64,000 bases of DNA from Candidatus Nitrosotenuis aquarius (GTDB taxonomy: Archaea > Thermoproteota > Nitrososphaeria > Nitrososphaerales > Nitrosopumilaceae), in NCBI RefSeq assembly GCF_002787055.1, contig NZ_CP024808.1:248001-312000 (forward strand), written 5' to 3'. Shown here one piece after another: positions 1 through 64,000 of the stretch. Both the position numbers and the translations under genes were made by a program. The stretch's first letter is position 1, and every line of letters starts with the position of its first letter. The notes below the pieces were generated by a model. The model was given only the letters and a program-made list of their open reading frames with translations, was not told the origin of the DNA and ran no database searches.

Positions 1-192
1 CTAGACTCTATTTCTGGAGGAGCAGACGCACTCTGTGAGGTTACCATAAAAGTCGAGGACGCATACGGAAATGTCGCATCTGCCAAGTCAATTGGTGAAG
101 ACATTGTCACAACAAGCGTCCAGGCAGTAATAGAAGGCATTAACAGAATAATGTTCAAAAACACGCTAAAGCAGAAAAAATTCGGCAGCTAG
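1..192 (+). CDS. leuA: 2-isopropylmalate synthase-type enzyme, C-terminal end (partial)
   Basis: Only the last 63 codons are in the window; the gene enters from the left edge in frame 1 and stops at TAG 190-192. The sequence resembles the C-terminal allosteric (LeuA dimer) domain of 2-isopropylmalate and citramalate synthases: a beta strand ending ALCEVTIKVED, then an SIGEDIVTTSVQAVIEGIN segment like the family's g-D-iv-aS-xA-i-aiN ending. The family condenses acetyl-CoA with a 2-oxo acid at the start of leucine or isoleucine synthesis, and this domain binds the end product. A leuB-like gene begins 17 nt downstream, supporting a leucine operon. Which 2-oxo acid is used cannot be told from the fragment. 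Confidence 0.75.
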   Translation, partial: LDSISGGADALCEVTIKVEDAYGNVASAKSIGEDIVTTSVQAVIEGINRIMFKNTLKQKKFGS

Positions 193-209
193 AGGAGCTG
201 AATCCACAT

Positions 210-1223
210 TTGTACAAGATCTCACTAATCACCGGAGACGGTATTGGACCTGAACTATCCGAGTCTGTCATTTCTGTATTGAATACAATCCATGACAAAT
301 CTGGTGTAAAATTCGACATTCAAAAATTGCTTGCGGGGGACATTGCACTAAAGCAGTATGGAAAAGCATTGCCTGATCAAACACTGGATGCAATCAAAAA
401 ATCCGATGTCTGTATGAAGGCACCCGTTGGCGAATCAGCTGCTGATGTCATAGTGGTGTTGCGCAGAATGCTAGACTTGTATGCAAATATTCGTCCTGCA
501 AAATCTTACCCTGGAATGAATGCCCTAAAGGATGGAATTGATATGGTAATTGTGCGTGAAAATACCGAGGATTTGTACACTGGCCAAGAGTTTGAGACAC
601 CAGGTGCTGCCGTGGCATTTAGGATAATCTCAGAAAAGGCATCTACAAAAATTGCAAAATATGCGTTTGAGACAGCAAGACAACGAAGTGGCAAAAAAAG
701 AGTCACATGTGTGCACAAATCAAACGTAATGAGAAAAACAGATGGCTTGTTCTCTCGGGTTTGCGCAGATGTTGCAAAATCCTATTCAGATATACAATTT
801 GATCAAATGTATGTTGATGCATGCGCGATGAATTTGATCAGGCGTCCTGAAACATTTGATGTCATAGTGACTACGAATCTATTTGGCGATATTCTATCTG
901 ACGAGTCATCTGAGGTGGTAGGTGGATTGGGAATGGCGCCAGCTGCAAACATTGGTGATAATTTTGCATTATTTGAGCCAGTCCATGGTGCAGCATTTGA
1001 CATTGCTGGAAAAGGGATTGCAAATCCTTCTTCGTTCATTCTATCTGCAAAAATGATGCTAGAGTGGCTAGGAAAAAAGCATAATGATCCTAAATGCTTT
1101 GAAATTGCCAGAAAACTGGAATCTGCAGTATATGGTGTAGTAAACAGGGGAATCAAAACTGTAGATATTGGCGGAACTAAATCTACGTCCGAGTTTACCA
1201 AAGAAATAGTTTCTTTGTTATGA
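210..1223 (+). CDS. leuB: 3-isopropylmalate / homoisocitrate dehydrogenase family enzyme
   Basis: 337-aa NAD(P)-dependent beta-decarboxylating dehydrogenase. Visible family features are the N-terminal ITGDGIGPEL, the substrate-helix segment VLRRMLDLYANIRP (near residue 90), RENTEDLYTG, the Asp cluster TTNLFGDILSDE, and the cofactor loop PVHGAAFDIAGKGIANP near residue 260. Length is normal for the archaeal family. Start is TTG at 210, with GAGGAG at 193-198 as a distant Shine-Dalgarno. The leuA-type gene just upstream points to leucine synthesis (3-isopropylmalate to 2-oxoisocaproate), but the same fold serves homoisocitrate and isocitrate, and the substrate helix does not settle it. The stop codon is followed after 3 nt by a tRNA-like fragment. 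Confidence 0.85.
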   Translation: MYKISLITGDGIGPELSESVISVLNTIHDKSGVKFDIQKLLAGDIALKQYGKALPDQTLDAIKKSDVCMKAPVGESAADVIVVLRRMLDLYANIRPAKSYPGMNALKDGIDMVIVRENTEDLYTGQEFETPGAAVAFRIISEKASTKIAKYAFETARQRSGKKRVTCVHKSNVMRKTDGLFSRVCADVAKSYSDIQFDQMYVDACAMNLIRRPETFDVIVTTNLFGDILSDESSEVVGGLGMAPAANIGDNFALFEPVHGAAFDIAGKGIANPSSFILSAKMMLEWLGKKHNDPKCFEIARKLESAVYGVVNRGIKTVDIGGTKSTSEFTKEIVSLL

Positions 1224-1226
1224 TAC

Positions 1227-1251
1227 GGTTCGAGTCCCACGGATCCAACCA
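1227..1251 (+). other. tRNA 3'-end fragment (possible old attachment site)
   Basis: The 25 nt contain GGTTCGAGTCC (T-arm core with the invariant TTCGA loop), CCCAC as the 3' T-stem strand, GGATCCA as a 3' acceptor strand, discriminator A and CCA. The 5' T-stem strand does not pair properly beyond the two G residues, and no D-arm or anticodon arm lies in the adjacent leuB codons. It is therefore only a 3' remnant. Archaeal integrases usually recombine at tRNA 3' ends, so this may mark an ancient integration boundary. Chance resemblance is possible but the ordered match is long. Confidence 0.5.
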
Positions 1252-1346
1252 ATCTGTATTATTCAGACAAGTCGATTTTGAGAAATTCGATTTTTGTACC
1301 ATTTTTTTCCATTTTAGGATATAAACAAACTCGACAATACCACACC

Positions 1347-1601
1347 ATGGACGCATTTTACACCAAAATCACAAGACCCGACCCAGACGACCCAACAAAG
1401 TCATACGCTGATCATACTCTGCTCAAAACAACCGAGTACTGCTGCGAACAATTCCAAAACCACAACAAAAAATTCCCAAGCTGGAACTATAGCACAGGCA
1501 AATTCACCATCATTGATTCCATAACGTATGATTCCAGCACTCTAGTGTCAATCAACTACTGCCCGTTTTGCGGACAAAAGATACGATACAAAAAAGCCTA
1601 G
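1347..1601 (+). CDS. Small zinc-ribbon hypothetical protein
   Basis: 84-aa protein beginning MDAFYTKITRPDP. ATG 1347 is preferred over the upstream in-frame TTG at 1278 because the upstream codons look non-coding and a TATA-like ATATAAAC lies at 1319-1326, about 25 nt before the ATG (leaderless). It has a Cys pair in TEYCCEQF near the middle and a C-terminal YCPFCGQKIRYKK knuckle, so one zinc site from two Cys pairs is likely. The knuckle is typical of small single-domain zinc proteins in this phylum. No function is recognised. Its end overlaps the next reading frame by 34 nt. Confidence 0.6.
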   Translation: MDAFYTKITRPDPDDPTKSYADHTLLKTTEYCCEQFQNHNKKFPSWNYSTGKFTIIDSITYDSSTLVSINYCPFCGQKIRYKKA

Positions 1602-1783
1602 CTTATCTCGTTTTCACACTGTATGGAGCATGCGCCCTTGTTCAAAACATCCTCAAATTCCCGTCCACAATGGACACACTTTCTGAAGCTCATCCATACC
1701 ACTACGCATCCATTGCATATAACATTGCACTAACATTGTTAACTGGATTGATATGCTCTACACTATGGATGGATTTTTGGTAA
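1568..1783 (+). CDS. Small two-helix membrane protein (tentative)
   Basis: 71 codons from TTG 1568 with two hydrophobic segments: SLAYLVFTLYGACALVQNIL (about residues 10-29) and SIAYNIALTLLTGLICSTLW (about 48-67), joined by a polar loop rich in His and Pro. It overlaps the zinc-ribbon gene before it by 34 nt and the CxxC gene after it by 19 nt, so the start is uncertain; a shorter form could begin at ATG 1670, but that would lose the first helix. No family is recognised. The clear two-helix hydrophobic pattern is the main argument for it being real. Confidence 0.4.
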   Translation: MRTKDTIQKSLAYLVFTLYGACALVQNILKFPSTMDTLSEAHPYHYASIAYNIALTLLTGLICSTLWMDFW

Positions 1784-1917
1784 AATGCCGAATCTGCAAC
1801 ACCGAATTTGCCATGCCAGACATGGGACCGTGCACGGATTTGGAATTTCAATCCTACATAAAAGATTCAGGCTTTGTATGCAAGTGCGCAAAAAACGACT
1901 GGGAACTAGTACAATAG
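1765..1917 (+). CDS. 50-aa cysteine-motif miniprotein
   Basis: ATG 1765 (or in-frame ATG 1753) to TAG 1915-1917. The product begins MDGFLVKCRICNTEF, has a middle Cys in GPCTDLEF, and ends with a CKC motif before KNDWELVQ. C-x-x-C plus C-x-C could make one zinc site. It partly overlaps the end of the preceding membrane ORF. The Cys spacing and the run of small zinc proteins around it support a real gene, but no homologue is recognised. Confidence 0.55.
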   Translation: MDGFLVKCRICNTEFAMPDMGPCTDLEFQSYIKDSGFVCKCAKNDWELVQ

Positions 1918-1961
1918 AATCAGGCGAGCTTGTTTTATGCAATGACTGTATATCATAATCC

Positions 1962-2138
1962 ATGGTTTTTGTCTATATTGGAATTGGAATTGCAATACTA
2001 GTTGCCCTATTCCTGCTCAAAAAGATACTTTTCCCATCAAACTCATTTGAGATGTTTTGCCAAAAATGCGGCACAAAGATGGACGGCCTCAAATGCTCAA
2101 GGTGTGAAGACCACTCAAAGAGGCAAAGCTGGAGATAA
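1962..2138 (+). CDS. 58-aa membrane-anchored zinc ribbon
   Basis: ATG 1962 to TAA 2136-2138. Residues 2-20 form one membrane helix (VFVYIGIGIAILVALFLL), followed by KK and a soluble C-terminal zinc ribbon with CQKCG and CSRCED pairs about 13 residues apart. By the positive-inside pattern the ribbon faces the cytoplasm. Such short helix-plus-ribbon proteins are common in archaea and usually of unknown role. The next gene is convergent on the other strand. Confidence 0.6.
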   Translation: MVFVYIGIGIAILVALFLLKKILFPSNSFEMFCQKCGTKMDGLKCSRCEDHSKRQSWR

Positions 2139-2158
2139 TTTAGAAAAAAACAAAGAGC

Positions 2159-2479
2159 TCAGGGAGTGACATAGTCTGCTCTTGCGTGAACTCTTTGCAT
2201 GTATTGGCTGTCTGTTACTGCGGGCCTCATGTATGAGAACTCGATGCTCTCACCTGGGCTTGCTTTGCAGTCAGCAACCGTTATTGGGTATCCGTTACTT
2301 CCATCAACCACACATCCATTTTCAGTTACTGCAATCACTGTTGCAGTCTCTGTAACACTTACTGGAACCCAGTGTGCTATTGGGACTATGGTAGTCAGGA
2401 CTAGTACAGAAAACACCACAACGCCAAGTGCTGTGAACAACACTCGAGGCGTCACTAGTTTTTGAACTTGTGTTTGCAT
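2159..2479 (-). CDS. Membrane-anchored hypothetical protein with one TM helix
   Basis: Start is set at ATG 2477-2479 (MQTQVQKLVTPRV), because the minus strand reads GAGGAG a few bases upstream, a good Shine-Dalgarno; an in-frame ATG at 2596 would add 39 residues without coding character. The 106-aa product has a single hydrophobic helix, FTALGVVVFSVLVLTTIVPI (about residues 15-34), and an outside domain of about 70 residues with NGCVVDGSNGYPITVADC, whose two Cys could form a disulfide. Topology suggests an extracytoplasmic beta-rich domain. No family is recognised. Confidence 0.65.
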   Translation of the reverse strand: MQTQVQKLVTPRVLFTALGVVVFSVLVLTTIVPIAHWVPVSVTETATVIAVTENGCVVDGSNGYPITVADCKASPGESIEFSYMRPAVTDSQYMQRVHARADYVTP

Positions 2480-2603
2480 GTTTTTCTCCTCGGATAATAT
2501 TGTGTGATTTACACTTAAAAGCCCAGTGGCGGAATAATCGCCTAGTGCTAATTTTTCCAAAAACGCAAAGCTAGAAATTACCCAATGTATAATCACACCA
2601 AAA

Positions 2604-2954
2604 TTATTTTACATCAGATGACGGTGGATGGCGCGACCAAAAAAACATCATCAGGCACAACGGTATCATGCATACTATGCCAGCAATTACAAACACCACA
2701 TAATATCCAGAGTGCAGGCCCGGAATGAGAGGCCCAGGAAACACTGCATAAAACCAGATGAATGCAACAAAGCCAACTATGATCTTGTTCTTTTTGATAA
2801 TCTGCTTCCATGACAGCTTGGCCTTTTTGATGTAGCATTTTTTGCAGCGTGTCCTATCATCTGTCATGCATGACGTGCAAACTGTCTTGGAGCAAAAATA
2901 ACACCTTCTGTCGCCAAATGCAGAACTGCAAAACTCACACGTGCCCAATGGCAT
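2604..2954 (-). CDS. Zinc-finger membrane protein, two TM helices
   Basis: 116 aa. The N-terminal 45 residues hold four C-x-x-C pairs: CEFC, CYFC, CTSC and CKKC, a cross-brace-like double zinc site similar to B-box or FYVE-type layouts. Then follow two hydrophobic helices: IIVGFVAFIWFYAVF (about 57-72) and YYVVFVIAGIVCMIPLCLMMFF (about 84-105). The zinc domain is probably cytoplasmic. It belongs with the run of small Cys-rich genes to its left, though on the opposite strand. No function is known. Confidence 0.65.
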   Translation of the reverse strand: MPLGTCEFCSSAFGDRRCYFCSKTVCTSCMTDDRTRCKKCYIKKAKLSWKQIIKKNKIIVGFVAFIWFYAVFPGPLIPGLHSGYYVVFVIAGIVCMIPLCLMMFFWSRHPPSSDVK

Positions 2955-2981
2955 TGTATTGTGCTGGAAACTTAATTTGAT

Positions 2982-4262
2982 TTATGGCGATAATCGCTCT
3001 GGGTCGCGAGGATACAGCACCACTTCGCGGACATTATCCATTCCAACTAGTACGGTCATCAGTCTGTCCAAGCCCATTCCCCATCCGGAGTGAGGTGGCA
3101 TGCCCCAGTCAAATGCGCGCAAATGGTCCTCAAATGTGGCAGGGTCCAATCCCTGCTCTGCAATTCGAGCCTTGAGGGTGGCAGGATCGTGCAGTCTTCT
3201 GCCTCCAGAGGACAACTCTAAATGCCCAAACTGCAGGTCAAATGAGCGTGAAATCTTGGGGTCATCATCCTTTGGGTGAATGTAAAATGGTTTTAGTGCC
3301 ATAGGCCAGTCAAGCAAAAAGAACAAGCCCGGATGCGACTCGCCAACCAACTTCAAGTGCGAGTCCAATAGATCATCGCCCCATTTCAAGTCGACTCCTT
3401 TGTTTTTGAGCTCATCAATTAACTGCGAATATGTTATTCTATCAAAAGGCGTCTTGGGCACTTCTAGTTTTCTCTCCAATATGGCAAGCTCTTTTTGGCA
3501 GTTTGCAATTATATCTTTGAATACTTGCACCACCAAGTCCTCTAGGATTTGTATTACATCGGTATAGTCCATAAATGCAGCTTCCAAATCAATTGATGTA
3601 AATTCAGATAGGTGCCTACCAGTGTGGGATTTTTCCGCTCTATAAAATGACGCAATCTCAAATACGCGTTCTAATCCAATTGTCATCTGTTCTTTGTATA
3701 GTTGCGGTGATTGAGCAAGGTATGCTTTTTTGCCAAAATACTCTAATGAAAACAAGTTGGCGCCGCCCTCACTTGCACTACCAATTATTTTTGGCGTGGT
3801 AATTTCGATGAATTTTTTCTCCAAGAATGTTTTTCGCAATGACGCCAAAACCGCAGAGCGGATCTTAAATATTGCAGCGACTCGCTGGTTTCGCAAGTCA
3901 AGTGCTCGAGCATTTAGCCTGTTGTCGATGTTTGATTCCAGCCTTCCAATTGGGTCTATTGGCAGTGGATGGACTGCTCTAGTCAAAATGTCAATTGCCT
4001 CGGCCTTAATTTCATATGCAAAGTCACGCGCCTTTGTTGCCTGCACTATTCCTTGTATCATTACTACTGTCTGGCGAGTCAGGTCCTCAGGCAGTGCAAT
4101 GTCTTTTACTATTACTTGTGCCAATCCAGTGACATCTCGCACGGTCAGAAACGACATTTTGCCCAGTTTTCGTAAATCCTCAACCCAGCCGCCAATTACT
4201 ATTTGCTTTCCTTCTAGGGATATCGATATGGATTCAATGTCGTGCGTTTTTTTGAACTTCAT
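2982..4262 (-). CDS. aspS: Aspartyl-tRNA synthetase, archaeal type
   Basis: 426-aa class IIb synthetase, the usual archaeal length (no bacterial GAD insertion). An N-terminal OB-fold anticodon domain (about 1-110, with VIGGWVEDLRKLGKMSFLTVRD) is followed by the catalytic core: motif 2 FYRAEKSHTGRHLSEFTSIDLE near residue 200 and motif 3 GWGMGLDRLMTVLVG near residue 395, ending with the archaeal YPRDPERL tail. It charges tRNA-Asp, and in many archaea tRNA-Asn as well; discrimination cannot be read here. The start overlaps the upstream KH-protein gene by 4 nt (ATGA), so the two are co-transcribed. Confidence 0.95.
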   Translation of the reverse strand: MKFKKTHDIESISISLEGKQIVIGGWVEDLRKLGKMSFLTVRDVTGLAQVIVKDIALPEDLTRQTVVMIQGIVQATKARDFAYEIKAEAIDILTRAVHPLPIDPIGRLESNIDNRLNARALDLRNQRVAAIFKIRSAVLASLRKTFLEKKFIEITTPKIIGSASEGGANLFSLEYFGKKAYLAQSPQLYKEQMTIGLERVFEIASFYRAEKSHTGRHLSEFTSIDLEAAFMDYTDVIQILEDLVVQVFKDIIANCQKELAILERKLEVPKTPFDRITYSQLIDELKNKGVDLKWGDDLLDSHLKLVGESHPGLFFLLDWPMALKPFYIHPKDDDPKISRSFDLQFGHLELSSGGRRLHDPATLKARIAEQGLDPATFEDHLRAFDWGMPPHSGWGMGLDRLMTVLVGMDNVREVVLYPRDPERLSP

Positions 4263-4774
4263 TTCTTTTCCTCAAATTCTATTACGATATCAAGCTGGCG
4301 CAGCTCTTTTACAATCTTTGCCACCTGCTCAGTGTCGATTGGGAATCGGCTTGTCCACTTGCCAGACACAATTACCTTTGTTTTCTGCAGGCCTCCTGGC
4401 GCCCAAACCGCATTAATTGACAATAGTTTGGCAGGAAAGAACAAATCCTCTATGAATTTCCTGTCAGATGCCTCCGATTCCACAAGCCAGACCTTGCCTG
4501 AAAACTCGCCAGATATTGCCCGGTATAATGTGCGGCTCTTTCTTGTGGCGTCAATGTCATGCTTTGATAAATACAACACATGATTGAGCCCGATTTGCCG
4601 ACACGAGTTCATGGAAAATTTCTCTATTTCCGGAATTGTCTTGGCAAGTTTTGCCAATTTCATTGACGCATCAACGTCTGCCTGCGTGAGCTGGCCCGAT
4701 TCCAGCTTGGATTCGCACTGCGGACAGAGAACCGAGTTTTTTGCATCAAAGACGCAGATGGGCACTTGCAACAT
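4259..4774 (-). CDS. NusA-like KH-domain protein with N-terminal zinc motif
   Basis: 171 aa. The N-terminus has CVFDAKNSVLCPQC, a probable half zinc site, then a helical region (about 25-60) and two KH-like segments: LVESEASDRKFIEDLFFPAKLLSINAVW (about 95-125), and VIVSGKWTSRFPIDTEQVAKIVKELRQLDIVIEFE. This matches archaeal NusA-like proteins, which carry the RNA-binding KH part of bacterial NusA and may act in transcription elongation or RNA binding. It is translationally coupled to aspS by a 4-nt overlap. Only 27 nt separate its start from the divergent ABC ATPase gene. The family call is by pattern only. Confidence 0.65.
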   Translation of the reverse strand: MLQVPICVFDAKNSVLCPQCESKLESGQLTQADVDASMKLAKLAKTIPEIEKFSMNSCRQIGLNHVLYLSKHDIDATRKSRTLYRAISGEFSGKVWLVESEASDRKFIEDLFFPAKLLSINAVWAPGGLQKTKVIVSGKWTSRFPIDTEQVAKIVKELRQLDIVIEFEEKK

Positions 4775-4801
4775 TTCAAGTCAAAAATAAAACAAAGTTA
4801 A

Positions 4802-5755
4802 ATGTTCCCCTTGGCTCAACGATCCATGAGTTTTCTTTCCATACAAAATCTAAATGCAGTTTATCCAACCGAACAAGGGCCTGTCCGGGCGGTGCAGGAT
4901 GTCTCTTTTTCTATCAATCCGGGTGAATCAGTGGGCATAGTAGGCGAGAGCGCATGCGGCAAAAGCACGCTTGGCCTATCCATAATTAGGACCATTCCTG
5001 GCGGCAAAATAGAGTCAGGCAATGTCATCCTAGAAGGCAAATCTATTTTGGATCTGTCTGATGCCGAGTTTGACTCGCAATACCGATGGAAGAAAATATC
5101 CATGATATTCCAGGGGGCAATGAACTCACTGGATCCAGTATACACAATATCGCAGCAATTCTCAGACATTCAAAGACAGCACCAATCCAATGACCGAGAA
5201 ATAATCCGGTCATTATTGTCCCAAGTCGGCCTCGACGAATCCATATTATCAAAATATCCGCACGAGCTCTCAGGCGGAATGAAGCAGAGAATAGTAATAG
5301 CAATGGCATTACTACTAAAACCAAGGCTAGTCATTGCAGATGAGCCGACAACTGCGCTGGATGTTCTGGTGCAGTCCCAAATTCTAAATCTGTTCAAGTC
5401 GCTAAAAAAGCAAGGAGTATCGTTTGTGGTAATATCGCATGACCTGGCGGTAATATCCGAGGTCTGCGAAAAAATAGGAATCATGTATGCTGGTCAGATG
5501 GTAGAGTTTGGCACAGCAAAGCAGATTCTGCAAAATCCAAGACACCCATATACGCAGGCGCTAATCAAGTCAATTCCAAGGTTGCACGATTCGCAAAAGC
5601 CGCAATACATCACGGGATCCCCGCCGGGACTAGTAAACCCAAAGCCCGGCTGCCGGTTTGCGTCAAGATGTAATCGTGTGATGGACAAGTGTGCCCTGGA
5701 TCCAAAATACACCAAGACAGAATCAGGATACGTGCAGTGCTGGCTCTATGAATAA
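4802..5755 (+). CDS. Oligopeptide-type ABC transporter ATPase (OppD/DppD-like), orphan
   Basis: 317-aa ABC ATPase. Walker A GESACGKST near residue 49, Q-loop FQGAMNSLDPVY, signature LSGGMKQR, Walker B LVIADEPTTALD and H-loop SHDLAV are all intact. The C-terminus has the oligopeptide/nickel-family extension: HPYTQALIKSIPRL, GSPPGLVNPKPGCRFASRC and two later Cys, a possible Fe-S or zinc knot seen in OppD proteins. ATG 4802 may be replaced by ATG 4826 (MSFLSIQNLNA). The family normally sits with two permeases and a second ATPase, but none is near, so its partner must lie elsewhere or it has another job. Confidence 0.9.
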   Translation: MFPLAQRSMSFLSIQNLNAVYPTEQGPVRAVQDVSFSINPGESVGIVGESACGKSTLGLSIIRTIPGGKIESGNVILEGKSILDLSDAEFDSQYRWKKISMIFQGAMNSLDPVYTISQQFSDIQRQHQSNDREIIRSLLSQVGLDESILSKYPHELSGGMKQRIVIAMALLLKPRLVIADEPTTALDVLVQSQILNLFKSLKKQGVSFVVISHDLAVISEVCEKIGIMYAGQMVEFGTAKQILQNPRHPYTQALIKSIPRLHDSQKPQYITGSPPGLVNPKPGCRFASRCNRVMDKCALDPKYTKTESGYVQCWLYE

Positions 5756-6120
5756 TTTTTCACAATAGGCAAGCACGAGTCAATAATTCGGAGCATCTCT
5801 GATCGTATGACTTTTTTGTCAATTGAAACCCAAACTCGATGCTTTCCAACCGCAAACGATATTGTCTGGACCTTTTTGCGCTCTTCCCACACGAACTGGA
5901 CCTCGCCCAGACTCTTGTCGAACTTTGCCTCCATGTCTGTTTTTATCGCTATATGAGCAAACTGATTCTTTGTAGCAGTAGAATCCAAAAGTGGAGTCAT
6001 GTGCTCCCTTCTCTTGTATGCCAAAAGTTCCCCGTTTGTGTTGATTATTCCCACAAACCGGATGTAGGGGCTAATTAGCGAAATTTTGTTGCAGATTTCT
6101 TCCAGCTTTTTTGCAGTCAT
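5746..6120 (-). CDS. DUF6659-like thaumarchaeal protein (paralog A)
   Basis: 124 aa, no membrane helix. Shares with the proteins at 45969 and 53138 the layout: helix, IRFVGIINTNGELLA hairpin, TPLL, a helix ending FDKSLGEVQFVWEERKKV, and a closing ISFAVGKHRVWVSI strand. The GxINxxGxLxA hairpin recalls roadblock/profilin-like sensory folds. I believe the family is the one catalogued as DUF6659, common in ammonia-oxidising archaea. Function unknown. Compared with the other two, this copy is divergent (LAYKRRE in place of VAGGFKKG). It overlaps the convergent ABC ATPase stop by 10 nt. Confidence 0.65.
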   Translation of the reverse strand: MTAKKLEEICNKISLISPYIRFVGIINTNGELLAYKRREHMTPLLDSTATKNQFAHIAIKTDMEAKFDKSLGEVQFVWEERKKVQTISFAVGKHRVWVSIDKKVIRSEMLRIIDSCLPIVKNYS

Positions 6121-6199
6121 TTTCTGTTGGTGTTGGTTTATTCTATTTTAAGCTCGTGGTGGTATAATGGCTTAATAATCATCTGGCGTTTCCAAGTTC

Positions 6200-6835
6200 G
6201 TGGATTTATCCGCCATTTTCCCATTTGCCGACGAGATTGGCTATTTGGGCCTGGCGCTGGTAAGCTTTTTTGGCTCTCTGATTCCGTTTGTCCCGTTGCC
6301 GTCTTTCATATTGTTGGCTACAATGTCTGCTGGCGACAAGTTCAACATACATTATTTGGTGTTTATTGCGGCAATTACATCCACTGTCGCAAAGCAGATC
6401 ATATTTCTGATATCATACGAAGGACGAAGAATAATCACGGAAAAGACAAGAAAGAGAATGAGGCCATTTGAGAGGCTAGTCAAGCGATACGGGGCAGCCG
6501 CTGCATTTGTAGCTGCAGCCACTCCAATTCCAGATGATCTCATCTACATTCCGCTGGGCCTTGCAAAATACAATCCTCTGAGATTTTTCATCTCCACCTT
6601 GATTGGCAAAATAGTTTTGTGCTATGCAATAGTGCTGATATCGCATTATTTTGGAATGAACTATGTCGATCCTGTTCTGGAGAATATAGAGGATCCGACC
6701 ATCATCTATGTCGGATTTGCAGTGTTTGTGGCAGTAACAACAAGTTCTGTGCTCCTGGTCTTGCGCCTAAACTGGGAAAAAATCCTGGGCCGATTCGCAC
6801 CATGGACTATACAAAAAGACGATGATCAATCCTAA
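6200..6835 (+). CDS. DedA/VTT-family membrane protein
   Basis: 211 aa with about five hydrophobic segments. GTG 6200 lies about 25 nt after a TTAATAAT box (6170-6178), as expected for a leaderless message. The signature includes LVSFFGSLIPFVPLPSFILLA (about 18-38), a cytoplasmic RRIITEKTRKRMRPFERLVKRYG stretch, then AAAFVAAATPIPDDLIYIPLGLAKYNPLRFF, the conserved re-entrant loop of DedA (SNARE-associated, VTT) proteins with its Pro and acidic residues. DedA relatives act as lipid scramblases or transporters for membrane homeostasis. The 3' end overlaps the convergent glycosylase gene by 29 nt. Confidence 0.8.
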   Translation: MDLSAIFPFADEIGYLGLALVSFFGSLIPFVPLPSFILLATMSAGDKFNIHYLVFIAAITSTVAKQIIFLISYEGRRIITEKTRKRMRPFERLVKRYGAAAAFVAAATPIPDDLIYIPLGLAKYNPLRFFISTLIGKIVLCYAIVLISHYFGMNYVDPVLENIEDPTIIYVGFAVFVAVTTSSVLLVLRLNWEKILGRFAPWTIQKDDDQS

Positions 6836-7373
6836 AGTTCCATTTTTTGTCAAGGCCAAATCGTATTCCAATTCTTGGTGACGCAATTATTCTGTCAGGC
6901 GTGATTCCATTTGTGATGTATAGCGATGATGATCTTACTAGATCCTCACCGTACTGCTTTTTTGTAATGTCTAGCGCTATTGTGAGTTTGCCTGGGCCAC
7001 TTGTCAGGTTTGTTATCCTGTCGGTCTTTCTGTTTTTTATCATGATGTCAATTCCAGTCTTTGGCCGCAGGGCGCGAATCAAGACTGCACCTGCCAGATG
7101 CTTTTGGCTTCTTGCCACAACATTGACACAGTGATACATCCCATATGTGAAATACACATAGGCACATCCGACATTTCCAAACATTGCCTGGTTTCTGGGA
7201 GTGATTCCTCTATATGCATGGCTTGCAGGATCGTCCGATTGGCGATAGGCCTCAGTCTCTGTTATTATGCCCGATATTGTAGTTTTTCCTATTTTGCGCA
7301 CTAGGACTTTGCCTAGTAGATTCCTTGCGACATCTACTGTGTCTTGCTCGTAGAATTTTCGTGCTAGTCTCAT
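6807..7373 (-). CDS. 3-methyladenine DNA glycosylase, AAG/MPG family
   Basis: 188 aa, typical of the compact prokaryotic AAG fold. Conserved features are the start LARKFYEQDTVDVARNLLGKVLVR, the catalytic-Glu segment GIITETEAYRQSDDPASHAYRGIT, the DNA-binding MFGNVGCAYVYFTYGMYHCVNVVA, and a late LTSGPGKLTIALDITK. The enzyme flips out and excises alkylated purines to start base-excision repair. Its ATG overlaps the end of the uracil-DNA glycosylase gene by 4 nt, so both are on one message and form a small repair operon. Confidence 0.93.
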   Translation of the reverse strand: MRLARKFYEQDTVDVARNLLGKVLVRKIGKTTISGIITETEAYRQSDDPASHAYRGITPRNQAMFGNVGCAYVYFTYGMYHCVNVVARSQKHLAGAVLIRALRPKTGIDIMIKNRKTDRITNLTSGPGKLTIALDITKKQYGEDLVRSSSLYITNGITPDRIIASPRIGIRFGLDKKWNFRIDHRLFV

Positions 7374-7909
7374 TTTACTAGTTTTGCAAGTGTTGCAATG
7401 TCTGACTCAAATATTGCAGCCAATTCCTGGTTGTAAATTATTGCGGCTGGGTGAAACGTCAGAAAATACTTTTTGCCGTCTTTTTCTATGATTTTGCCCC
7501 TGTTCTTTGTTATTTCTCCTTGTCCCAAGACAGAATTGCTTGCGGTATTGCCCAAAACACAGATTATCTCAGGCTTGATTGCTTCTAGCTCTGCATTTAG
7601 ATATGGCCTACATGATTCCCGCTCGGATTCATTTGGAACGCGGTTGTTTGGCGGGCGGCACTTGACCACGTTTGTAATGTATACCGAGTCTCGCAAAATT
7701 CCGTTTTTTGCAAGAGCATCGGAGAGTTTCTTTCCTGCCGAGCCGACAAACGGCTCTCCCCGTATGTCTTCCGTTCTTCCCGGTGCCTCACCGATGAATA
7801 CGATTTTGGCACTTGGGTTTCCCTTTCCTGGCACTGCATTGGTGCGAGTCTTGCACAGCTCACATTTGGTGCAAGATATCACATGGTCCCTAATTTCAGA
7901 AATGCTCAT
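7370..7909 (-). CDS. Type-4 uracil-DNA glycosylase (Fe-S)
   Basis: 179 aa. Motif A is FIGEAPGRTEDIRGEPFVGSAG (about 38-59), with the acidic residue used by family 4/5, and motif B is LTFHPAAII near residue 155. Four Cys that would hold a 4Fe-4S cluster are visible: C-x-x-C in CTKCELC near 14-20, and later Cys in VKCRPPN and ESCRPY. The enzyme removes uracil from DNA. It sits between and overlaps the AAG gene (4 nt) and the tldD gene (4 nt), so translation of all three is probably coupled. Confidence 0.93.
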   Translation of the reverse strand: MSISEIRDHVISCTKCELCKTRTNAVPGKGNPSAKIVFIGEAPGRTEDIRGEPFVGSAGKKLSDALAKNGILRDSVYITNVVKCRPPNNRVPNESERESCRPYLNAELEAIKPEIICVLGNTASNSVLGQGEITKNRGKIIEKDGKKYFLTFHPAAIIYNQELAAIFESDIATLAKLVK

Positions 7910-9279
7910 CCCACACTCCTAATTGTTGCCATGCAGCGTATTGTGGGTCCACCATTTCCCATCTTCATTTGCTGCATTGGATCTCCCTTGCCGCAGTTTG
8001 TGATTGGGCGTACGGTAAAGTCATTACCGCATGCGTCAATTGACGAGAAAAACTCGGGGGCGGTTCCGACTATGATAACATCACGTAACAATTCCTTTAT
8101 CTCTCCATTTTCAATTCTGTTTGCATGTTGGGCAGAGATGCTCCAGTTGTGGCGCTTCATGTCTATTGAGGGAATCTTCATGTTTGATACAAAATACCCA
8201 TGTTTGACGTCTTTGATTATTTCTTGTGGGTTCCAGTTTCCAGGCTCTATGCACGTGCATGACATTCTGATCAAAGGCATGAACTGGTATGATGTTGCCC
8301 GCATAGAGCCCGTCGGCTCCACTCCAAAGATCTCTGCGGTTTCTCTGCTGTGCATGTGGTTTACCAGGGTGCCATTTTCAACTAGTCTTGTTCTTTTTGT
8401 CTTTACCCCTTCGTCATCAAATGCGAATTGACCAAGGCTTGCAATTGTGGGATCATCAATTACGTTTAAAGAATTGGAGCCGATTTTTTGCCCTAATTTT
8501 CCTGCCCACCATGCACCTCCTGCCCACGCCATCTCTTTTCCAAGGACTCTGTCTGCTTCTGATGGATGGCCTAGAATCTCATGCGTAAGCAGTGCAACAA
8601 AGTCGGGATTCATCACAAGTGTTGCCTTTTCCTCCTTTGGCGCCCTGGCGTCTAGGAGCCGGACTGCCTTGTCAGATATCTCTTTTGCAGATTTTGTGGC
8701 AGCACTAATCTTTTCAAGACCGCCGCGCCCGCCTTCAGTAATGTTGATTGACTGGGTTATGTTGTGTCGCGCAGTCGCAGTCATGTCTATTGTGCAATCC
8801 ATATAATTTTGAGTAACTATGGTTCCTTCACTATTCTCGAAATTCTTTTCAGTGTGGACTGACTGCGCAAAGACTTGCCTTTTTGTAATTTTCCTGTTTT
8901 CCTTCATTATGCTGTCGCATTCAAATGCCAATCTTGTCATGTCTTCAATTTCTGGTTTTTTGATAATTGTAAATTCTATTGTTTTTTTGTTTGCTGGTAT
9001 GTTTGCAAGTTTTACCTTGTGCTTTTTTGATGTGGCCCTAGCTGCCTTTATTGCGGAAATTATGCCGTCACTTACTTTTTCCTCATCGGTTGTGGCAAAA
9101 AACCCCCAAGCCCCGTCATAGAGAACTCTGATTCCTATTCCTTTGTCAAATCGTATCTGAGCCTGCTCCTGTTGGCCGTTTTCCACTAGGATTCCTTGCT
9201 TTTTGCTCCGCTCTGATCTGACATCGCAGTATGTTGCGCCCTGCTCTAGCGCAATTCTGATAATACTTTGATATTCCAC
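7906..9279 (-). CDS. tldD: TldD-type metalloprotease
   Basis: 457 aa, usual for TldD. The N-terminal half begins YQSIIRIALEQGATYCDVRSE, with the VENGQQEQAQIRFDKGIGIRVLYDGAWGF region of the TldD/PmbA fold. The zinc site HEILGHPSEADR (HExxxH, near residue 233) with E just after is intact, and the C-terminal half ends in the GNGGPTIRC glycine-rich strand. TldD works as a heterodimer with TldE (PmbA) to degrade unfolded peptides and process some modified peptides. No pmbA gene is in the window. It is the first gene of the overlapping tldD-UDG-AAG operon. Confidence 0.93.
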   Translation of the reverse strand: MEYQSIIRIALEQGATYCDVRSERSKKQGILVENGQQEQAQIRFDKGIGIRVLYDGAWGFFATTDEEKVSDGIISAIKAARATSKKHKVKLANIPANKKTIEFTIIKKPEIEDMTRLAFECDSIMKENRKITKRQVFAQSVHTEKNFENSEGTIVTQNYMDCTIDMTATARHNITQSINITEGGRGGLEKISAATKSAKEISDKAVRLLDARAPKEEKATLVMNPDFVALLTHEILGHPSEADRVLGKEMAWAGGAWWAGKLGQKIGSNSLNVIDDPTIASLGQFAFDDEGVKTKRTRLVENGTLVNHMHSRETAEIFGVEPTGSMRATSYQFMPLIRMSCTCIEPGNWNPQEIIKDVKHGYFVSNMKIPSIDMKRHNWSISAQHANRIENGEIKELLRDVIIVGTAPEFFSSIDACGNDFTVRPITNCGKGDPMQQMKMGNGGPTIRCMATIRSVG

Positions 9280-9303
9280 GATTTTTTGAGCTGTTGCTTA
9301 TTG

Positions 9304-9435
9304 TTAATTGTTGCCTGAAATCACCGGCATTGTGTAAAAGTATTCGTCCTCAAACGCATAGTCGTTTTTGCCTGCCTTGCGCAACGCCGCAAAATATTCA
9401 CTACACATGGCATAAAACTCGGTGTTCTTGTCCAT
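9304..9435 (-). CDS. 43-aa acidic small protein (tentative)
   Basis: ATG 9433-9435 to TAA 9304-9306 on the minus strand. The product begins MDKNTEFYAMCSEYFAALRK and ends DEYFYTMPVISGNN; it is aromatic-rich (four Phe and five Tyr) and amphipathic, with coding-like codon choice. It fills an otherwise empty 216-nt gap between tldD and the histidine kinase, all on the minus strand. No Shine-Dalgarno is seen. I do not recognise a family. Confidence 0.45.
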   Translation of the reverse strand: MDKNTEFYAMCSEYFAALRKAGKNDYAFEDEYFYTMPVISGNN

Positions 9436-9495
9436 GGTTGGGAATCGCAAAACTTGGGTTATTTTGGGCTGTGTTGAAAAGTTTTGATTATTTGA

Positions 9496-11364
9496 TTACA
9501 CTGCGCCTTTGTGGTCTGACTTTGGAAGAGTAAATGTGACTGTGGTTCCAGAATCAGGCGTGCTCTGCAGGCTGATTTTTCCACCATGGGCCTCTACAAT
9601 GCCCTTGCATATTGACAGCCCCAGTCCACTCCCGCCCTTTTCTCTGGTAAGGGATGCATCCGCCTGGTAAAACTTGGTGAAAAGCTTGGACTGTTTGTCA
9701 TATGGAATCCCAGTGCCGTTGTCTGATACGCTGATTTTGATCTCGTTTGGCAGGTCTTCTGAGTAAATTCGTATTTTGCCTGTTCCTGGCTTGACTGCCT
9801 TGAGGCTGTTTCGAATCAAGTTTGTTAGGACTTGAGTAATTCTGTCCGAGTCGTGAGGTGCCATAATGCTTGCTACCTCGTTTGTTACTGTTATTCTGTC
9901 TTCTTCTAACTGTGGATGCAGTGTCTGAATTGACTTGTCAGCAGTGGCTCGTATGTCTGCGTTTTCCTTTTTCATCTTGAGCTGCCCCAGCTCTAGCTTT
10001 TGCACATCAAGCAGGTCTGAAATCAACTGTAACAAAGACGACGCGCTGGACTTGATAATTGATATTCTCTCCTTTTGCTTGTCTGTTAGGTCTCCTAGGT
10101 GGCCTCCAAGCAAAATGTCAGCGTATCCGCGAATGGGCACAAGCGGTGTTTTTAGCTCATGCGTGATCATTGCAAGGAATTCATCTTTTGCAGTGTCAGT
10201 TTTCCTCGCCTCTTCCTCTTTTGCGCGGATTGTCTCTGACATGGTGTTAAAACTAGATGCAAGATCACCGATTTCGTCTTTTGCAGAATATTCTATTTTC
10301 TGACCATACACACCTTCCCTGACTTTGGACAGAGCGTTTGTGATGGTCTCAAGCGGGCTCAGTGACCTTCGTATTGTAAACAATACCATGACAAATATTG
10401 CAATGTCTGCGCCAATTACTGCTTGTGTGATTATCTGGCCCTGGTCCCTTCTCTCAATTCTGTCAGCATTCCACATGTCTAACACCGAATCAATTGAGCC
10501 TAAAAGTGACTGTCTCTGGTTGTTAATTCGAGCAATTGGGTTGTCAAGATCATCGGAATAGAGAGACTTTGTCTCTATTGTCTTTATTCGCAATTCCACG
10601 GATTCCCATAACAAGTCCAGCTCTTCAAGCGAGTCCGAGTTTTCTCTGGGAATGGGTATTAGCTCTTCTGATTTGATGTTGGTTCCACTCAAGTCAAGGT
10701 CGTTTAGGGGTAGCTGGAGCAATTTTCTAATTCCTGCGTCAAATGTTATTCTCGCCTTGTGCAGGTTTTCCTTTGCTTCTTGTTCCTGCCCCAGTGATAC
10801 CAATAATGTGTTCTGTCCTATTATTTTTGCAGTCTCACGTAATTCCGCCGCAATCTCTCTGTGTCGGTTATAGTTTCTATCAAGCAGCTCCAAGTCGCGT
10901 GTTAATCCATCTGACACTAGAATCAATTCAGTGTTTTTTTCCAAGACATAGTTTACTGCATTTACCACGTCCTTGTTGTACAGCGATGTTGCCTGGATCT
11001 CTACGGCATCTGCTCTGTACTCTTTCCAAATCTTGGTAACTCTCTCATAGTCTGGTGTGATGTCTGCAGGTATTGGGGCGACTACCTGCCCCCTAATTGT
11101 ACCTCCAGTCTTTAGTGTGAGCAGCACAGAGTCAAACTCTGCTATCTCTTTTTCAAGTATTGGTCTGTCGCTTTCTTTGCCATTTGCAATGGAGCTTGCC
11201 AGGCCTGCGATTGTTTCCACTTTGGCCTTGAGGTCTCCTACACGAATAATGGAATAGGATTCGTTTGCAGTTGTGGTCTGTGTGCTGTATAATACAAACA
11301 GGTTAAAGAGAGCGACACCGATTAAAACCCCGATTAGCAGGTATGTCTTGCTAATTATCTTCAA
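9496..11364 (-). CDS. Membrane sensor histidine kinase with HAMP domain
   Basis: 622 aa. TM1 is YLLIGVLIGVALFNLFVLY (about 9-27), followed by a helical extracytoplasmic sensor of about 290 residues, TM2 AVIGADIAIFVMVLFTI near 320, a HAMP linker (SLSPLETITNALSKVREG), a HisKA domain with phosphoacceptor His in AMITHELKTPLVPIRGY, and HATPase motifs NLIRNSLKAV, DNGTGIP and GGSGLGLSICKGIVEAHGG. No receiver domain is attached. It lies divergent from a stand-alone HPt gene and CheY gene, and these may form a phosphorelay. The extracytoplasmic helical domain resembles the four-helix type sensors, but its ligand is unknown. Confidence 0.93.
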   Translation of the reverse strand: MKIISKTYLLIGVLIGVALFNLFVLYSTQTTTANESYSIIRVGDLKAKVETIAGLASSIANGKESDRPILEKEIAEFDSVLLTLKTGGTIRGQVVAPIPADITPDYERVTKIWKEYRADAVEIQATSLYNKDVVNAVNYVLEKNTELILVSDGLTRDLELLDRNYNRHREIAAELRETAKIIGQNTLLVSLGQEQEAKENLHKARITFDAGIRKLLQLPLNDLDLSGTNIKSEELIPIPRENSDSLEELDLLWESVELRIKTIETKSLYSDDLDNPIARINNQRQSLLGSIDSVLDMWNADRIERRDQGQIITQAVIGADIAIFVMVLFTIRRSLSPLETITNALSKVREGVYGQKIEYSAKDEIGDLASSFNTMSETIRAKEEEARKTDTAKDEFLAMITHELKTPLVPIRGYADILLGGHLGDLTDKQKERISIIKSSASSLLQLISDLLDVQKLELGQLKMKKENADIRATADKSIQTLHPQLEEDRITVTNEVASIMAPHDSDRITQVLTNLIRNSLKAVKPGTGKIRIYSEDLPNEIKISVSDNGTGIPYDKQSKLFTKFYQADASLTREKGGSGLGLSICKGIVEAHGGKISLQSTPDSGTTVTFTLPKSDHKGAV

Positions 11365-11419
11365 TGGACTGCCTGACCTCTAATATGGTATAAAAACCAC
11401 GATTAAAATATTGTTAGTG

Positions 11420-11779
11420 ATGTCTGAAGAATTCTTACGCGTAGCGCGTCAAGAGGTAAGCGAAGACATTGCCGGAATTGGTAATTTGCTTCAAAGCTGT
11501 AAAACCGACTCGGATGTTACAAAAAACGCATCAGAAATAGAAAAACACGTTCACAAAATAAAGGGCCTTGCGCCAATGATGGGCCAAGAACAGATAGGCA
11601 ACATCGCAACCCTACTGGATAAAATCCTCAAAACAATGCTCTCAGGCAATACGGTGCCACAAATACATCAAACCATGGTTCAATCGCACAAGTTCATGAA
11701 TGATACCATGAACGGCACCCCTGACGGCTATGATTCCCTAGTGTCGCAGATCCAAGCCACACACAAGGATTTGATTTAA
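11420..11779 (+). CDS. Stand-alone HPt domain (CheA P1-like)
   Basis: 119 aa from ATG 11420; a TTG at 11411 would add three residues. The all-helical protein carries HVHKIKGLAPMMGQEQIG near residue 45: H-x-x-K-G followed by MMG is the phosphorylation helix of histidine phosphotransfer domains, most like the P1 domain of CheA. No kinase or coupling domain follows. It is followed 40 nt later by a CheY-type receiver and preceded, divergently, by a membrane histidine kinase. The inferred role is to pass phosphate between the kinase and the nearby response regulators. Confidence 0.8.
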   Translation: MSEEFLRVARQEVSEDIAGIGNLLQSCKTDSDVTKNASEIEKHVHKIKGLAPMMGQEQIGNIATLLDKILKTMLSGNTVPQIHQTMVQSHKFMNDTMNGTPDGYDSLVSQIQATHKDLI

Positions 11780-11819
11780 TCGAAATTCTCTTAAGCTATA
11801 ACCATGTGGCTTGGTTAGA

Positions 11820-12179
11820 ATGGCTCGAGTTATGATAGCGGACGATTCAGACGCTATACGAATGGTGCTCCAAGATATTCTGTCTATTGGGGGGCATGAA
11901 ATTGTAGCCGAAGCACAAAATGGGGCAGAGGCGGTGGAAAAATACTCACAGGCAAACCCAGATGTGTTATTGTTGGATCTTGCAATGCCAAAAAAGGACG
12001 GGCTAACAGTAGTAAAAGAAGTAATGGCAAACCATCCTGACGCAAAAATCATCTTGATTACTGCAAGTGACAATCAAAATGTCATAAACGACTGCATAAA
12101 ACATGGTGCCAAGTCGTTTATCTCAAAGCCGTTTGACTTTGATCATGTTTTAAAACTAATTACTGAAGTGACTGCCTAG
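11820..12179 (+). CDS. CheY-like response regulator, receiver only
   Basis: 119-aa single receiver domain, start set at ATG 11820 rather than the TTG nine nt upstream. The phosphorylation pocket is complete: acidic pair in VMIADDSD, phosphoacceptor Asp in VLLLDLAMPKKDG near residue 54, Thr in ILITASD near 84 and Lys in FISKPFDFD near 105. With no output domain it must act by protein contact. It follows the HPt gene by 40 nt on the same strand, a likely pair. Its end overlaps the convergent regulator gene by 4 nt. Confidence 0.92.
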   Translation: MARVMIADDSDAIRMVLQDILSIGGHEIVAEAQNGAEAVEKYSQANPDVLLLDLAMPKKDGLTVVKEVMANHPDAKIILITASDNQNVINDCIKHGAKSFISKPFDFDHVLKLITEVTA

Positions 12180-13087
12180 CGAGTCCAGCTGTATCCCCTG
12201 CTTGTCAAAAGCTTGGCATGATCCAGCTTGAACTTGTCGTTGCATCGAAGGCACAGGTATTCCAATAGAATCTCGGCAAATATCTCACCGCATCCGTTGC
12301 ACGAGTACATGTTTTCCTGAACCCGATAATCCACACCAAAAACCTTGATCAATTCGTGACATTTGGGGCATTTGTCGTCTGTATATGTGGAAGAAGAGGT
12401 GACGTTTCCGCATTTGTAGTGCTCTATGATTTTGTCTTGCTTAAAGTTGGTGCCCCTACATTTGGGACAGTGAAATGTCTGCGCCACCCGCACGGAGCTA
12501 CATCTTGGACATGCAACCTCCTTTATGTCGTCTATTTGTAGTATTTTTTTGTCTGCAATCAGTTTTTTTATTATTGGTGTAACTTCTTGTTCATCTTTTC
12601 CTGTTTGCTGTTGGATTCTCAAAAGGCTGATCTGAGTCGAGCTTGAGAGCAGTTTTTCAATCAGCTCGCTTGTCCCAGCATCTATGCCTTGGGTTTCTTC
12701 CATTTTGAGCGTCTCTATTATCTCTTTGATATTTTCTAGTCTGATTGGCTTTGGCAGATATTGGTATGCGCCTTGGGCAATCACATCTTTTATGGAATCT
12801 TCCGTTTTCTCACGTGCTGTTTCTATGATGATTTTGACGTCGGGTCTGATGGTGAGCATCTGTGTCATAATGGAATATCCAGTCATGTCTGGCAGGTTGT
12901 AATCTAGAAACACCAGCGGGACCTTGTTTGATTCTACTAGTTCCTTAAACGACTCTATTCCGGTTTTGCCGTTTTGACAATGATGGATTTTTTTGAGTCC
13001 TAATTTGTTTAGAAATTCTTTGAGCAAAATGCCGACTGCTGGACTGTCTTCTATAATTAGTATGTCTTTGTCTTCTATTGCCGACAT
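12176..13087 (-). CDS. Response regulator with zinc-ribbon output domain
   Basis: Start set at ATG 13085-13087 (MSAIEDKDILIIEDSPAVG); a longer frame to 13222 would run into the divergent ATPase gene. The 303 aa comprise a receiver domain (1-120; acidic DILIIEDS, phospho-Asp VFLDYNLPDMTG, Lys LPKPIRL), a helical linker with a winged-helix-like segment (SLLRIQQQTGKDEQEVTPIIKKLI), and a C-terminal multi-zinc module with pairs CPRC, CPKC, CPKC, CNGC and CLRC ending RGYSWTR. This resembles the thaumarchaeal output domain named TackOD1. The inferred role is a DNA- or protein-binding response. Confidence 0.85.
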   Translation of the reverse strand: MSAIEDKDILIIEDSPAVGILLKEFLNKLGLKKIHHCQNGKTGIESFKELVESNKVPLVFLDYNLPDMTGYSIMTQMLTIRPDVKIIIETAREKTEDSIKDVIAQGAYQYLPKPIRLENIKEIIETLKMEETQGIDAGTSELIEKLLSSSTQISLLRIQQQTGKDEQEVTPIIKKLIADKKILQIDDIKEVACPRCSSVRVAQTFHCPKCRGTNFKQDKIIEHYKCGNVTSSSTYTDDKCPKCHELIKVFGVDYRVQENMYSCNGCGEIFAEILLEYLCLRCNDKFKLDHAKLLTSRGYSWTR

Positions 13088-13132
13088 TGTTTTTTTGATT
13101 TCTATCTGGTATGAAAAGTTTAGTTTGTAGTT

Positions 13133-14992
13133 ATGGTTAATAGTGCCAGAGTGTCTTGTGGACTTGTGCCAAAAATAGTTGCAGACACCAGCGTAATAAT
13201 TAATGGCTATATAACAAAACAACTAGAGTCAAAGTCAATACGTGACGATCTGATAATTCCCATGGCTGCACTGGATGAGCTGCAGGCGCAAGCCTCACAG
13301 GGAAAAGAGCAAGGCTTTGTAGGCTTGGAGGAAATAAAAAAAATCCAAAAACTGTGCCAACAAAACAACATCCCAATCCAGTTTGTAGGCCAACGACCAG
13401 GCCTTGATGACATACGTCTTGCAAAACATGGACGAATTGACGCAATCATAAAGGACGTAGCAAAACAACAATCTGCAACACTGTACACGGCGGATTATGT
13501 GCAGGGCTTGACTGCAGAAGCAGAGGGAATTTCAGTATTCTATCAAAGGCCGGAAAAAATAACCTCAAGCCTTGAGTTTTTGCGATTCTTTGACAACACG
13601 ACAATGAGCGTTCACCTAAAGGAAAACAACCCCCCTTTTGCCAAAAAGGGAAGGCCAGGCGCATTTGATCTAGTCAAAATAGAAGAAAAAATACTCGATG
13701 AGCAATACTTGGAATTGATCACCACGCAAATTCTGGAAGCAAGCAAAATATCAAACGCCGGAACAATAGAAATATCCAAATCCGGCGCCCTAGTCATACA
13801 GTATGCAGACTATCGAATAGCAATAACTAGACCGCCGTTCTCGGAATCACACGAAATCACCATAGTACATCCCACCACAAAAATGGCACTGGACCAGTAT
13901 GGCTTGTCTGAAAAACTAATGGATAGGCTTTCAGACCAGGCGGAAGGAATAATCATTTCTGGGCCTCCAGGATCTGGCAAAAGCACCCTGGCATCAAGCA
14001 TTGCAAACTTTTATGCCGCAAAGGGAAATGTGGTAAAAACATTCGAGTCACCGCGAGACCTCCAAGTCGACAAAAATGTAACTCAATACACCAAGCTGGA
14101 GGGAAGCTTTGAGAATTCAGCAGATATTTTGTTGCTAGTCAGGCCGGATTACACAATATTTGATGAAGTGCGACAAAGGGATGACTTTAGGGTGTTTGCC
14201 GACTTGAGGCTTGCAGGGGTGGGAATGGTCGGCGTGGTTCATGCAAACATGCCTCTTGATGGAATACAGAGGTTTATTGGCAAAATAGAGCTCGGGATGA
14301 TCCCAAGCGTAATTGACACTGTAGTGTTTGTAAAAGACGGAAGCATTGCCAAAGTCTATGATTTGGAATTAAAAGTCAAGGTGCCATCAGGAATGGTTGA
14401 ACAAGACTTGGCAAGGCCTGTAATAGAGATTGCAGACTTTGAGACCGGCACACTAGAATATGAAATCTATACTTTTGGAGAAGAAAACGTAATTGTTCCG
14501 GTAACGGAAGGCACAGAAACCAAGTCTGGCGTTTACAAGCTAGCTACAGAAAAAATCAAAGAAACAATACGACGATTTGATCCAAATCCGCAAATCGAGG
14601 TCCTATCGGACAACAATGTTAGAATCAAAGTAAAAAAAGACGCAATTCCGTCACTGATAGGAAAGGGCGGCACTACCATTAATGAGATGGAAAAGATACT
14701 GCATGTTCACATCGATGTGCAGGAAAAAGACTCACAAGAACCGTTCTCAGAGGGTTCCGGACATGGAATATCGTTTGATTTTTCCGAATCAAAAAACACT
14801 TTGCTCTTTGAGGTAAACAAGCGTTACAGCGGACAGCTTGCAGAACTATACGTCAAAGACCAATATGTGACAACGGCAAGAGTTGCTAGACACGGAAAAA
14901 TCAAACTATCCAAGCGTTCCGATGCGGGAAAGGCATTATCACGATCGGCTTTTTCAAAAAACGATATTGATATTATGATTAAAGATTCTTGA
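13133..14992 (+). CDS. PIN-ATPase-KH protein (archaeal PilT-family ATPase)
   Basis: 619 aa. An N-terminal PIN domain (IVADTSVIINGYI about 15-27, later DDIRLAKHGRIDAIIKDVA and YTADY) is fused to a VirB11/PilT-type ATPase with Walker A SGPPGSGKST near residue 278, FDEVRQRDDFRVFADLRLAG and a VVHANMPLDGIQRFIGK switch. A C-terminal KH domain has the GxxG loop IPSLIGKGGTTINEMEKIL near residue 507. This layout is widespread in archaea as a single-copy gene, thought to act on RNA, with the PIN part as nuclease. The acidic PIN residues look intact. The 3' end overlaps the DtxR-like gene by 14 nt. Confidence 0.9.
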   Translation: MVNSARVSCGLVPKIVADTSVIINGYITKQLESKSIRDDLIIPMAALDELQAQASQGKEQGFVGLEEIKKIQKLCQQNNIPIQFVGQRPGLDDIRLAKHGRIDAIIKDVAKQQSATLYTADYVQGLTAEAEGISVFYQRPEKITSSLEFLRFFDNTTMSVHLKENNPPFAKKGRPGAFDLVKIEEKILDEQYLELITTQILEASKISNAGTIEISKSGALVIQYADYRIAITRPPFSESHEITIVHPTTKMALDQYGLSEKLMDRLSDQAEGIIISGPPGSGKSTLASSIANFYAAKGNVVKTFESPRDLQVDKNVTQYTKLEGSFENSADILLLVRPDYTIFDEVRQRDDFRVFADLRLAGVGMVGVVHANMPLDGIQRFIGKIELGMIPSVIDTVVFVKDGSIAKVYDLELKVKVPSGMVEQDLARPVIEIADFETGTLEYEIYTFGEENVIVPVTEGTETKSGVYKLATEKIKETIRRFDPNPQIEVLSDNNVRIKVKKDAIPSLIGKGGTTINEMEKILHVHIDVQEKDSQEPFSEGSGHGISFDFSESKNTLLFEVNKRYSGQLAELYVKDQYVTTARVARHGKIKLSKRSDAGKALSRSAFSKNDIDIMIKDS

Positions 14993-15440
14993 ATCCTTCA
15001 AGGATTTTCTGATTTGACTTCAAATACGCGATGAACTTTCGTAGCTGCTTTATGGTTTTTGGATTTAGGTGATGCTCTATTCCCTCGGCGTCCTGATTTG
15101 CAGTCTCGTGCTCTATTCCAAGTATTTCAAAAAACTCTAGTAGGATTCCATGTTTTTGTCGTATTGCGTCTGCAACACTGTTTCCCTTCGCGGTTAGGTT
15201 TATTCCATGATATTTTTCGTATTTGAGATAGCCGTTCTCATCTAATCTTTGCAGCATCTTGGTGACGCTTGGCGCACTGACATTCATGTAGCGAGAAACA
15301 TCAAGCGTTGTGGCGTATCCCTTCAGCTCGACAAGCTCTGATATTACCTCCAAATAGTCCTCCATTCTGGAAAGATCTGATTTTGTGGACTTGTGGGCAA
15401 CCTTGATTGATTCTAATCGTATCTCGCCTTTTTTCTTCAA
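14979..15440 (-). CDS. DtxR/MntR-family metal-dependent repressor
   Basis: 153 aa. After a basic leader comes SRMEDYLEVISELVELKGYATTLDVSRYMNVSAPSVTKMLQRLDENGYLKYE, the winged helix and turn typical of DtxR/MntR, and a dimerisation domain with RQKHGILLEFFEILGI, EHETANQDAEGIEHHL, giving the His, Glu and Asp metal ligands of the MntR type. No SH3-like third domain is present. The family represses metal-uptake genes when bound to manganese or iron. It is divergent from the DUF192 gene across 78 nt. The true start may be at Met 26 (15365) instead. Confidence 0.88.
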   Translation of the reverse strand: MKKKGEIRLESIKVAHKSTKSDLSRMEDYLEVISELVELKGYATTLDVSRYMNVSAPSVTKMLQRLDENGYLKYEKYHGINLTAKGNSVADAIRQKHGILLEFFEILGIEHETANQDAEGIEHHLNPKTIKQLRKFIAYLKSNQKILEGFKNL

Positions 15441-15518
15441 ATTGCTTTGTGGTATGTTGCGGCTCTTATAATCAAATTGGATAATTGGTTTTTAACGACC
15501 ATTTGATTTTGTAATTTC

Positions 15519-16013
15519 GTGGCAAGCCGCGCTCAGGTCCTAATACCAATTGGAATAGCTGCCGTAATAATTGGCGTTGTGGGAATGCTGTCGATACCCA
15601 AAGACGTCAAGCTAGAGCAGACTGAATTCCCGCGAGGCATAATCAAAATCGATGATGTCACACTCCAAGTCCAAATTGCAGACACAAAACCGCTTCAAAC
15701 GCGGGGCCTGATGTTCCAAGAAAAATTACCCTATGACCAAGGAATGCTCTTTATCTTTGAAGACCAGGGAATTCGCTCAATGTGGATGCTAAACATGCAA
15801 TTTTCACTAGATGTCATGTGGATTGATGCACAAGGAAATGTAGTCCATATAGAAAAGGACACTCAGCCTTGCAAATCCGCACTTGAAACAATGACTTGCA
15901 CATTTACAAATGGAAACGGTGAAGAAGCAAAATACGTGCTTGAAGTGACTGCTGGATTTGTAGACAAGTTTGGCATAACAGAAAACTCCAAGTTGGAAAT
16001 AATCTCGGTCTAG
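15519..16013 (+). CDS. DUF192 protein, membrane-anchored
   Basis: 164 aa from GTG 15519, about 25 nt after a TTTTTAAC box, so probably leaderless. One N-terminal helix (VLIPIGIAAVIIGVVGML, about 7-24) anchors an outside DUF192 domain: VQIADTKPLQTRGLMFQEKLPYDQGMLFIFE and the hallmark SMWMLNMQFSLDVMWIDAQGNVVHIEKDTQPC. Two Cys (PCKSALETMTC) could pair outside the cell. DUF192 proteins are small beta barrels of unknown role, often secreted. Confidence 0.88.
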   Translation: MASRAQVLIPIGIAAVIIGVVGMLSIPKDVKLEQTEFPRGIIKIDDVTLQVQIADTKPLQTRGLMFQEKLPYDQGMLFIFEDQGIRSMWMLNMQFSLDVMWIDAQGNVVHIEKDTQPCKSALETMTCTFTNGNGEEAKYVLEVTAGFVDKFGITENSKLEIISV

Positions 16014-16053
16014 CAAAGGCTTATCTGTAGTTGTTCAATTTTATCAAAAAACG

Positions 16054-16683
16054 ATGAAAAAAATAATCACAATTGCATCTGCTGGAGCAATTGCAGTGGT
16101 AATTGGTTTAATTGTATTCTTGCAAACTCCTGCGACAGAACCCGTACTGGAAAAAACCGAATCCAAATATGTTGAAGTCAATTTATTATTAAAACAAAAG
16201 CTAGTAGAACACCAAATCAAAATGTCATCTCCAATCAAACTCTCTGAACCGGACGATGTCGAAAAATATTGCTCGTTTTTCACATCTGAAGAAAAGCAAC
16301 AACTGGTTCAATATTGCACTTCGACTGAATTAAAGGATCAAAATGATGTCTTTCTTGGAAACATTCACATGGTTGGCACCAAGGATGAGCCAAAAATCGT
16401 ACTGGCGTTAATTCAAACCGACAACTCTACATCACAACTTGATTCAGTCAAGTCTGTCTTTGCAATAGTATCGGATAACGTCGTCTGTGATTGTTGGGCA
16501 CAACAAAAGCCTGGCGGCCTTGACAGTATTGGCCAGTGGGTGGATGGCCTGTACCAATTCCACCAAGGAAACGTCAAGCCGCACAGCAAATCAAATCCTG
16601 TTTTTCTTGATGGCAAATCCATACAACTAGAGATAACTACGAATGAAGCGGGTTATCTTTGGCAGTTTTTTATATACTCCTAG
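16054..16683 (+). CDS. Membrane-anchored extracytoplasmic hypothetical protein
   Basis: 209 aa. An N-terminal helix IITIASAGAIAVVIGLIVFL (about 4-23) precedes a soluble domain with Cys at EKYCSFF, VQYCTSTE and the CDCW motif in NVVCDCWAQQKPGGLDSIGQWVDGLYQFHQG. Residues VFAIVSDN and the C-terminal ITTNEAGYLWQFFIYS suggest a mixed alpha-beta domain facing outside. I do not recognise the family. It sits alone between DUF192 and the histidine kinase, 40 nt and 57 nt from its neighbours, and the conserved palindrome at 16686 starts right after its stop. Confidence 0.7.
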   Translation: MKKIITIASAGAIAVVIGLIVFLQTPATEPVLEKTESKYVEVNLLLKQKLVEHQIKMSSPIKLSEPDDVEKYCSFFTSEEKQQLVQYCTSTELKDQNDVFLGNIHMVGTKDEPKIVLALIQTDNSTSQLDSVKSVFAIVSDNVVCDCWAQQKPGGLDSIGQWVDGLYQFHQGNVKPHSKSNPVFLDGKSIQLEITTNEAGYLWQFFIYS

Positions 16684-16685
16684 TT

Positions 16686-16704
16686 TGTCCGTTTTGAACA
16701 GACA
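16686..16704. promoter_or_regulatory. 19-bp palindromic operator candidate (copy 1)
   Basis: TGTCCGTTTTGAACAGACA: 8-bp arms around TTG, with one C/T departure from perfect symmetry. The same element with perfect arms is at 57325-57343. It lies 36 nt before the kinase start at 16741, just upstream of a TTATTATTT TATA-like box (16710-16718), the usual place for an archaeal activator site. Confidence 0.6.
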
Positions 16705-16740
16705 GTACGTTATTATTTCATCAATGTCAGTGAGTTTGGT

Positions 16741-17631
16741 TTGGGGGAATTGGAGTCTGTAGTAGAGCCTAGAATTTCGGATCCATTATTATCAAAAATT
16801 ACAAAACTGGAAAAAGAGAGGCAAGATCTGATCCAAAAAACCTCATCCCAAAACCGCATGATTATAGCATATGAGAGAAAACTATCCCAGTTTGACGCAA
16901 TCAAAGAACAGCGTGACTGGCTCTTAGAAGAAATGACTAAGAAAATCAGCGAACTGAGTCACTTCCAGACAGAACTATTCAAGGCAGAGCGATTATCTGC
17001 AATAGGAGAAATGTCTGCCCGATTGGCTCACGACATGCGAAATCCTCTAACAATAATCAAAAACTCTATTGAGCTAGTCAAGCTAAAACATGCTGAGCAG
17101 ATTCCGTCTGATTTGTATCGACTGTTCATTTCGATAGAAAATGCTTCATCCAGGTTGGTTTTTCAGCTTGATGATGTTCTTAATTTTGTTAGAAGCTCGC
17201 CTCTTGATTCCACATCAAATTTTCTGTCAGATATATTGGAAGAATCCCTATCTGAAATTGTCATTCCGGATCAAATCACAATACAAAAACCAACAAAAGA
17301 TGTTTCATTGTTCTGTGATGCCGAAAAAATAAAGGCAGTATTTACAAATCTGATTGTCAATGCAATTCAGGCAATGGATAATTACGGCAATATTACGATA
17401 CAATTTGGAGAGACCGACACCGAAGTAACGTTTACGGTTCAAGATTCCGGCCCAGGCATACCTGATTCGGTACTTGAAAAGATCTTCGAGCCTCTCTTTA
17501 CCACAAAATCGCGTGGAACAGGACTTGGACTGCCTGCAGTAAAAATGATCATACAGCAGCATCAAGGAACAATAAGTGTCTCTAACAAGCCGACTACATT
17601 TCTAGTTGTTCTGCCAAAAAAATCCAACTAG
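16741..17631 (+). CDS. Soluble histidine kinase with coiled-coil N-terminus
   Basis: 296 aa from TTG 16741, at the spacing of a leaderless start from the TTATTATTT box. Residues 15-75 are a coiled coil, then HisKA with RLAHDMRNPLTIIKNSIELVK (phosphoacceptor His near residue 98), and HATPase motifs NLIVNAIQAMDNYG, DSGPGIPDSVLEKIFEPLFTTKSRGTGLGLPAVK. There is no membrane helix and no PAS or GAF domain, so its signal must be internal or come through partner proteins. The TauE-like permease gene begins 37 nt after its stop. The kinase at 54676 is a close relative of the same soluble type. Confidence 0.9.
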   Translation: MGELESVVEPRISDPLLSKITKLEKERQDLIQKTSSQNRMIIAYERKLSQFDAIKEQRDWLLEEMTKKISELSHFQTELFKAERLSAIGEMSARLAHDMRNPLTIIKNSIELVKLKHAEQIPSDLYRLFISIENASSRLVFQLDDVLNFVRSSPLDSTSNFLSDILEESLSEIVIPDQITIQKPTKDVSLFCDAEKIKAVFTNLIVNAIQAMDNYGNITIQFGETDTEVTFTVQDSGPGIPDSVLEKIFEPLFTTKSRGTGLGLPAVKMIIQQHQGTISVSNKPTTFLVVLPKKSN

Positions 17632-17668
17632 GACAAGATTCAAAAACTAATTCAATCCTATAGCAAAA

Positions 17669-18421
17669 ATGTTTGAAAATCTGTGGCTAATCCCACTTGG
17701 CTTTGTGGCGGGTGTGATTGGATCTATTGTTGGTCTTGGGGGTGGAATTGTAGTCGTCCCAGTGTTGACAATTCTTGGTATTCCTCATACTGTTGCGTCC
17801 AGCAGTAGTCTGTTTGCAGCATTCAGCAATTCCGTAGCATCCACAGCTTCATACGCAAAGCAAAAACGAATTGACTACAAAAGTGGACTCCGTTTAGGAT
17901 TGTTTTCTATTCCAGGAACAATCCTTGGCGCAATTTTGTCTGGGCAGGTAACATCAGATGTCTTCAAGATATTGTTTGGTGTGGTTCTTGTTGCATCGTG
18001 TTACTATCTGTTTGTTAAGAGAAATTTAGGATCCCAACAAGGTAATATTTCTGCAAAAATGTTGACAGTGTCTTCTGGAGCTAGCTTTTTTGCAGGAATT
18101 TTGTCAAGCTTTTTTGGGATTGGGGGTGGAATTATCTTTGTCCCATTAATGATAATTGGACTTGGAATTGCAGTCAAAAACGCTACTGCCACATCGCAAT
18201 TAATTTTGTTGTTTTCATCAGCTGCCGGAATGATAACTCATGCTTTGCTAGGTCATGCTAATTTTGAATATTCTGTTTTATTGTCAATAGGTGCATTTGC
18301 AGGAGGTCTAGTCGGTGCAAGACTATCTCTTGAAATAAAAGAAAACAAGATTAGGATTCTAATAATATTAGTCATTTTGGCTGCAGCGATCAAGCTTTTC
18401 TTGGACGCACTTGGTATTTGA
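17669..18421 (+). CDS. TauE/SafE-family permease
   Basis: 250 aa with about eight hydrophobic segments. Two family repeats are clear: LGFVAGVIGSIVGLGGGIVVVPVLTILGIP (about 7-36) and SFFAGILSSFFGIGGGIIFVPLMIIGLGI (about 139-166), each with the G-x-GGG-x-xxxP signature. The family moves organic sulfonates, sulfite, thiosulfate or other anions; the substrate here cannot be told. It follows the histidine kinase by 37 nt on the same strand, a likely operon, so its expression may follow the kinase and the palindrome upstream. Confidence 0.9.
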   Translation: MFENLWLIPLGFVAGVIGSIVGLGGGIVVVPVLTILGIPHTVASSSSLFAAFSNSVASTASYAKQKRIDYKSGLRLGLFSIPGTILGAILSGQVTSDVFKILFGVVLVASCYYLFVKRNLGSQQGNISAKMLTVSSGASFFAGILSSFFGIGGGIIFVPLMIIGLGIAVKNATATSQLILLFSSAAGMITHALLGHANFEYSVLLSIGAFAGGLVGARLSLEIKENKIRILIILVILAAAIKLFLDALGI

Positions 18422-18455
18422 TTAAGGATATAATCAGGTGTCTTGATTATTTGAT

Positions 18456-18608
18456 ATGGTAAAATTTGATGGAATCAGAATGCAAGAGCTGATCTCAGTT
18501 CAAGATCCAGACAAAGACGGCGGCATCACCTTGGTATTTCAGGGAAACCGATTTTTACACATCAAAATCAAGGATGGCAAACTAGAGACAGTTTCCGTTC
18601 CAGAATGA
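18456..18608 (+). CDS. 50-aa small protein
   Basis: ATG 18456 to TGA 18606-18608. The product begins MVKFDGIRMQELISVQDPDKD and ends with FHIK-like strand residues KIKDGKLETVSVPE; the alternation suggests a small beta fold. A TATA-like GGATATAATC lies about 30 nt upstream of the ATG. It follows the permease by 34 nt and faces the convergent MaoC-like gene one nt away. I do not recognise a family. Confidence 0.55.
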   Translation: MVKFDGIRMQELISVQDPDKDGGITLVFQGNRFLHIKIKDGKLETVSVPE

Positions 18609-18609
18609 A

Positions 18610-19056
18610 TTATCTTGGCGGCTCTTTTTTAATTCTGTACAGGTTTTTCTTTGCTATTACAACTATGTCGCCGTTCTCCTTTTTACCTTCAAAATCAACT
18701 ACTATGATGCCGAATTCATCGTCTTGGTCTTTTTTGTCTGATATTGTATATTTAATTTTGAGAATTTCGTCTATGTACAGTGGTTTTAGGAATCTGGCAT
18801 TTCTGTTTTCCCAGCCTGGGTCGCCATCCATTCCGTATAACAAAATCATGTTTCCATAGATCTGGCTTAGCCTGGTGAATTCGCCCTCCATCCTTGCGAT
18901 TATTGCACGGCCTGAAACAATACTGCTGTATTCATCGTCATCAAATATTGTATTTTTTATTCTGGCAAACGCCAAGTATGATTCAAGTTCTTTTTTGGAA
19001 AACGTGCATGTGGAAAAATACTCGTCTCCTACTTTGAGATCGGAAAATTTTTTCAT
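18610..19056 (-). CDS. MaoC-like hot-dog dehydratase
   Basis: 148 aa. It opens FSDLKVGDEYFSTCTFSKKELESYLAFARIKN, the usual N-terminal MaoC strand and helix, and continues SGRAIIARMEGEFTRLSQIYGNMILLYGMD (hot-dog helix), GDPGWENRNARFLKPLYIDEILKIKYTISDKK. The FLKPLYIDEIL segment matches the xFxxPVxxGDxL of MaoC-type (R)-specific enoyl-CoA hydratases, although the standard catalytic Asp-His pair is not obvious. It starts directly after the stop of the tandem-SDR gene (no spacing), so the two are one operon, and the pair may handle a hydroxyacyl substrate. Confidence 0.7.
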   Translation of the reverse strand: MKKFSDLKVGDEYFSTCTFSKKELESYLAFARIKNTIFDDDEYSSIVSGRAIIARMEGEFTRLSQIYGNMILLYGMDGDPGWENRNARFLKPLYIDEILKIKYTISDKKDQDDEFGIIVVDFEGKKENGDIVVIAKKNLYRIKKEPPR

Positions 19057-20832
19057 CTAGTCTCTTGTCTCGTCAACACAGAATATTACTTCTGATGATC
19101 TTCGTGCAGGATCGGTGACAAAGTAATTCAATGCATTTGCAATTTTTGAATTGTCTCCGTCTTTTCCATCGATGCTTCCAGGCAAGACCAAAAATGATCT
19201 GATGTTGGATTTGAGCACGTCGCTTAACTCTTGGTTTACCGTGGTTGCAAATGGTCTTAGTGCTCCTCTGAATACTTCTACTCGTGCTCTGTCTGCGCCA
19301 GAAACCTTTGGTCCTGCTGGTAGGTCTGGGCCTATTACCATGACTGTTGCTTTTGCACCCTTGTACAACCTTGGGTCTTTTTTGCCCCCGGGAACAAATG
19401 TTTCAAGGGCCGTTTGGATTACTGTTGCTGGCGTGTTTATGAACTTGTCAACCAGACCGTCCCAGCTATTTCTTGATAATTCGGTGATTTTGAGGTTTGA
19501 TGGGACTTTGCCTGTCATGTATACTAGAGTGGATAGTTTTCCTACTGTTTTTGCAGTGTTTAGCCATCTCTGTACCTCGGCTTGGTTTGTGAAATCAATC
19601 ACGTGACTATGGAATTTTGAGCTAATCGAGTCTTGCAGTTCTTTTGGCGCAGAATTTGAGATAAAGCATACTGCCTTTCCACCATTTTTCTCTATATGCT
19701 GTGCCAAAAATTCCGCCCTCTCAGAGTCTTGCTTGTCTGTTGCGTCTATTGCAAACACTACTACTTCTGATGCAAAGCTTGGTTGTGCATGTGGTGTAGT
19801 GGTTGCAATATGTGGTTTTACTGGATAAAAGACTCTGTCTCCTGGGATTACTTTGCCGTTTAGAATTTTTCCAATGTCATCGTCTGCAAGTGTGAGCACT
19901 GTCTGCGCTACCTGCGTCTGTGATAGAAATTGCTTGTCTGCAATCATAAACGATGTGTTCTTTTGAACTTTTTCTGCAATCTCTTGAATTTTAGCAAGAA
20001 GCTTTCTTAGGGTATCTGCAATTTTTTGCACGTCTCCGCCTTTTACTTTGACAACTGCTTCGGCGGCCTTTGTGATTCCCTCACTAGTTGTCTTTTCATC
20101 TTCTCCAAGTAAGCCGACAATGTCCTTGTTTGCAATTTCTACTTCAGATGGGGTCAGATCCTCAAACCCACTAACTCGTAAAAATTCGGCTGCAGCCTTT
20201 GGATATACTGTTTTGTAAATTCTGTCGGAGTGAACCGGCCCCGGGTTTGTTGCAATCGATACTATTCCTTTTTCGACTAGCTCCCACGACATTGCCTCGG
20301 AAAGTCTGTTCTTTGCTCCCTGTGCTGCAGTGTAGGGACTACGGAAACGATATGGTCTTTGTTCATATGGTTTTTCTTCTGTAAAGAATGTCGAAATTGT
20401 TACAATCTTTGCACCCGGCTTCATCACCTTGAGTGCCTGAACTGACGTCCAAAATGTGCCAGTCAGGTGTATTCCGACTGCACTTTTGAATTCGTCTAGT
20501 GGTGAATTTGCAAAACACGTGACTGGTCCTGAAACGCCCGCATTATTTACTACGACATCTACAAACGTTCCTGATTTCTGCAGGCTGTCGTACATTTGTG
20601 AGACGCCTGCTTCGTCACTGACGTCTACTCCTGGGAACAGCCAAACTTTGGCATTGCTTTTTACACGATTAATTATCTCGTCTAAGATCTTTTTTGTATC
20701 TTCTAGGGGTTCTTTTCTTCTGCCTAAAATTATGATGCTTGCACCGTTTTCGGCAAACAATTTTGCAACTGTCTGACCAATACCCGTACCGCTACCGGTG
20801 ACTAGAACGACTTTATTTTGAAATTTTAACAT
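19057..20832 (-). CDS. Tandem short-chain dehydrogenase/reductase protein
   Basis: 591 aa holding two Rossmann units. The N-terminal unit (about 1-240) has VVLVTGSGTGIGQTVAKLFAENG (cofactor G-x-x-x-G-x-G), VNNAGVSGP and a catalytic-region SPYTAAQGAKNRL where the classical Y-x-x-x-K is Y-T-A-A-Q, so the catalytic Lys is replaced by Gln. The C-terminal unit (about 350-591) is degenerate, with no glycine motif and no YxxxK. A helical linker (about 240-320) joins them. The start lies about 30 nt from a TAAATAATA box. It is coupled to the MaoC-like gene downstream. Substrate unknown. Confidence 0.8.
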   Translation of the reverse strand: MLKFQNKVVLVTGSGTGIGQTVAKLFAENGASIIILGRRKEPLEDTKKILDEIINRVKSNAKVWLFPGVDVSDEAGVSQMYDSLQKSGTFVDVVVNNAGVSGPVTCFANSPLDEFKSAVGIHLTGTFWTSVQALKVMKPGAKIVTISTFFTEEKPYEQRPYRFRSPYTAAQGAKNRLSEAMSWELVEKGIVSIATNPGPVHSDRIYKTVYPKAAAEFLRVSGFEDLTPSEVEIANKDIVGLLGEDEKTTSEGITKAAEAVVKVKGGDVQKIADTLRKLLAKIQEIAEKVQKNTSFMIADKQFLSQTQVAQTVLTLADDDIGKILNGKVIPGDRVFYPVKPHIATTTPHAQPSFASEVVVFAIDATDKQDSERAEFLAQHIEKNGGKAVCFISNSAPKELQDSISSKFHSHVIDFTNQAEVQRWLNTAKTVGKLSTLVYMTGKVPSNLKITELSRNSWDGLVDKFINTPATVIQTALETFVPGGKKDPRLYKGAKATVMVIGPDLPAGPKVSGADRARVEVFRGALRPFATTVNQELSDVLKSNIRSFLVLPGSIDGKDGDNSKIANALNYFVTDPARRSSEVIFCVDETRD

Positions 20833-20906
20833 GGATCTGACATTTGACTTGTATTATTTATGTGGATCAATTCGATATCAAATCTTTACTAAAAGGGGGA
20901 TTTTTC

Positions 20907-20918
20907 ACCCTTAAACTA
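20907..20918 (+). repeat. 12-bp inverted repeat, left end of island
   Basis: CACCCTTAAACT here is the exact reverse complement of 27555-27566. The two copies lie just outside the first and last island genes. A local AAGGG...CCCTT pair also exists around this copy, so part of the match may reflect a hairpin or promoter element. Confidence 0.45.
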
Positions 20919-21006
20919 GAGATTTTGTATATGTTGATAACTTGTAATTTTATTCATAATCTGACTTGTTGAAATCAAAAATTCACTCACGTACTAATTT
21001 GTATAT

Positions 21007-21840
21007 CTAATTTGGATTTTCAGTATGGTGTCCACCTATCAACGTGTATATGCGATCAGGATAGTGGCAGACTATGTTGAAACGTGTTTGAATCTCTTTT
21101 GTCACTAGATCAGATTCTGCCCCTCTCCACACGTATGGTGAGAAAAACCCTGAGTCACATGATGCTAACAAAAATGAATAATTCTGCTGTTTGCAAAAAT
21201 TATCTTTGGCAGTAATTACTTCTGCCAGTACTCGTTGATCAGGTGCATTTGGATATTTTCTCATAAAACGTTCAATTTGTTTGAATTCCAATTCGACCTG
21301 AGAATAATGTGCATAAAATGCTTCATCTTTCTGTTCATCTTTCCAGTTTGGTGCCGTGTCGGTAGGTTTTGCTCGATCCTTTGTTTGTTGTAATCTTTTG
21401 TATTTTTGATTATATTGTGGATAAAGTGTATGCTTGATGTACTTGGCCATGCTATCGACCTTTTTGAGATTTCTTTGAACTTCATGTTCTGGTAGTCTTA
21501 CATGGATTACGCTTGCCAATAATGCTCTCATTTTGTAGTCGCATGAATTTATGATTGCAACCGCTTTTTCAAAAAATATTCTACGTAGCGAAATATTCAT
21601 TTTATTATTGCCGATAAAAACATCTTTTACTGCTCTTGATAATACCAAAAATGCTTCTGATTTAACTCTGGGTACGATAATGCCTAATTTGTCCTGTTGT
21701 CTTTTTCTAAAAACACTGAACAGCCGTCTTGACTGATCATAATATTGATGTTTTATCGGAATATTTTGTTCCCTGACGTTTGCAATTATACTAGCTGCAA
21801 CAATAACATTAGTGTCAATTGCTACCTTCGGATTCTGCAA
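21007..21840 (-). CDS. PIN-domain nuclease-like protein
   Basis: 277 aa. Motif 1 is VAIDTNVIVAASI (Asp 8), then VKSEAFLVLSRAV with the second acidic residue (about 60), a late DQRVLAEVITAKD (about 205-217) and LLASCDSGFFSPY (about 225), giving the Asp/Glu set of PIN ribonucleases. A charged helical insertion rich in Lys, Gln and Tyr (about 120-190) makes it twice the size of VapC toxins. The ATG lies inside the end of the upstream gene (26-nt overlap), the classic arrangement of toxin-antitoxin pairs. It is the last gene of the island. Target and toxicity are inferred only. Confidence 0.7.
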   Translation of the reverse strand: MQNPKVAIDTNVIVAASIIANVREQNIPIKHQYYDQSRRLFSVFRKRQQDKLGIIVPRVKSEAFLVLSRAVKDVFIGNNKMNISLRRIFFEKAVAIINSCDYKMRALLASVIHVRLPEHEVQRNLKKVDSMAKYIKHTLYPQYNQKYKRLQQTKDRAKPTDTAPNWKDEQKDEAFYAHYSQVELEFKQIERFMRKYPNAPDQRVLAEVITAKDNFCKQQNYSFLLASCDSGFFSPYVWRGAESDLVTKEIQTRFNIVCHYPDRIYTLIGGHHTENPN

Positions 21841-22348
21841 CGATTATTTCTTGATCTTCTGGTATATCTAAGGTTTTCATTAACTCTGTGAAGTTGGTCT
21901 TCCATGTATCGGTATTTATTAATTCCTTATTGGCTTCTGGTTTTTCAATTAGATTAGTACTTACAGCTTTGTTTCTGAGGTCAATGATTTTTCTTAACAT
22001 GTTATCTATAGAAGATCGGCTTATTGTACTTGATTCTGCAATATCAAGAATATTTTTAATAGTTGGAAATAGAATTAATGAGTCTTCTGCAATTTTTGGA
22101 TTGTCTTTCATTATTTGTGAATTTTTGAATCTATCTTCCACTCTATCTAAAATTAATTCTACGTTTCGTGCAGCTTGATAAAAGTAAAAGCTATCATTAT
22201 TTGGATTTTCTAACCATTTGGCTTGGATTTGGTTTATTGTTTCACGTAGCTTCTTGAAGAGATTTAGGATAGAAAGATCTACTTTACCCGTGTTTTCCAT
22301 ACTATTTAGTGAATCTTCAATCTCTTGAAATAAGTGGGGATTCGTCAT
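21815..22348 (-). CDS. Helical partner of the PIN protein (putative antitoxin or adaptor)
   Basis: 177 aa, almost wholly alpha-helical: MTNPHLFQEIEDSLNSMEN, then FKKLRETINQIQAKW, a YFYQAARNVELILDRVEDRF helix, and MLRKIIDLRNKAVSTN. The C-terminus is acidic (DIPEDQEIIVAESEGSN). No DNA-binding motif is obvious. A TATA-like CAATATAATAG lies about 30 nt before its ATG, suggesting its own leaderless promoter and one message with the PIN gene, which it overlaps by 26 nt. The arrangement suggests a PIN partner. No family is recognised. Confidence 0.6.
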   Translation of the reverse strand: MTNPHLFQEIEDSLNSMENTGKVDLSILNLFKKLRETINQIQAKWLENPNNDSFYFYQAARNVELILDRVEDRFKNSQIMKDNPKIAEDSLILFPTIKNILDIAESSTISRSSIDNMLRKIIDLRNKAVSTNLIEKPEANKELINTDTWKTNFTELMKTLDIPEDQEIIVAESEGSN

Positions 22349-22533
22349 TGGGGATCTACTACCTTTTTCCTGCTATTATATTGTTTTTCAAATAGATAAG
22401 GCACACCATCAATATTCACACCTGATATTAAACAAAATTACCAACTATTATTTGGGCTTTCATTAGACTATTTTAAGATTAAGCAACACTAATCCCTTTG
22501 AGTGTTCAAAACGCACAACATTGAATCGCATGT

Positions 22534-25500
22534 TCATACTTTACGTGCCTCTATGAAAGTAAATGTTCCATTTTCGTAATCTTCGTAGATCTCAAAACCT
22601 TCCTGCTGTAGGAATTGACGTATTTCTTTCAATCTACCATTAACTGCATGTGATGTTTCTGAAATGAAAAGAAAGCCATTGGTAGCTAGGCATCTTCTTG
22701 CTTCTTTAATGTAGTCTTGCCAATTTCTACTCATTAGAGAAAGAGAAAACACTATGACATCCAAGCTCCCGTCGTGTAATGGAACTGATTGTAGATCACA
22801 AGAAGTAATTCTTTCGCTAATAGCAACATGATCAAAACTGTGGACCCTGTCTCCTACTGATTCCATGATCATTGCCTCTCCACATCCAAAGTCACCAATC
22901 TCGAGTCTTGGTGATAGCTCATTGAGTCGTTTTATCCAATGTTCGTATGGAATGATGCTCCAAGTTTTTCTCGCCTCACGATATTGTCTATGATATTCCA
23001 ACCACTCTTCAGGATTTTTTAAGAATCTAGCATGGGTTGTTTCAGAATTTTCAGTGTTGATCCTTTGATTAAACTTCTCAAAATCTCCATACTTTTTGAT
23101 ACGTTGCTCTACTTGAACCGTAGAAAGTTCCACGTTAAGATCAGGTCTCCTTACAGTAGATATTTCGCCCCTTTCCAGTCGTTCAAGCCATCTAACAGCT
23201 TCTGTTGTAGCCTGTTCTGGTGAGATTAGATTCTTTTCAGGAAGTCTGCCGTCTACAGCACAGTCAGCAAGTGTTTTCTTGAATTTTATTCTGTCAAGCT
23301 TGAGCTGATCATACGGATAACCAGCTATGCTAGCTTTAATGATGTACACATGAACGACATCTTTTATTTGACCACGTCTAACCAATCTTCCAAGTATCTG
23401 TTGATATTGTGCGTTAGTCCAAGGTAATGTGTTCAAGATTAATCGATTACAGATCTCCTGTAATCCGTCTATTCCCGTAGAGATTGGTCTTGATGCAATC
23501 AACACTTGTACTTTTCTAGCAAGAAATTGCTTGAGACCGCTATGATCAGAGCCAGTATGACGAGCAAATGAATAGCCTGCATCACGTACCGCTAGTGATA
23601 TTTTTTCTATTATTTTTTCAACATATTCAGTATAGATTATCGTTTGACCTTCGATTAACTTGACAATTTCAGGTATTCTGGAATCTGTCAGAATTTGTTC
23701 TATTGATAACGGGTTACTTTTCAGCTGCTGTATTGTAATATTTGATGGTCGTGGAACTTCGACATCAACAGTTTTTGTATCTAATTGTATTGGATATTCA
23801 GGTAATTCTCTAATTGAAACATTGGATAACTTTTCGTACAGAGTTACAGCATTTGGAATAGTCGGTCTGGTTGCAACATCATCAAAGACTTTACCTGTGA
23901 TGAGTTCTAAGAGCGATCTCCCTTCTTGAAGATTATTTACTACTGGAGTTGCAGATATTCCAAGAACCTTCAAGTTTGGATTTCTTTTTCGTAATTCGGT
24001 CATCAAACCATCCAAATTCTGTCTCCTTGCACTTACATTAGCGTCTCGAATCTTTGAGAAATGAATCTCATCAAGTACTACAAAATCCACTTTCTGTTGT
24101 GCCAAGTTAGAAATGAGATTTGGTGAATAGGGCTGATTGAATTTATCATAGTTGAGAATTGCGTATTTGTATTTTGTCTCATCATATTTTACAAAAAACG
24201 AGTCTTTCCCAGATATTATCTCTGAATTAGGAAAGATTTCTAGTGTTTGATCTTTCCAGTGTTCTACCACATTATTAGGGCACACTATGACAGTGAGTCT
24301 GCTGTCTAATACACGGCTTGACAGTACTGCAGACAGAGTCTTCCCAGAGCCAGTTCCAGAAAAATTCCCAAATGAATTTTCTCGAGTCATCTTGTATGCA
24401 ACGTATAATTGCATTAAAAGAGGTGACTTTGGAAACGAATATTCTTCTGGAATTTGCAAATTTTTCATTCCATTGTAATCGGTCAGGAAGGTTTGAACTA
24501 CTTCATCATGAAATTTGTTCCCGTTTGTACCCTCATTTTTTATCTTGTTGACAGTTTCCATTTCATTCCTGAAGGCGTTTTTCCAGAGCTGGGCAAGTGA
24601 ATAATTGACATAGAATTTCATAGCTTCTTCATCCACGTTAATTGATTCGAGAAAACTTGTGTGTTTGAAGATGTTTTCTACGGATTCAACTGGTTTGTAT
24701 TCAAGAGGGTCTGAATCATCAATTAGATCCGCCAATTCTTCAATATTTGCAGCAGAAATTTCTTCATTGGTATCAGCCATGGGTGAATTGATTTCTATTA
24801 TCTGTGAAAAATCTGGAGGTAACTCATAATCTGAATTTACATAATCTTCTATAGCCTCCCTGCCAGCTTTTGTTTTGATAGCTTTAAGCATATCTTTAAA
24901 AAATTGATTATGTCTGTTACCTTCTCCGAGATTCAATAATCCCTTTCGATTGAGAAATGAATAGAGTACAGCTTCATCCCATTGGTAAATTATGCCGCTT
25001 TCAATCAATCCTTTCAAAAGGGATTTTATTTTATCAACAGACCAGCGACCATCGTCGTCTTTCCCGAGCCAATCTGTATAGCTGATCCATTGATCTCGGT
25101 AGGTCGCCTGAGGATTTCCGGGGATGTTTGAAGGTCGTTTTGTGCGTGAATAGTTGTACCATTCAGTAGCATTTTTGAGATTAAGGGATCTCACGAACTT
25201 TCTAGCATCATCGAACGGTAAGAATTTTCTATTCTGATGTGCTACTGTGAAAGTACCGAGCCAATCGCCAAAACCCCGCCATTCTTTTCTGTAAGTGTTA
25301 TTTGGATTTCCTGGGATATCGATTGGTCTGGCTCCGGATTTTGACCATTCTTTCCATTCTCTTCCATTTTTTAGTCCGAGTTTTCTTGCGAATTCCCTCG
25401 CATCCTTGAATGAACGATATTTTCTTTTGCTTGGTGCTATTGCGTTTGTACCTAGCCAATCGCCAAGACCTTTCCACTCACTTCCATAGACTAACTCAGG

Positions 25501-26214
25501 AGTAGATGGTATGTCTGGTGGTTTTTTACCAGATTTTTTCCATTCTTTCCACTCAATGTTATTTTTTAAACCTAAACTATGAATGAATTGTTTTGCTTCC
25601 TCATATGATCGAAGTTTTCCAAATTTATTTCGTTGAGGATAAAAATTAGTCCAATCCGACCAGCCATTCCAAGTGTCCTTGTAAACTTTATTTGGATGGC
25701 GAGGGATATGTGCAGGTCTTTTACCAGAATCACAAAAAGAGTGCCAAGATAGAGAACCAGATAATTTGAGAGTGTGAACATATTTCCTAGCATCTTCAAA
25801 ACTAAGAAATTTACCCTTACCGCCTTTTTTTGTTACTCCTAACCAATGTTTCCAGCCTTGCCAATTGCGTCTATATACCGTGTTGGGAGAGACTGGTATG
25901 TTTGCTGGTTTTTTACCTGAATTATAATATTTTCTCCATTCAGCTTCAGTGTTTAAGTTTAAACTCGAGACATACTTTCTTGCTTCATTAAATGGTAAAA
26001 ATTCCTGTGCTGAGTTTCTTTTTGCTGTGTATCCTAACCAGTCCTCAAAACCCTTCCATTCATTACGATAGACTTCATTTGGACTAGTTGGAATATCCCT
26101 TGGTTTTTTCCCTGATTGTGCGTACTTGATCCATTCTCTTGCTGATCCAAGCTTTAATGTTCGAACAAATCTTCTAGCATCATCAAAACTACGGTACGTC
26201 TTTTTCGCACACAA
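22534..26214 (-). CDS. Six-repeat / SF2 helicase / Rrp8-like methyltransferase fusion
   Basis: 1226 aa from TTG 26214, 25 nt after a TTTATACT box; an in-frame stop two codons upstream fixes the start region. Residues 7-382 are six repeats of about 64 aa. A helical linker follows. The SF2 (SNF2-like) helicase has Walker A GTGSGKT 620-626, DEIH 715-718, SATP 754-757, and motif VI QQILGRLVRRGQ 938-949. The C-terminal part (about 1060-1226) is a SAM methyltransferase: GDFGCGEA 1107-1114, SFDHVAIS, CDLQSVPL and VFSLSLM 1155-1161, the order and wording seen in Rrp8, a family that makes m1A in rRNA. All ATPase and SAM motifs look intact. The role is unknown; defence or element maintenance is inferred from the island. 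Confidence 0.85.
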   Translation of the reverse strand: MCAKKTYRSFDDARRFVRTLKLGSAREWIKYAQSGKKPRDIPTSPNEVYRNEWKGFEDWLGYTAKRNSAQEFLPFNEARKYVSSLNLNTEAEWRKYYNSGKKPANIPVSPNTVYRRNWQGWKHWLGVTKKGGKGKFLSFEDARKYVHTLKLSGSLSWHSFCDSGKRPAHIPRHPNKVYKDTWNGWSDWTNFYPQRNKFGKLRSYEEAKQFIHSLGLKNNIEWKEWKKSGKKPPDIPSTPELVYGSEWKGLGDWLGTNAIAPSKRKYRSFKDAREFARKLGLKNGREWKEWSKSGARPIDIPGNPNNTYRKEWRGFGDWLGTFTVAHQNRKFLPFDDARKFVRSLNLKNATEWYNYSRTKRPSNIPGNPQATYRDQWISYTDWLGKDDDGRWSVDKIKSLLKGLIESGIIYQWDEAVLYSFLNRKGLLNLGEGNRHNQFFKDMLKAIKTKAGREAIEDYVNSDYELPPDFSQIIEINSPMADTNEEISAANIEELADLIDDSDPLEYKPVESVENIFKHTSFLESINVDEEAMKFYVNYSLAQLWKNAFRNEMETVNKIKNEGTNGNKFHDEVVQTFLTDYNGMKNLQIPEEYSFPKSPLLMQLYVAYKMTRENSFGNFSGTGSGKTLSAVLSSRVLDSRLTVIVCPNNVVEHWKDQTLEIFPNSEIISGKDSFFVKYDETKYKYAILNYDKFNQPYSPNLISNLAQQKVDFVVLDEIHFSKIRDANVSARRQNLDGLMTELRKRNPNLKVLGISATPVVNNLQEGRSLLELITGKVFDDVATRPTIPNAVTLYEKLSNVSIRELPEYPIQLDTKTVDVEVPRPSNITIQQLKSNPLSIEQILTDSRIPEIVKLIEGQTIIYTEYVEKIIEKISLAVRDAGYSFARHTGSDHSGLKQFLARKVQVLIASRPISTGIDGLQEICNRLILNTLPWTNAQYQQILGRLVRRGQIKDVVHVYIIKASIAGYPYDQLKLDRIKFKKTLADCAVDGRLPEKNLISPEQATTEAVRWLERLERGEISTVRRPDLNVELSTVQVEQRIKKYGDFEKFNQRINTENSETTHARFLKNPEEWLEYHRQYREARKTWSIIPYEHWIKRLNELSPRLEIGDFGCGEAMIMESVGDRVHSFDHVAISERITSCDLQSVPLHDGSLDVIVFSLSLMSRNWQDYIKEARRCLATNGFLFISETSHAVNGRLKEIRQFLQQEGFEIYEDYENGTFTFIEARKV
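25063..26196 (-). repeat. Six tandem integrase-type protein repeats (coding)
   Basis: Within the fusion gene, six units of about 63-66 codons share the pattern s-F-x-x-A-R-x-F-V-x-x-L-x-L, then E-W, S-G-K-x-P-x-x-I-P-x-x-P-x-x-x-Y-x-x-x-W-x-G-x-x-D-W-L-G. The pattern matches what I know as the phage-integrase repeat unit (INT_rpt), found in multi-copy arrays in some recombinases and helicases. DNA-level identity among units is low, so the array is old. Confidence 0.8.
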
Positions 26215-26274
26215 TATTTTCTAGATCGTAATTTAGTATAAAACAGATCCTTTACAATAAGCAACAATTATTTG

Positions 26275-27126
26275 TTAATTAGCGGTTGCAATACCTTTTA
26301 GAATTACATTCAAATCTCTAGTTGACGCATAATCGTACTGTATCTCAATCTCGTTCTCAGTAAACACTTGATACCATCCTCCCGGATCTACAAATCCTTC
26401 AAAATATTCGTCAGGCGGAACCACTGGATCATATTCCTCTTTGTGAATTTCAACTAGCTTGACTTGGCAACAAGGACAGAGATTAGTTTCGGGCTCTTTT
26501 TCCAATTTTAGTTTGCCATATGATAAAGACCCAGTCCACACCAAACTCCTAAACCTCTTCTTGATACCACAATGCGATAACAAATAACAAAACGTCTGAA
26601 ATATCGAGTCTCGAGTTCCTTTGTATTTTATAAACCACCCATGTTTTTTTGCTACAATACCGATTCTTCCCTGAATTTCACCAAAGCAGACAAGATGAAA
26701 ATGAGGTGAGTAATAGTATTGCTTACGCTCAGGTTTCTTTAACCTAAATGGGTGGAATATGACAGCTGCTCCATAAACACCCAACTCTTTTGCAATCATG
26801 GTCTGTTTTTTCTTCAATTTCTTATACGGCAGACTATAATCAGATCGGGCTACACTCAGTACCAAATGAAATGGTTTCCTTTTTGACAGTCTAGCATACT
26901 TTTCAACTCTTCTTGTAGAACGATTAGACTGCCTGATAATCCATTGATAATAACAGATTTTACAAATTGGACGATAGCAGGAGCTTTTGAACTGTTTAAC
27001 AAATATTGTATCACCATAACCACGTTTTTTATGATTCATCGCATTAAGACAGCCTTTCTGTTTCCATATTCCACAATCACAATGTGGTTCATCTGTTGCA
27101 GGAAATCTCCAGCCATCATATTCCAT
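26275..27126 (-). CDS. HUH-type replication initiator (Rep)-like protein
   Basis: 283 aa. An N-terminal Cys-rich region (CDCGIWKQKGC, CYRPICKICYYQW) resembles the zinc-binding part of archaeal rolling-circle Reps. Three Rep motifs are in order: hydrophobic strand PFHLVLSV (about 82-90), HUH motif PHFHLVCFGE with both His (about 141-150), and FCYLLSHCG with the candidate catalytic Tyr near 180. A second CPCC motif (LCPCCQVK) occurs near 225. These proteins nick one strand to start plasmid or virus replication. It is 60 nt upstream of the fusion gene and 71 nt downstream of the integrase fragment. This suggests that the island descends from a replicating plasmid or virus. Confidence 0.7.
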   Translation of the reverse strand: MEYDGWRFPATDEPHCDCGIWKQKGCLNAMNHKKRGYGDTIFVKQFKSSCYRPICKICYYQWIIRQSNRSTRRVEKYARLSKRKPFHLVLSVARSDYSLPYKKLKKKQTMIAKELGVYGAAVIFHPFRLKKPERKQYYYSPHFHLVCFGEIQGRIGIVAKKHGWFIKYKGTRDSIFQTFCYLLSHCGIKKRFRSLVWTGSLSYGKLKLEKEPETNLCPCCQVKLVEIHKEEYDPVVPPDEYFEGFVDPGGWYQVFTENEIEIQYDYASTRDLNVILKGIATAN

Positions 27127-27197
27127 AGTTAGCCAGTTTGTACTAAGCTGTTGCTGTTCTACAAAACTTTGAATTGTAACCCTTGCGTGATACTTGT

Positions 27198-27548
27198 CTA
27201 GTTTTGAAGCTTGAAATTCAGTTTGCTCAGAGGGTTTCGATATAATCGCTTTATCTTGGGGAAATTCAGGATAACGTCATTCATGGAGGTAAATCCCTGA
27301 ATGGCACAAACTGCCATGTTTACGTAGCTTTTGCTTAGTCCTTTCTGCTTGATCTCGTAGACATAATCTTCAATCATGGTTTGTAGCTTCTTGGGCTCGA
27401 TCGATAAGATGGACTCGATTGTTCTTAACTTGTAGTGTTTTTGGAAGAGTTTAAGCTGGTAATCGTACTGTTTTTTGGTAGCTTGAGAGCCGATTGTGTC
27501 ATAAAAGATCCTCAGGGCTCTTGATTCAGGCATGGTTTTTGATACCAT
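27198..27548 (-). pseudogene. Integrase N-terminal fragment (SAM-like domain only)
   Basis: 116 aa beginning MVSKTMPESRALRIFYDTIG, with the helical SATKKQYDYQLKLFQKHYKL and GLSKSYVNMAVCAIQGFTSMNDVILNF segments typical of the N-terminal core-binding domain of thaumarchaeal tyrosine recombinases. The family is usually 300-400 aa; the catalytic domain with R-H-R-Y residues is absent, and only 71 nt separate its stop from the Rep gene. It is a remnant or a split-integrase N half. Met 6 (27533) may be the real start, since CTTAAACT lies about 27 nt upstream of it. The domain call is by pattern. Confidence 0.6.
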
Positions 27549-27554
27549 TACTAC

Positions 27555-27566
27555 AGTTTAAGGGTG
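27555..27566 (-). repeat. 12-bp inverted repeat, right end of island
   Basis: AGTTTAAGGGTG on the plus strand, the exact reverse complement of 20907-20918, lies 7 nt before the integrase fragment start. It may also contain the fragment's TATA-like element, which would explain part of the match. Confidence 0.45.
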
Positions 27567-27615
27567 GATCCTAGACAGTTTAATCTTTATTTGTGGGTAC
27601 CAAAACACCAAAAAC

Positions 27616-27852
27616 ATGCATGATACAGAATCTGACACATTCACCTATGAGACATGGCCAGAAAAAGTATCACACATGCTAAAGACTATTGGTGTTGAAT
27701 CTTCTGCCAAAGAGCAAGGAACAGATTCTGTAGAGCAAGGCGATTATTCTAGCAGGGTATTTTCACAGACAACAAGAATGGTCACAAATCGCGGCGTTGT
27801 TGAACTAAAAAATTCTAATATCGACGTTATCCAAATAATCCAAAAAGGTTAA
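27616..27852 (+). CDS. Small hypothetical protein
   Basis: 78 aa: MHDTESDTFTYETWPEKVSHMLKTIG, then a polar middle (SAKEQGTDSVEQGD) and a C-terminal NRGVVELKNSNIDVIQIIQKG. No Cys, no membrane helix. It is the first plus-strand gene beyond the island and precedes the next hypothetical by 5 nt, so they form a pair. A TTATTTGTG tract about 25 nt upstream could be its promoter box. I do not recognise a family. Confidence 0.6.
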   Translation: MHDTESDTFTYETWPEKVSHMLKTIGVESSAKEQGTDSVEQGDYSSRVFSQTTRMVTNRGVVELKNSNIDVIQIIQKG

Positions 27853-27857
27853 GAAAA

Positions 27858-28229
27858 ATGCAAGATCCACTAGTTTCTCATTGGGGCGCTCAAGACAGAT
27901 TTCAGGCTCACTTTATCGTCAAAATAGAGACACCAAATCCATCCAAGTATGTGGCAAGAACAATCCTGAAAACATCTGGTCATTTTAATGGCAAAAAAGT
28001 CGAATCTGTGAGCTGGAATGGTGGTTTGCTTGCTGAAGAACTAAACAAAGACTCTGCACTAAATGAACTAATTGCACAACAATCCATCAAGGATGCTAGC
28101 ATCTACGTCGATCCGTCAAACAACGGAGTTAGAATTTACAGCAAGTGGAAGAACTCTCACGAGTTCAAAATCACAAAAGACATGTATGCAATTTACAACA
28201 AAATTGCAGAACACGTAAAGAAAATCTAG
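27858..28229 (+). CDS. Conserved-looking hypothetical protein
   Basis: 123 aa, soluble: DRFQAHFIVKIETPNPSKYVARTILKT, FNGKKVESVSWNGGLLAEELNKD, then IKDASIYVDPSNNGVRIYSKWKNSHEFKITKDMY. Alternating beta strands and a terminal helix suggest a compact alpha-beta fold. It follows the previous gene by 5 nt and its stop overlaps the convergent endonuclease gene by 4 nt. Function unknown; I see no signature motif. Confidence 0.65.
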   Translation: MQDPLVSHWGAQDRFQAHFIVKIETPNPSKYVARTILKTSGHFNGKKVESVSWNGGLLAEELNKDSALNELIAQQSIKDASIYVDPSNNGVRIYSKWKNSHEFKITKDMYAIYNKIAEHVKKI

Positions 28230-28759
28230 GCACGCCACCAATCAAGTGCCAAATAATTCACTTTATCAGCGCCCGGTATTGCCAAGATAAAGTGTTTTTT
28301 TACACTGGTTGCAAGTCTTCCAGCCAACACAACTCCAGTTGATGTTACTGCGTCTGTCTTGTTGTGTACCTGAACCAAGTATGGTGCATGATCAATTCCG
28401 GGGCCTCTCTGGTACACTGCGAAATCGCAACCAAATTTTATCCCCGGATTTACGATGTAGTTTTTGTCCCTAAAATCTTTGTAAACTTGATATTTCCTGT
28501 CAAAATTATGGTATTCTTTTCTGCAGATCTCCAATAATTGCGGCTTTGTTATTTTTTTCTTTGATTTGTGAATTACCAACTGATCTTTTTCTTGAAGATA
28601 GAAACCTTCTATCAAATCCAGAATTAATGGGACGTCGATTTCCTCCGGCTTTGGCTTTGCCATGCCTATTGGCTTGCCATAATATGATTCTGAGAAAAGT
28701 TCTTTTGATTTTTTTACATCCCAGACAACAATTCTATTTTCTACAAGCTCGCCATGCAT
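28226..28759 (-). CDS. endA: tRNA-splicing endonuclease
   Basis: 177 aa, the homodimer/homotetramer-type length. The C-terminal catalytic domain holds YQVYKDFRDKNYIVNPGIKFGCDFAVYQRGPGIDHAPYLVQVH and SVKKHFILAI, containing the catalytic Tyr (FAVYQ), His (GIDHAPY) and Lys (KKHF). The enzyme cuts bulge-helix-bulge motifs to splice archaeal tRNA introns and to process rRNA precursors. It is relevant here because the rRNA operon shows processing stems of the type it cuts. Confidence 0.93.
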   Translation of the reverse strand: MHGELVENRIVVWDVKKSKELFSESYYGKPIGMAKPKPEEIDVPLILDLIEGFYLQEKDQLVIHKSKKKITKPQLLEICRKEYHNFDRKYQVYKDFRDKNYIVNPGIKFGCDFAVYQRGPGIDHAPYLVQVHNKTDAVTSTGVVLAGRLATSVKKHFILAIPGADKVNYLALDWWRA

Positions 28760-28799
28760 TGTTACAAAAAATGATTGTGTTTGGGTATAAAAAGTTGGA

Positions 28800-29453
28800 T
28801 TATAGACTCAACGCGAGCAGAATGAAAGAGTCCGATACCTGCTGACATTTGTCTGACATTTCCTCGATTCCCTGAATCACGTCTTTGACCAGCAACAGCT
28901 CTTTTGTGTTTGAAATCTCATCGAGTGCTTTGATTATTGTCTGTCTGTATTTTTTGTCTATTTCACGTTCTATTTTTTGGGTTTCTTGGGCAAGCTCGAT
29001 TGCGTTCGCAGTGTTTGTATTAAGACCCCTCACAATTTCGTTTAGTTTGTAGACTTCGTCAACAAGTAATTCGATCAGATCGGAGATGTCTTCATCTATT
29101 TTTGCACTCTTTAGTGTAGCTGGTTTTATGTTTGATAAATTGAACGCAATTCCAGTGATGTAGCCTGCAATCTCATCCATGGTGTATGCCGTGTTGAGGA
29201 GATTTTCTCTATTCATTATCAACCCACCAACATCAGCCACTTCTCGTGTAATTTTGCGTCGAAGGTTTTCTACCTCTTCTTCAATGCTGGAAATTTGTTC
29301 GTTTACTGTCTTGATTCCTGCCTTGTCTTTTTTCATGATCAATGCTGGAAGAGTTGCTAGTTCTCTTGCGGCATTTAATATTCTGTTGATTTCGTCTTGC
29401 AAAACTGCGATTGCTTTTCGTTTTGCTTGGACCTCTAGTTCTCCACTATACAT
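28800..29453 (-). CDS. PhoU-like / DUF47 family protein
   Basis: 217 aa, all helical, with repeated E-rich heptads such as AVLQDEINRILNAARELATLP, SSIEEEVENLRRKITREVADVGGLI, TAYTMDEIAGYITGIAFNL, and DVIQGIEEMSDKCQQVSDSFI. The last motif, Glu-Glu-x-x-Asp, is the metal-binding type in PhoU/DUF47 bundles. Such proteins usually sit next to phosphate transporters (Pit) and regulate uptake; no transporter is adjacent here. The next gene on the same strand is DNA ligase, 44 nt upstream. Confidence 0.75.
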   Translation of the reverse strand: MYSGELEVQAKRKAIAVLQDEINRILNAARELATLPALIMKKDKAGIKTVNEQISSIEEEVENLRRKITREVADVGGLIMNRENLLNTAYTMDEIAGYITGIAFNLSNIKPATLKSAKIDEDISDLIELLVDEVYKLNEIVRGLNTNTANAIELAQETQKIEREIDKKYRQTIIKALDEISNTKELLLVKDVIQGIEEMSDKCQQVSDSFILLALSL

Positions 29454-29497
29454 CCTTCTTGGTTAATTTTAGGTGGTATTAATTAAGCTTGCAAATT

Positions 29498-31264
29498 TTA
29501 GACTTCGGATACATTTTGGGTTACCTTTTTCTGATTTTTGTATAATGTGATTACTTCCTGATCCGTGGACGCGTCTTCTGCAGCTTTTTCCATGCGAATT
29601 TTGCCTGTGAACTTTGGAAATCTCAAGGCAAGTCCGCTTCCGGATCTGATTGAATCCTTTGCAGTCATGTGTACTGGACTGAGCGTTATTTCTGATGCCA
29701 CTATCTCAATTACCAGTTCTGGCTCAAACCATACGTCAGGTTCCATTCCGCTTTCTATCCTTGGGTTTTTCCTGAGTGTGACTTTGTCTTGTAGTATCTG
29801 ATAGAATTGGTCCAAGTTTTCATCTGTAAATCCTGTTCCTACCTTACAAATGCTCTCAAAAACATCTCTATCTGCATTGTATGAGGCCAAAAGAAGTGTC
29901 CCATATTTTCCAGTCCTACGGCCTTTTCCAAAAAATGCCCCAATTACGACTAGATCCAAACTGTCTCCAAGCTCGTTTCTGTATTCGCGTTTTAATTTGA
30001 GCCAATTGCTTCCCCGTGCCCCTGCTCTGTATGGGGCATCAAGCGCCTTGAGCATCAACCCTTCACACCCTGCATTAATCCCATTTTCCAAAAAATCCTC
30101 AATTTCATTTTCAGTGTGAACTGTGGTCTGTGTGACTATCTTGGTATAGTCGTCTTCGGCTGTTATTCCCTCAAGCTTTTTTCGTCTTGTCCTGTATGGC
30201 TCATTTAACAGGTCTTGACCATTAAGATACAACACATCAAATAGGTTTACTGTGATTGGATATTTTTCCACGATCCTGTCTATGTCGTATTTTCTTCGCC
30301 GATGCATTAATTCCTGAAATGGGAGAAATTCTCCAGAATCTAGATTTATTGCGACTGCCTCTGCCTCTAGTATGACGTCAGTTGTTTTTAGTGCCTTTGG
30401 GACATTTTCCAAAATGTCTGGATAATAACTGGTGATGTTTTCCAATCTTCTGGAGTACAATATCATGGTATTGTCTTTATAGTGAATCTGAACACGTTCA
30501 CCGTCAAGCTTGTATTCTGCAGCAAATCCTGTTCCAAGTTTTTCAACTGCTTCAGATTCTGATTTGACTCGTTCCGCAAGCATTGGTCGTATGGGGCTGA
30601 AAACTTTGACATGAAAATCCTTCAACCCGTCCAGTCCTTTGCGTGCAATGGTTTCAGCAACCCTTCCCAAATCAGATGATACGTTATATGCTGCTTCTAA
30701 TTTCTCTCTGTTTTCCTTAGAGCCAGTAAATGATATTGCAAGTGCGTCCATTACTGTATTGTCTGCAATTCCTAGGCGCAGTGTGCCCATTGCTATTTTT
30801 AGTATGAATTTTGCTTCCTGAGGAGTTGCATCATTTAGCAGACTAGAAACATATTTCATTTTCATGTCTTGCGAGCGCGGTCCTTCCAGTTTGGCTATTT
30901 TGTATAGTGTTTCGTATACTCGTTCCGCTGTAATGTCTTGTGCCAAGAACGTGGTCTGGGTTTTTTGTTCTAGAATTTTTGCTGCGGCACTACCTAGGTC
31001 TCCATCTTCCGCATAGACAGAGTTTATCTTTTTTATTGGAATCCCAGATGATTTTGCAAGGGCATGAATTGCAAGTTTTTCTGCCAAGCCAAGTTCAACC
31101 CCTTCAAAGTCTGGGCGCAGCTTGCCTTGAATTAGATATACCATTTTTGAGATTGTCTCCTGCGGTGTTTTTTGGAACAATTCTACCAAATACTGAGTAA
31201 GCTCCAATCTCTTTGTGGTGGCACTCATTTTTTCAAAAGTATCTGCAATCTCTGAAAACCGCAT
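29498..31264 (-). CDS. lig: ATP-dependent DNA ligase
   Basis: 588 aa, normal for archaeal replicative ligases. The N-terminal DNA-binding domain (about 1-220, with ILKIAMGTLRLGIADN) precedes the nucleotidyl-transferase core: motif I EYKLDGER with catalytic Lys 252, motif III EAEAVAI, motif IV EGLMLKALD and motif V NWLKLKREYR. The C-terminal OB domain ends GLALRFPKFTGKIRMEKAAEDAST, including motif VI. It seals nicks in replication and repair. Confidence 0.95.
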   Translation of the reverse strand: MRFSEIADTFEKMSATTKRLELTQYLVELFQKTPQETISKMVYLIQGKLRPDFEGVELGLAEKLAIHALAKSSGIPIKKINSVYAEDGDLGSAAAKILEQKTQTTFLAQDITAERVYETLYKIAKLEGPRSQDMKMKYVSSLLNDATPQEAKFILKIAMGTLRLGIADNTVMDALAISFTGSKENREKLEAAYNVSSDLGRVAETIARKGLDGLKDFHVKVFSPIRPMLAERVKSESEAVEKLGTGFAAEYKLDGERVQIHYKDNTMILYSRRLENITSYYPDILENVPKALKTTDVILEAEAVAINLDSGEFLPFQELMHRRRKYDIDRIVEKYPITVNLFDVLYLNGQDLLNEPYRTRRKKLEGITAEDDYTKIVTQTTVHTENEIEDFLENGINAGCEGLMLKALDAPYRAGARGSNWLKLKREYRNELGDSLDLVVIGAFFGKGRRTGKYGTLLLASYNADRDVFESICKVGTGFTDENLDQFYQILQDKVTLRKNPRIESGMEPDVWFEPELVIEIVASEITLSPVHMTAKDSIRSGSGLALRFPKFTGKIRMEKAAEDASTDQEVITLYKNQKKVTQNVSEV

Positions 31265-31311
31265 TGGATAGAGTTTTGCACTCTCAGATAAAAGCCAGCC
31301 GTTTGACTATT

Positions 31312-31599
31312 CTACAAGTGAAGGTTTGCTTTTATTTTCAGTGCAATTGTTTTGTTGTTCTCACCGATGATTCTGTTAAAGTGTGAAATCTCATCCTCAT
31401 TTAGAAACCTCTTGTTTCTCTCCAAAAATCCATCAAAAAATACCCCACTGATGTATCCGACGTACAGGCCATATGCTACGTCTACCAATGATCCTGTTTG
31501 GGCTGGGGATTTGACATGGGCTAGAACCATACTTGGATAGTCCAGAGCGTAGCTGATAATGTCGTTTAGGTGTTTTTCTTCGATTACGTCTAGTGGCAA
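31312..31599 (-). CDS. Hypothetical protein, 95 aa
   Basis: 95 aa, mostly helical: MPLDVIEEKHLNDIISYALDYPSMVLAHVKSP, a Gly/Tyr-rich middle (DVAYGLYVGYISGVFFDGFLERN), and HFNRIIGENNKTIALKIKANLHL. No Cys, no clear membrane helix. It lies 47 nt upstream of DNA ligase on the same strand; function unknown. Confidence 0.6.
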   Translation of the reverse strand: MPLDVIEEKHLNDIISYALDYPSMVLAHVKSPAQTGSLVDVAYGLYVGYISGVFFDGFLERNKRFLNEDEISHFNRIIGENNKTIALKIKANLHL

Positions 31600-31649
31600 C
31601 TTGATAAATTGACTTATTTTTGCTATTTAGAACTAGTGCTCAAATAATT

Positions 31650-32039
31650 TTAGATGTATCTGAAAATTGTTTTCTTGTCAGTATCCTTAGAGTCAGCCAC
31701 CATTGCAAAGTTAAACATTGGATAGTTTGACTTGTACTGCTTCATAAATGACCATGCCACATCGTGGTTTCTAAATTCAGTCCTGATTCCTTCTAATTGG
31801 ATCTGTTGACTGTTAATATCAAATACGATCACGTTGTATTTTTTTGGTCTGCTGTGAGGCCTTGCCTTCATGAACCACGTAAATGCAAAAATCAGGACTG
31901 ATGCCAGTATGAAGGCACTGGCGACCTCTCGGAAAAATCCCCCTACGGCGTTTGGTATTATTTGACCAAAGACAGAAATGAAAATGTTAGTTACGATCCC
32001 AATTCCAAAGAAAAGTAGTTCCCTAGTTGAGTTTGGCAT
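31650..32039 (-). CDS. Membrane hypothetical protein with two TM helices
   Basis: 129 aa. Helices LFFGIGIVTNIFISVFG (about 9-25) and VASAFILASVLIFAFTWFM (about 39-57) precede a cytoplasmic domain of about 70 residues: KKYNVIVFDINSQQIQLEGIRTEFRNHDVAWSFMKQYK. That domain alternates strand and helix. A TATA-like box cannot be fixed. No family recognised. Confidence 0.6.
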   Translation of the reverse strand: MPNSTRELLFFGIGIVTNIFISVFGQIIPNAVGGFFREVASAFILASVLIFAFTWFMKARPHSRPKKYNVIVFDINSQQIQLEGIRTEFRNHDVAWSFMKQYKSNYPMFNFAMVADSKDTDKKTIFRYI

Positions 32040-32088
32040 AGTTAGTTAGCCTCGTAATAGCACTTAACCTTATTGATGTTTATTTGGC

Positions 32089-33222
32089 CTAGTCTGGGTC
32101 TTCGTAGTTTTTGTTACCTGCTGACTTGGCAGTGGATCCCATGGGCTTCATCTTCTTATGCAAACCTTCGATTACAGCTTTGTATCCTTCAGCATATTCT
32201 AGTTCTGCTGGAACCAGTGTTGCTGGGTGGATGAATCCCTGACTTCTCATTGCAAGTGCTTTTTGTGTCGCAATGTTTCTCACATAGTCCCAATCTGGAG
32301 TCGAAAATCCATCAAACGGCCCTGTGAATTTGCCGTTATGCATTGAGAACACTAGCGCTTCTATGATGGGTATGCAAAAGTCAATTGATGCTGCAGTGTT
32401 TATCTTAACTGGCATCAATGGCATGTGGTGACTGCCCCTTGTATTGCCAGCTACATAGTGTGGGTTGTTGAAAACACTTCCTAGCTCTTCTGTTGCAGGA
32501 AAGTTCTTTTGTGTTCGCACTATGGCGATCGGGTCATCTTTTCCTACATATGTTCCTGCAATGTTGTGTAACCTGTCAGTTGATAATGATGCGATTGGCT
32601 CGCCAGATTTTGTGTATACTGAAGAAATCACATATCTGCCGGGATACATTAGCGCTGCCTCCAAGACTGGTTTGTCTTGCCAAAGCTCTAACTCTGCAAT
32701 TTTTCCCTCTTCCACATCCATTATGTTGAATTTTACTCCTGCAGCAAGTGATTTGTTTACAATTAATCCTGTGTTTGATAGTGCATCCACAAATAACCTG
32801 TAAAATGGATAATTGAATGCGCCTGGCTCTGTCTTGTCTGCCGCTAAAACAGTAAATGCCTCATTTGGCCTTTCCTCAAATTCTAATTCTGCAACTCCCG
32901 GCCCCATACCTTTTACGTTTCCTGAAAATGAATCCTTTAGAAGATCTTGGCCTGCACCGTACAATCCTTCGGACTTTGCAACCCTTGTGCCTTCTTCAAA
33001 TGCCTTCCATGCTAATCCGTGAATTTCAGCATTATCTGTGCCCTTGGTATGGGACATGATAATATGCACGTCGTCGCCTGAATATCCTATGTAGTGATCT
33101 AGCAACAAATTGCCGGCATTTTTGATTGTCTTTCTTACAGCATCCAGCAATCCATCGCTTGGTCTTGTGTGACCGCCAATTCCGCCAACATCAGCTTTGA
33201 TTGCAGAAACTGTAACTTTCAC
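32089..33222 (-). CDS. fbp: Fructose-1,6-bisphosphate aldolase/phosphatase
   Basis: 377 aa, archaeal class V bifunctional enzyme. Signatures are VTVSAIKADVGGIGGHTRPSD at the N-terminus, YSGDDVHIIMSHTKG, the DSFSGNVKGMGPGVAELEFEER segment, and KTEPGAFNYPFYRLF with its metal-binding Asp/Glu residues. It condenses triose phosphates and removes a phosphate, the committing step of gluconeogenesis, fitting an autotroph. The start ATG 33222 lies about 30 nt after a TATAAAT sequence, so it is probably leaderless. Confidence 0.95.
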   Translation of the reverse strand: MKVTVSAIKADVGGIGGHTRPSDGLLDAVRKTIKNAGNLLLDHYIGYSGDDVHIIMSHTKGTDNAEIHGLAWKAFEEGTRVAKSEGLYGAGQDLLKDSFSGNVKGMGPGVAELEFEERPNEAFTVLAADKTEPGAFNYPFYRLFVDALSNTGLIVNKSLAAGVKFNIMDVEEGKIAELELWQDKPVLEAALMYPGRYVISSVYTKSGEPIASLSTDRLHNIAGTYVGKDDPIAIVRTQKNFPATEELGSVFNNPHYVAGNTRGSHHMPLMPVKINTAASIDFCIPIIEALVFSMHNGKFTGPFDGFSTPDWDYVRNIATQKALAMRSQGFIHPATLVPAELEYAEGYKAVIEGLHKKMKPMGSTAKSAGNKNYEDPD

Positions 33223-33376
33223 AATTTCAGACTTTGATTACTTTGATTTATAGTATGTGAGTATTGTTTTGTCAATTTTTTTTACAAAACCCAACTGATC
33301 AAAAAAATCCAAAAAACAACAAAAAGTCTTGAAAAAATCGTAACGGTAATAAACCCCTCAGAAGAGGTACAAACAC

Positions 33377-34675
33377 ATGGCAACAAAACCACACTTGAAC
33401 TTGATCGTAACAGGTCACATTGATAACGGCAAATCGACCACAATGGGACACTTCTTAATGGATATGGGTCTTGTAGACGAAAGAACCATTGCATCACACG
33501 CAGCAGAGTCTGAAAAGACCGGAAAAGGAGATACTTTCAAGTACGCGTGGGTTATGGATAACATTAAAGACGAAAGAGAAAGAGGTATCACAATCGATCT
33601 GGCTTTCCAGAAGTTTGAAACACCAAAGTACTTTTTCACTCTGATTGACGCACCAGGTCACAGAGACTTTATCAAAAACATGATTACCGGAGCATCTGAA
33701 GCAGATGCTGCAGTTCTAGTCCTTTCAGCAAAAGAAGGTGAAACAGATACTGCTATTGCTCCAGGTGGACAAGCAAGAGAACACGCATTCTTGCTCAAAA
33801 CCCTAGGTGTAAACCAACTAATCGTAGCAATTAACAAGATGGATGACAGCAACTATTCCGAGGCAGCATACAAAGTTGCAAAGGAAAAGGCTGAAAAATT
33901 AATCAAATCTGTAGGTTACAAACTAGAAAACGTCCCAATCATTCCAGTATCTGGATGGAAAGGAGACAATCTGGTAAAGAAATCAGAAAACATGCCGTGG
34001 TGGACTGGAAAGACACTATTGCAAGCGTTCGATGATTTCACAAACCCAGAAAAGCCAATCGGAAAACCACTACGTGTTCCAATCCAAGACGTCTATACCA
34101 TCACTGGTGTAGGTACAGTCCCGGTAGGAAGAGTAGAAACTGGCTCATTCAAACCAAACGATAAAATCATTGTAATGCCATCTGGCGCAACCGGCGAAGT
34201 CAAATCAATTGAGACCCACCACACTCAGCTAGAAAAAGCAGAGGCAGGTGACAACATTGGCTTCAACCTTCGAGGTGTTGAAAAGAAAGACATCAAAAGA
34301 GGCGATGTCATGGGTCACCCAGACAATCCACCAAAGGCAGCCAAAGAATTCAGAGCACAAATTATTGTAATTCACCACCCAACAGCAGTAGCACCTGGTT
34401 ACACACCAGTAATGCACGCACACACCGCACAAGTTGCAGCAACAATCACAGAATTTGAAGCAAAAATTAACCCTGCAACAGGTGCAGTTGATGAACAAAA
34501 TCCAAAATTCCTCAAAGTCGGAGATTCGGCAATTGTAAAAATTCGACCAGTACGCCCAACATGTGTTGAGACATTCAAAGACTTTCCAGAAATGGGACGC
34601 TTTGCACTTCGAGACATGGGCGCAACAATTGCAGCTGGTATTATCAAAGATATCACTGAAGAATACAAGCCATAA
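33377..34675 (+). CDS. tuf: Translation elongation factor 1 alpha
   Basis: 432 aa. GTPase motifs are complete: G1 GHIDNGKST, switch/G2 RERGIT, G3 DAPGHRDF, G4 NKMD and G5 SGWKG region. Domain 2 and 3 strands are normal (PVGRVETGSFKPNDKI; RPVRPTCVETFKDFPEMGRFALRDMG). It delivers aminoacyl-tRNA to the ribosome. GAGGT sits 8 nt before ATG 33377 as a Shine-Dalgarno. It starts the tuf-rps10-rpoP operon, with 14 and 10 nt between genes. Confidence 0.97.
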   Translation: MATKPHLNLIVTGHIDNGKSTTMGHFLMDMGLVDERTIASHAAESEKTGKGDTFKYAWVMDNIKDERERGITIDLAFQKFETPKYFFTLIDAPGHRDFIKNMITGASEADAAVLVLSAKEGETDTAIAPGGQAREHAFLLKTLGVNQLIVAINKMDDSNYSEAAYKVAKEKAEKLIKSVGYKLENVPIIPVSGWKGDNLVKKSENMPWWTGKTLLQAFDDFTNPEKPIGKPLRVPIQDVYTITGVGTVPVGRVETGSFKPNDKIIVMPSGATGEVKSIETHHTQLEKAEAGDNIGFNLRGVEKKDIKRGDVMGHPDNPPKAAKEFRAQIIVIHHPTAVAPGYTPVMHAHTAQVAATITEFEAKINPATGAVDEQNPKFLKVGDSAIVKIRPVRPTCVETFKDFPEMGRFALRDMGATIAAGIIKDITEEYKP

Positions 34676-34689
34676 GTCTGGTTTTTGTC

Positions 34690-34998
34690 TTGACTCAATC
34701 CGCCCGCATAAAACTGACAAGCACCAATCTTCCTAAACTCGACGGCGTTTGCACAGAGATTATGGGCATTGGAGAGAAAACAGGAGTCAGGGTCAAAGGT
34801 CCTACACCATTGCCCGTAAAGCGACTAAATGTGGTTACGAGAAAATCACCATGTGGCAATGGAACTGAAACCTATGAAAAATGGGAAATGAGAATGCACC
34901 GCAGAATAATTGATCTTAGCGCTGATGATAAAGCAATACGACAGTTAATGAGACTAAAAATTCCAGACGATGTTTATATCGAGTTGTCATTAAAGTAG
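34690..34998 (+). CDS. rps10: 30S ribosomal protein uS10
   Basis: 102 aa from TTG 34690: ARIKLTSTNLPKLDGVCTEIMGIGEKTGVRVKGPTPLPVKRLNVVTRKSPCGNGTETYEKWEMRMHRRIID, a direct match to the archaeal S10 pattern including the RKSPCGNG loop and MHKR-like segment. Fixed linkage to the EF-1alpha gene is the norm in archaea. Confidence 0.95.
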   Translation: MTQSARIKLTSTNLPKLDGVCTEIMGIGEKTGVRVKGPTPLPVKRLNVVTRKSPCGNGTETYEKWEMRMHRRIIDLSADDKAIRQLMRLKIPDDVYIELSLK

Positions 34999-35008
34999 GA
35001 TTAGAAAA

Positions 35009-35215
35009 ATGTCGGAAGAATCTACTCCAATTGATGCACCAGTCGAAATGGCACCAGCAACTGAAAAGTTTGATGTTATTTACAAATGCCTTCGGTGCGG
35101 AACAAACGTGACAAATACCGAACTCACAAGACTCCCTGAAATAAAATGTATTTGTGGTTTTAGGGTATTTACCAAAGTAAGACCCCCAATCGTTAAAACA
35201 CTGCAAGCAGTCTAA
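35009..35215 (+). CDS. rpoP: RNA polymerase subunit Rpo12 (RpoP)
   Basis: 68 aa. The zinc ribbon has CLRCG and CIC-G (YKCLRCGTNVTNTELTRLPEIKCICGFRVFTKVRPPIVK), matching archaeal Rpo12 with the final K-x-R-P-P-x-V. An extra acidic N-terminal stretch of about 25 residues (SEESTPIDAPVE) precedes it. The second zinc pair is C-x-C-G rather than C-x-x-C-G, a small departure. It follows uS10 by 10 nt and its stop overlaps a convergent zinc-finger gene by 4 nt. Confidence 0.9.
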   Translation: MSEESTPIDAPVEMAPATEKFDVIYKCLRCGTNVTNTELTRLPEIKCICGFRVFTKVRPPIVKTLQAV

Positions 35216-35406
35216 TCTTTTCTATAGCTGTGATGTTTCTGCAAGTGTGTTCGCATATCTTGCATATTTGTAAATGACTCATTACATGCTTTGCAGTCGT
35301 AAGGCAGCTCATTACCGTGCACAATTTGCTTGTGCTGCATTAATTCTTCTTGTGAAGCAAATTTTTGATCGCATTTGTCGCAGAGGTTACCTTTTCTAAA
35401 TATCAT
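35212..35406 (-). CDS. Two-finger C2H2 zinc-finger protein
   Basis: 64 aa with two classical C2H2 fingers: CDKCDQKFASQEELMQHKQIVHG and CKACNESFTNMQDMRTHLQKHH. Spacing (C-x2-C-x12-H-x3/4-H) is canonical, with the hydrophobic Phe and Leu core. Tiny C2H2 proteins occur in archaea and may bind DNA or RNA. It overlaps the next zinc gene by 4 nt on the same strand, forming a two-gene zinc-protein operon. Confidence 0.75.
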   Translation of the reverse strand: MIFRKGNLCDKCDQKFASQEELMQHKQIVHGNELPYDCKACNESFTNMQDMRTHLQKHHSYRKD

Positions 35407-35813
35407 CTACGGGATTCCTTTTGCTCATCCCAGCATTTTCGGCATAATTGACCCTCTAGTTTCCATTCGTTTTTTGGATTATATCTAAAGAAACTAAGTC
35501 GTGTACCGCAGGCTGAACAAAATTCTTTTTTCTGATTAAAATCAATTTCTTTAGAGTCAAAGCACTTTTTACACAACAATCCTTCCATGTCCCACTGCCA
35601 ACGCGGCTCCCACAAGTCTGTTATTTTTTGAACAATTCCACAACTAACGCATTTTTGCTTAAATGTGCCGTTGTAGTACTGCTCCATTGTTTTCATATAG
35701 CAATCAGTGCAGAGAGGATTTTGCACATTCCATTCCTTTTTTGCCTTGTGTTTGTGCGTGGTCTCTTTGTTACACAGGGTGCATGTCACTGGTTTTTTAT
35801 CAAAAATGCCCAA
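35403..35813 (-). CDS. Triple zinc-ribbon protein
   Basis: 136 aa with three similar units, each a C-x-x-C pair followed by a Trp-containing strand and a second C-x-x-C: CTLC...WNVQNPLCTDC, CVSC...WDMEGLLCKKC and CSACG...WKLEGQLCRKC. Each probably binds one zinc. Internal repetition indicates duplication. It is translationally coupled to the C2H2 gene. No function recognised. Confidence 0.7.
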   Translation of the reverse strand: MGIFDKKPVTCTLCNKETTHKHKAKKEWNVQNPLCTDCYMKTMEQYYNGTFKQKCVSCGIVQKITDLWEPRWQWDMEGLLCKKCFDSKEIDFNQKKEFCSACGTRLSFFRYNPKNEWKLEGQLCRKCWDEQKESRR

Positions 35814-35872
35814 TAGGTATCAATAAACTGGATCTTTTAAAAAATGTAATCATAAAAAGAATAGTAAAAACC

Positions 35873-35998
35873 TTAGATTTCTCTTAGGATCTTTTCTACT
35901 GCTTGTCCTGCATCCACCATGCCATTGAGTTTTGCAATCTCTTCTAGCTTTTTGTATTGGTCTGCAGTCAAGCAAACTGGCATAGTTCTTTTCGCCAT
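35873..35998 (-). CDS. 41-aa ribbon-helix-helix-like small protein
   Basis: ATG 35996-35998: MAKRTMPVCLTADQYKKLEEIAKLNGMVDAG, then AVEKILREI. The pattern (beta strand TMPVCLTADQYKKLEEIA with R-x-x-x-x-L, turn, helix) fits the CopG/Arc ribbon-helix-helix fold. The longer frame to 36067 is not supported, as its codons overlap the divergent Rossmann gene region. Likely a small DNA-binding protein. Confidence 0.6.
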   Translation of the reverse strand: MAKRTMPVCLTADQYKKLEEIAKLNGMVDAGQAVEKILREI

Positions 35999-36096
35999 AA
36001 TGAATAGTGCCTTACTAATTTTATATCCTTTGCGTTCATAACGATGATCGAAAACGATATGAAACAATATTTGCCTGCAGTAATTCTGATTCTATA

Positions 36097-36606
36097 TTGA
36101 CAAAAAAACGGCAGATTCTAGTCATAGGAAATAATGAGAGTGGATCGACTCCTGAGCTAGAAAAACTTGCGTATGCCGTTGGATTTGAAGTAGCAAAATC
36201 TGGTTCTGTTCTAATAACTGGTGGATTAGGAGGTGTGATGAAGGCAGCCTCGCATGGAGCACACGATGCTGGCGGGCTGACCATTGGGATAATTCCGCAG
36301 GACAATCCTTCATATGCAAACGAATACTGTGATATTGTCATTCCAAGTGGACTAGGGTTATCTAGAGATTTTCTTAATGCGTTATCGGCAGACGGCGTAA
36401 TTATTGTGGGCGGTGGCTCTGGAACCTTGTCTGAAACTTGTGCTGCATACATGCACAAAAAACCAATCGCGGCATTAAGATCGTCTGGAGGAATCGCAAC
36501 AAAATTTGCAGATCAATATTTAGATCATAGACAAAATGTCAAAATTGTAGGAGTAGAGACGCCACAAGAAGCTGTAGACTATATCCTAAGTCAAATTACT
36601 GCATAG
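36097..36606 (+). CDS. LOG-like Rossmann protein (TIGR00725 family)
   Basis: 169 aa from TTG 36097. GNNESGSTPELEKLAYAVGFEVAKSG, then VLITGGLGGVMKAASHGAHDAGG with the GGLGGVM loop, GIIPQDNPSYANEYCDIVIPSG, and VIIVGGGSGTLSETCAAYMHKKP with the GGGSGT-x-x-E motif. These fit the lysine-decarboxylase-like (LOG/TIGR00725) nucleotide-binding fold. Some members are cytokinin riboside phosphohydrolases, but this branch is uncharacterised. The 3' end overlaps the convergent dehydrogenase gene by 11 nt. Confidence 0.8.
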   Translation: MTKKRQILVIGNNESGSTPELEKLAYAVGFEVAKSGSVLITGGLGGVMKAASHGAHDAGGLTIGIIPQDNPSYANEYCDIVIPSGLGLSRDFLNALSADGVIIVGGGSGTLSETCAAYMHKKPIAALRSSGGIATKFADQYLDHRQNVKIVGVETPQEAVDYILSQITA

Positions 36607-37759
36607 ATGTTAGCAGAGGATCTGGCTCGTAAAAAGCACCGTATTTTTGTGCCAAACCGTTTAACTCGGATATGATATTTTTGATGCCAAATTCTTTTGC
36701 AGTGTCAAAAATCGGTTTTTTGAGGCCAAGACCCAGCTGAGCTGCCTTTTCAATTTCTGTAATGTCGCTTGCCTTGTTTGTGACAAGCCATGCAGCATTG
36801 TTTAGTATGTTTGCAACAAGTGATATTGGGTTGCATTTTTTTGCCAATTCTTCATCAAGCTGGACCCGCTCATATTTCTCATCGGAATATTTGTAAAATC
36901 CCTCGCCTGTTTTTTGACCTAGTTTTTTGTCATTGTAGAGCTTCTCAATATGCGGATGTGGAAAGATGACTTTTTTGTCACGTATTTGTAATTCTATTGT
37001 TGCCTTGTGGATTACATCCATACCAGTAAAGTCTGCAAGCTCAAAAATTCCCATCGGGAACCCCATGGTGAATTTGACTGCAGAGTCGATTTCTTCTAAG
37101 GTATAGTTTTCTCTTTGTTTTAACCAACATGCTTCGTGAACCATGGGTATGAAAAGGCGATTCACTATGAATCCTGGAACGTCTTTTTTACAAATAACTG
37201 GCTCTTTTTTTACTGATTTAACATAATCTACCGTAAGGTTGACTATTTGTTGATCTGTTTTTTGTCCTGGAATTACTTCTACTAGCTTCATTAATTGTGG
37301 TGGATTGAAAAAGTGGATTCCGATAAATCTGTCTGGCCTGCTGGTTGTATTTGCTATTTCAGTAATCGGCAGTGTGCTGGTGTTTGACGCAAAGATAATC
37401 CGTTTGTCTGCTACTTGATCTAACTCGGAATATACTTTCTTTTTTAGTTCCATTATTTCTGGAACTGCCTCTATGACCATGTCTGCTGATTTTACTGCCT
37501 CTTTGAGGTCAACTACTGTCTTGATTCTAGACAGAATTGAGTCTGATTCTTGTTTTGAGATCTTTTCTTTACTTACTAGCTTTTCAAGACTCCATTTGAT
37601 TTTCTCCATTGCCTTGTCCAAAAACTGCTGCTCGATATCTCGCAGTACTACATTATAACCAGACATTGCACTGACTTGGGCAATGCCGTGCCCCATGATG
37701 CCGGAGCCAAGAACTGTGATATTTTTAACTGTCAATATTTGTGGTGAATTCTTGTCCAT
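36596..37759 (-). CDS. 3-hydroxyacyl-CoA dehydrogenase (probably 3-hydroxybutyryl-CoA)
   Basis: 387 aa. NAD domain ITVLGSGIMGHGIAQVSAMSGYNVVLRDIE (about 13-42), EAVPEIMELKK, FASNTSTLPITEIA with the catalytic Ser, HFFNPPQLMKLVEVI with the catalytic His, and C-terminal VPGFIVNRLFIPMVHEACWL and GFPMGIFELADFTGMD. These are classic HAD motifs. In ammonia-oxidising archaea this step converts 3-hydroxybutyryl-CoA to acetoacetyl-CoA in the 3-hydroxypropionate/4-hydroxybutyrate cycle. The second domain is duplicated in length (residues about 290-387), as in bacterial PaaH-like enzymes. Confidence 0.9.
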   Translation of the reverse strand: MDKNSPQILTVKNITVLGSGIMGHGIAQVSAMSGYNVVLRDIEQQFLDKAMEKIKWSLEKLVSKEKISKQESDSILSRIKTVVDLKEAVKSADMVIEAVPEIMELKKKVYSELDQVADKRIIFASNTSTLPITEIANTTSRPDRFIGIHFFNPPQLMKLVEVIPGQKTDQQIVNLTVDYVKSVKKEPVICKKDVPGFIVNRLFIPMVHEACWLKQRENYTLEEIDSAVKFTMGFPMGIFELADFTGMDVIHKATIELQIRDKKVIFPHPHIEKLYNDKKLGQKTGEGFYKYSDEKYERVQLDEELAKKCNPISLVANILNNAAWLVTNKASDITEIEKAAQLGLGLKKPIFDTAKEFGIKNIISELNGLAQKYGAFYEPDPLLTSMQ

Positions 37760-37833
37760 TATAATGTATTTCGTGTTTTATGTCCTACAAAATAATTGTA
37801 AAATATATCAATGATTGAGCATTTTGTGTTTGC

Positions 37834-38244
37834 ATGGATTGTATTTTTTGCAAAATAGCCAATGGTACAATTAAGGCAAGAATTGTATCTGAATCAAAAA
37901 AATCAATCGCTTTTTTGGATGCATTCCCATTGACAAAAGGACACACTCTAGTTATTCCAAAAAACCACTATTCCAAAATGCAGGATATTACTCCTGAGGA
38001 TAACTCTGATCTGTTTTCTCTGATGTATGATCTAATTCCAAAAATTGATTCAATAACTGGCTCTTCTTTGATCTCAATTCATAATGGAAAAGATGCAGGT
38101 CAAGAAATTCCACACGTGCACATACATTTGATTCCACGCAGTCAATCTGATGGTGCTGGAGCAGTACATTCAATGTTCAAGAATAGACCAAAACTATCCG
38201 ATGCAGAACTTGATGAAATCTTATTGAAGCTAAAAACTGGCTAG
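37834..38244 (+). CDS. HIT-family nucleotide hydrolase/transferase
   Basis: 136 aa. Begins CIFCKIANGTIKARIVSESKKSIAFLDAFPLTKGHTLVIPKNHY, the PKCI/HINT-type strand with C-x-x-C zinc residues, and ends with the triad motif HVHIHLIPR near residue 94. The family hydrolyses adenosine phosphoramidates or similar dinucleotides. A TATA-like AAATATATC lies about 30 nt before ATG 37834 (leaderless). It overlaps the convergent DnaJ-Fer gene by 4 nt. Confidence 0.9.
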   Translation: MDCIFCKIANGTIKARIVSESKKSIAFLDAFPLTKGHTLVIPKNHYSKMQDITPEDNSDLFSLMYDLIPKIDSITGSSLISIHNGKDAGQEIPHVHIHLIPRSQSDGAGAVHSMFKNRPKLSDAELDEILLKLKTG

Positions 38245-38912
38245 TAGGGGTATAGGCGCCTTCCCGTCTCCATATTTTCTACTTTGATTGCTTTTGTAGG
38301 GCATGTTTGTGCGGCATCCATTATTTTTTCGACACTTGCACCTGTCTGATTTATTACATTTGATTTAGGATTCATCTTTGATAGTTTATCGATATGAAAG
38401 ACCTGTGGTGCTATTATTTCACAACTACAACATCCAATACACAGACTGTGCTCTACACTTGAAAACAAATTGGGTTTCTTTTCCTGTGTTATCTCAAAAT
38501 CATATGGATTCTTGGTTTGTTCTGATTTTGCAGATTCGTAGTTTTTCCAAAATTCTGTAACGTATTCCTGCCAAAAATGTGGATCTGATTGTTCTGTTTG
38601 TTTTGTGTATTTACTCCAGTCTTCTTCTGGTGTTTTATCTGTATGACGTGCTCCCCATCTGGATGTGGATTTTTCTTGCTTTGTTCTGGGGCCTGTGTTT
38701 CTTTTTTGATTTAGTTTTGAGGAATGCACTCTGTTGTTTTTTAGAGTATGGTATGCCTCTGTGATCAGCTTAAATTTTTTTCCATCTTGTTCAGAGCCGT
38801 TTCTGTCTGGATGTGATTCTAAAACGAGCTTTCTGTATGCCTGCTTGACTTCACTATGTGTCGCATTAGGCCTTAGATTCAAAATTAGATATGCCTGCGA
38901 TGAATCCAACAA
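38241..38912 (-). CDS. DnaJ-ferredoxin fusion (DnaJ-Fer)
   Basis: 223 aa. Residues 5-66 are a J domain (YLILNLRPNATHSEVKQAYRKLVLESHPDRNG with intact HPD). A charged linker (about 70-150) leads to a single-cluster ferredoxin domain: CIGCCSC and a distant CPTKAIKV Cys, giving four ligands for a 4Fe-4S cluster. DnaJ-Fer proteins are known in Thaumarchaeota and in plant and algal chloroplasts, and have been discussed as a horizontal transfer. The J domain would recruit DnaK; the cluster may sense redox state. Confidence 0.85.
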   Translation of the reverse strand: MLDSSQAYLILNLRPNATHSEVKQAYRKLVLESHPDRNGSEQDGKKFKLITEAYHTLKNNRVHSSKLNQKRNTGPRTKQEKSTSRWGARHTDKTPEEDWSKYTKQTEQSDPHFWQEYVTEFWKNYESAKSEQTKNPYDFEITQEKKPNLFSSVEHSLCIGCCSCEIIAPQVFHIDKLSKMNPKSNVINQTGASVEKIMDAAQTCPTKAIKVENMETGRRLYPY

Positions 38913-38956
38913 ATCTCATATCGGCTTACTGTTTTAAAAATTTGATTGATTGTGTT

Positions 38957-39640
38957 TTAATTTGTTAGGTTTTTCGCGCCATTCTGATTTATCAATAGTG
39001 CCATGTTGATCACCTGGCTGGATCTTAGGGATTCTTTTGGAACTGAAATCGATGTAATTACTCTGTCTTTGTTTATGCTGATCTGAATCTTTTGAATCAA
39101 CGATTTGTATAGTATTGCTCGTTTGCCCTCAAATGATTCTGCCAGTCCGGTAGGAACAACAAATCCTTCCTCAATTAACTGATTCATTTTCCTATATCCT
39201 GATGTATTTGGCAAATTACACAAGCCCAGTATTTTTGGAATTGTTTCTGCGTTTTCTCGGATCAGATCTAGAATTAGTTTTTTGTCTGCATCTGCATATG
39301 TCTTTAGAATCATCTCTGCTAGATGTTTATCTCTAATTGTTATCCACGTTTCCGTCCCAGTTGATCTTTCGACTGTCAAGAAATTTCGTAGTATCCTATC
39401 TTCAATATTCTTTAATTCATCATCAAATTTTCGTAAAACTCCTTGCATTTTATCAAACTTGTTGAATACTTCTTGAAATGTAACTCCGTACTCTTGCTTT
39501 AATCTGAGGTTAATGTTTTTGATTCTCTCCGAATCTAATTCGTCTTGAATCGATTGAAAGATCGCCTTTAGCAATAATGTGTCTAATCCTTCCACATTGC
39601 CAAAAATACGATTCTTGCTTAAATTAATATCTAATAACAT
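38957..39640 (-). CDS. Winged-helix regulator with N-terminal helical domain
   Basis: 227 aa. The first 120 residues are charged helices (LRKFDDELKNIEDRILRNFLTVERST, TWITIRDKHLAEMILKTYADADKK). Then LILDLIRENAETIPKILGLCNLPNTSGYRKMNQLIEEGFVVPTGLAE looks like a winged helix-turn-helix, followed by a strand-rich C-terminus. It resembles the helical regulators common in this phylum, perhaps ArsR-like. It lies 2 nt from the aminotransferase gene on the same strand, so it could control or be co-expressed with it. Confidence 0.65.
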   Translation of the reverse strand: MLLDINLSKNRIFGNVEGLDTLLLKAIFQSIQDELDSERIKNINLRLKQEYGVTFQEVFNKFDKMQGVLRKFDDELKNIEDRILRNFLTVERSTGTETWITIRDKHLAEMILKTYADADKKLILDLIRENAETIPKILGLCNLPNTSGYRKMNQLIEEGFVVPTGLAESFEGKRAILYKSLIQKIQISINKDRVITSISVPKESLRSSQVINMALLINQNGAKNLTN

Positions 39641-39642
39641 AT

Positions 39643-40947
39643 TCAGTTGTTCTCGGAGAATCGTTCGGATGCGGTAACAAGCATCTTTACATCCGATGTA
39701 GAGTGCGCATTGGAAAATGCACCAAGTTTTCCGGGTAGGAAAAATATTCCGTCTTTTACAATCATTTCAAAGTGGAATTCATGTAGCGTTTTGACATCGC
39801 ATTTTGATGCGTCCTGCGCATTGTTTATTTCTGAGATTCCGTTCTGTACAAAATGTATCATAAACAAAGAATCTTTTCCAGTTGTGATCACTTTGCCATC
39901 AAACACACGTGTAATTTTTCTTCGTGTGTCGTCTCCAAGTTTTTTGATCTTTGGATAGATTGACTTGTTATTCTTTAACACATCTAGTGTAGTTGCGCCC
40001 GCAATCATTGTCATTGGATTTGCTGAAAATGTTCCTCCGCCGATGTATGCCCGGTCTTTTCTTGAAAATGATTGAGTATCGGCATATTGCATGATATCAT
40101 TTTTTCCGCAAATGACGCCAATTGGAAATCCCCCACCAACAATTTTTCCTAATGTGACAATGTCTGGATCCAAGTTCATGGTACTGTAGAGGCAGCCATT
40201 TCTGAACCTGAATCCCGTCACAATTTCATCCAAAATGTATAGCGCGTTTTTCTTTTTTGCAAATTCCTGTATTCCTTTGAGATAATCTTTTGTTGCAGGA
40301 ATGCAGCCTGCTCCGCCGAGTATTGGCTCTATTATGATGCCTGCAAGATCATTTTTTGCAGACTGTAAAATACTAATTGATTTTTCCAAATCATTATAGG
40401 GCAATGATATTATGTGTTTTTCATCTGTAAGGCCACTACTTTCTGTTTGATTGAAAGGCCAGTTTACCGTTTTTAGTAGATCTGTTGTGTATCCATGCCA
40501 TCCTCCATCGATTTTGGCAATTGTTTTTTTCTTGGTAATTGCACGAGCAAGTCTTACTGCATACATTGTGGCCTCTGTTCCTGTTGAAACATAGCGAATT
40601 TTTTCTGCAACTGGAATAACCCTTGCAATTCTTTCTGATAGTTCTATTGTGTTCTTGTTGACGGTTCCATACATCCAACCATTACGTAGTTGCTCACGCA
40701 CACTGGCAAAGACGTGTGGTTCCTTATGACCCAAAATAAGACTCCAGTGCCCCATCCAAAAATCAACATATTTGTTGGAATCTATATCGATTAGGTATTT
40801 TCCAGATGCTGACTTTGTGACAAATGGATATGGTGCAAAAAATCGAATATTGTGGCTGACACCGTTGACGTGAAGTTTTTTCGATTCTGCAAATAGTTTG
40901 GCTGACTTTGCTGTTTTTTTTCTGTAAATCCTTTCTATGTTACCCAA
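39643..40947 (-). CDS. Class-III aminotransferase, GSA-aminomutase-like
   Basis: 434 aa PLP enzyme. Signatures: [102 protein letters not shown] and the PLP-Lys motif [14 protein letters not shown] near residue 275, then [18 protein letters not shown]. This is the glutamate-1-semialdehyde aminomutase group; HemL is possible, but other class-III members share these marks. The hemL start site is not confirmed. A TATA-like AATATATT lies about 25 nt upstream of the start at 40947. Confidence 0.8.
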
Positions 40948-41090
40948 GTCGCTTCTTGCCTTATATTGAGCAATATATTTTTGATCGAAAATTCCTAGAT
41001 TTTTTGCAAAAAATTCTGCATGGTTTATATGATATTCTCTTTGTTTCCACTTTGCATACGTAACGCTTTGGCGGCGCTTGTGATGAAGTG

Positions 41091-41103
41091 TGGCATTATG
41101 CCA
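41091..41103. promoter_or_regulatory. 13-bp palindrome in rRNA leader region
   Basis: TGGCATTATGCCA: 6-bp arms around one central T, 124 nt upstream of the 16S 5' end. The 40948-41226 gap has no other gene-like ORF; TTTATAT at 41024-41030 is a possible promoter box. It may be an operator or a leader RNA hairpin. Confidence 0.35.
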
Positions 41104-41169
41104 TTTTGTGATTTACGAGCCTCCAGTTACGCATACAAAATGAGGATTTGATCAACTGATCTAATCTGA

Positions 41170-41189
41170 GTATGTGAAGATTAGTGCAT
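41170..41189 (+). other. 16S processing stem, 5' arm
   Basis: GTATGTGAAGATTAGTGCAT here pairs with ATGCACTAATCTTCACGTAC at 42715-42734 (one G-T change), closing the 16S in a long helix. Archaeal rRNA precursors are cut at bulge-helix-bulge motifs in such stems by the splicing endonuclease, which is encoded at 28226. Confidence 0.85.
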
Positions 41190-41226
41190 TCCGTCCAATT
41201 CCAAAATGTAATAATAGTAAACCAAG

Positions 41227-42699
<1,473 letters not shown>

Positions 42700-42833
42700 G
42701 ATAAAGTGTGATGGATGCACTAATCTTCACGTACAAACCATCGATGCAATGCATCACGAAAGTGGTGTATGAAGGATGTAGCGGGGTACACCCAGTACCA
42801 CGCAATGATCATCGTGCATAGTCGTGTAATATT
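42700..42833 (+). other. 16S-23S internal spacer
   Basis: 134 nt with no tRNA gene, in contrast to euryarchaea, which commonly have tRNA-Ala here. It contains the 3' arm of the 16S processing stem (42715-42734) and the 5' arm of the 23S stem (AATGATCATCGTGCATAGTCGTGTAAT, 42804-42830), which pairs with 45846-45873. Confidence 0.9.
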
Positions 42834-45845
<3,012 letters not shown>

Positions 45846-45879
45846 ATTACATAGAGACTATGCGCGATGATTTTTTCAT

Positions 45880-45919
45880 TTAAAATCAAACCCTAGCGGA
45901 AGCTAGGTTTTGATTTTAA
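45880..45919 (+). terminator. Strong hairpin after the rRNA operon
   Basis: Arms TTTAAAATCAAACCCTAGC and GCTAGGTTTTGATTTTAAA, joined by a GGAA tetraloop, form a stem of about 18 pairs with one small mismatch. It lies 34 nt after the 23S end, beyond the 23S processing stem. It is the likely transcription end of the rRNA unit, though archaeal terminators normally need only T tracts, so a stable RNA role is possible. Confidence 0.6.
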
Positions 45920-45968
45920 AATTACACGACTACAAATCTTTTATTATGGATGAAATGATGATTTTTTA

Positions 45969-46349
45969 ATGAGTGATTCTGCACAAAACAAATTCTATGA
46001 ATCAAAATGCGCTCAACTGACACAGGAAAAAGAGATCCGTTTTGCTGGAATCATTGACGAGTCCGGCAAATTGGTGGCTGGAGGATTCAAAAAAGGAATA
46101 ACTCCACTTGAAAACAACGAGAACAAGCTTGATGATTTCATGGAGTTTGCATCTAGGGTGTCACTACGAAAGGAATTTGACAAAACTTTGGGTCCGATTA
46201 ACTACCTTGCAGCAAGACGAGACAGACTGGTTTTGATAAGTTTTCCATTTCCAATCACTCGTTTTGTTTTGCTGATTTCTGCAGAACCAACAGTTGACAT
46301 TGAAAATCTGGCAAAAAGAGTGGTTACAATCTTCAGTGTTACATCATAG
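45969..46349 (+). CDS. DUF6659-like protein (paralog B)
   Basis: 126 aa, soluble. Hairpin IRFAGIIDESGKLVAGGFKKGITPLE, then FMEFASRVSLRKEFDKTLGPINYLAARRDRLVLISFPFPI, a strand-helix end. It shares FDKxLGPxxxxxxxxRDxxVxxSFP with the 53138 protein, and IRFxGIIxxxGxLxA with the 5746 one. Function is unknown. It lies about 120 nt after the 23S gene, following the hairpin, so it has its own promoter: TTTTATTATGG is about 30 nt upstream. Confidence 0.7.
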   Translation: MSDSAQNKFYESKCAQLTQEKEIRFAGIIDESGKLVAGGFKKGITPLENNENKLDDFMEFASRVSLRKEFDKTLGPINYLAARRDRLVLISFPFPITRFVLLISAEPTVDIENLAKRVVTIFSVTS

Positions 46350-46400
46350 AAACTGAAGAAGCCAATTAAACTTTTTAAATTACTGGTAATATATGAGCGT

Positions 46401-46631
46401 ATGAATGAGGCATATGTTCTGCTAAATGTTGATTATAAAGAACAAAAAGACATTATTGAGAAAGCGAAAAAAATTCCCGGCGTAAAAACAGTAAAAACCG
46501 TATATGGTATTTACGATATTTTGATTATACTGGAATCAAACGACATGCAACAGATCAAAACTGCAATCGACGTTCACATTCATGGCATGAGTGGAATAAA
46601 CAATCTTACTTCTTTGATATCTGTGAATTAA
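46401..46631 (+). CDS. Stand-alone Lrp/AsnC ligand-binding (RAM) domain
   Basis: 76 aa: MNEAYVLLNVDYKEQKDIIEKAKKIPGVKTVKTVYGIYDILIILESND, the alpha-beta sandwich of the Lrp/AsnC RAM domain, with the V-x-x-V-YG-x-YD-x-x-x signature and no DNA-binding part. Such orphans are thought to modulate full-length Lrp proteins by binding amino acids. It abuts the thioredoxin-reductase-like gene (no spacing), which starts at the next base. Confidence 0.85.
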   Translation: MNEAYVLLNVDYKEQKDIIEKAKKIPGVKTVKTVYGIYDILIILESNDMQQIKTAIDVHIHGMSGINNLTSLISVN

Positions 46632-47606
46632 TTGGTTCAAGAATACGACGTTGTAATAGTTGGGGCTGGACCTGCTGGTCTGTCTGCTGGTATATTTGTT
46701 GCAAGGCAAAAAACATCATGCTTTGTGATATCAAAAGACCTTGGAGGACAACTAAACCTCATCCCAAAACTGGAAAATTATCCTGGAACGATGATGTCAA
46801 GTGGACCACTGCTTGCCAAAACACTAGAAAATCAATTTCTTGTATTTGGAGGAGAGATGACATATGATACTGTGGAAAGAATTGATGAGGTAGAATCTGG
46901 ACTCAAAGTAAAAACAACCCGATCCGAATATCTGGCAAAAGCAGTTGTTCTTGCTCCCGGCAAAGTTCCAAACAGCTTAGGGATACAAAATGAAAATCAG
47001 TTTGCAAACAAAGGCGTTCATTATTGTACCAAGTGTGATGCTCCATTCTATCAAGGGCGAGCAACTGCAACTGTTGGTGTTGGCGGTTATCTGGTTGAGT
47101 CTGGAATCTTGCTGTCCCGCATGGCATCCAAAGTTTATCTGATTTACAAGGGCGGCGCCCTTGGTGGTGACAAAGACCTAATTGAATCCATCAAAAGAAA
47201 AGAAAATGTAGAACTGGTCCCAAACTCTTCTGTTAAGGCAATCAGCGGGTCTAATTCTTTGCAACAAATCACGATACTGGATAATTCTGGCACTGAGAAA
47301 ACAATCAATGTGGATGGCTTGTTCATAGAGATGGGCTCTAAAATTAACCTAGATTTTGTAAAGCACCTAGTCAAGATAAATCAAAAAGGCGAAATTGAGG
47401 TAGCCGAGGGTGGTAAAACATCACATCCTGCAATATTTGCTGCGGGTGATGCAACAAGCATTCCATACAAGCAAATTGTGGCTGCATGTGGGGATGGGGC
47501 CGCAGCTGGTCTTTCTGCATTTAATCATGTGGAAAAACTAAAGGGCAAACCTGGAATTCGAGCAGACTGGAAGAAAACAATCGGGGATACAGTATTTCAT
47601 TACTAA
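46632..47606 (+). CDS. trxB: Thioredoxin reductase-like FAD/NAD(P) oxidoreductase
   Basis: 324 aa from TTG 46632. FAD site VVIVGAGPAGLSAGIFVARQ (about 7-26), the redox motif HYCTKCDAPFYQGR (C-x-x-C near residue 135), NADPH region VGVGGYLVESGILLSRMASKVYLIYKGG and C-terminal FAAGDATSIPYKQIVAACGDGAAAG. Typical TrxR has CATC; here it is CTKC, and position VGVGG replaces the usual GGGDSA, so the NAD(P) site may be altered. It may reduce thioredoxin or another disulfide partner. It forms an operon with the RAM protein. Confidence 0.8.
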   Translation: MVQEYDVVIVGAGPAGLSAGIFVARQKTSCFVISKDLGGQLNLIPKLENYPGTMMSSGPLLAKTLENQFLVFGGEMTYDTVERIDEVESGLKVKTTRSEYLAKAVVLAPGKVPNSLGIQNENQFANKGVHYCTKCDAPFYQGRATATVGVGGYLVESGILLSRMASKVYLIYKGGALGGDKDLIESIKRKENVELVPNSSVKAISGSNSLQQITILDNSGTEKTINVDGLFIEMGSKINLDFVKHLVKINQKGEIEVAEGGKTSHPAIFAAGDATSIPYKQIVAACGDGAAAGLSAFNHVEKLKGKPGIRADWKKTIGDTVFHY

Positions 47607-47628
47607 TGTGATACTGATCATTAGTAAT
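47599..47628 (+). terminator. 10-bp perfect hairpin over the trxB stop codon
   Basis: ATTACTAATG and CATTAGTAAT, separated by TGATACTGAT, form a 10-bp perfect stem. The first arm contains the TAA stop codon (47604-47606). It may end transcription or be a structured 3' element before the next gene, which starts 30 nt later. Confidence 0.4.
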
Positions 47629-47657
47629 TCATAAAAACATCTGATTTTTCATAGTTT

Positions 47658-49493
47658 TTGTTGATTAATACTGGGATTGCTTTGTTTGTTTTATCACTTG
47701 GTCTTTTGGTGGCTATGATTGACCCTGTTTTTGCAGATAGTTCGGTGCCTAGTGCACCGACCGGACTTTCTGCTAATGCAGTATCGCCAACGCAAGTGAA
47801 CCTGTCTTGGTCAGCACCGTCCAACAATGGTGGATATCAAATAACAGGGTACAAAATTGAAGTCAAAAAAGGCTCTGCATCATATTCTAACTTGGTATCA
47901 AATACTGGAAATGCAACAACTACATACTCTCATACCGGTCTTACAACTGGCACAACATATTCTTACAAAGTTTATGCGATTAATTCAATTGGAACCAGTA
48001 CTGCATCACCTGAGGCATCTACCACCCCGACTACCGGGTCAATCTCCTCACCGCCTGCACCTCCTACGGGAGTTGTCGCATCACCTGCATCCGCAACTCA
48101 GATCAATTTGTCTTGGTCAGCACCATCCAACAATGGCGGTTCGCCTATTATTGGCTATAAAATAGAATACAGGCAAGGCACATCTGGAACATATTCTATT
48201 CTTGTTGCAAACACTGCTAGCACTACCACATATTCTCATACCGGGCTAACAACAGGACAAGTCTATTTCTACAGAATTTACGCAATAAACTCTGTTGGAG
48301 CAAGCAATCCATCACCAGAGGCATCTGCAACCCCAACTGTATCCTCTCAGATCGCTGCCACAAACAGTGCTCCTGACTCTCCTGCAGGACTTGTAGCAAC
48401 GTCTGTTTCAGGCACTCAGATCAATTTGTCTTGGTCGGCACCATCCAATGTGGGCGGATCTCCGATCACTGGATACAAAATTGAAGCAAAAAAAGGGTCT
48501 GGCTCGTTTGAAGTAATTACAGCAAACACCGGAAGTACAGTTACGTCATTTGCACATACTGGCCTCACAACTGGAACTCAATACTATTACCGAGTTTATG
48601 CGATTAATTCCATTGGAACAAGTAGCCCCTCTGGCGAATCATCTGCAACACCAAAAGAAACAACGGTACCGATACTTACTGGATTTGCTATCTCTCCAAC
48701 TCAGATTTATCTTTCTTGGACTGCTCCATCTCAAACTTACAAACAATCAATCGGTGGCTACAAGATTGAGGAAAAACTTGGCACCGATTCATACAAAGTA
48801 ATTAATGACAACACCGGATCTGTGAATAGTTATACAATTGGTAGCGTGATTACTGGAAAAACATACACGTATACAGTAACTGCGTTATTTACTGCCGGCT
48901 CCAGTCCACGATCAAACGAAATATCCGTTATGCCGTCTAGTACCTCTGTACCTCCTGCAGGTTTTTCAACCAAGCCCGTTACTGCGCCTACCCCCACTCC
49001 AGCCAAGCCTATCGGAAATGATCCTACATCGATTCTCAAAGCGCAACAAGAAGAATTAAAACGAAAAGCGCAGGAAGCCAGGGATGCAATGCTAAAACAG
49101 TCTGGTAAAGGCGACAGTGAGAAAGCAAAAGCATTACGTGAAGAAGCAAACAAGGCCAACGAAAAAGCAAGACAAGACGCAATCGCGGCAAAACAAAAAC
49201 TGATTGCCGAGAAAAAAGAAGCTGCAATCAAGGCACAACAAGAAAAAATATCGAATCAAACTTCCAAAGTGCAACCATCAGAAACCGCTTCAAAAAAGCC
49301 AAAAACTCTCGAGGAAGCGCGCAAGCTAGCAGAAGAAGCAAAACAAAAGGCACTTGAGAAAGCAAACATCGACGTTAAAAAATCTGGATCAAGCGCAGAA
49401 GAAAAACAAAAAGCGTTAGATGCGGCCAAGGCAGCTGCATGGGAAAAAGCCAAAAAAGCACTGGAAGAACTCAAGGCAAAATCCCAAAAATAA
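47658..49493 (+). CDS. Secreted four-FN3-repeat protein with Lys/Ala/Glu coiled-coil tail
   Basis: 611 aa. Signal peptide or anchor TGIALFVLSLGLLVAMIDPVFA (about 5-26). Four fibronectin type III units (about 30-120, 132-225, 240-330, 335-425), each with NLSWSAPSNNGG-like B strand, G-Y-K-I-E C strand and the T-x-Y-x-Y-x-V-x-A-x-N strand. A Pro/Thr linker follows and then a Lys/Ala/Glu/Gln-rich coiled coil (about 465-611). It is likely cell-surface adhesive or scaffold protein. Base-level similarity among units 1 to 3 suggests recent duplication. TTG 47658 is the only start in front of the signal sequence. Confidence 0.8.
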   Translation: MLINTGIALFVLSLGLLVAMIDPVFADSSVPSAPTGLSANAVSPTQVNLSWSAPSNNGGYQITGYKIEVKKGSASYSNLVSNTGNATTTYSHTGLTTGTTYSYKVYAINSIGTSTASPEASTTPTTGSISSPPAPPTGVVASPASATQINLSWSAPSNNGGSPIIGYKIEYRQGTSGTYSILVANTASTTTYSHTGLTTGQVYFYRIYAINSVGASNPSPEASATPTVSSQIAATNSAPDSPAGLVATSVSGTQINLSWSAPSNVGGSPITGYKIEAKKGSGSFEVITANTGSTVTSFAHTGLTTGTQYYYRVYAINSIGTSSPSGESSATPKETTVPILTGFAISPTQIYLSWTAPSQTYKQSIGGYKIEEKLGTDSYKVINDNTGSVNSYTIGSVITGKTYTYTVTALFTAGSSPRSNEISVMPSSTSVPPAGFSTKPVTAPTPTPAKPIGNDPTSILKAQQEELKRKAQEARDAMLKQSGKGDSEKAKALREEANKANEKARQDAIAAKQKLIAEKKEAAIKAQQEKISNQTSKVQPSETASKKPKTLEEARKLAEEAKQKALEKANIDVKKSGSSAEEKQKALDAAKAAAWEKAKKALEELKAKSQK

Positions 49494-49505
49494 CCCACTG
49501 ACAAG

Positions 49506-49526
49506 CAGATTTTTATTTACAATCTG
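49506..49526. promoter_or_regulatory. Inverted repeat flanking the Dps-like gene's TATA box
   Basis: CAGATT (49506-49511) and AATCTG (49521-49526) enclose TTTATTTAC, the likely TATA box, 25 nt before ATG 49539. A repressor bound here would block the promoter directly. Arms are only 6 bp, so chance cannot be excluded. Confidence 0.35.
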
Positions 49527-49538
49527 ATTCAGCTTGGC

Positions 49539-50120
49539 ATGGTTACAAGTTCAGAACCAAACGTTGTCGGCGTAAATGTTCTAAAACAAAATGGTGTAGA
49601 TATTGACGAGCTGATAAGACTTCTGATCTACAACGCATCGGTGGAATTTACTGCATACTATTATTTCACCAATCTTAGAATGCACTGCACCGGCGTAGAT
49701 GGTGAGGGAATCAAAGGCGTAATCGAAGATGCGCGTCTTGAAGATCTCAGTCATTTCGAGTCCTGTCTGTCTAGGATCTATGAGCTTGGTGGAAGTCTAC
49801 CAAATGACGCCACCGAGTTTATCAAAATGTCTGGCTGCGAGTTTCTGCAACTCCCGCCAAACAAAACTGATCTTAGGGCAATAATGGAAAGATGCCTCAA
49901 AGCAGAACAAGGTGCAATTGTAAACTGGAACAAAATATGTCAGATGACACATGGAAAAGATCCGGCTACATATGATGTCGCAAAAGACATCTTACGTGAG
50001 GAAATAGAACACGAGGCGTGGTTCTTGGAACTCTTGTATGGTAGACCCTCTGCACATATGAGACGAAAGTTTCCAGGCGAGCGACCGCACACTCACAAGC
50101 ATTCTAGGGCATTAGGTTGA
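49539..50120 (+). CDS. Dps-like ferritin (DPSL type)
   Basis: 193 aa, four-helix ferritin fold. Ferroxidase residues: VEFTAYYYF (Glu), EDLSHFESC (Glu and His), AEQGAIVNW (Glu), EEIEHEAWF (Glu and His). Two Cys, SGCEFLQLPP and MERCLKAEQ, are placed as in the DPSL (thioferritin) group, where they sit near the active site. These proteins oxidise iron with peroxide and protect DNA. The tail is His/Lys-rich (HTHKHSRALG). ATG is about 25 nt from the TATA-like box. Confidence 0.85.
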   Translation: MVTSSEPNVVGVNVLKQNGVDIDELIRLLIYNASVEFTAYYYFTNLRMHCTGVDGEGIKGVIEDARLEDLSHFESCLSRIYELGGSLPNDATEFIKMSGCEFLQLPPNKTDLRAIMERCLKAEQGAIVNWNKICQMTHGKDPATYDVAKDILREEIEHEAWFLELLYGRPSAHMRRKFPGERPHTHKHSRALG

Positions 50121-50220
50121 GCCTAGACTTTTTCTTATTTTTCTAAAGTACTGTGAAATCTCTTACGATCATAATAAGGCCAAAATTTATCTAGACCAAA
50201 AAAATGATAATGTTGATCCA

Positions 50221-51006
50221 ATGCAAGAAGCATTTGTAACTGTTGGCGGCAGTAGGATTCGATACCTAAAAGCAGGATCTGGCAAGAAAAATCTATTGCT
50301 CATTCATGGGCTTGGGGCATCCGCAGAAAGATGGGAATTTGTAATTCCGAGTTTTAGCAAACACTTTACTGTTTATGTGCCGGATTTGATCGGATTTGGA
50401 CTCAGTGACAAACCAAATGTGGATTATACTACGGAATTTTTCGCCGATTTTATCTCCTCGTTTCTGAGAGAAATAAATGTCACAAAGATCACCGTGGTCG
50501 GTTCTTCACTTGGCGGTCAAATAGCTATTGAATATGCAACACAGAATCAACAAAATGTTGAAAAATTGATTCTAGTCTCACCTGCAGGTGCAATGAAGCA
50601 ATCCACTCCTGCACTAGACGCATACATAATGGCTGCTTTGTATCCTGACAATGATACTGCAAAAAATGCATTCTCTATGATGACTGGAAATAATAAAGAA
50701 ATTAACCAAACCACTGTGGATGGTTTTGTGCAAAGGATGCTGATGCCAAACGCAAAATATGCGTTCATGTCTACAATTCTTGGACTAAAAAACGCACCAG
50801 AAATATCCACAAAACTAGAGGTGCTAGAAATTCCCACATTGGTTATCTGGGGCGAACTAGATCCGGTCATACCGATAAAATATGCGGAATATTTTGTGCA
50901 AAAAATTCGTGATTGCCGATTCTACCAAATGGAAAACTGCGGCCACACGCCTTATGTGGAAGATCCAAAAGAATTTGTCAAAATTGCGCTTGATTTTATT
51001 CGCTGA
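50221..51006 (+). CDS. Alpha/beta hydrolase
   Basis: 261 aa. Oxyanion region LLLIHGLGASAERWEF, nucleophile elbow VVGSSLGGQIAIEYA (Ser near 98), DLIGFGLSDKPN, acid WGELDPVIP (Asp near 218) and His in CGHTPYVEDP (near 244) make a complete triad. Length is typical. Substrate unknown; near the PHA genes it might be a depolymerase- or esterase-like enzyme, but that is speculation. Confidence 0.88.
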   Translation: MQEAFVTVGGSRIRYLKAGSGKKNLLLIHGLGASAERWEFVIPSFSKHFTVYVPDLIGFGLSDKPNVDYTTEFFADFISSFLREINVTKITVVGSSLGGQIAIEYATQNQQNVEKLILVSPAGAMKQSTPALDAYIMAALYPDNDTAKNAFSMMTGNNKEINQTTVDGFVQRMLMPNAKYAFMSTILGLKNAPEISTKLEVLEIPTLVIWGELDPVIPIKYAEYFVQKIRDCRFYQMENCGHTPYVEDPKEFVKIALDFIR

Positions 51007-51047
51007 GTTGTGGTATCTTTAAATAACTAGTGCACCAAACAATACCG

Positions 51048-51452
51048 ATGATTGGTAACAATAACCAAGATTATCTATCGATGTTTCAAGAATGGGTGCA
51101 AAAAGGTGGACGTGCACAGGCAGAATTCATGAAAGCATTTTCAGCATATATGGAGAATAATCAAAAATTTGATCCAGTAAATACCCTCAAAGAACTGACT
51201 ACAAAATCCTCTGAGGCGCAAGCCAATCTTATGACAAACATGTCAAATACGCAAAAAAATGTCATGGAGCAATTTTTCAATATGGGTAATTTGATGCAAA
51301 ACTTCATTGGGTATGGTGCTTTTAAGACAACAATTGGAAGTAATGGGAGAATCTCAATTCCAGAAGCAGAGCGCGATGCACTGCGAATCAATGAAGGCGA
51401 CCTAGTCCAAGTAGTTGTGATTCCTCTAGAAAAAAAGAAGCGTCAATCCTAA
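51048..51452 (+). CDS. Phasin-AbrB-like PHA regulator
   Basis: 134 aa from ATG 51048, which lies about 25 nt after TTTAAATA (51018-51025); the GTG at 51030 is less likely. Residues about 8-85 are an amphipathic helical stretch (YLSMFQEWVQKGGRAQAEFMKAF; TTKSSEAQANLMTNMSNTQKNVMEQFF) like phasin. The C-terminus, TTIGSNGRISIPEAERDALRINEGDLVQVVVI, is a SpoVT/AbrB swapped-hairpin domain. It is convergent with phaC (4-nt overlap). Inference: granule coat plus regulator, in which free protein could repress promoters. Confidence 0.75.
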   Translation: MIGNNNQDYLSMFQEWVQKGGRAQAEFMKAFSAYMENNQKFDPVNTLKELTTKSSEAQANLMTNMSNTQKNVMEQFFNMGNLMQNFIGYGAFKTTIGSNGRISIPEAERDALRINEGDLVQVVVIPLEKKKRQS

Positions 51453-52510
51453 GATCTTTCTTTAATCCACTGGCAAAGCTCAGGCAAAATTTGTTTTTGT
51501 GAAAAAGAACTGGCAATCATTCCAACATGTCCTATTGGATATACTCGCATCGTTTTGTCCTCACTAGAAACAGCATAGTATATCGGCATGCTACACTCTG
51601 GTGAGACTAGATGATCCCCTACAGCTACCTGAACAAAAATTGGCATGGTGATATTTTTGAGATTAATTTGTTTTCCACCTACATACATCTTGTTTTGGAT
51701 TAGTAGATTCTCCTGATAAATATCCCTTATCCACTGTCTGAATAACTCTCCTGGTATGGGTGGAGTGTCACTTAGCCATTTTTCGACGCGAAGAAAGTTA
51801 TCTACAAATTCTTTATCGTGTATATTTTTAAAGAATTTGTAATATTTTTCCAATCCTTGCTCAAATGGTTTTAGAATTGAAAAGCAATAATACATGAATT
51901 CTGGCGGCATATTGCCGATTGTATCAACCAACATGTCAATTTTCATGTGTTTTGCCATGTTGCTTACTACGGTGGTGTCCTTCCATCCATCAATTACTGG
52001 CGCGGTAACTACCAAATTACGCACCTTTTCTGGGTGTAATGTCGAGTAAATTGTAGCTATTGTCCCACCAGTGCAGTATCCTTGTACTGATATGTTGTCA
52101 ACTTGGGCTTCTTTTCTTATGAAATCTACACAATTATCCATGTACAAATTAACATAGTCATCAAAGTCAAGATATTTGTCAATGTTTGACGGTGTGCCCC
52201 AATCGATCATGTATACGTCAATTCCGCTTTCGAGCAGCTTTCTTACCCAGCTTTTCTTTTGTTGAATGTCTAAAATGTGAAATCGATTGATGATTGCATA
52301 GCTTATCAGAAAGGGCGTCTTGGTTTGCTTTTCAACAAGTGGTCTGTAATGTAGCAGCCGCATTTTGTCTTGCTCATATACGACATCAAACGGAGTTGAC
52401 TCTAATGTTATTTCATCTGGCGCTGGGACTAGCTTTGGCGCCTCTGTGACATTTTTTGTAAAACTGAGGAATTCTTCTACTAATTTTGGATCAATTATTT
52501 CACTTTGCAT
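51449..52510 (-). CDS. phaC: Class III PHA synthase subunit PhaC
   Basis: 353 aa. The start is ATG 52508-52510, because GAGGAG lies 6-7 nt upstream within the phaE end; ATG 52525 has no such site. The catalytic Cys lies in VQGYCTGGTIATIYS (Cys 146), with Asp in VAVGDHLVSPE and His in GHVGMIASS completing the triad. Region DWGTPSNIDKYLDFDDYV is typical of class III PhaC. It polymerises hydroxyacyl-CoA into polyhydroxyalkanoate with PhaE. The two overlap by 11 nt and are coupled. Confidence 0.92.
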   Translation of the reverse strand: MQSEIIDPKLVEEFLSFTKNVTEAPKLVPAPDEITLESTPFDVVYEQDKMRLLHYRPLVEKQTKTPFLISYAIINRFHILDIQQKKSWVRKLLESGIDVYMIDWGTPSNIDKYLDFDDYVNLYMDNCVDFIRKEAQVDNISVQGYCTGGTIATIYSTLHPEKVRNLVVTAPVIDGWKDTTVVSNMAKHMKIDMLVDTIGNMPPEFMYYCFSILKPFEQGLEKYYKFFKNIHDKEFVDNFLRVEKWLSDTPPIPGELFRQWIRDIYQENLLIQNKMYVGGKQINLKNITMPIFVQVAVGDHLVSPECSMPIYYAVSSEDKTMRVYPIGHVGMIASSFSQKQILPELCQWIKERS

Positions 52511-53063
52511 TTGTCTTCTCCTCATTTCTTTCTAGTTTTGTGATTCTTTTTCTTAGCTCGTGTAATTCTTTGTAGACTTCGTCAATCTCTTTTCGTGTCG
52601 GCAGTTTCATAGATTGTAAAATTACATTGGTGATGCTTTCCCAATGTCTGCTTAATTCCAATTCCGCTGAGACCAATTTTCCATAGTTTTCGCCAAATTT
52701 CTCGGAATCAAAAAGCTGGGTAAAATCGTTTTCAAAAATGTCAATCCAAACTCGCTTGTATGCTTCTAGGTGTTCTACATCTTGTGGAATTGTGGGAATT
52801 TTCGCATTGACCTTCTTCTGTGATTCTGTCCATGTCTCTGAGAGCTGTTTGTAATATTCTGTCAATCTCTGGTTGAATTCTATTAAATCATCATTTGCGT
52901 CAATTAATTCCGTTATGACTTTTTTTGCGTCGTTTCCCCAATTTCTTGATGGTCCAACGGATGTTAGTGCAATCGGTTTGCCTGACATGAGGTGTAACAA
53001 GTCAGTCCAGAATAACGATGCGTGTTTGAAATAATCGAGCGGAAGCTTGACGTCTTGTGACAT
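52500..53063 (-). CDS. phaE: PHA synthase subunit PhaE-like
   Basis: 187 aa from ATG 53063, about 25 nt after CTATTTATT; a GTG 15 nt upstream is less likely. Helical, with WTDLLHLMSGKPIALTSVGPSRNWGNDAKKV, LTEYYKQLSETWTES, AYKRVWIDIFENDFTQLFDSEKFGENYGKL and a coiled-coil tail with ELHELRKRITKLERNEEK. The order and location before phaC fit class III PhaE, the non-catalytic subunit. Its end encodes the GAGGAG used by phaC. Confidence 0.85.
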   Translation of the reverse strand: MSQDVKLPLDYFKHASLFWTDLLHLMSGKPIALTSVGPSRNWGNDAKKVITELIDANDDLIEFNQRLTEYYKQLSETWTESQKKVNAKIPTIPQDVEHLEAYKRVWIDIFENDFTQLFDSEKFGENYGKLVSAELELSRHWESITNVILQSMKLPTRKEIDEVYKELHELRKRITKLERNEEKTNAK

Positions 53064-53137
53064 GTTGATTAAATACACAAGCTCGCAATAAATAGTTCGT
53101 CTTCTAATATGCTATGTCAAATTATGGAGGAATCGTA

Positions 53138-53497
53138 ATGGAAAAAGACGTATTATGCGAGTCGGTAAAAAAATTAGACTCATCCATACGTTTTGTGGGG
53201 CTGATAAATGCCAAGGGTCATCTGGAAGCGGGTGGAATGACTGAGGGAAAAAACACTCTAGAAGACACTAAAAAAGACGAGATGCTCTACATGGAGCTTG
53301 CTCTGCGAGTCAGAATGCGTCAGGAATTTGACCAGGAATTAGGTCCTGTGAGATTTGCCATGTCGTACAGAGACAAGGTGATTGTGATGAGCTTTCCAAT
53401 AAATAAAGAAATTCTACTTGTTTCTGCAGAAAAAGATCTAAATTTTGCTAAATTTCCATTTGAGACTCTTAAATTAATAGAGCAATACCGCAAGTGA
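53138..53497 (+). CDS. DUF6659-like protein (paralog C)
   Basis: 119 aa from ATG 53138, chosen because GGAGG lies 8 nt upstream; ATG 53114 is possible as a leaderless alternative, giving 127 aa. Hairpin IRFVGLINAKGHLEAGGMTEGKNTLE, then YMELALRVRMRQEFDQELGPVRFAMSYRDKVIVMSFPINKEILLVSAEKD. It is closest to the 45969 protein. Located right after and divergent from phaE; no link to PHA metabolism is known. Confidence 0.7.
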   Translation: MEKDVLCESVKKLDSSIRFVGLINAKGHLEAGGMTEGKNTLEDTKKDEMLYMELALRVRMRQEFDQELGPVRFAMSYRDKVIVMSFPINKEILLVSAEKDLNFAKFPFETLKLIEQYRK

Positions 53498-53527
53498 AAA
53501 TATCAGATTAGTTTAAGATACGAATCA

Positions 53528-54679
53528 TTGCAACATTATGCCGTGGAAAATAAACTGATCATTCTCTTGTCACTGGTTGTGCTGACGGGATTGTATGGTG
53601 ACATTTATGCAGATGTGATGATCCCAGAAGATGAAATTCTAGGATACTATGATTCTGAGGGAATTTACACCATTGTGGGCGCAGTAAAAAACACTGAAAA
53701 CTATGCTGTATTGCCAGTGATTCATTTGACTATACTTGATAATGGCAAAGAGATCTCTATTGTCCAGAGTCTTCCGACTGTTTTTCCAAATAAGGACATT
53801 CCATTTAAAATCAAATCTCACGAAATATCTGGGACTGATGCATCAATTACGAGTTTTGATGTAACGTTCAGGCAAGCTTTTGATACACATGAGTCAAAAG
53901 TAGAAGTAGTCTATGACAGAACACTGAAAAAACACGCAGATGGCCACCTAACTGGAAAAATAATCAACAAAGGAAATCAAACTCAATACAATGTCAAAAT
54001 TTACGCCACAATTCATGGAGAGAACAATTCATTCATTGATACTGCAAAAAACCTTGAAAAAATCGATAAAATAGAGCCTGGCCAAATCATTAACTTTACA
54101 ATGTATCCTGATCCTACTGTTGCGCAAGACATTCATTATTACAGCTGTTTTGCAATAGGTGATGAAACAATTATTCCATTATATGCTGTCAGGGATGGTG
54201 AAAAATTCAATTTTCGTTATGATTCTACTGCGTGGTTTGTAGTGGATGAGGGATTTGATGAGACCGGCACAATACTTTCGCTTAAAGGCGTGAACTCTTT
54301 TAGGTTCCCCACATATGTGAATTTTGAATTTCCAAAGACTTCGGAAAATGAAAAATTTGCAGTTGCCGTTGATGGTAAGACCATTCCTTTCATCCAAAGT
54401 ATCGATGAAGAAGGTAATTGGCATGTCGCGTTTGATGTATCGGGTTCTACTCAGAACAAGATTGTGATTTCTGGCTTTGAGAAACCAAATTTAGTCACTG
54501 ACCAAAAAAGTGAGTCAATCGTGGAGTCGAGCGAACCTGTGGCTGAGTCACAAGGCACACAGGCCGAATCGCAAAAGGAGGCGGATTATTCTAACTTGTA
54601 TTATGTGGTTCCTGTCATTATTGCTGCTGGAATCGGAATTGTTGTTTTTTCACTTAGAAAAGCAAAGCCTGCAGTCTAG
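53528..54679 (+). CDS. Secreted membrane-anchored beta-rich protein
   Basis: 383 aa. Signal sequence LIILLSLVVLTGLYGDIYA (about 10-28), a long beta-rich outside region with FxxxYNVKIYATIHGENNSFIDTAKNLEKIDKIEPG repeated style of archaeal COG1361/CARDB-like modules, an EPVAESQGTQAESQ linker, and a C-terminal helix YYVVPVIIAAGIGIVVFSLRKAK (about 358-378) with positive tail. Type I topology: outside domain, cytoplasmic Arg/Lys end. TTG 53528 starts the frame; GTG 53543 is possible. Typical thaumarchaeal surface protein, function unknown. Confidence 0.7.
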   Translation: MQHYAVENKLIILLSLVVLTGLYGDIYADVMIPEDEILGYYDSEGIYTIVGAVKNTENYAVLPVIHLTILDNGKEISIVQSLPTVFPNKDIPFKIKSHEISGTDASITSFDVTFRQAFDTHESKVEVVYDRTLKKHADGHLTGKIINKGNQTQYNVKIYATIHGENNSFIDTAKNLEKIDKIEPGQIINFTMYPDPTVAQDIHYYSCFAIGDETIIPLYAVRDGEKFNFRYDSTAWFVVDEGFDETGTILSLKGVNSFRFPTYVNFEFPKTSENEKFAVAVDGKTIPFIQSIDEEGNWHVAFDVSGSTQNKIVISGFEKPNLVTDQKSESIVESSEPVAESQGTQAESQKEADYSNLYYVVPVIIAAGIGIVVFSLRKAKPAV

Positions 54680-55350
54680 CTTTTTGGCAGCATTATTGTA
54701 AATGTCGTTGGGTTGTTTTTTGCCGAGATGGTACCACGATGTCTCTCTATGATGTTTTTACAGCTTGCCAAACCAAGACCAGTTCCAGTTGTCTTTGTAG
54801 TAAATAATGGTTCAAAGATTTTTTCCAAATTGTCTTCACTGATGCCTGGGCCGGAATCCTCGACTTCTATTATTACGTGATCTTTTGTTTCTGACGCATT
54901 GATTGTGATTGTACCTGATTTGTCCATTGCCTCAATTGCGTTGCTAATCAAGTTCACAAAAACAATTTCAAGCTTATCGATATCGCACATAATTTGAGGA
55001 TTATTTTTTGGTAAATGTACTGTGACATCGTCTGACGTTTGTACTCTGTCTATGATTTTTTTTAGAATGTCATGTAACGAATGAGTCTGTAGCTTCAACG
55101 GAGGTAATTTTATGTAATTTAGAACATCTTCTATTTGATGATACATTTTTCTTGCTTCTTCTTCAATCAATGCAAGCTGGTCTAGTGATCTCTTGTCAAG
55201 TTTATTTTTAGAGTTCTTTCTGACCATTGTAGTATAATTGATTATGACCGTTAGTGGATTGCGCATATCATGAGTGATTCGCGATGTCAGCTCTCCAATA
55301 TGTATCAGCTTGTCTAGTTTTTGCCGTCCGTCTTGCTCTTCTACTGCCAT
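54676..55350 (-). CDS. Soluble histidine kinase (minimal HisKA-HATPase)
   Basis: 224 aa: HisKA SRITHDMRNPLTVIINYTTMVR (His near 26), N-box NLISNAIEAMDKSGTI, G1 EDSGPGISEDNLEKIFEPLFTTKTTGTGLGLASCKNI. There is no sensor or membrane helix. It shares the IFEPLFTTK-TGTGLGL block and HDMRNPLT with the kinase at 16741. The start is at 55350; stop overlaps the convergent surface-protein gene by 4 nt. Its partner regulator is not next to it. Confidence 0.9.
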   Translation of the reverse strand: MAVEEQDGRQKLDKLIHIGELTSRITHDMRNPLTVIINYTTMVRKNSKNKLDKRSLDQLALIEEEARKMYHQIEDVLNYIKLPPLKLQTHSLHDILKKIIDRVQTSDDVTVHLPKNNPQIMCDIDKLEIVFVNLISNAIEAMDKSGTITINASETKDHVIIEVEDSGPGISEDNLEKIFEPLFTTKTTGTGLGLASCKNIIERHRGTISAKNNPTTFTIMLPKS

Positions 55351-55395
55351 GAGGTTTATCCTGTTTCTAGTAGTGTTTTAACTTATTTGCATACT

Positions 55396-55512
55396 TTGAG
55401 CCTAATTTACAAAAATGGTTCTGAAGGACCATTGGGGATACCATTTGGTCTGGCAAGGGAAATTTATGGCATTGGTCCAACAGACCTAACAAACCAAAGA
55501 CAATTCAGTTAG
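55396..55512 (+). CDS. 38-aa conserved-looking miniprotein (tentative)
   Basis: TTG 55396 to TAG 55510-55512 with the Gly/Pro-rich string NGSEGPLGIPFGLAREIYGIG and ending LTNQRQFS. Codon pattern and the ordered Gly/Ile/Pro content look protein-like. It lies in the 204-nt gap between two minus-strand genes with TTTTAACTTATTT upstream. It is not a recognised family; low certainty. Confidence 0.4.
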   Translation: MSLIYKNGSEGPLGIPFGLAREIYGIGPTDLTNQRQFS

Positions 55513-55554
55513 TATTCTTGTGTATGTCTAAATGATTCAAACAACACATCATGT

Positions 55555-55842
55555 TTATTCCATACATTTTGGCAGCTTACCATCGTGTTTTTCTTGATAT
55601 TCTTTTAAGAGTTGAGAGCCAATCTGCTCGTGATTTGATGCTATTGAATACTTGAATCGTTTTGCTTCTTTGATGCATGAATTGTTTAGTGATTCTGAAA
55701 TTGATTGTCTGAGGTTTGCCGTATTCCCAATGTACAAAATCTTCATTGCTGCATGCATCATGTAAACGCCACCCTCTTCGGGAATCTTTGATATCTGTTC
55801 CAAGTTATAATCTAGCCATTCCGACCATGCAATTTCGGTCAT
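55555..55842 (-). CDS. GIY-YIG-like small nuclease domain
   Basis: 95 aa. GGVYMMHAAMKILYIGNTANLRQSI is the GIY-YIG core (GVY and YIG, with the Arg of NLRQ and a possible Glu later at EYQEKHDG). Compact single-domain archaeal versions are usually of unknown role. It may be inactive if the catalytic Glu is not E86. A SF of homing nucleases and UvrC share the fold. Confidence 0.7.
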   Translation of the reverse strand: MTEIAWSEWLDYNLEQISKIPEEGGVYMMHAAMKILYIGNTANLRQSISESLNNSCIKEAKRFKYSIASNHEQIGSQLLKEYQEKHDGKLPKCME

Positions 55843-55874
55843 ACTGTGCTGATTCTGTGGCCTTGTTTTGAATG

Positions 55875-56774
55875 TTATTTATCTAGCAGTCCCTTTAGTC
55901 CAACACAACGGTTCCTAATTGTTACCTCGGTAACTCCTGCGGCCACCGATATGTCCTTTTGCGATCTAATTTCTCCATTAGATACACATGCCAAATACAG
56001 TGCAGCTGCAGCAAGACCCATTGGGTCCTTTCCTGCAACCATTCCTATTACTTTAGCTTTGTTGAGTATCTCCATTGCTTTTCTTTTGGTTTTTTCAGAA
56101 AGATTTGCCATGCTTGCAATCCTTGCTATCCCTTTTGTTGGGTCTGCTACCGGCATTTTGAGATCTAGCTCTTTGTATATGAGTCTGTAGCACCTTGCTA
56201 CGTCTTTTCGCCTGATGTTGATGCTCTCTGCAACGTCGTCTAGGGTTCTTGGAGTCTCTGTATTCCTGCATGCTGCATAAAGACAAGCAGCAATCAGTCC
56301 GTGAATGGATCTGCCTCTAACTAGCTTTTTCTCCATTGCCTTTCTGTAGATATATGCTGCCTTTTCAATTACTGCGTCCGCAAGACCCAACTTGTCTTTC
56401 ATTTTTCCAAGTTCATTTAGTGCCTGTCTTAGATTTCTATCTGCAGATGTATGTGCCTGGGTTCTGCTGTCCCACGTTCGTAATCGTTCAATAGAATTCT
56501 TCATCGACGCTGATAATGGTTTTCCCGTGGCGTCCTTGTCCGCACTTCCTATCACGGTGGATAATCCCATGTCATGCATCGTAAGTGATGTGGCGGCACC
56601 TACTCTACTTTTGTCTGATTCGTCATTTGAAAACGATCTCCATTCCGGCCCAGCCTCCTCAATTTTTTCTGCTGCCACATAGCCGCAATTTCTGCAATAA
56701 ATCTCGCCAGTTACTGCATCTACCTGTATGGTGTTCTTTGCACATGATGGGCATCTTGACTGCGATGTTGTCAT
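55875..56774 (-). CDS. tfb: Transcription initiation factor TFB
   Basis: 299 aa. Zinc ribbon CPSCAKNTIQVDAVTGEIYCRNCG (about 8-31), B-finger EWRSFSNDE, and two cyclin repeats: first about 105-190 with GLADAVIEKAAYIYRKAMEKKLVRGRS, second about 200-290 with ARIASMANLSEKTKRKAMEILNKA and RSQKDISVAAGVTEVTIRNR. It recruits RNA polymerase to TATA promoters bound by TBP. Thaumarchaea usually have several TFB copies; only this one is in the window. Confidence 0.95.
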   Translation of the reverse strand: MTTSQSRCPSCAKNTIQVDAVTGEIYCRNCGYVAAEKIEEAGPEWRSFSNDESDKSRVGAATSLTMHDMGLSTVIGSADKDATGKPLSASMKNSIERLRTWDSRTQAHTSADRNLRQALNELGKMKDKLGLADAVIEKAAYIYRKAMEKKLVRGRSIHGLIAACLYAACRNTETPRTLDDVAESINIRRKDVARCYRLIYKELDLKMPVADPTKGIARIASMANLSEKTKRKAMEILNKAKVIGMVAGKDPMGLAAAALYLACVSNGEIRSQKDISVAAGVTEVTIRNRCVGLKGLLDK

Positions 56775-56866
56775 CAGTCTATCTATAGGTCATTTTTAGT
56801 TATTATGGGTTCTACACAATTTCGATGATTATTTGTGTGTAGGTCAAGCTAAGACTCATTCTATGA

Positions 56867-57244
56867 TTATAGAACCTGTTTTTGGGATTTTTGTCTAGAG
56901 TGGTCTTTTAGCTTATCCGCAAGTTCTCTGAATATTTCATTTACGCTAACGTCGATCAGGTTAATCGTTGCATTGTCTTTTATGATTTGTCTTTCATATT
57001 TTTCTTTGAGTGCAAACATTACTGATGACCAATGCAGAACTCCTTTGATTTTTTCCTCCACTATGATATTTGTGTCCGGAAAATTAAATGACTGAAACAC
57101 CACACCGTTTGTCCAGTTTATGGTGGGTATTGCACCACCTGCGGTTTTACTGCTAAATGCAATCTGAGTCATCCAGTCTTCAAAATTATACTCGATGACT
57201 TCGTGTATTACGAGCTTTTTCCATGGTTCTATTGAAATCTCCAA
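56867..57244 (-). CDS. Hypothetical soluble protein
   Basis: 125 aa. MEISIEPWKKLVIHEVIEYNFEDWMTQ, IAFSSKTAGGAIPTINWTNGVVFQSFNFPD, IVEEKIKGVLHWSSVMFALKEKYE, IFRELADKLKDHSR: an alpha-beta protein with a conserved-looking Trp and Asn pattern. No Cys, no membrane helix. It lies divergent from the TrmB-like gene across 141 nt that include the 19-bp palindrome. Family not recognised. Confidence 0.6.
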   Translation of the reverse strand: MEISIEPWKKLVIHEVIEYNFEDWMTQIAFSSKTAGGAIPTINWTNGVVFQSFNFPDTNIIVEEKIKGVLHWSSVMFALKEKYERQIIKDNATINLIDVSVNEIFRELADKLKDHSRQKSQKQVL

Positions 57245-57324
57245 GATAATGTGGCTTTGAATGTCGGAATTATATAACTTTCAAAAGACTCGCGGAAAAA
57301 TCTATGGCATGATATGTGGCTGTC

Positions 57325-57343
57325 TGTCTGTTTTGAACAGACA
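57325..57343. promoter_or_regulatory. 19-bp palindromic operator candidate (copy 2, perfect)
   Basis: TGTCTGTTTTGAACAGACA: 8-bp perfect arms around TTG. It differs from 16686-16704 at one base. It lies 42 nt upstream of ATG 57386, just before a TATTATTTTATT box (57350-57361) whose spacing (about 30 nt) fits a leaderless start. Shared layout with copy 1 points to a common regulator. Confidence 0.65.
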
Positions 57344-57385
57344 AGATCTATTATTTTATTCGAGAATCGATACCCTGGGGATTAA

Positions 57386-58216
57386 ATGAACCACGAAGAA
57401 ATCATCAAAAATTTAGGCTTTTTTGGCCTAGAAGAAATCGACACCCAAGTATACATGGGATTACTCCAAACAGGACCAGTGTCCGTTGGAACTCTATCTG
57501 CAAAGCTGGACATTGACAGAGGCAAGACATATCGTGCATTAAACAGATTAAGAAACATGGGTGTAGTCAGCACTACATTTTCAAATCCGACACTGTGCTC
57601 TGCAATTCCACCGATGGAGGCATTGAGCGTGATCTTGGATAGAAAACAAGACGAATTGATCACAATGAAAAATCTGTCTGAGAAAATAATTCAAGACATT
57701 GATGTCATAGTAAAAGAAACCGACATGCAGGAGATTTCTTCCTTTGTAATAATCCAAGGACGCTCAAACATCTACTCGAGAATCAGTAAATTACTCCAAA
57801 AAGCAACCGGCGTAGTATATCTGGTTGGTCCCCCTGAAGACTTTATGAGAATGTATCATACCACAATTCCAGAAAGAATTCAACTGATTCGAGAAAATGG
57901 TGCTGAAGTTAGAATTCTAACTGAAATATCTGGAGAAAAAGAACTGGCCTTTATTCAAAGACTGAATCCAACTGAGATCCGTTTAGGAAAACTCCCTTCA
58001 AAAAGCAGAATGGTGGTGGAAGAAAACAGACAACTGATCATGTCTGGAGCACTGACTACTTCTATGGATCTAAATGACGAAAATGATTCTGTAATGCATA
58101 CTAACTCTTCTGAAATGGTTAGCAATATGTTTAGTTTGTGTGCGTTACTTTGGAACAAATCCAAGACTGCGGAAATCTTGGTTACTCCAAAAACAAAGAA
58201 GGTCAGATCACAATGA
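57386..58216 (+). CDS. TrmB-family transcriptional regulator
   Basis: 276 aa. N-terminal winged helix GFFGLEEIDTQVYMGLLQTGPVSVGTLSAKLDIDRGKTYRALNRLRNMGVVS (about 10-62), coiled coil (about 85-115), and a C-terminal effector domain with IIQGRSNIYSRISKLLQKATGVVYLVGPPEDFMRMYH and ILTEISGEKEL, the phospholipase-D-like TrmB sensor region. The family binds sugars or other small molecules. The palindrome before it may be its own operator. It overlaps the HisKA-only gene by 4 nt (ATGA). Confidence 0.85.
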   Translation: MNHEEIIKNLGFFGLEEIDTQVYMGLLQTGPVSVGTLSAKLDIDRGKTYRALNRLRNMGVVSTTFSNPTLCSAIPPMEALSVILDRKQDELITMKNLSEKIIQDIDVIVKETDMQEISSFVIIQGRSNIYSRISKLLQKATGVVYLVGPPEDFMRMYHTTIPERIQLIRENGAEVRILTEISGEKELAFIQRLNPTEIRLGKLPSKSRMVVEENRQLIMSGALTTSMDLNDENDSVMHTNSSEMVSNMFSLCALLWNKSKTAEILVTPKTKKVRSQ

Positions 58217-58488
58217 TGGGATACAAACCAGTTCACTGTGAGTCTCTTGATAACAAAATTTATCCAGAAGTAAATTCTGCAAGAAAAGAACTATACCAAA
58301 AAAGAAAAGAAGACTTGGTGAAAGAACTAGTGGATCCGATTTGCGTAATATCTAATGCAAATGAGCTTTTGTCATCTCGTCTTGGAAAATTCGTCGATGA
58401 TGAAACTCGAGCTTATTTTGAGATGATATCTCGGGCAATAACAAAAACAAGGACGCTAGTCGAAGAACTGCGCCAAGAGACTAACTGA
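58213..58488 (+). CDS. Degenerate HisKA-only protein coupled to the TrmB-like gene
   Basis: 91 aa from ATG 58213. The middle aligns with the HisKA dimer helix of the kinases at 16741 and 54676: KELVDPICVISNANELLSSRL, in place of HDMRNPLTVI-N, so the phosphoacceptor His is Lys. The helix ends ISRAITKTRTLVEELRQE, as in real HisKA. No ATPase domain follows. It could heterodimerise with the soluble kinases and act as a dominant-negative or adaptor. It is translationally coupled to the TrmB-like gene, so it may link that regulator to the kinases. Confidence 0.7.
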   Translation: MMGYKPVHCESLDNKIYPEVNSARKELYQKRKEDLVKELVDPICVISNANELLSSRLGKFVDDETRAYFEMISRAITKTRTLVEELRQETN

Positions 58489-59599
58489 GAAGACAATACG
58501 CGTATTTGGGCTTCATAGATGGATACATGATGCTGTCTGCGTTATCGGTGTGTCCTAGGCCAATGGCGTGTCCTAGTTCATGTCTCATTATCTTTTCAAC
58601 GCTTGCTACGTCATACAGCTGAAAACTACCATCACAATTGTAATCCCCTAGAGCAACTTCCACTACTCCTTTTCCTATATGTGCGTGCCCTAGTACTCCC
58701 TCTCCGAGCTTTCTTACTGTCCAGGTGACCCAGATATTTGCATCTGATTTGGTCTCTGTATAAGAGAACTTTACAATTGCTTTTCCCTGAGTCGAATTGA
58801 AGACATGACTTTCCCAGAACTTGGTTGATTGGGTTAATGTGCTCACATGATCTAATGGAAGTCCTGTGGGTTGTTTGTTTACAAAAATCTTGTAGTTCAG
58901 CACGTACGTGTTATTCTCTCGTGTTATGATGGGATCTGGAAATCCCGAAGAGCCTGCTTTTACTTGCTGTTCAAAATTCCATCGCTCATAATCTCGCAAG
59001 AATTTTTTAATCACATCGAAACTTGGGTTTGGATACTCAATGTATCGTTTGTCTTTTGTCGCTTTGGAAGAGATCTTGCTTGTGTATGATTCAAATGTTT
59101 TCTGATCTGGCGTCATACTCCAGTTCTTTGGCTTCTCAGTTGGTTTGTATGGGTATTTTTTGATTACTTTGTCTGCAAATTCCTTATAGTTTTTTGCTAC
59201 TGTGTTGTTTGGATACAACTGATATGCTCGGTCAAAGTAGATTTTTGCTTCTTTGTACTCGCCATAGTTGCCAAAGCCCACTCCGAGTCCAAGTAGCGCT
59301 GTGATGTCCCTGCTGTCTTTTTTGTAAACCTTGTAAAAGTCTGACATTGATTTTTGGTGCAAACCTAGGTTGCTTTGTGCAACTCCTTTCATTTTTAGTA
59401 CTGTTGCATGATCTGGATAGTTTTTGAGAATTTTATCATATAATACGATTGCTTCTTTGTATTGCCCCTTTACAAAGTGTTTTGCGGCTTCTTTGTATGC
59501 AATGTTTGCCTGTTTGGCTACTTCGTCTGCGAAAGTCGGTTCCGTCTGAATGGTTATTAACGTAAATACTACAAAAATCATAATAACGAAATATTTCAT
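58481..59599 (-). CDS. Secreted TPR protein with matrixin-like metalloprotease domain
   Basis: 372 aa. Signal peptide YFVIMIFVVFTLITIQTEPTFA (about 3-24). Three or so TPR units follow (about 27-130, such as AAKHFVKGQYKEAIVLYDKILKNYP and AKIYFDRAYQLYPNN). The C-terminal protease domain contains MRHELGHAIGLGHTDN (about 338-353), the HExxHxxGxxH zinc motif, followed by the Met-turn SIMYPSM. This is an M10-like metzincin without a visible Cys-switch propeptide. The 3' end overlaps the HisKA-only gene by 8 nt. Confidence 0.85.
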   Translation of the reverse strand: MKYFVIMIFVVFTLITIQTEPTFADEVAKQANIAYKEAAKHFVKGQYKEAIVLYDKILKNYPDHATVLKMKGVAQSNLGLHQKSMSDFYKVYKKDSRDITALLGLGVGFGNYGEYKEAKIYFDRAYQLYPNNTVAKNYKEFADKVIKKYPYKPTEKPKNWSMTPDQKTFESYTSKISSKATKDKRYIEYPNPSFDVIKKFLRDYERWNFEQQVKAGSSGFPDPIITRENNTYVLNYKIFVNKQPTGLPLDHVSTLTQSTKFWESHVFNSTQGKAIVKFSYTETKSDANIWVTWTVRKLGEGVLGHAHIGKGVVEVALGDYNCDGSFQLYDVASVEKIMRHELGHAIGLGHTDNADSIMYPSMKPKYAYCLLS

Positions 59600-59602
59600 G
59601 TG

Positions 59603-59938
59603 ATGATTATGATTGGACTTGGTAATAATTTGAACGAACTAAAGATACGAATCCAAAAGTTACATCAAGAAATCAATGCGCTTGGCGAACCAAATTTGCC
59701 TCTTGAACAAATGATTGGTACAACCAATGTTCTGCGCCAAAATGAGTATCTTGTAAAATCAGATGAAAAAAAGACTGATCTGATTGAAGCTTACATGGAG
59801 TATACTAAACAACTAGAACAAATAGTAAATTCATTATTTTCAATTCAATCCGATCTCAAAGATTTGATAAAAACAGAAGCATCCCTAATAGAATCTGAAA
59901 AACCAAAGAAAGTAACAAAAAAAGGTAAAAAAGCCTAA
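59603..59938 (+). CDS. Coiled-coil hypothetical protein
   Basis: 111 aa from ATG 59603; GTG 59600 and ATG 59609 are in frame. Helical: LNELKIRIQKLHQEINALG, MIGTTNVLRQNEYLV, YMEYTKQLEQIVNSLFSIQSDLKDLIKTEASL, with a Lys-rich tail KPKKVTKKGKKA. It is divergent from the TPR protease gene with almost no intergenic DNA, so its promoter (TAAATACT near 59562) lies inside that gene. Role unknown; stop is 1 nt from birA end. Confidence 0.6.
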   Translation: MIMIGLGNNLNELKIRIQKLHQEINALGEPNLPLEQMIGTTNVLRQNEYLVKSDEKKTDLIEAYMEYTKQLEQIVNSLFSIQSDLKDLIKTEASLIESEKPKKVTKKGKKA

Positions 59939-59939
59939 C

Positions 59940-60941
59940 TTACTTGTGATACGATATATCGCCAGACGTGATCCTGGTTGATTTTGAACCATGACGCACA
60001 ATTAGGCTGCCGTCTTTGTCCAATCCTATTGCTTTGCCTGATATTTTAGTGCCTAGATCTGTAACTGTGATGTTTTGCCCAATAGTTGAAGACTTTTTTG
60101 TCCATTGTTCTGTTATTTCATGTGTTTTGTTTGCATGCAACAATCCTAATGCCGCTTCAAGCTCAAAGAGAAACTCTTTGACTAGGTCTGCCGGTTTTAC
60201 ATTTTTCTTTTCTACTAGAGTAGTTACGCCATAAAAATTCCTATTCTTTTTTATCTTGCTTTCGATTTGTTTTGCATTTACGTGAAAGTTTATTCCAACC
60301 CCGACTGTAACGCTTTCTATTTTTGTTGATTCGATTGATGCATCAATTATTATTCCTGCAACTTTTTTTCCGTTCAACGTAAGATCGTTTGGCCATTTGA
60401 GCTTAGTTTTTATCCCAAGTGTCTTCTCAATTGCGTTTGCAAGTGCGATTGCCACTGCAAATGGGATGAGTGTTATTTTGTATATGTCAAAGATTGGCTC
60501 CAAAATGATTGACAGCCAAATTCCTCCCTTTGGAGAAATCCACTGTCTTCCCTGTCTTCCCTTTCCAAGTGTCTGTGACTCTGCTATTATGACTGAGCCA
60601 AAATTTGTCTTGTCTTTTGCAATATTCGTGGCAACACTCTGTGTAGAATCTATTACATCATAATAGTAGACTCTTTTTCCAAGTTGTTTTGTCTTTATCC
60701 CATCAGTTATCTCCCATGGGAGTAAAAGGCTAGTTGTATCAATTAGTCGATATCCAAGATTTTGTTTTGACTCTATCTTGTATCCGAGAGATTGTATTTT
60801 TTTGATGTGTTTCCAGATTGCTACCCTGCTTATCTTTAGGACTTCGCTTAGGTCTTCTCCTGAGAGATATTCTAGGCGATGAGCCTTGAGGAATTGTAAA
60901 ACCTTGACTAGTCCTTGGTTTTCATCTGAAGTGTATAGCAA
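59940..60941 (-). CDS. birA: Biotin-protein ligase with N-terminal HTH
   Basis: 333 aa. Winged HTH (HRLEYLSGEDLSEVLKISRVAIWKHIKKIQSLGYKIES, about 16-53), catalytic AESQTLGKGRQGRQWISPKGG (near 117-138), KWPNDLTLNGKKVAGIIIDA (catalytic Lys), and C-terminal GKAIGLDKDGSLIVRHG. The enzyme makes biotinyl-AMP and loads biotin carboxyl carrier proteins, needed for acetyl-CoA/propionyl-CoA carboxylase in the carbon-fixation cycle; with its HTH it can also be a repressor of biotin genes. Confidence 0.95.
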   Translation of the reverse strand: MLYTSDENQGLVKVLQFLKAHRLEYLSGEDLSEVLKISRVAIWKHIKKIQSLGYKIESKQNLGYRLIDTTSLLLPWEITDGIKTKQLGKRVYYYDVIDSTQSVATNIAKDKTNFGSVIIAESQTLGKGRQGRQWISPKGGIWLSIILEPIFDIYKITLIPFAVAIALANAIEKTLGIKTKLKWPNDLTLNGKKVAGIIIDASIESTKIESVTVGVGINFHVNAKQIESKIKKNRNFYGVTTLVEKKNVKPADLVKEFLFELEAALGLLHANKTHEITEQWTKKSSTIGQNITVTDLGTKISGKAIGLDKDGSLIVRHGSKSTRITSGDISYHK

Positions 60942-60977
60942 TAATGACTTGATTATAACGTGGTTGATTTAAGATTT

Positions 60978-61523
60978 CTAAAAACCAATGTCAATATCAA
61001 AGCCGCCGTCTCCGCCACCCATATCGCCACCTGCGTCCCCTCCAGCATCTGCCCCAGCGTCTGACATTTGGTTTTCAGCACCTGGTGGAACTTGGTCTGG
61101 TGGAACATAGCTACCCATTGACGCTCCAATCATTGAGAACATCATTGAGAACATCATCATGTTCATTATTCCAAAGAACATCATCATGGCAAAGTCGGAC
61201 TTGTTAGAGCCCATGAATTCTTCTAGTTTCTTTTTGTCTCCAAGCTTGTATAGTTGAACCATCTGGTTCCATTTTTGCTCCATTTCGTAGATTCGTTGTT
61301 GGAGTTCATTATTTCCCTTGTCTGTGATGTTTAACTCAATTTTTTCTCCACCGAGAAACCCCTTCTTTTTATCTACTTTGATAAATCCACGCTCTTCAAG
61401 TTTTTCTAGTATTTGGTTTAATTCTTCAGGCGAAATTCCAGTCTTGGCACGTATTTTGTCAAATTTTTTAGCGCCGTTTTTTATTGCGCCTAATACGATA
61501 ATGTCTTTTGGCTCTTCTTCCAT
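60978..61523 (-). CDS. Winged-helix protein with Met-rich membrane segment and Gly/Asp tail
   Basis: 181 aa. Residues 1-75 are a winged helix: KNGAKKFDKIRAKTGISPEELNQILEKLEERGFIKVDKKKG. A coiled coil follows, then FAMMMFFGIMNMMMFSMMFSMIGASMG (about 112-138), a hydrophobic segment with 11 Met, and a C-terminal DAGADAGGDAGGDMGGGDGG tail. Met-rich runs often bind copper(I), and copper is central to ammonia oxidation. The layout suggests a membrane-bound regulator, perhaps of copper response; this is inference. It lies 36 nt from birA. Confidence 0.65.
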   Translation of the reverse strand: MEEEPKDIIVLGAIKNGAKKFDKIRAKTGISPEELNQILEKLEERGFIKVDKKKGFLGGEKIELNITDKGNNELQQRIYEMEQKWNQMVQLYKLGDKKKLEEFMGSNKSDFAMMMFFGIMNMMMFSMMFSMIGASMGSYVPPDQVPPGAENQMSDAGADAGGDAGGDMGGGDGGFDIDIGF

Positions 61524-61594
61524 GATGATGATTCTTGTATAGTCTATAATAATTTTGCAAAATAGATTATAATCCGTTATAAGTAAACTGTGTC

Positions 61595-62005
61595 ATGGAG
61601 CGAGATCCGCACACCGACGATCAAATACGGAATATTCTGTCATTAAAAAAAGTTGCAGTAGTTGGCATGTCTAAAAACGAAGAAAAAGCGGCAAACTATG
61701 TCCCAAAGTATTTGCTTTCACAAGGATATGACATCGTACCAGTAAACCCGACCGCAGATAGCATTCTTGACCGGAAATGTCACGCTAATCTATCTGAAAT
61801 AACTGAGCCCATTGATATTGTAGATGTGTTTAGGCCGTCTGATCAGATCTTGCCTGTAATACAAGAAGCAATCAAAATAAAGCCAAAAGTAATCTGGCTT
61901 CAAGAAGGAATTCACAATGAAGAAGCAGAAGATCTGGCTAGAAAAGCTGGAATCCAAGTTGTTTTCAATAGGTGTATGTTGGCAGAACATCAGCGGTTGT
62001 TCTAA
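61595..62005 (+). CDS. CoA-binding domain protein
   Basis: 136 aa: LKKVAVVGMSKNEEKAANYVPKYLLSQGYDIVPVNPTADSILDRKCHANLSEI, the Rossmann start of the CoA-binding (COG1832/YccU) family, then DVFRPSDQILPVIQEAIKIKPKVIWLQEGIHNEEAEDLARKAGIQVVFNRCMLAEHQRL. The RPSD and WLQ-G-I-x-N-E motifs are diagnostic. Role unclear; it overlaps the next gene by 1 nt (TAATG), so the two are coupled. Confidence 0.85.
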   Translation: MERDPHTDDQIRNILSLKKVAVVGMSKNEEKAANYVPKYLLSQGYDIVPVNPTADSILDRKCHANLSEITEPIDIVDVFRPSDQILPVIQEAIKIKPKVIWLQEGIHNEEAEDLARKAGIQVVFNRCMLAEHQRLF

Positions 62006-62376
62006 TGGCCAAGTTTGATGATTTCTACAAAGAACTTGCAGCACTGGTAAAATCGTACACGGATAATGAAACAATGCTCAAAGTCGAGTCGGACCTCGAA
62101 TCACAAATAATTCGAATTTTTGGAGAACGCGTATCCTCACTTGGCAGGGCAAAAAATGGTCTTGCAGACGCGTCAGAACTTGCCTTTACCACGGCAGAAC
62201 ACCATCCATACTGGAGCTTGCTGTATAATGCATGCCAGATAGCAAAAATCACTCTGGACAAATGGGAGTCTGATCTGACGCGTGAAGAAATAGATGAGAT
62301 ATCTTGGTCGTTAGACGAGCTCAAAAACACCTGTCAAAAAATACTGGCAAATCCACACAATGATCATACTCACTAG
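62005..62376 (+). CDS. Helical hypothetical protein coupled to the CoA-binding gene
   Basis: 123 aa from ATG 62005. Soluble and helical: MAKFDDFYKELAALVKSYTDNETMLKVE, then GERVSSLGRAKNGLADASELAFTTAEHHPYWSLLYNACQIAKITLDKWE, IDEISWSLDELKNTCQKILA. No recognised motif. Translation is coupled to the upstream CoA-binding gene. Likely thaumarchaea-specific. Confidence 0.65.
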   Translation: MAKFDDFYKELAALVKSYTDNETMLKVESDLESQIIRIFGERVSSLGRAKNGLADASELAFTTAEHHPYWSLLYNACQIAKITLDKWESDLTREEIDEISWSLDELKNTCQKILANPHNDHTH

Positions 62377-62410
62377 TCAGAGATAAATAACATGAAAGGC
62401 ACATCTTATC

Positions 62411-63634
62411 GTGCCAATAAAAATAGGGATTATCGGCAAAACAAATACTGGCAAGACCACATTCTTCAATTCCGCAACACTTTCGTCTGCAGAAATCTCG
62501 ACATATCCGTTTACTACAAAAAAGCCTGAATCTGCTGCTGCAAATGCAATCGCCCTTTGTGTTCATCCCGAGTTTAATGTCTTTGATAATCCAAAAAACT
62601 CTAGGTGCATTGATGGGTGGCGCTATATCCCAATTGAGCTAATTGATCTTCCTGGATTAATCAAGGATGCATGGCAAGGAAAGGGACTTGGCAACCAATT
62701 TCTATCTGTTGCAGCACAATCTGACGCATTGTTGCATGTGGTGGATGTGTCTGGCGGTATTGACTCGTCTGGTAAAATTGCAGAAGCAGGAGCCGGAGAT
62801 CCAATCTCTGATTTTGCAGACATAGAGGAAGAACTGATAATGTGGTATCTGAAGATTCTAGAGGGAAACCGTGACAAAGTCTCAAAGACAATACATTCGG
62901 GTGTGGACAAGATAGTGGCAATTGCCGATTTATATCGGGGGATAGGCGTTAACAACTCTCATGTAAAAGAAGCATTACACTCGGCTGGAGTAGAAGATAA
63001 GGAACTTGATGACATCGGCTTTCAGGAATCCAAAAAATTTGCGACAGTGTTACGCAAAATATCCAAACCCACACTAATTGTGGCAAACAAAATTGATGTT
63101 GATGGTGCAGACAAGAACTTTGCAAGACTTCGAGAGCGATACATTGACACCATAGTGGTGCCTGCAAGCGCAGACAGCGAGCTTTCACTGCGACGCGCAG
63201 AACAAAAAGGACTCATAAAATACTCGCCAGGATCTGAACAATTTGATATCATGAAACCTGGTGAACTATCTCAAAAGCAAAAAGGAGCACTTGATTTTAT
63301 CACCAAAGAAATCATGGGAGAATACATGCGAACTGGAGTCCAATTCGCAATCAACGTTACTGTCTTTAAGCTTCTCAAAATGAATGCAATATACCCAGTA
63401 GCTGATGAAGAAAAACTTGCAGACAAGAAAGGAAATGTCTTGCCTGACCTGATTTTATTAAAAGATGGTGCCACTGTGGTTGATCTGGCAAAGGAAATCC
63501 ACACCAGTCTTACAAAGGGCTTATTATATGCAAAAGATATTCGATATAACCTGAGATTGCCCACGAATTATCAGCTGCGAGATAGAGATGTGATATCACT
63601 GGTTTCTGCATCTACTAGCAAAAAACCACATTAG
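62411..63634 (+). CDS. OBG-family GTPase (YchF-like, archaeal type)
   Basis: 407 aa from GTG 62411. G1 IGKTNTGKTTFFN, G2 region, G3 ELIDLPGLIKDAWQGKGLGNQFLSVAAQSDALLHVVDVSGG, G4 IVANKIDVDGADKN. The C-terminal helical domain and a TGS domain (VFKLLKMNAIYPVADE, ending NLRLPTNYQLRDRDVISLVSAS) are present. It resembles archaeal YchF-related proteins, which bind ribosomes or RNA. Its stop overlaps the convergent cysS by 4 nt. Confidence 0.88.
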   Translation: MPIKIGIIGKTNTGKTTFFNSATLSSAEISTYPFTTKKPESAAANAIALCVHPEFNVFDNPKNSRCIDGWRYIPIELIDLPGLIKDAWQGKGLGNQFLSVAAQSDALLHVVDVSGGIDSSGKIAEAGAGDPISDFADIEEELIMWYLKILEGNRDKVSKTIHSGVDKIVAIADLYRGIGVNNSHVKEALHSAGVEDKELDDIGFQESKKFATVLRKISKPTLIVANKIDVDGADKNFARLRERYIDTIVVPASADSELSLRRAEQKGLIKYSPGSEQFDIMKPGELSQKQKGALDFITKEIMGEYMRTGVQFAINVTVFKLLKMNAIYPVADEEKLADKKGNVLPDLILLKDGATVVDLAKEIHTSLTKGLLYAKDIRYNLRLPTNYQLRDRDVISLVSASTSKKPH

Positions 63635-64000
63635 GCGTCTGCCAAGATTTTTTCTTTTTTCATCCAGACTGTCTTGTTTTTGTGATCTAGCAGAACAATG
63701 TTTTGCGCAGAGATCTGGTCACGGATTTTATCCGCTTCTTGGTATTGTTTTTGTGCGCGCAATATTTCTCGTTGTTTTATGAGATTTGTAATTGATTGTT
63801 TTTCCTGGTCTGTGACCTTTTGTACTTGCAATCCTAAAACGTCCGACATGTACTCGAATTCTGGTAATGCGATATTGGCAATAGATTTTGTCATGGACTC
63901 GGAGGCCGCAATTCTGTTGATTCCCTTGATTAGCTTGAAAAATGCGTTTATTGCAAGGGCGGTGTTAAAATCAGAATCAAGTGCGGAATCAAACTCTGTT
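63631..64000 (-). CDS. cysS: Cysteinyl-tRNA synthetase, C-terminal end (partial)
   Basis: The frame continues past the right window edge; the stop is at 63631-63633. The visible 122 residues contain EFDSALDSDFNTALAINAFFKLIKG, matching the FxxALDxDFNTxxALAxLFxL helix of CysRS, then the C-terminal SITNLIKQREILRAQKQYQEADKIRDQIS, typical of the anticodon-side helical domain, ending in TVWMKKEKI. The ORF starting at 63894 is only part of it. Confidence 0.85.
   Translation of the reverse strand, partial: TEFDSALDSDFNTALAINAFFKLIKGINRIAASESMTKSIANIALPEFEYMSDVLGLQVQKVTDQEKQSITNLIKQREILRAQKQYQEADKIRDQISAQNIVLLDHKNKTVWMKKEKILADA

Follow-up and report, generated by a model that had tools for sequence, protein, structure and literature searches.

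The locus

A single intact ORF lies on the minus strand of the window, the 64,000-nucleotide stretch of DNA analysed here, at 22534-26214. It has a TTG start codon at 26214 and a stop codon at 22534-22536, and encodes a protein of 1226 aa in which an array of INT_rpt repeats is followed by a linker, a SNF2-type motor and a Rrp8-type methyltransferase (Table 1). The gene is present in one copy in the host genome, which is a single contig of 1.697 Mb. The first-pass annotation described a fusion of six repeats, an SF2 helicase and a Rrp8-like methyltransferase, and all of these domains are found by Pfam. INT_rpt (PF14882) is matched over six stretches (83.4 bits against a cut-off of 26.5, E 1.3e-23), and the motor is matched by ResIII (1.5e-7) and Helicase_C (9.9e-7). 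The motifs GTGSGKT (residues 620-626), DEIH (715-718), SATP (754-757) and QQILGRLVRRGQ (938-949) are all at the residues originally reported, based on the translation and alignment.

The gene is one of five on a segment of 6,693 bp that, as had been proposed, is a mobile island; the site is cleanly unoccupied in two close relatives (G002 and G015). The blastn alignment to these relatives breaks at 20888 and resumes at 27582. The flanking genes encode proteins 96-97% identical to those of the relatives, and are approximately 0.7 kb apart there versus approximately 7.4 kb apart here. A tRNA attachment site for the island was considered and rejected, as ARAGORN finds no tRNA in the 64-kb window. 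The 283-aa HFH-motif protein of the island has a paralogue, 48% identical, elsewhere in the host genome.

Table 1. Features of the island and of the 1226-aa gene that it carries (positions in the window)
Feature	Position	Strand	Evidence
Direct repeat AATCTTTA, 8 bp, left island edge	20881-20888	+	Sequence
Mobile island with the gene	20889-27581		Syntenic site empty in G002 and G015; blastn junctions
Terminal inverted 12-mer CACCCTTAAACT, left copy	20906-20917	+	Sequence
277-aa protein, PIN-like VAIDTN motif at its start by eye	21007-21840	-	No match
177-aa protein, overlapping the next gene (21007-21840)	21815-22348	-	No match above cut-off
Whole 1226-aa gene	22534-26214	-	ORF, translation, Pfam
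Rrp8-type SAM methyltransferase (DFGCGE, FDHVAI, FSLSLM)	22537-23091	-	PF05148; 2zfu by sequence and fold
SF2 motor, SWI2/SNF2 type by predicted fold; Walker A GTGSGKT, DEIH, SATP and QxxGRxxR intact	23218-24438	-	Pfam, alignment, Foldseek
Conserved helical linker, array to motor	24460-25044	-	Alignment A3, HMM LINK, AF2 helices 3-194 of core
Six head-to-tail INT_rpt units, 63-65 aa each	25039-26199	-	Pfam PF14882, own HMM, AF2
INT_rpt units singly	26005-26199, 25813-26004, 25618-25812, 25423-25617, 25228-25422, 25039-25227	-	
283-aa protein, HFH motif, Rep-like by eye only	26275-27126	-	No Pfam, PHROG or PDB match
116-aa N-terminal fragment of tyrosine integrase, weak SAM-like match	27198-27548	-	PF02899, E 3.4e-4, just under cut-off
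Terminal inverted 12-mer, right copy AGTTTAAGGGTG (inverted)	27555-27566	+	Sequence
Direct repeat AATCTTTA, 8 bp, right island edge	27582-27589	+	Sequence

A Rrp8-like methyltransferase on a SNF2-type motor

The C-terminal domain is Rrp8-like by both family profile and predicted fold, in agreement with its initial description. Methyltransf_8 (PF05148) matches residues 1042-1226 with an E of 8.6e-38 and 130.8 bits (cut-off 27), over positions 12-198 of the 219 in the profile. Among solved structures, sequence comparison matches only 2zfu (human Rrp8/NML), at about 1.6e-28 to 7e-30, and this match reaches 1.3e-49 with the family profile as query. The predicted fold superimposes on 2zfu with a TM of 0.79 to the target, an rmsd of 2.3 A and 33% identity (Foldseek, PDB). 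The motifs DFGCGE, FDHVAI and FSLSLM are retained across the family with small variations. The domain does not score best against a DNA N6-adenine family, and none of the 30 methyltransferase regions examined has the [DNS]PP[YFWH] motif of the amino-group DNA methylases.

The characterised Rrp8 enzymes have rRNA as their substrate, and yeast Rrp8 is catalytically dead when it carries G209R (PMC6085284). The glycine concerned appears to sit in conserved motif I. The family thus invites a reading in which array and motor would bind structured RNA, be it rRNA, tRNA or the transcripts of an invader, and m1A would be installed there by the Rrp8-type domain, as it is by Rrp8 in 25S/28S rRNA. The N-terminal lead-in of Rrp8, which is also kept in the family methyltransferase domain, is in keeping with such an RNA-directed enzyme.

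The motor points the other way. An AlphaFold2 model of the core (pLDDT 81, pTM 0.71) was made from an alignment of 28 rows that left out three plasmid records. The best PDB fold neighbours of the modelled motor are SNF2 enzymes (E <= 1e-13), including Mot1, Ino80, Chd1, CSB, ISWI and the Sulfolobus SWI2/SNF2 with dsDNA (Foldseek). Pfam SNF2-rel_dom scores 25.1 bits on the 1226-aa protein against a cut-off of 24.9, and sequence-profile matches are to Hel308, NPH-I, XPB and RapA. The helicase that had been recognised as SF2 is complete with its motifs intact and, on the predicted fold, is a SWI2/SNF2-type dsDNA translocase rather than an RNA helicase. This makes DNA a likelier substrate than RNA.

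Distribution of the core

The linker-motor-methyltransferase core occurs in Thaumarchaeota as well as in seven or more bacterial phyla, at approximately 45 loci in total. These comprise 41 loci from the genome scan (L064 being a distant helicase only), the window, three plasmids and G236, and some of them share one draft genome or sit on short contigs. The genome-scan loci are from Thaumarchaeota, Planctomycetota, Verrucomicrobiota, Chlamydiota, Cyanobacteriota, Actinomycetota, Chloroflexota and Thermodesulfobacteriota. The plasmid relatives, from Crinalium and two Rhodococcus proteins, were identified by tblastn with 33-37% identity and align to residues 391-1225 of the 1226-aa protein (526-1225 in one case). 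Their database annotation is only 'zinc-ribbon domain-containing protein'. One bacterial member of the family is Crinalium WP_015179950.1. The motor and SAM motifs are nearly invariant over the approximately 45 loci. A chance or assembly-artefact fusion is ruled out because the three-part layout is conserved at these loci. The fusion had been called new-looking, and it is not a one-off; it is, though, undescribed in the open-access papers searched, a collection that holds few subscription journals. No description of a Rrp8-type enzyme on a SNF2 motor was found there, and none that joins INT_rpt or DUF4379 arrays to such an enzyme or such a motor.

The core is patchy and rare, being present in 2 of the 398 sampled Thermoproteota genomes, a spread ill-suited to a housekeeping rRNA enzyme. 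The only strong full-length Rrp8-family matches in 300 sampled Thermoproteota genomes are two of these fusions, the rest being below 39 bits and mostly partial. Integrases are the commonest neighbour family of the core in bacteria. There is no conserved operon partner in an all-against-all BLAST of 522 neighbour ORFs, and no recurrent neighbour family among these ORFs resembles a partner nuclease. Pfam finds no nuclease domain in the 1226-aa protein, and on these two grounds restriction-modification was rejected. Restriction-modification or PADLOC-listed proteins are among the neighbours in bacteria, which, with no background rate to set against it, is not taken as a sign of a defence island. 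An origin of the core in phages or viruses was also rejected: IMG/VR contigs and phage records yielded only generic helicases or INT arrays, and nothing that matched the core.

Exchangeable repeat arrays

The integrase-type array first seen as part of the layout is INT_rpt in the window, and most bacterial relatives carry DUF4379 in its place. DUF4379 is a zinc treble-clef repeat unrelated to INT_rpt. Domain mapping of the family loci finds 3-8 INT_rpt or 4-14 DUF4379 units, head-to-tail, immediately before the linker; the plasmid proteins of Crinalium and Rhodococcus have 4-7 DUF4379 repeats at the N-terminus and no INT_rpt. INT_rpt arrays are in the thaumarchaea and some Chlamydiae. Other Chlamydiae have DUF4379 arrays, as do other bacteria and one archaeal bin (L035). 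Within the Chlamydiota the two types are in sister clades of the core tree. At least two changes between INT_rpt and DUF4379 are forced by the starred branches of this tree, which was made by a quick method and has long branches for L034 and L047. It is clear that the arrays are exchangeable in front of one conserved core. In several thaumarchaea the array is on ORFs of its own that overlap at their ends and precede or follow the core, with five before it at L027, five before and two after at L028, and three after at L034. One locus (L047) has no detectable array before the core, and another (L051) lacks the methyltransferase.

This exchange bears on whether the protein might instead have a regulatory or domesticated role, such as silencing the element itself at specific sequences or controlling its copy number. 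A single gene without a conserved partner or nuclease would suit such a role, and arrays could address a few sites. The spread over phyla and the repeated array change rather suggest a changing external target, making a regulatory role very unlikely.

The INT_rpt units score 95-110 bits each with their own HMM, which was built from the same units. Modelled by AF2 as a stretch of three (pLDDT 88), the units have four short helices each, and the pTM is low because the geometry between units is uncertain. No PDB fold match was found for the unit, which has no recognisable DNA-binding fold. The 14 DUF4379 units at L045 are 67% identical, with variation concentrated at unit positions 48, 50, 51 and 57, and the array at L053 varies at the same positions. 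The INT_rpt units vary most at positions 20, 21, 24 and 25 and at 38, 39, 41 and 42, which would fall at the starts of two helices in the model. The hypervariable positions are consistent across arrays (Kendall W 0.53 and 0.64). This agreement, like the array swapping, fits arrays that act as readers, which might be modular in the manner of TALEs, each repeat reading one or a few bases by its variable residues. Such agreement is also expected of surface residues in any family and is no proof of a recognition code.

Both types of repeat occur elsewhere with DNA-acting enzymes. Repeats like DUF4379 precede the EDxHD/Vsr nucleases of phage intron homing endonucleases, and the DNA specificity of these enzymes has been proposed to come from them (PMC12350094). 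Adjacent to the family member at L041, a gene encodes six DUF4379 units that flank a weak REase_MTES_1575-like stretch, together with an I-TevI-type DNA-binding motif. On a Pseudomonas plasmid, INT_rpt and an Integrase_2 domain are in one protein, adjoining the GmtY recombinase and GmtX. In a large phage, INT_rpt repeats follow a sequence that is HNH-like by eye, where Pfam has no match. The repeat array is probably a DNA reader. The RNA-type modification suggested in the first-pass annotation is not upheld by this company of DNA homing nucleases and recombinases or by the dsDNA translocases nearest to the motor. An RNA-directed enzyme is therefore unlikely, and the substrate is in good likelihood DNA.

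A proposed mechanism

The best explanation is a single-gene, array-guided SNF2 DNA methyltransferase of mobile elements, which has about an even chance of being correct. The setting is mobile, with the island in the window, the plasmids, and the integrases that neighbour the core in bacteria. The N-terminal array, whether INT_rpt or DUF4379 and whatever its length, would bind a specific DNA sequence. The motor, going by its predicted SNF2-type fold, would translocate along or remodel the bound duplex and present adenines. The Rrp8-type domain, whose family is clear, would then methylate adenine. The likeliest position is N1, on the Watson-Crick face, where a methyl group would block base pairing. 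That N1 is the atom methylated falls just short of an even chance. Because N1 is inaccessible in duplex DNA, methylation at this position would require the motor. Strand separation is not usual during translocation by SNF2 motors (PMC5512222), and thus the motor class alone leaves exposure of N1 unexplained.

The resulting lesion or mark might silence or damage competing mobile DNA, or might label the element's own DNA. Interference with other DNA is a possible role, held with rather less than even confidence. The fullest version, in which interchangeable arrays direct the SNF2 motor and a Rrp8-derived enzyme to write replication-blocking m1A into chosen mobile DNA, is doubtful. If true, this would amount to a nuclease-free, chemical form of interference whose protein reader can be programmed. 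Rrp8, known from ribosome maturation, would extend to probable DNA modification in the conflicts of prokaryotic mobile elements. Two unrelated repeat arrays in the same place before one effector, in a family that crosses domains, are a natural domain-swap experiment, which offers a way to test whether INT_rpt and DUF4379 repeats read sequence. Should the arrays read DNA unit by unit, they would add a new class to the modular DNA-binding proteins.

Comparison with known systems

The pairing of a methylase with SWI2/SNF2 has already been described, with DarB of phage P1 as the archetype (PMC5512222), and such DarB-type dyads are the nearest kin of this family. Both have a SWI2/SNF2-type motor and a SAM methyltransferase in one large mobile-element protein. 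In DarB-type dyads a DNA adenine methylase of EcoKI/TaqI-like kind stands N-terminal to the motor and with LPD36 (PMC5512222), its defining feature being PP[YFW], whereas here the methylase is Rrp8-like, without that motif, and C-terminal, with a repeat array in front. The kinship raises the alternative that the element's methylase and motor mark its own DNA against host restriction. DarB protects in cis, and phages and conjugative elements often carry coupled SWI2/SNF2-methylase dyads (PMC5512222); the family is found on plasmids and an island, and its helicase part matches the phage helicase family phrog_62 with 107 bits. Self-protection of this kind is nevertheless improbable, given the different methylase, the absence of the core from the phages searched, and the cost that N1 methylation would have for replication of the element's own DNA. 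The array-guided DNA methyltransferase remains the preferred reading.

In DISARM, a SNF2-like helicase (DrmD) also works with a methylase, but the methylase here is from another family and is fused. Membership of DISARM was rejected, with DrmD scores of 33.5 and 32.4 bits against cut-offs of 950 and 610 and no PADLOC match in the island to a partner such as DrmA or DrmB, which the system also requires. The same holds for other known defence systems, which bears on the defence or element-guarding role first suggested: the 1226-aa protein draws no more than weak helicase cross-hits from PADLOC and NCBIfam, and PADLOC has no match to its island neighbours.

With Rrp8/nucleomethylin the family shares the methyltransferase domain, its motifs and its lead-in, but Rrp8 has neither a SNF2 motor nor a repeat array. 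The homing endonucleases with EDxHD/Vsr domains resemble the family in having DUF4379 repeats beside a DNA-acting enzyme, although their effector is a nuclease. Likewise, the INT_rpt proteins of gamma-mobile-trio islands place INT_rpt beside a DNA-acting enzyme, and there the effector is instead a recombinase.

Arrangement of the repeat arrays

The serial INT_rpt-only ORFs of two thaumarchaeal loci (L028 and L027) look like translationally coupled array subunits, judging from their sequences. Consecutive ORFs share a few bases, and the majority finish with a truncated unit ahead of the next start. Both repeat types occur in neighbouring genes of one Simkaniaceae bin, where the DUF4379-array gene adjoins a family member whose own array is INT_rpt. 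No array is detectable in the ktedonobacterial member, which has a long branch in the core tree.

Loci discussed in this section
Feature	Location	Remarks
DUF4379-array protein with Vsr/DUF559-like nuclease stretch	L041:11922-14150	minus strand
Serial INT_rpt-only ORFs	L028:5663-9877 and 12558-14972; L027:1-4584	
Ktedonobacterial family member	L047:9701-12142	complete genome
Overlapping genes, 277 and 177 aa	window 21007-22348	minus strand
283-aa protein with HFH motif	window 26275-27126	
Its 48% identical paralogue	G000:C1:422990-423835 (L123)	same genome, other site
HNH-like motif, then ~5 INT_rpt-like units	L117:3287-5065	large uncultured phage
NUMOD3 motifs alternating with INT_rpt units	L110:2289-3056, 5492-5890	thaumarchaeal genome G054

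Island genes and nuclease-type modules

The overlapping island genes, for which database searches returned no match, could be a toxin-antitoxin pair; by eye, the 277-aa product has a PIN-like VAIDTN start. The HFH-motif protein is possibly an HUH Rep and, given its paralogue, L123 may be a site where another, related element has inserted. The phage protein is not recognized by Pfam. On sequence grounds, the NUMOD3 interleaving is a further tie of INT_rpt to homing-nuclease modules.
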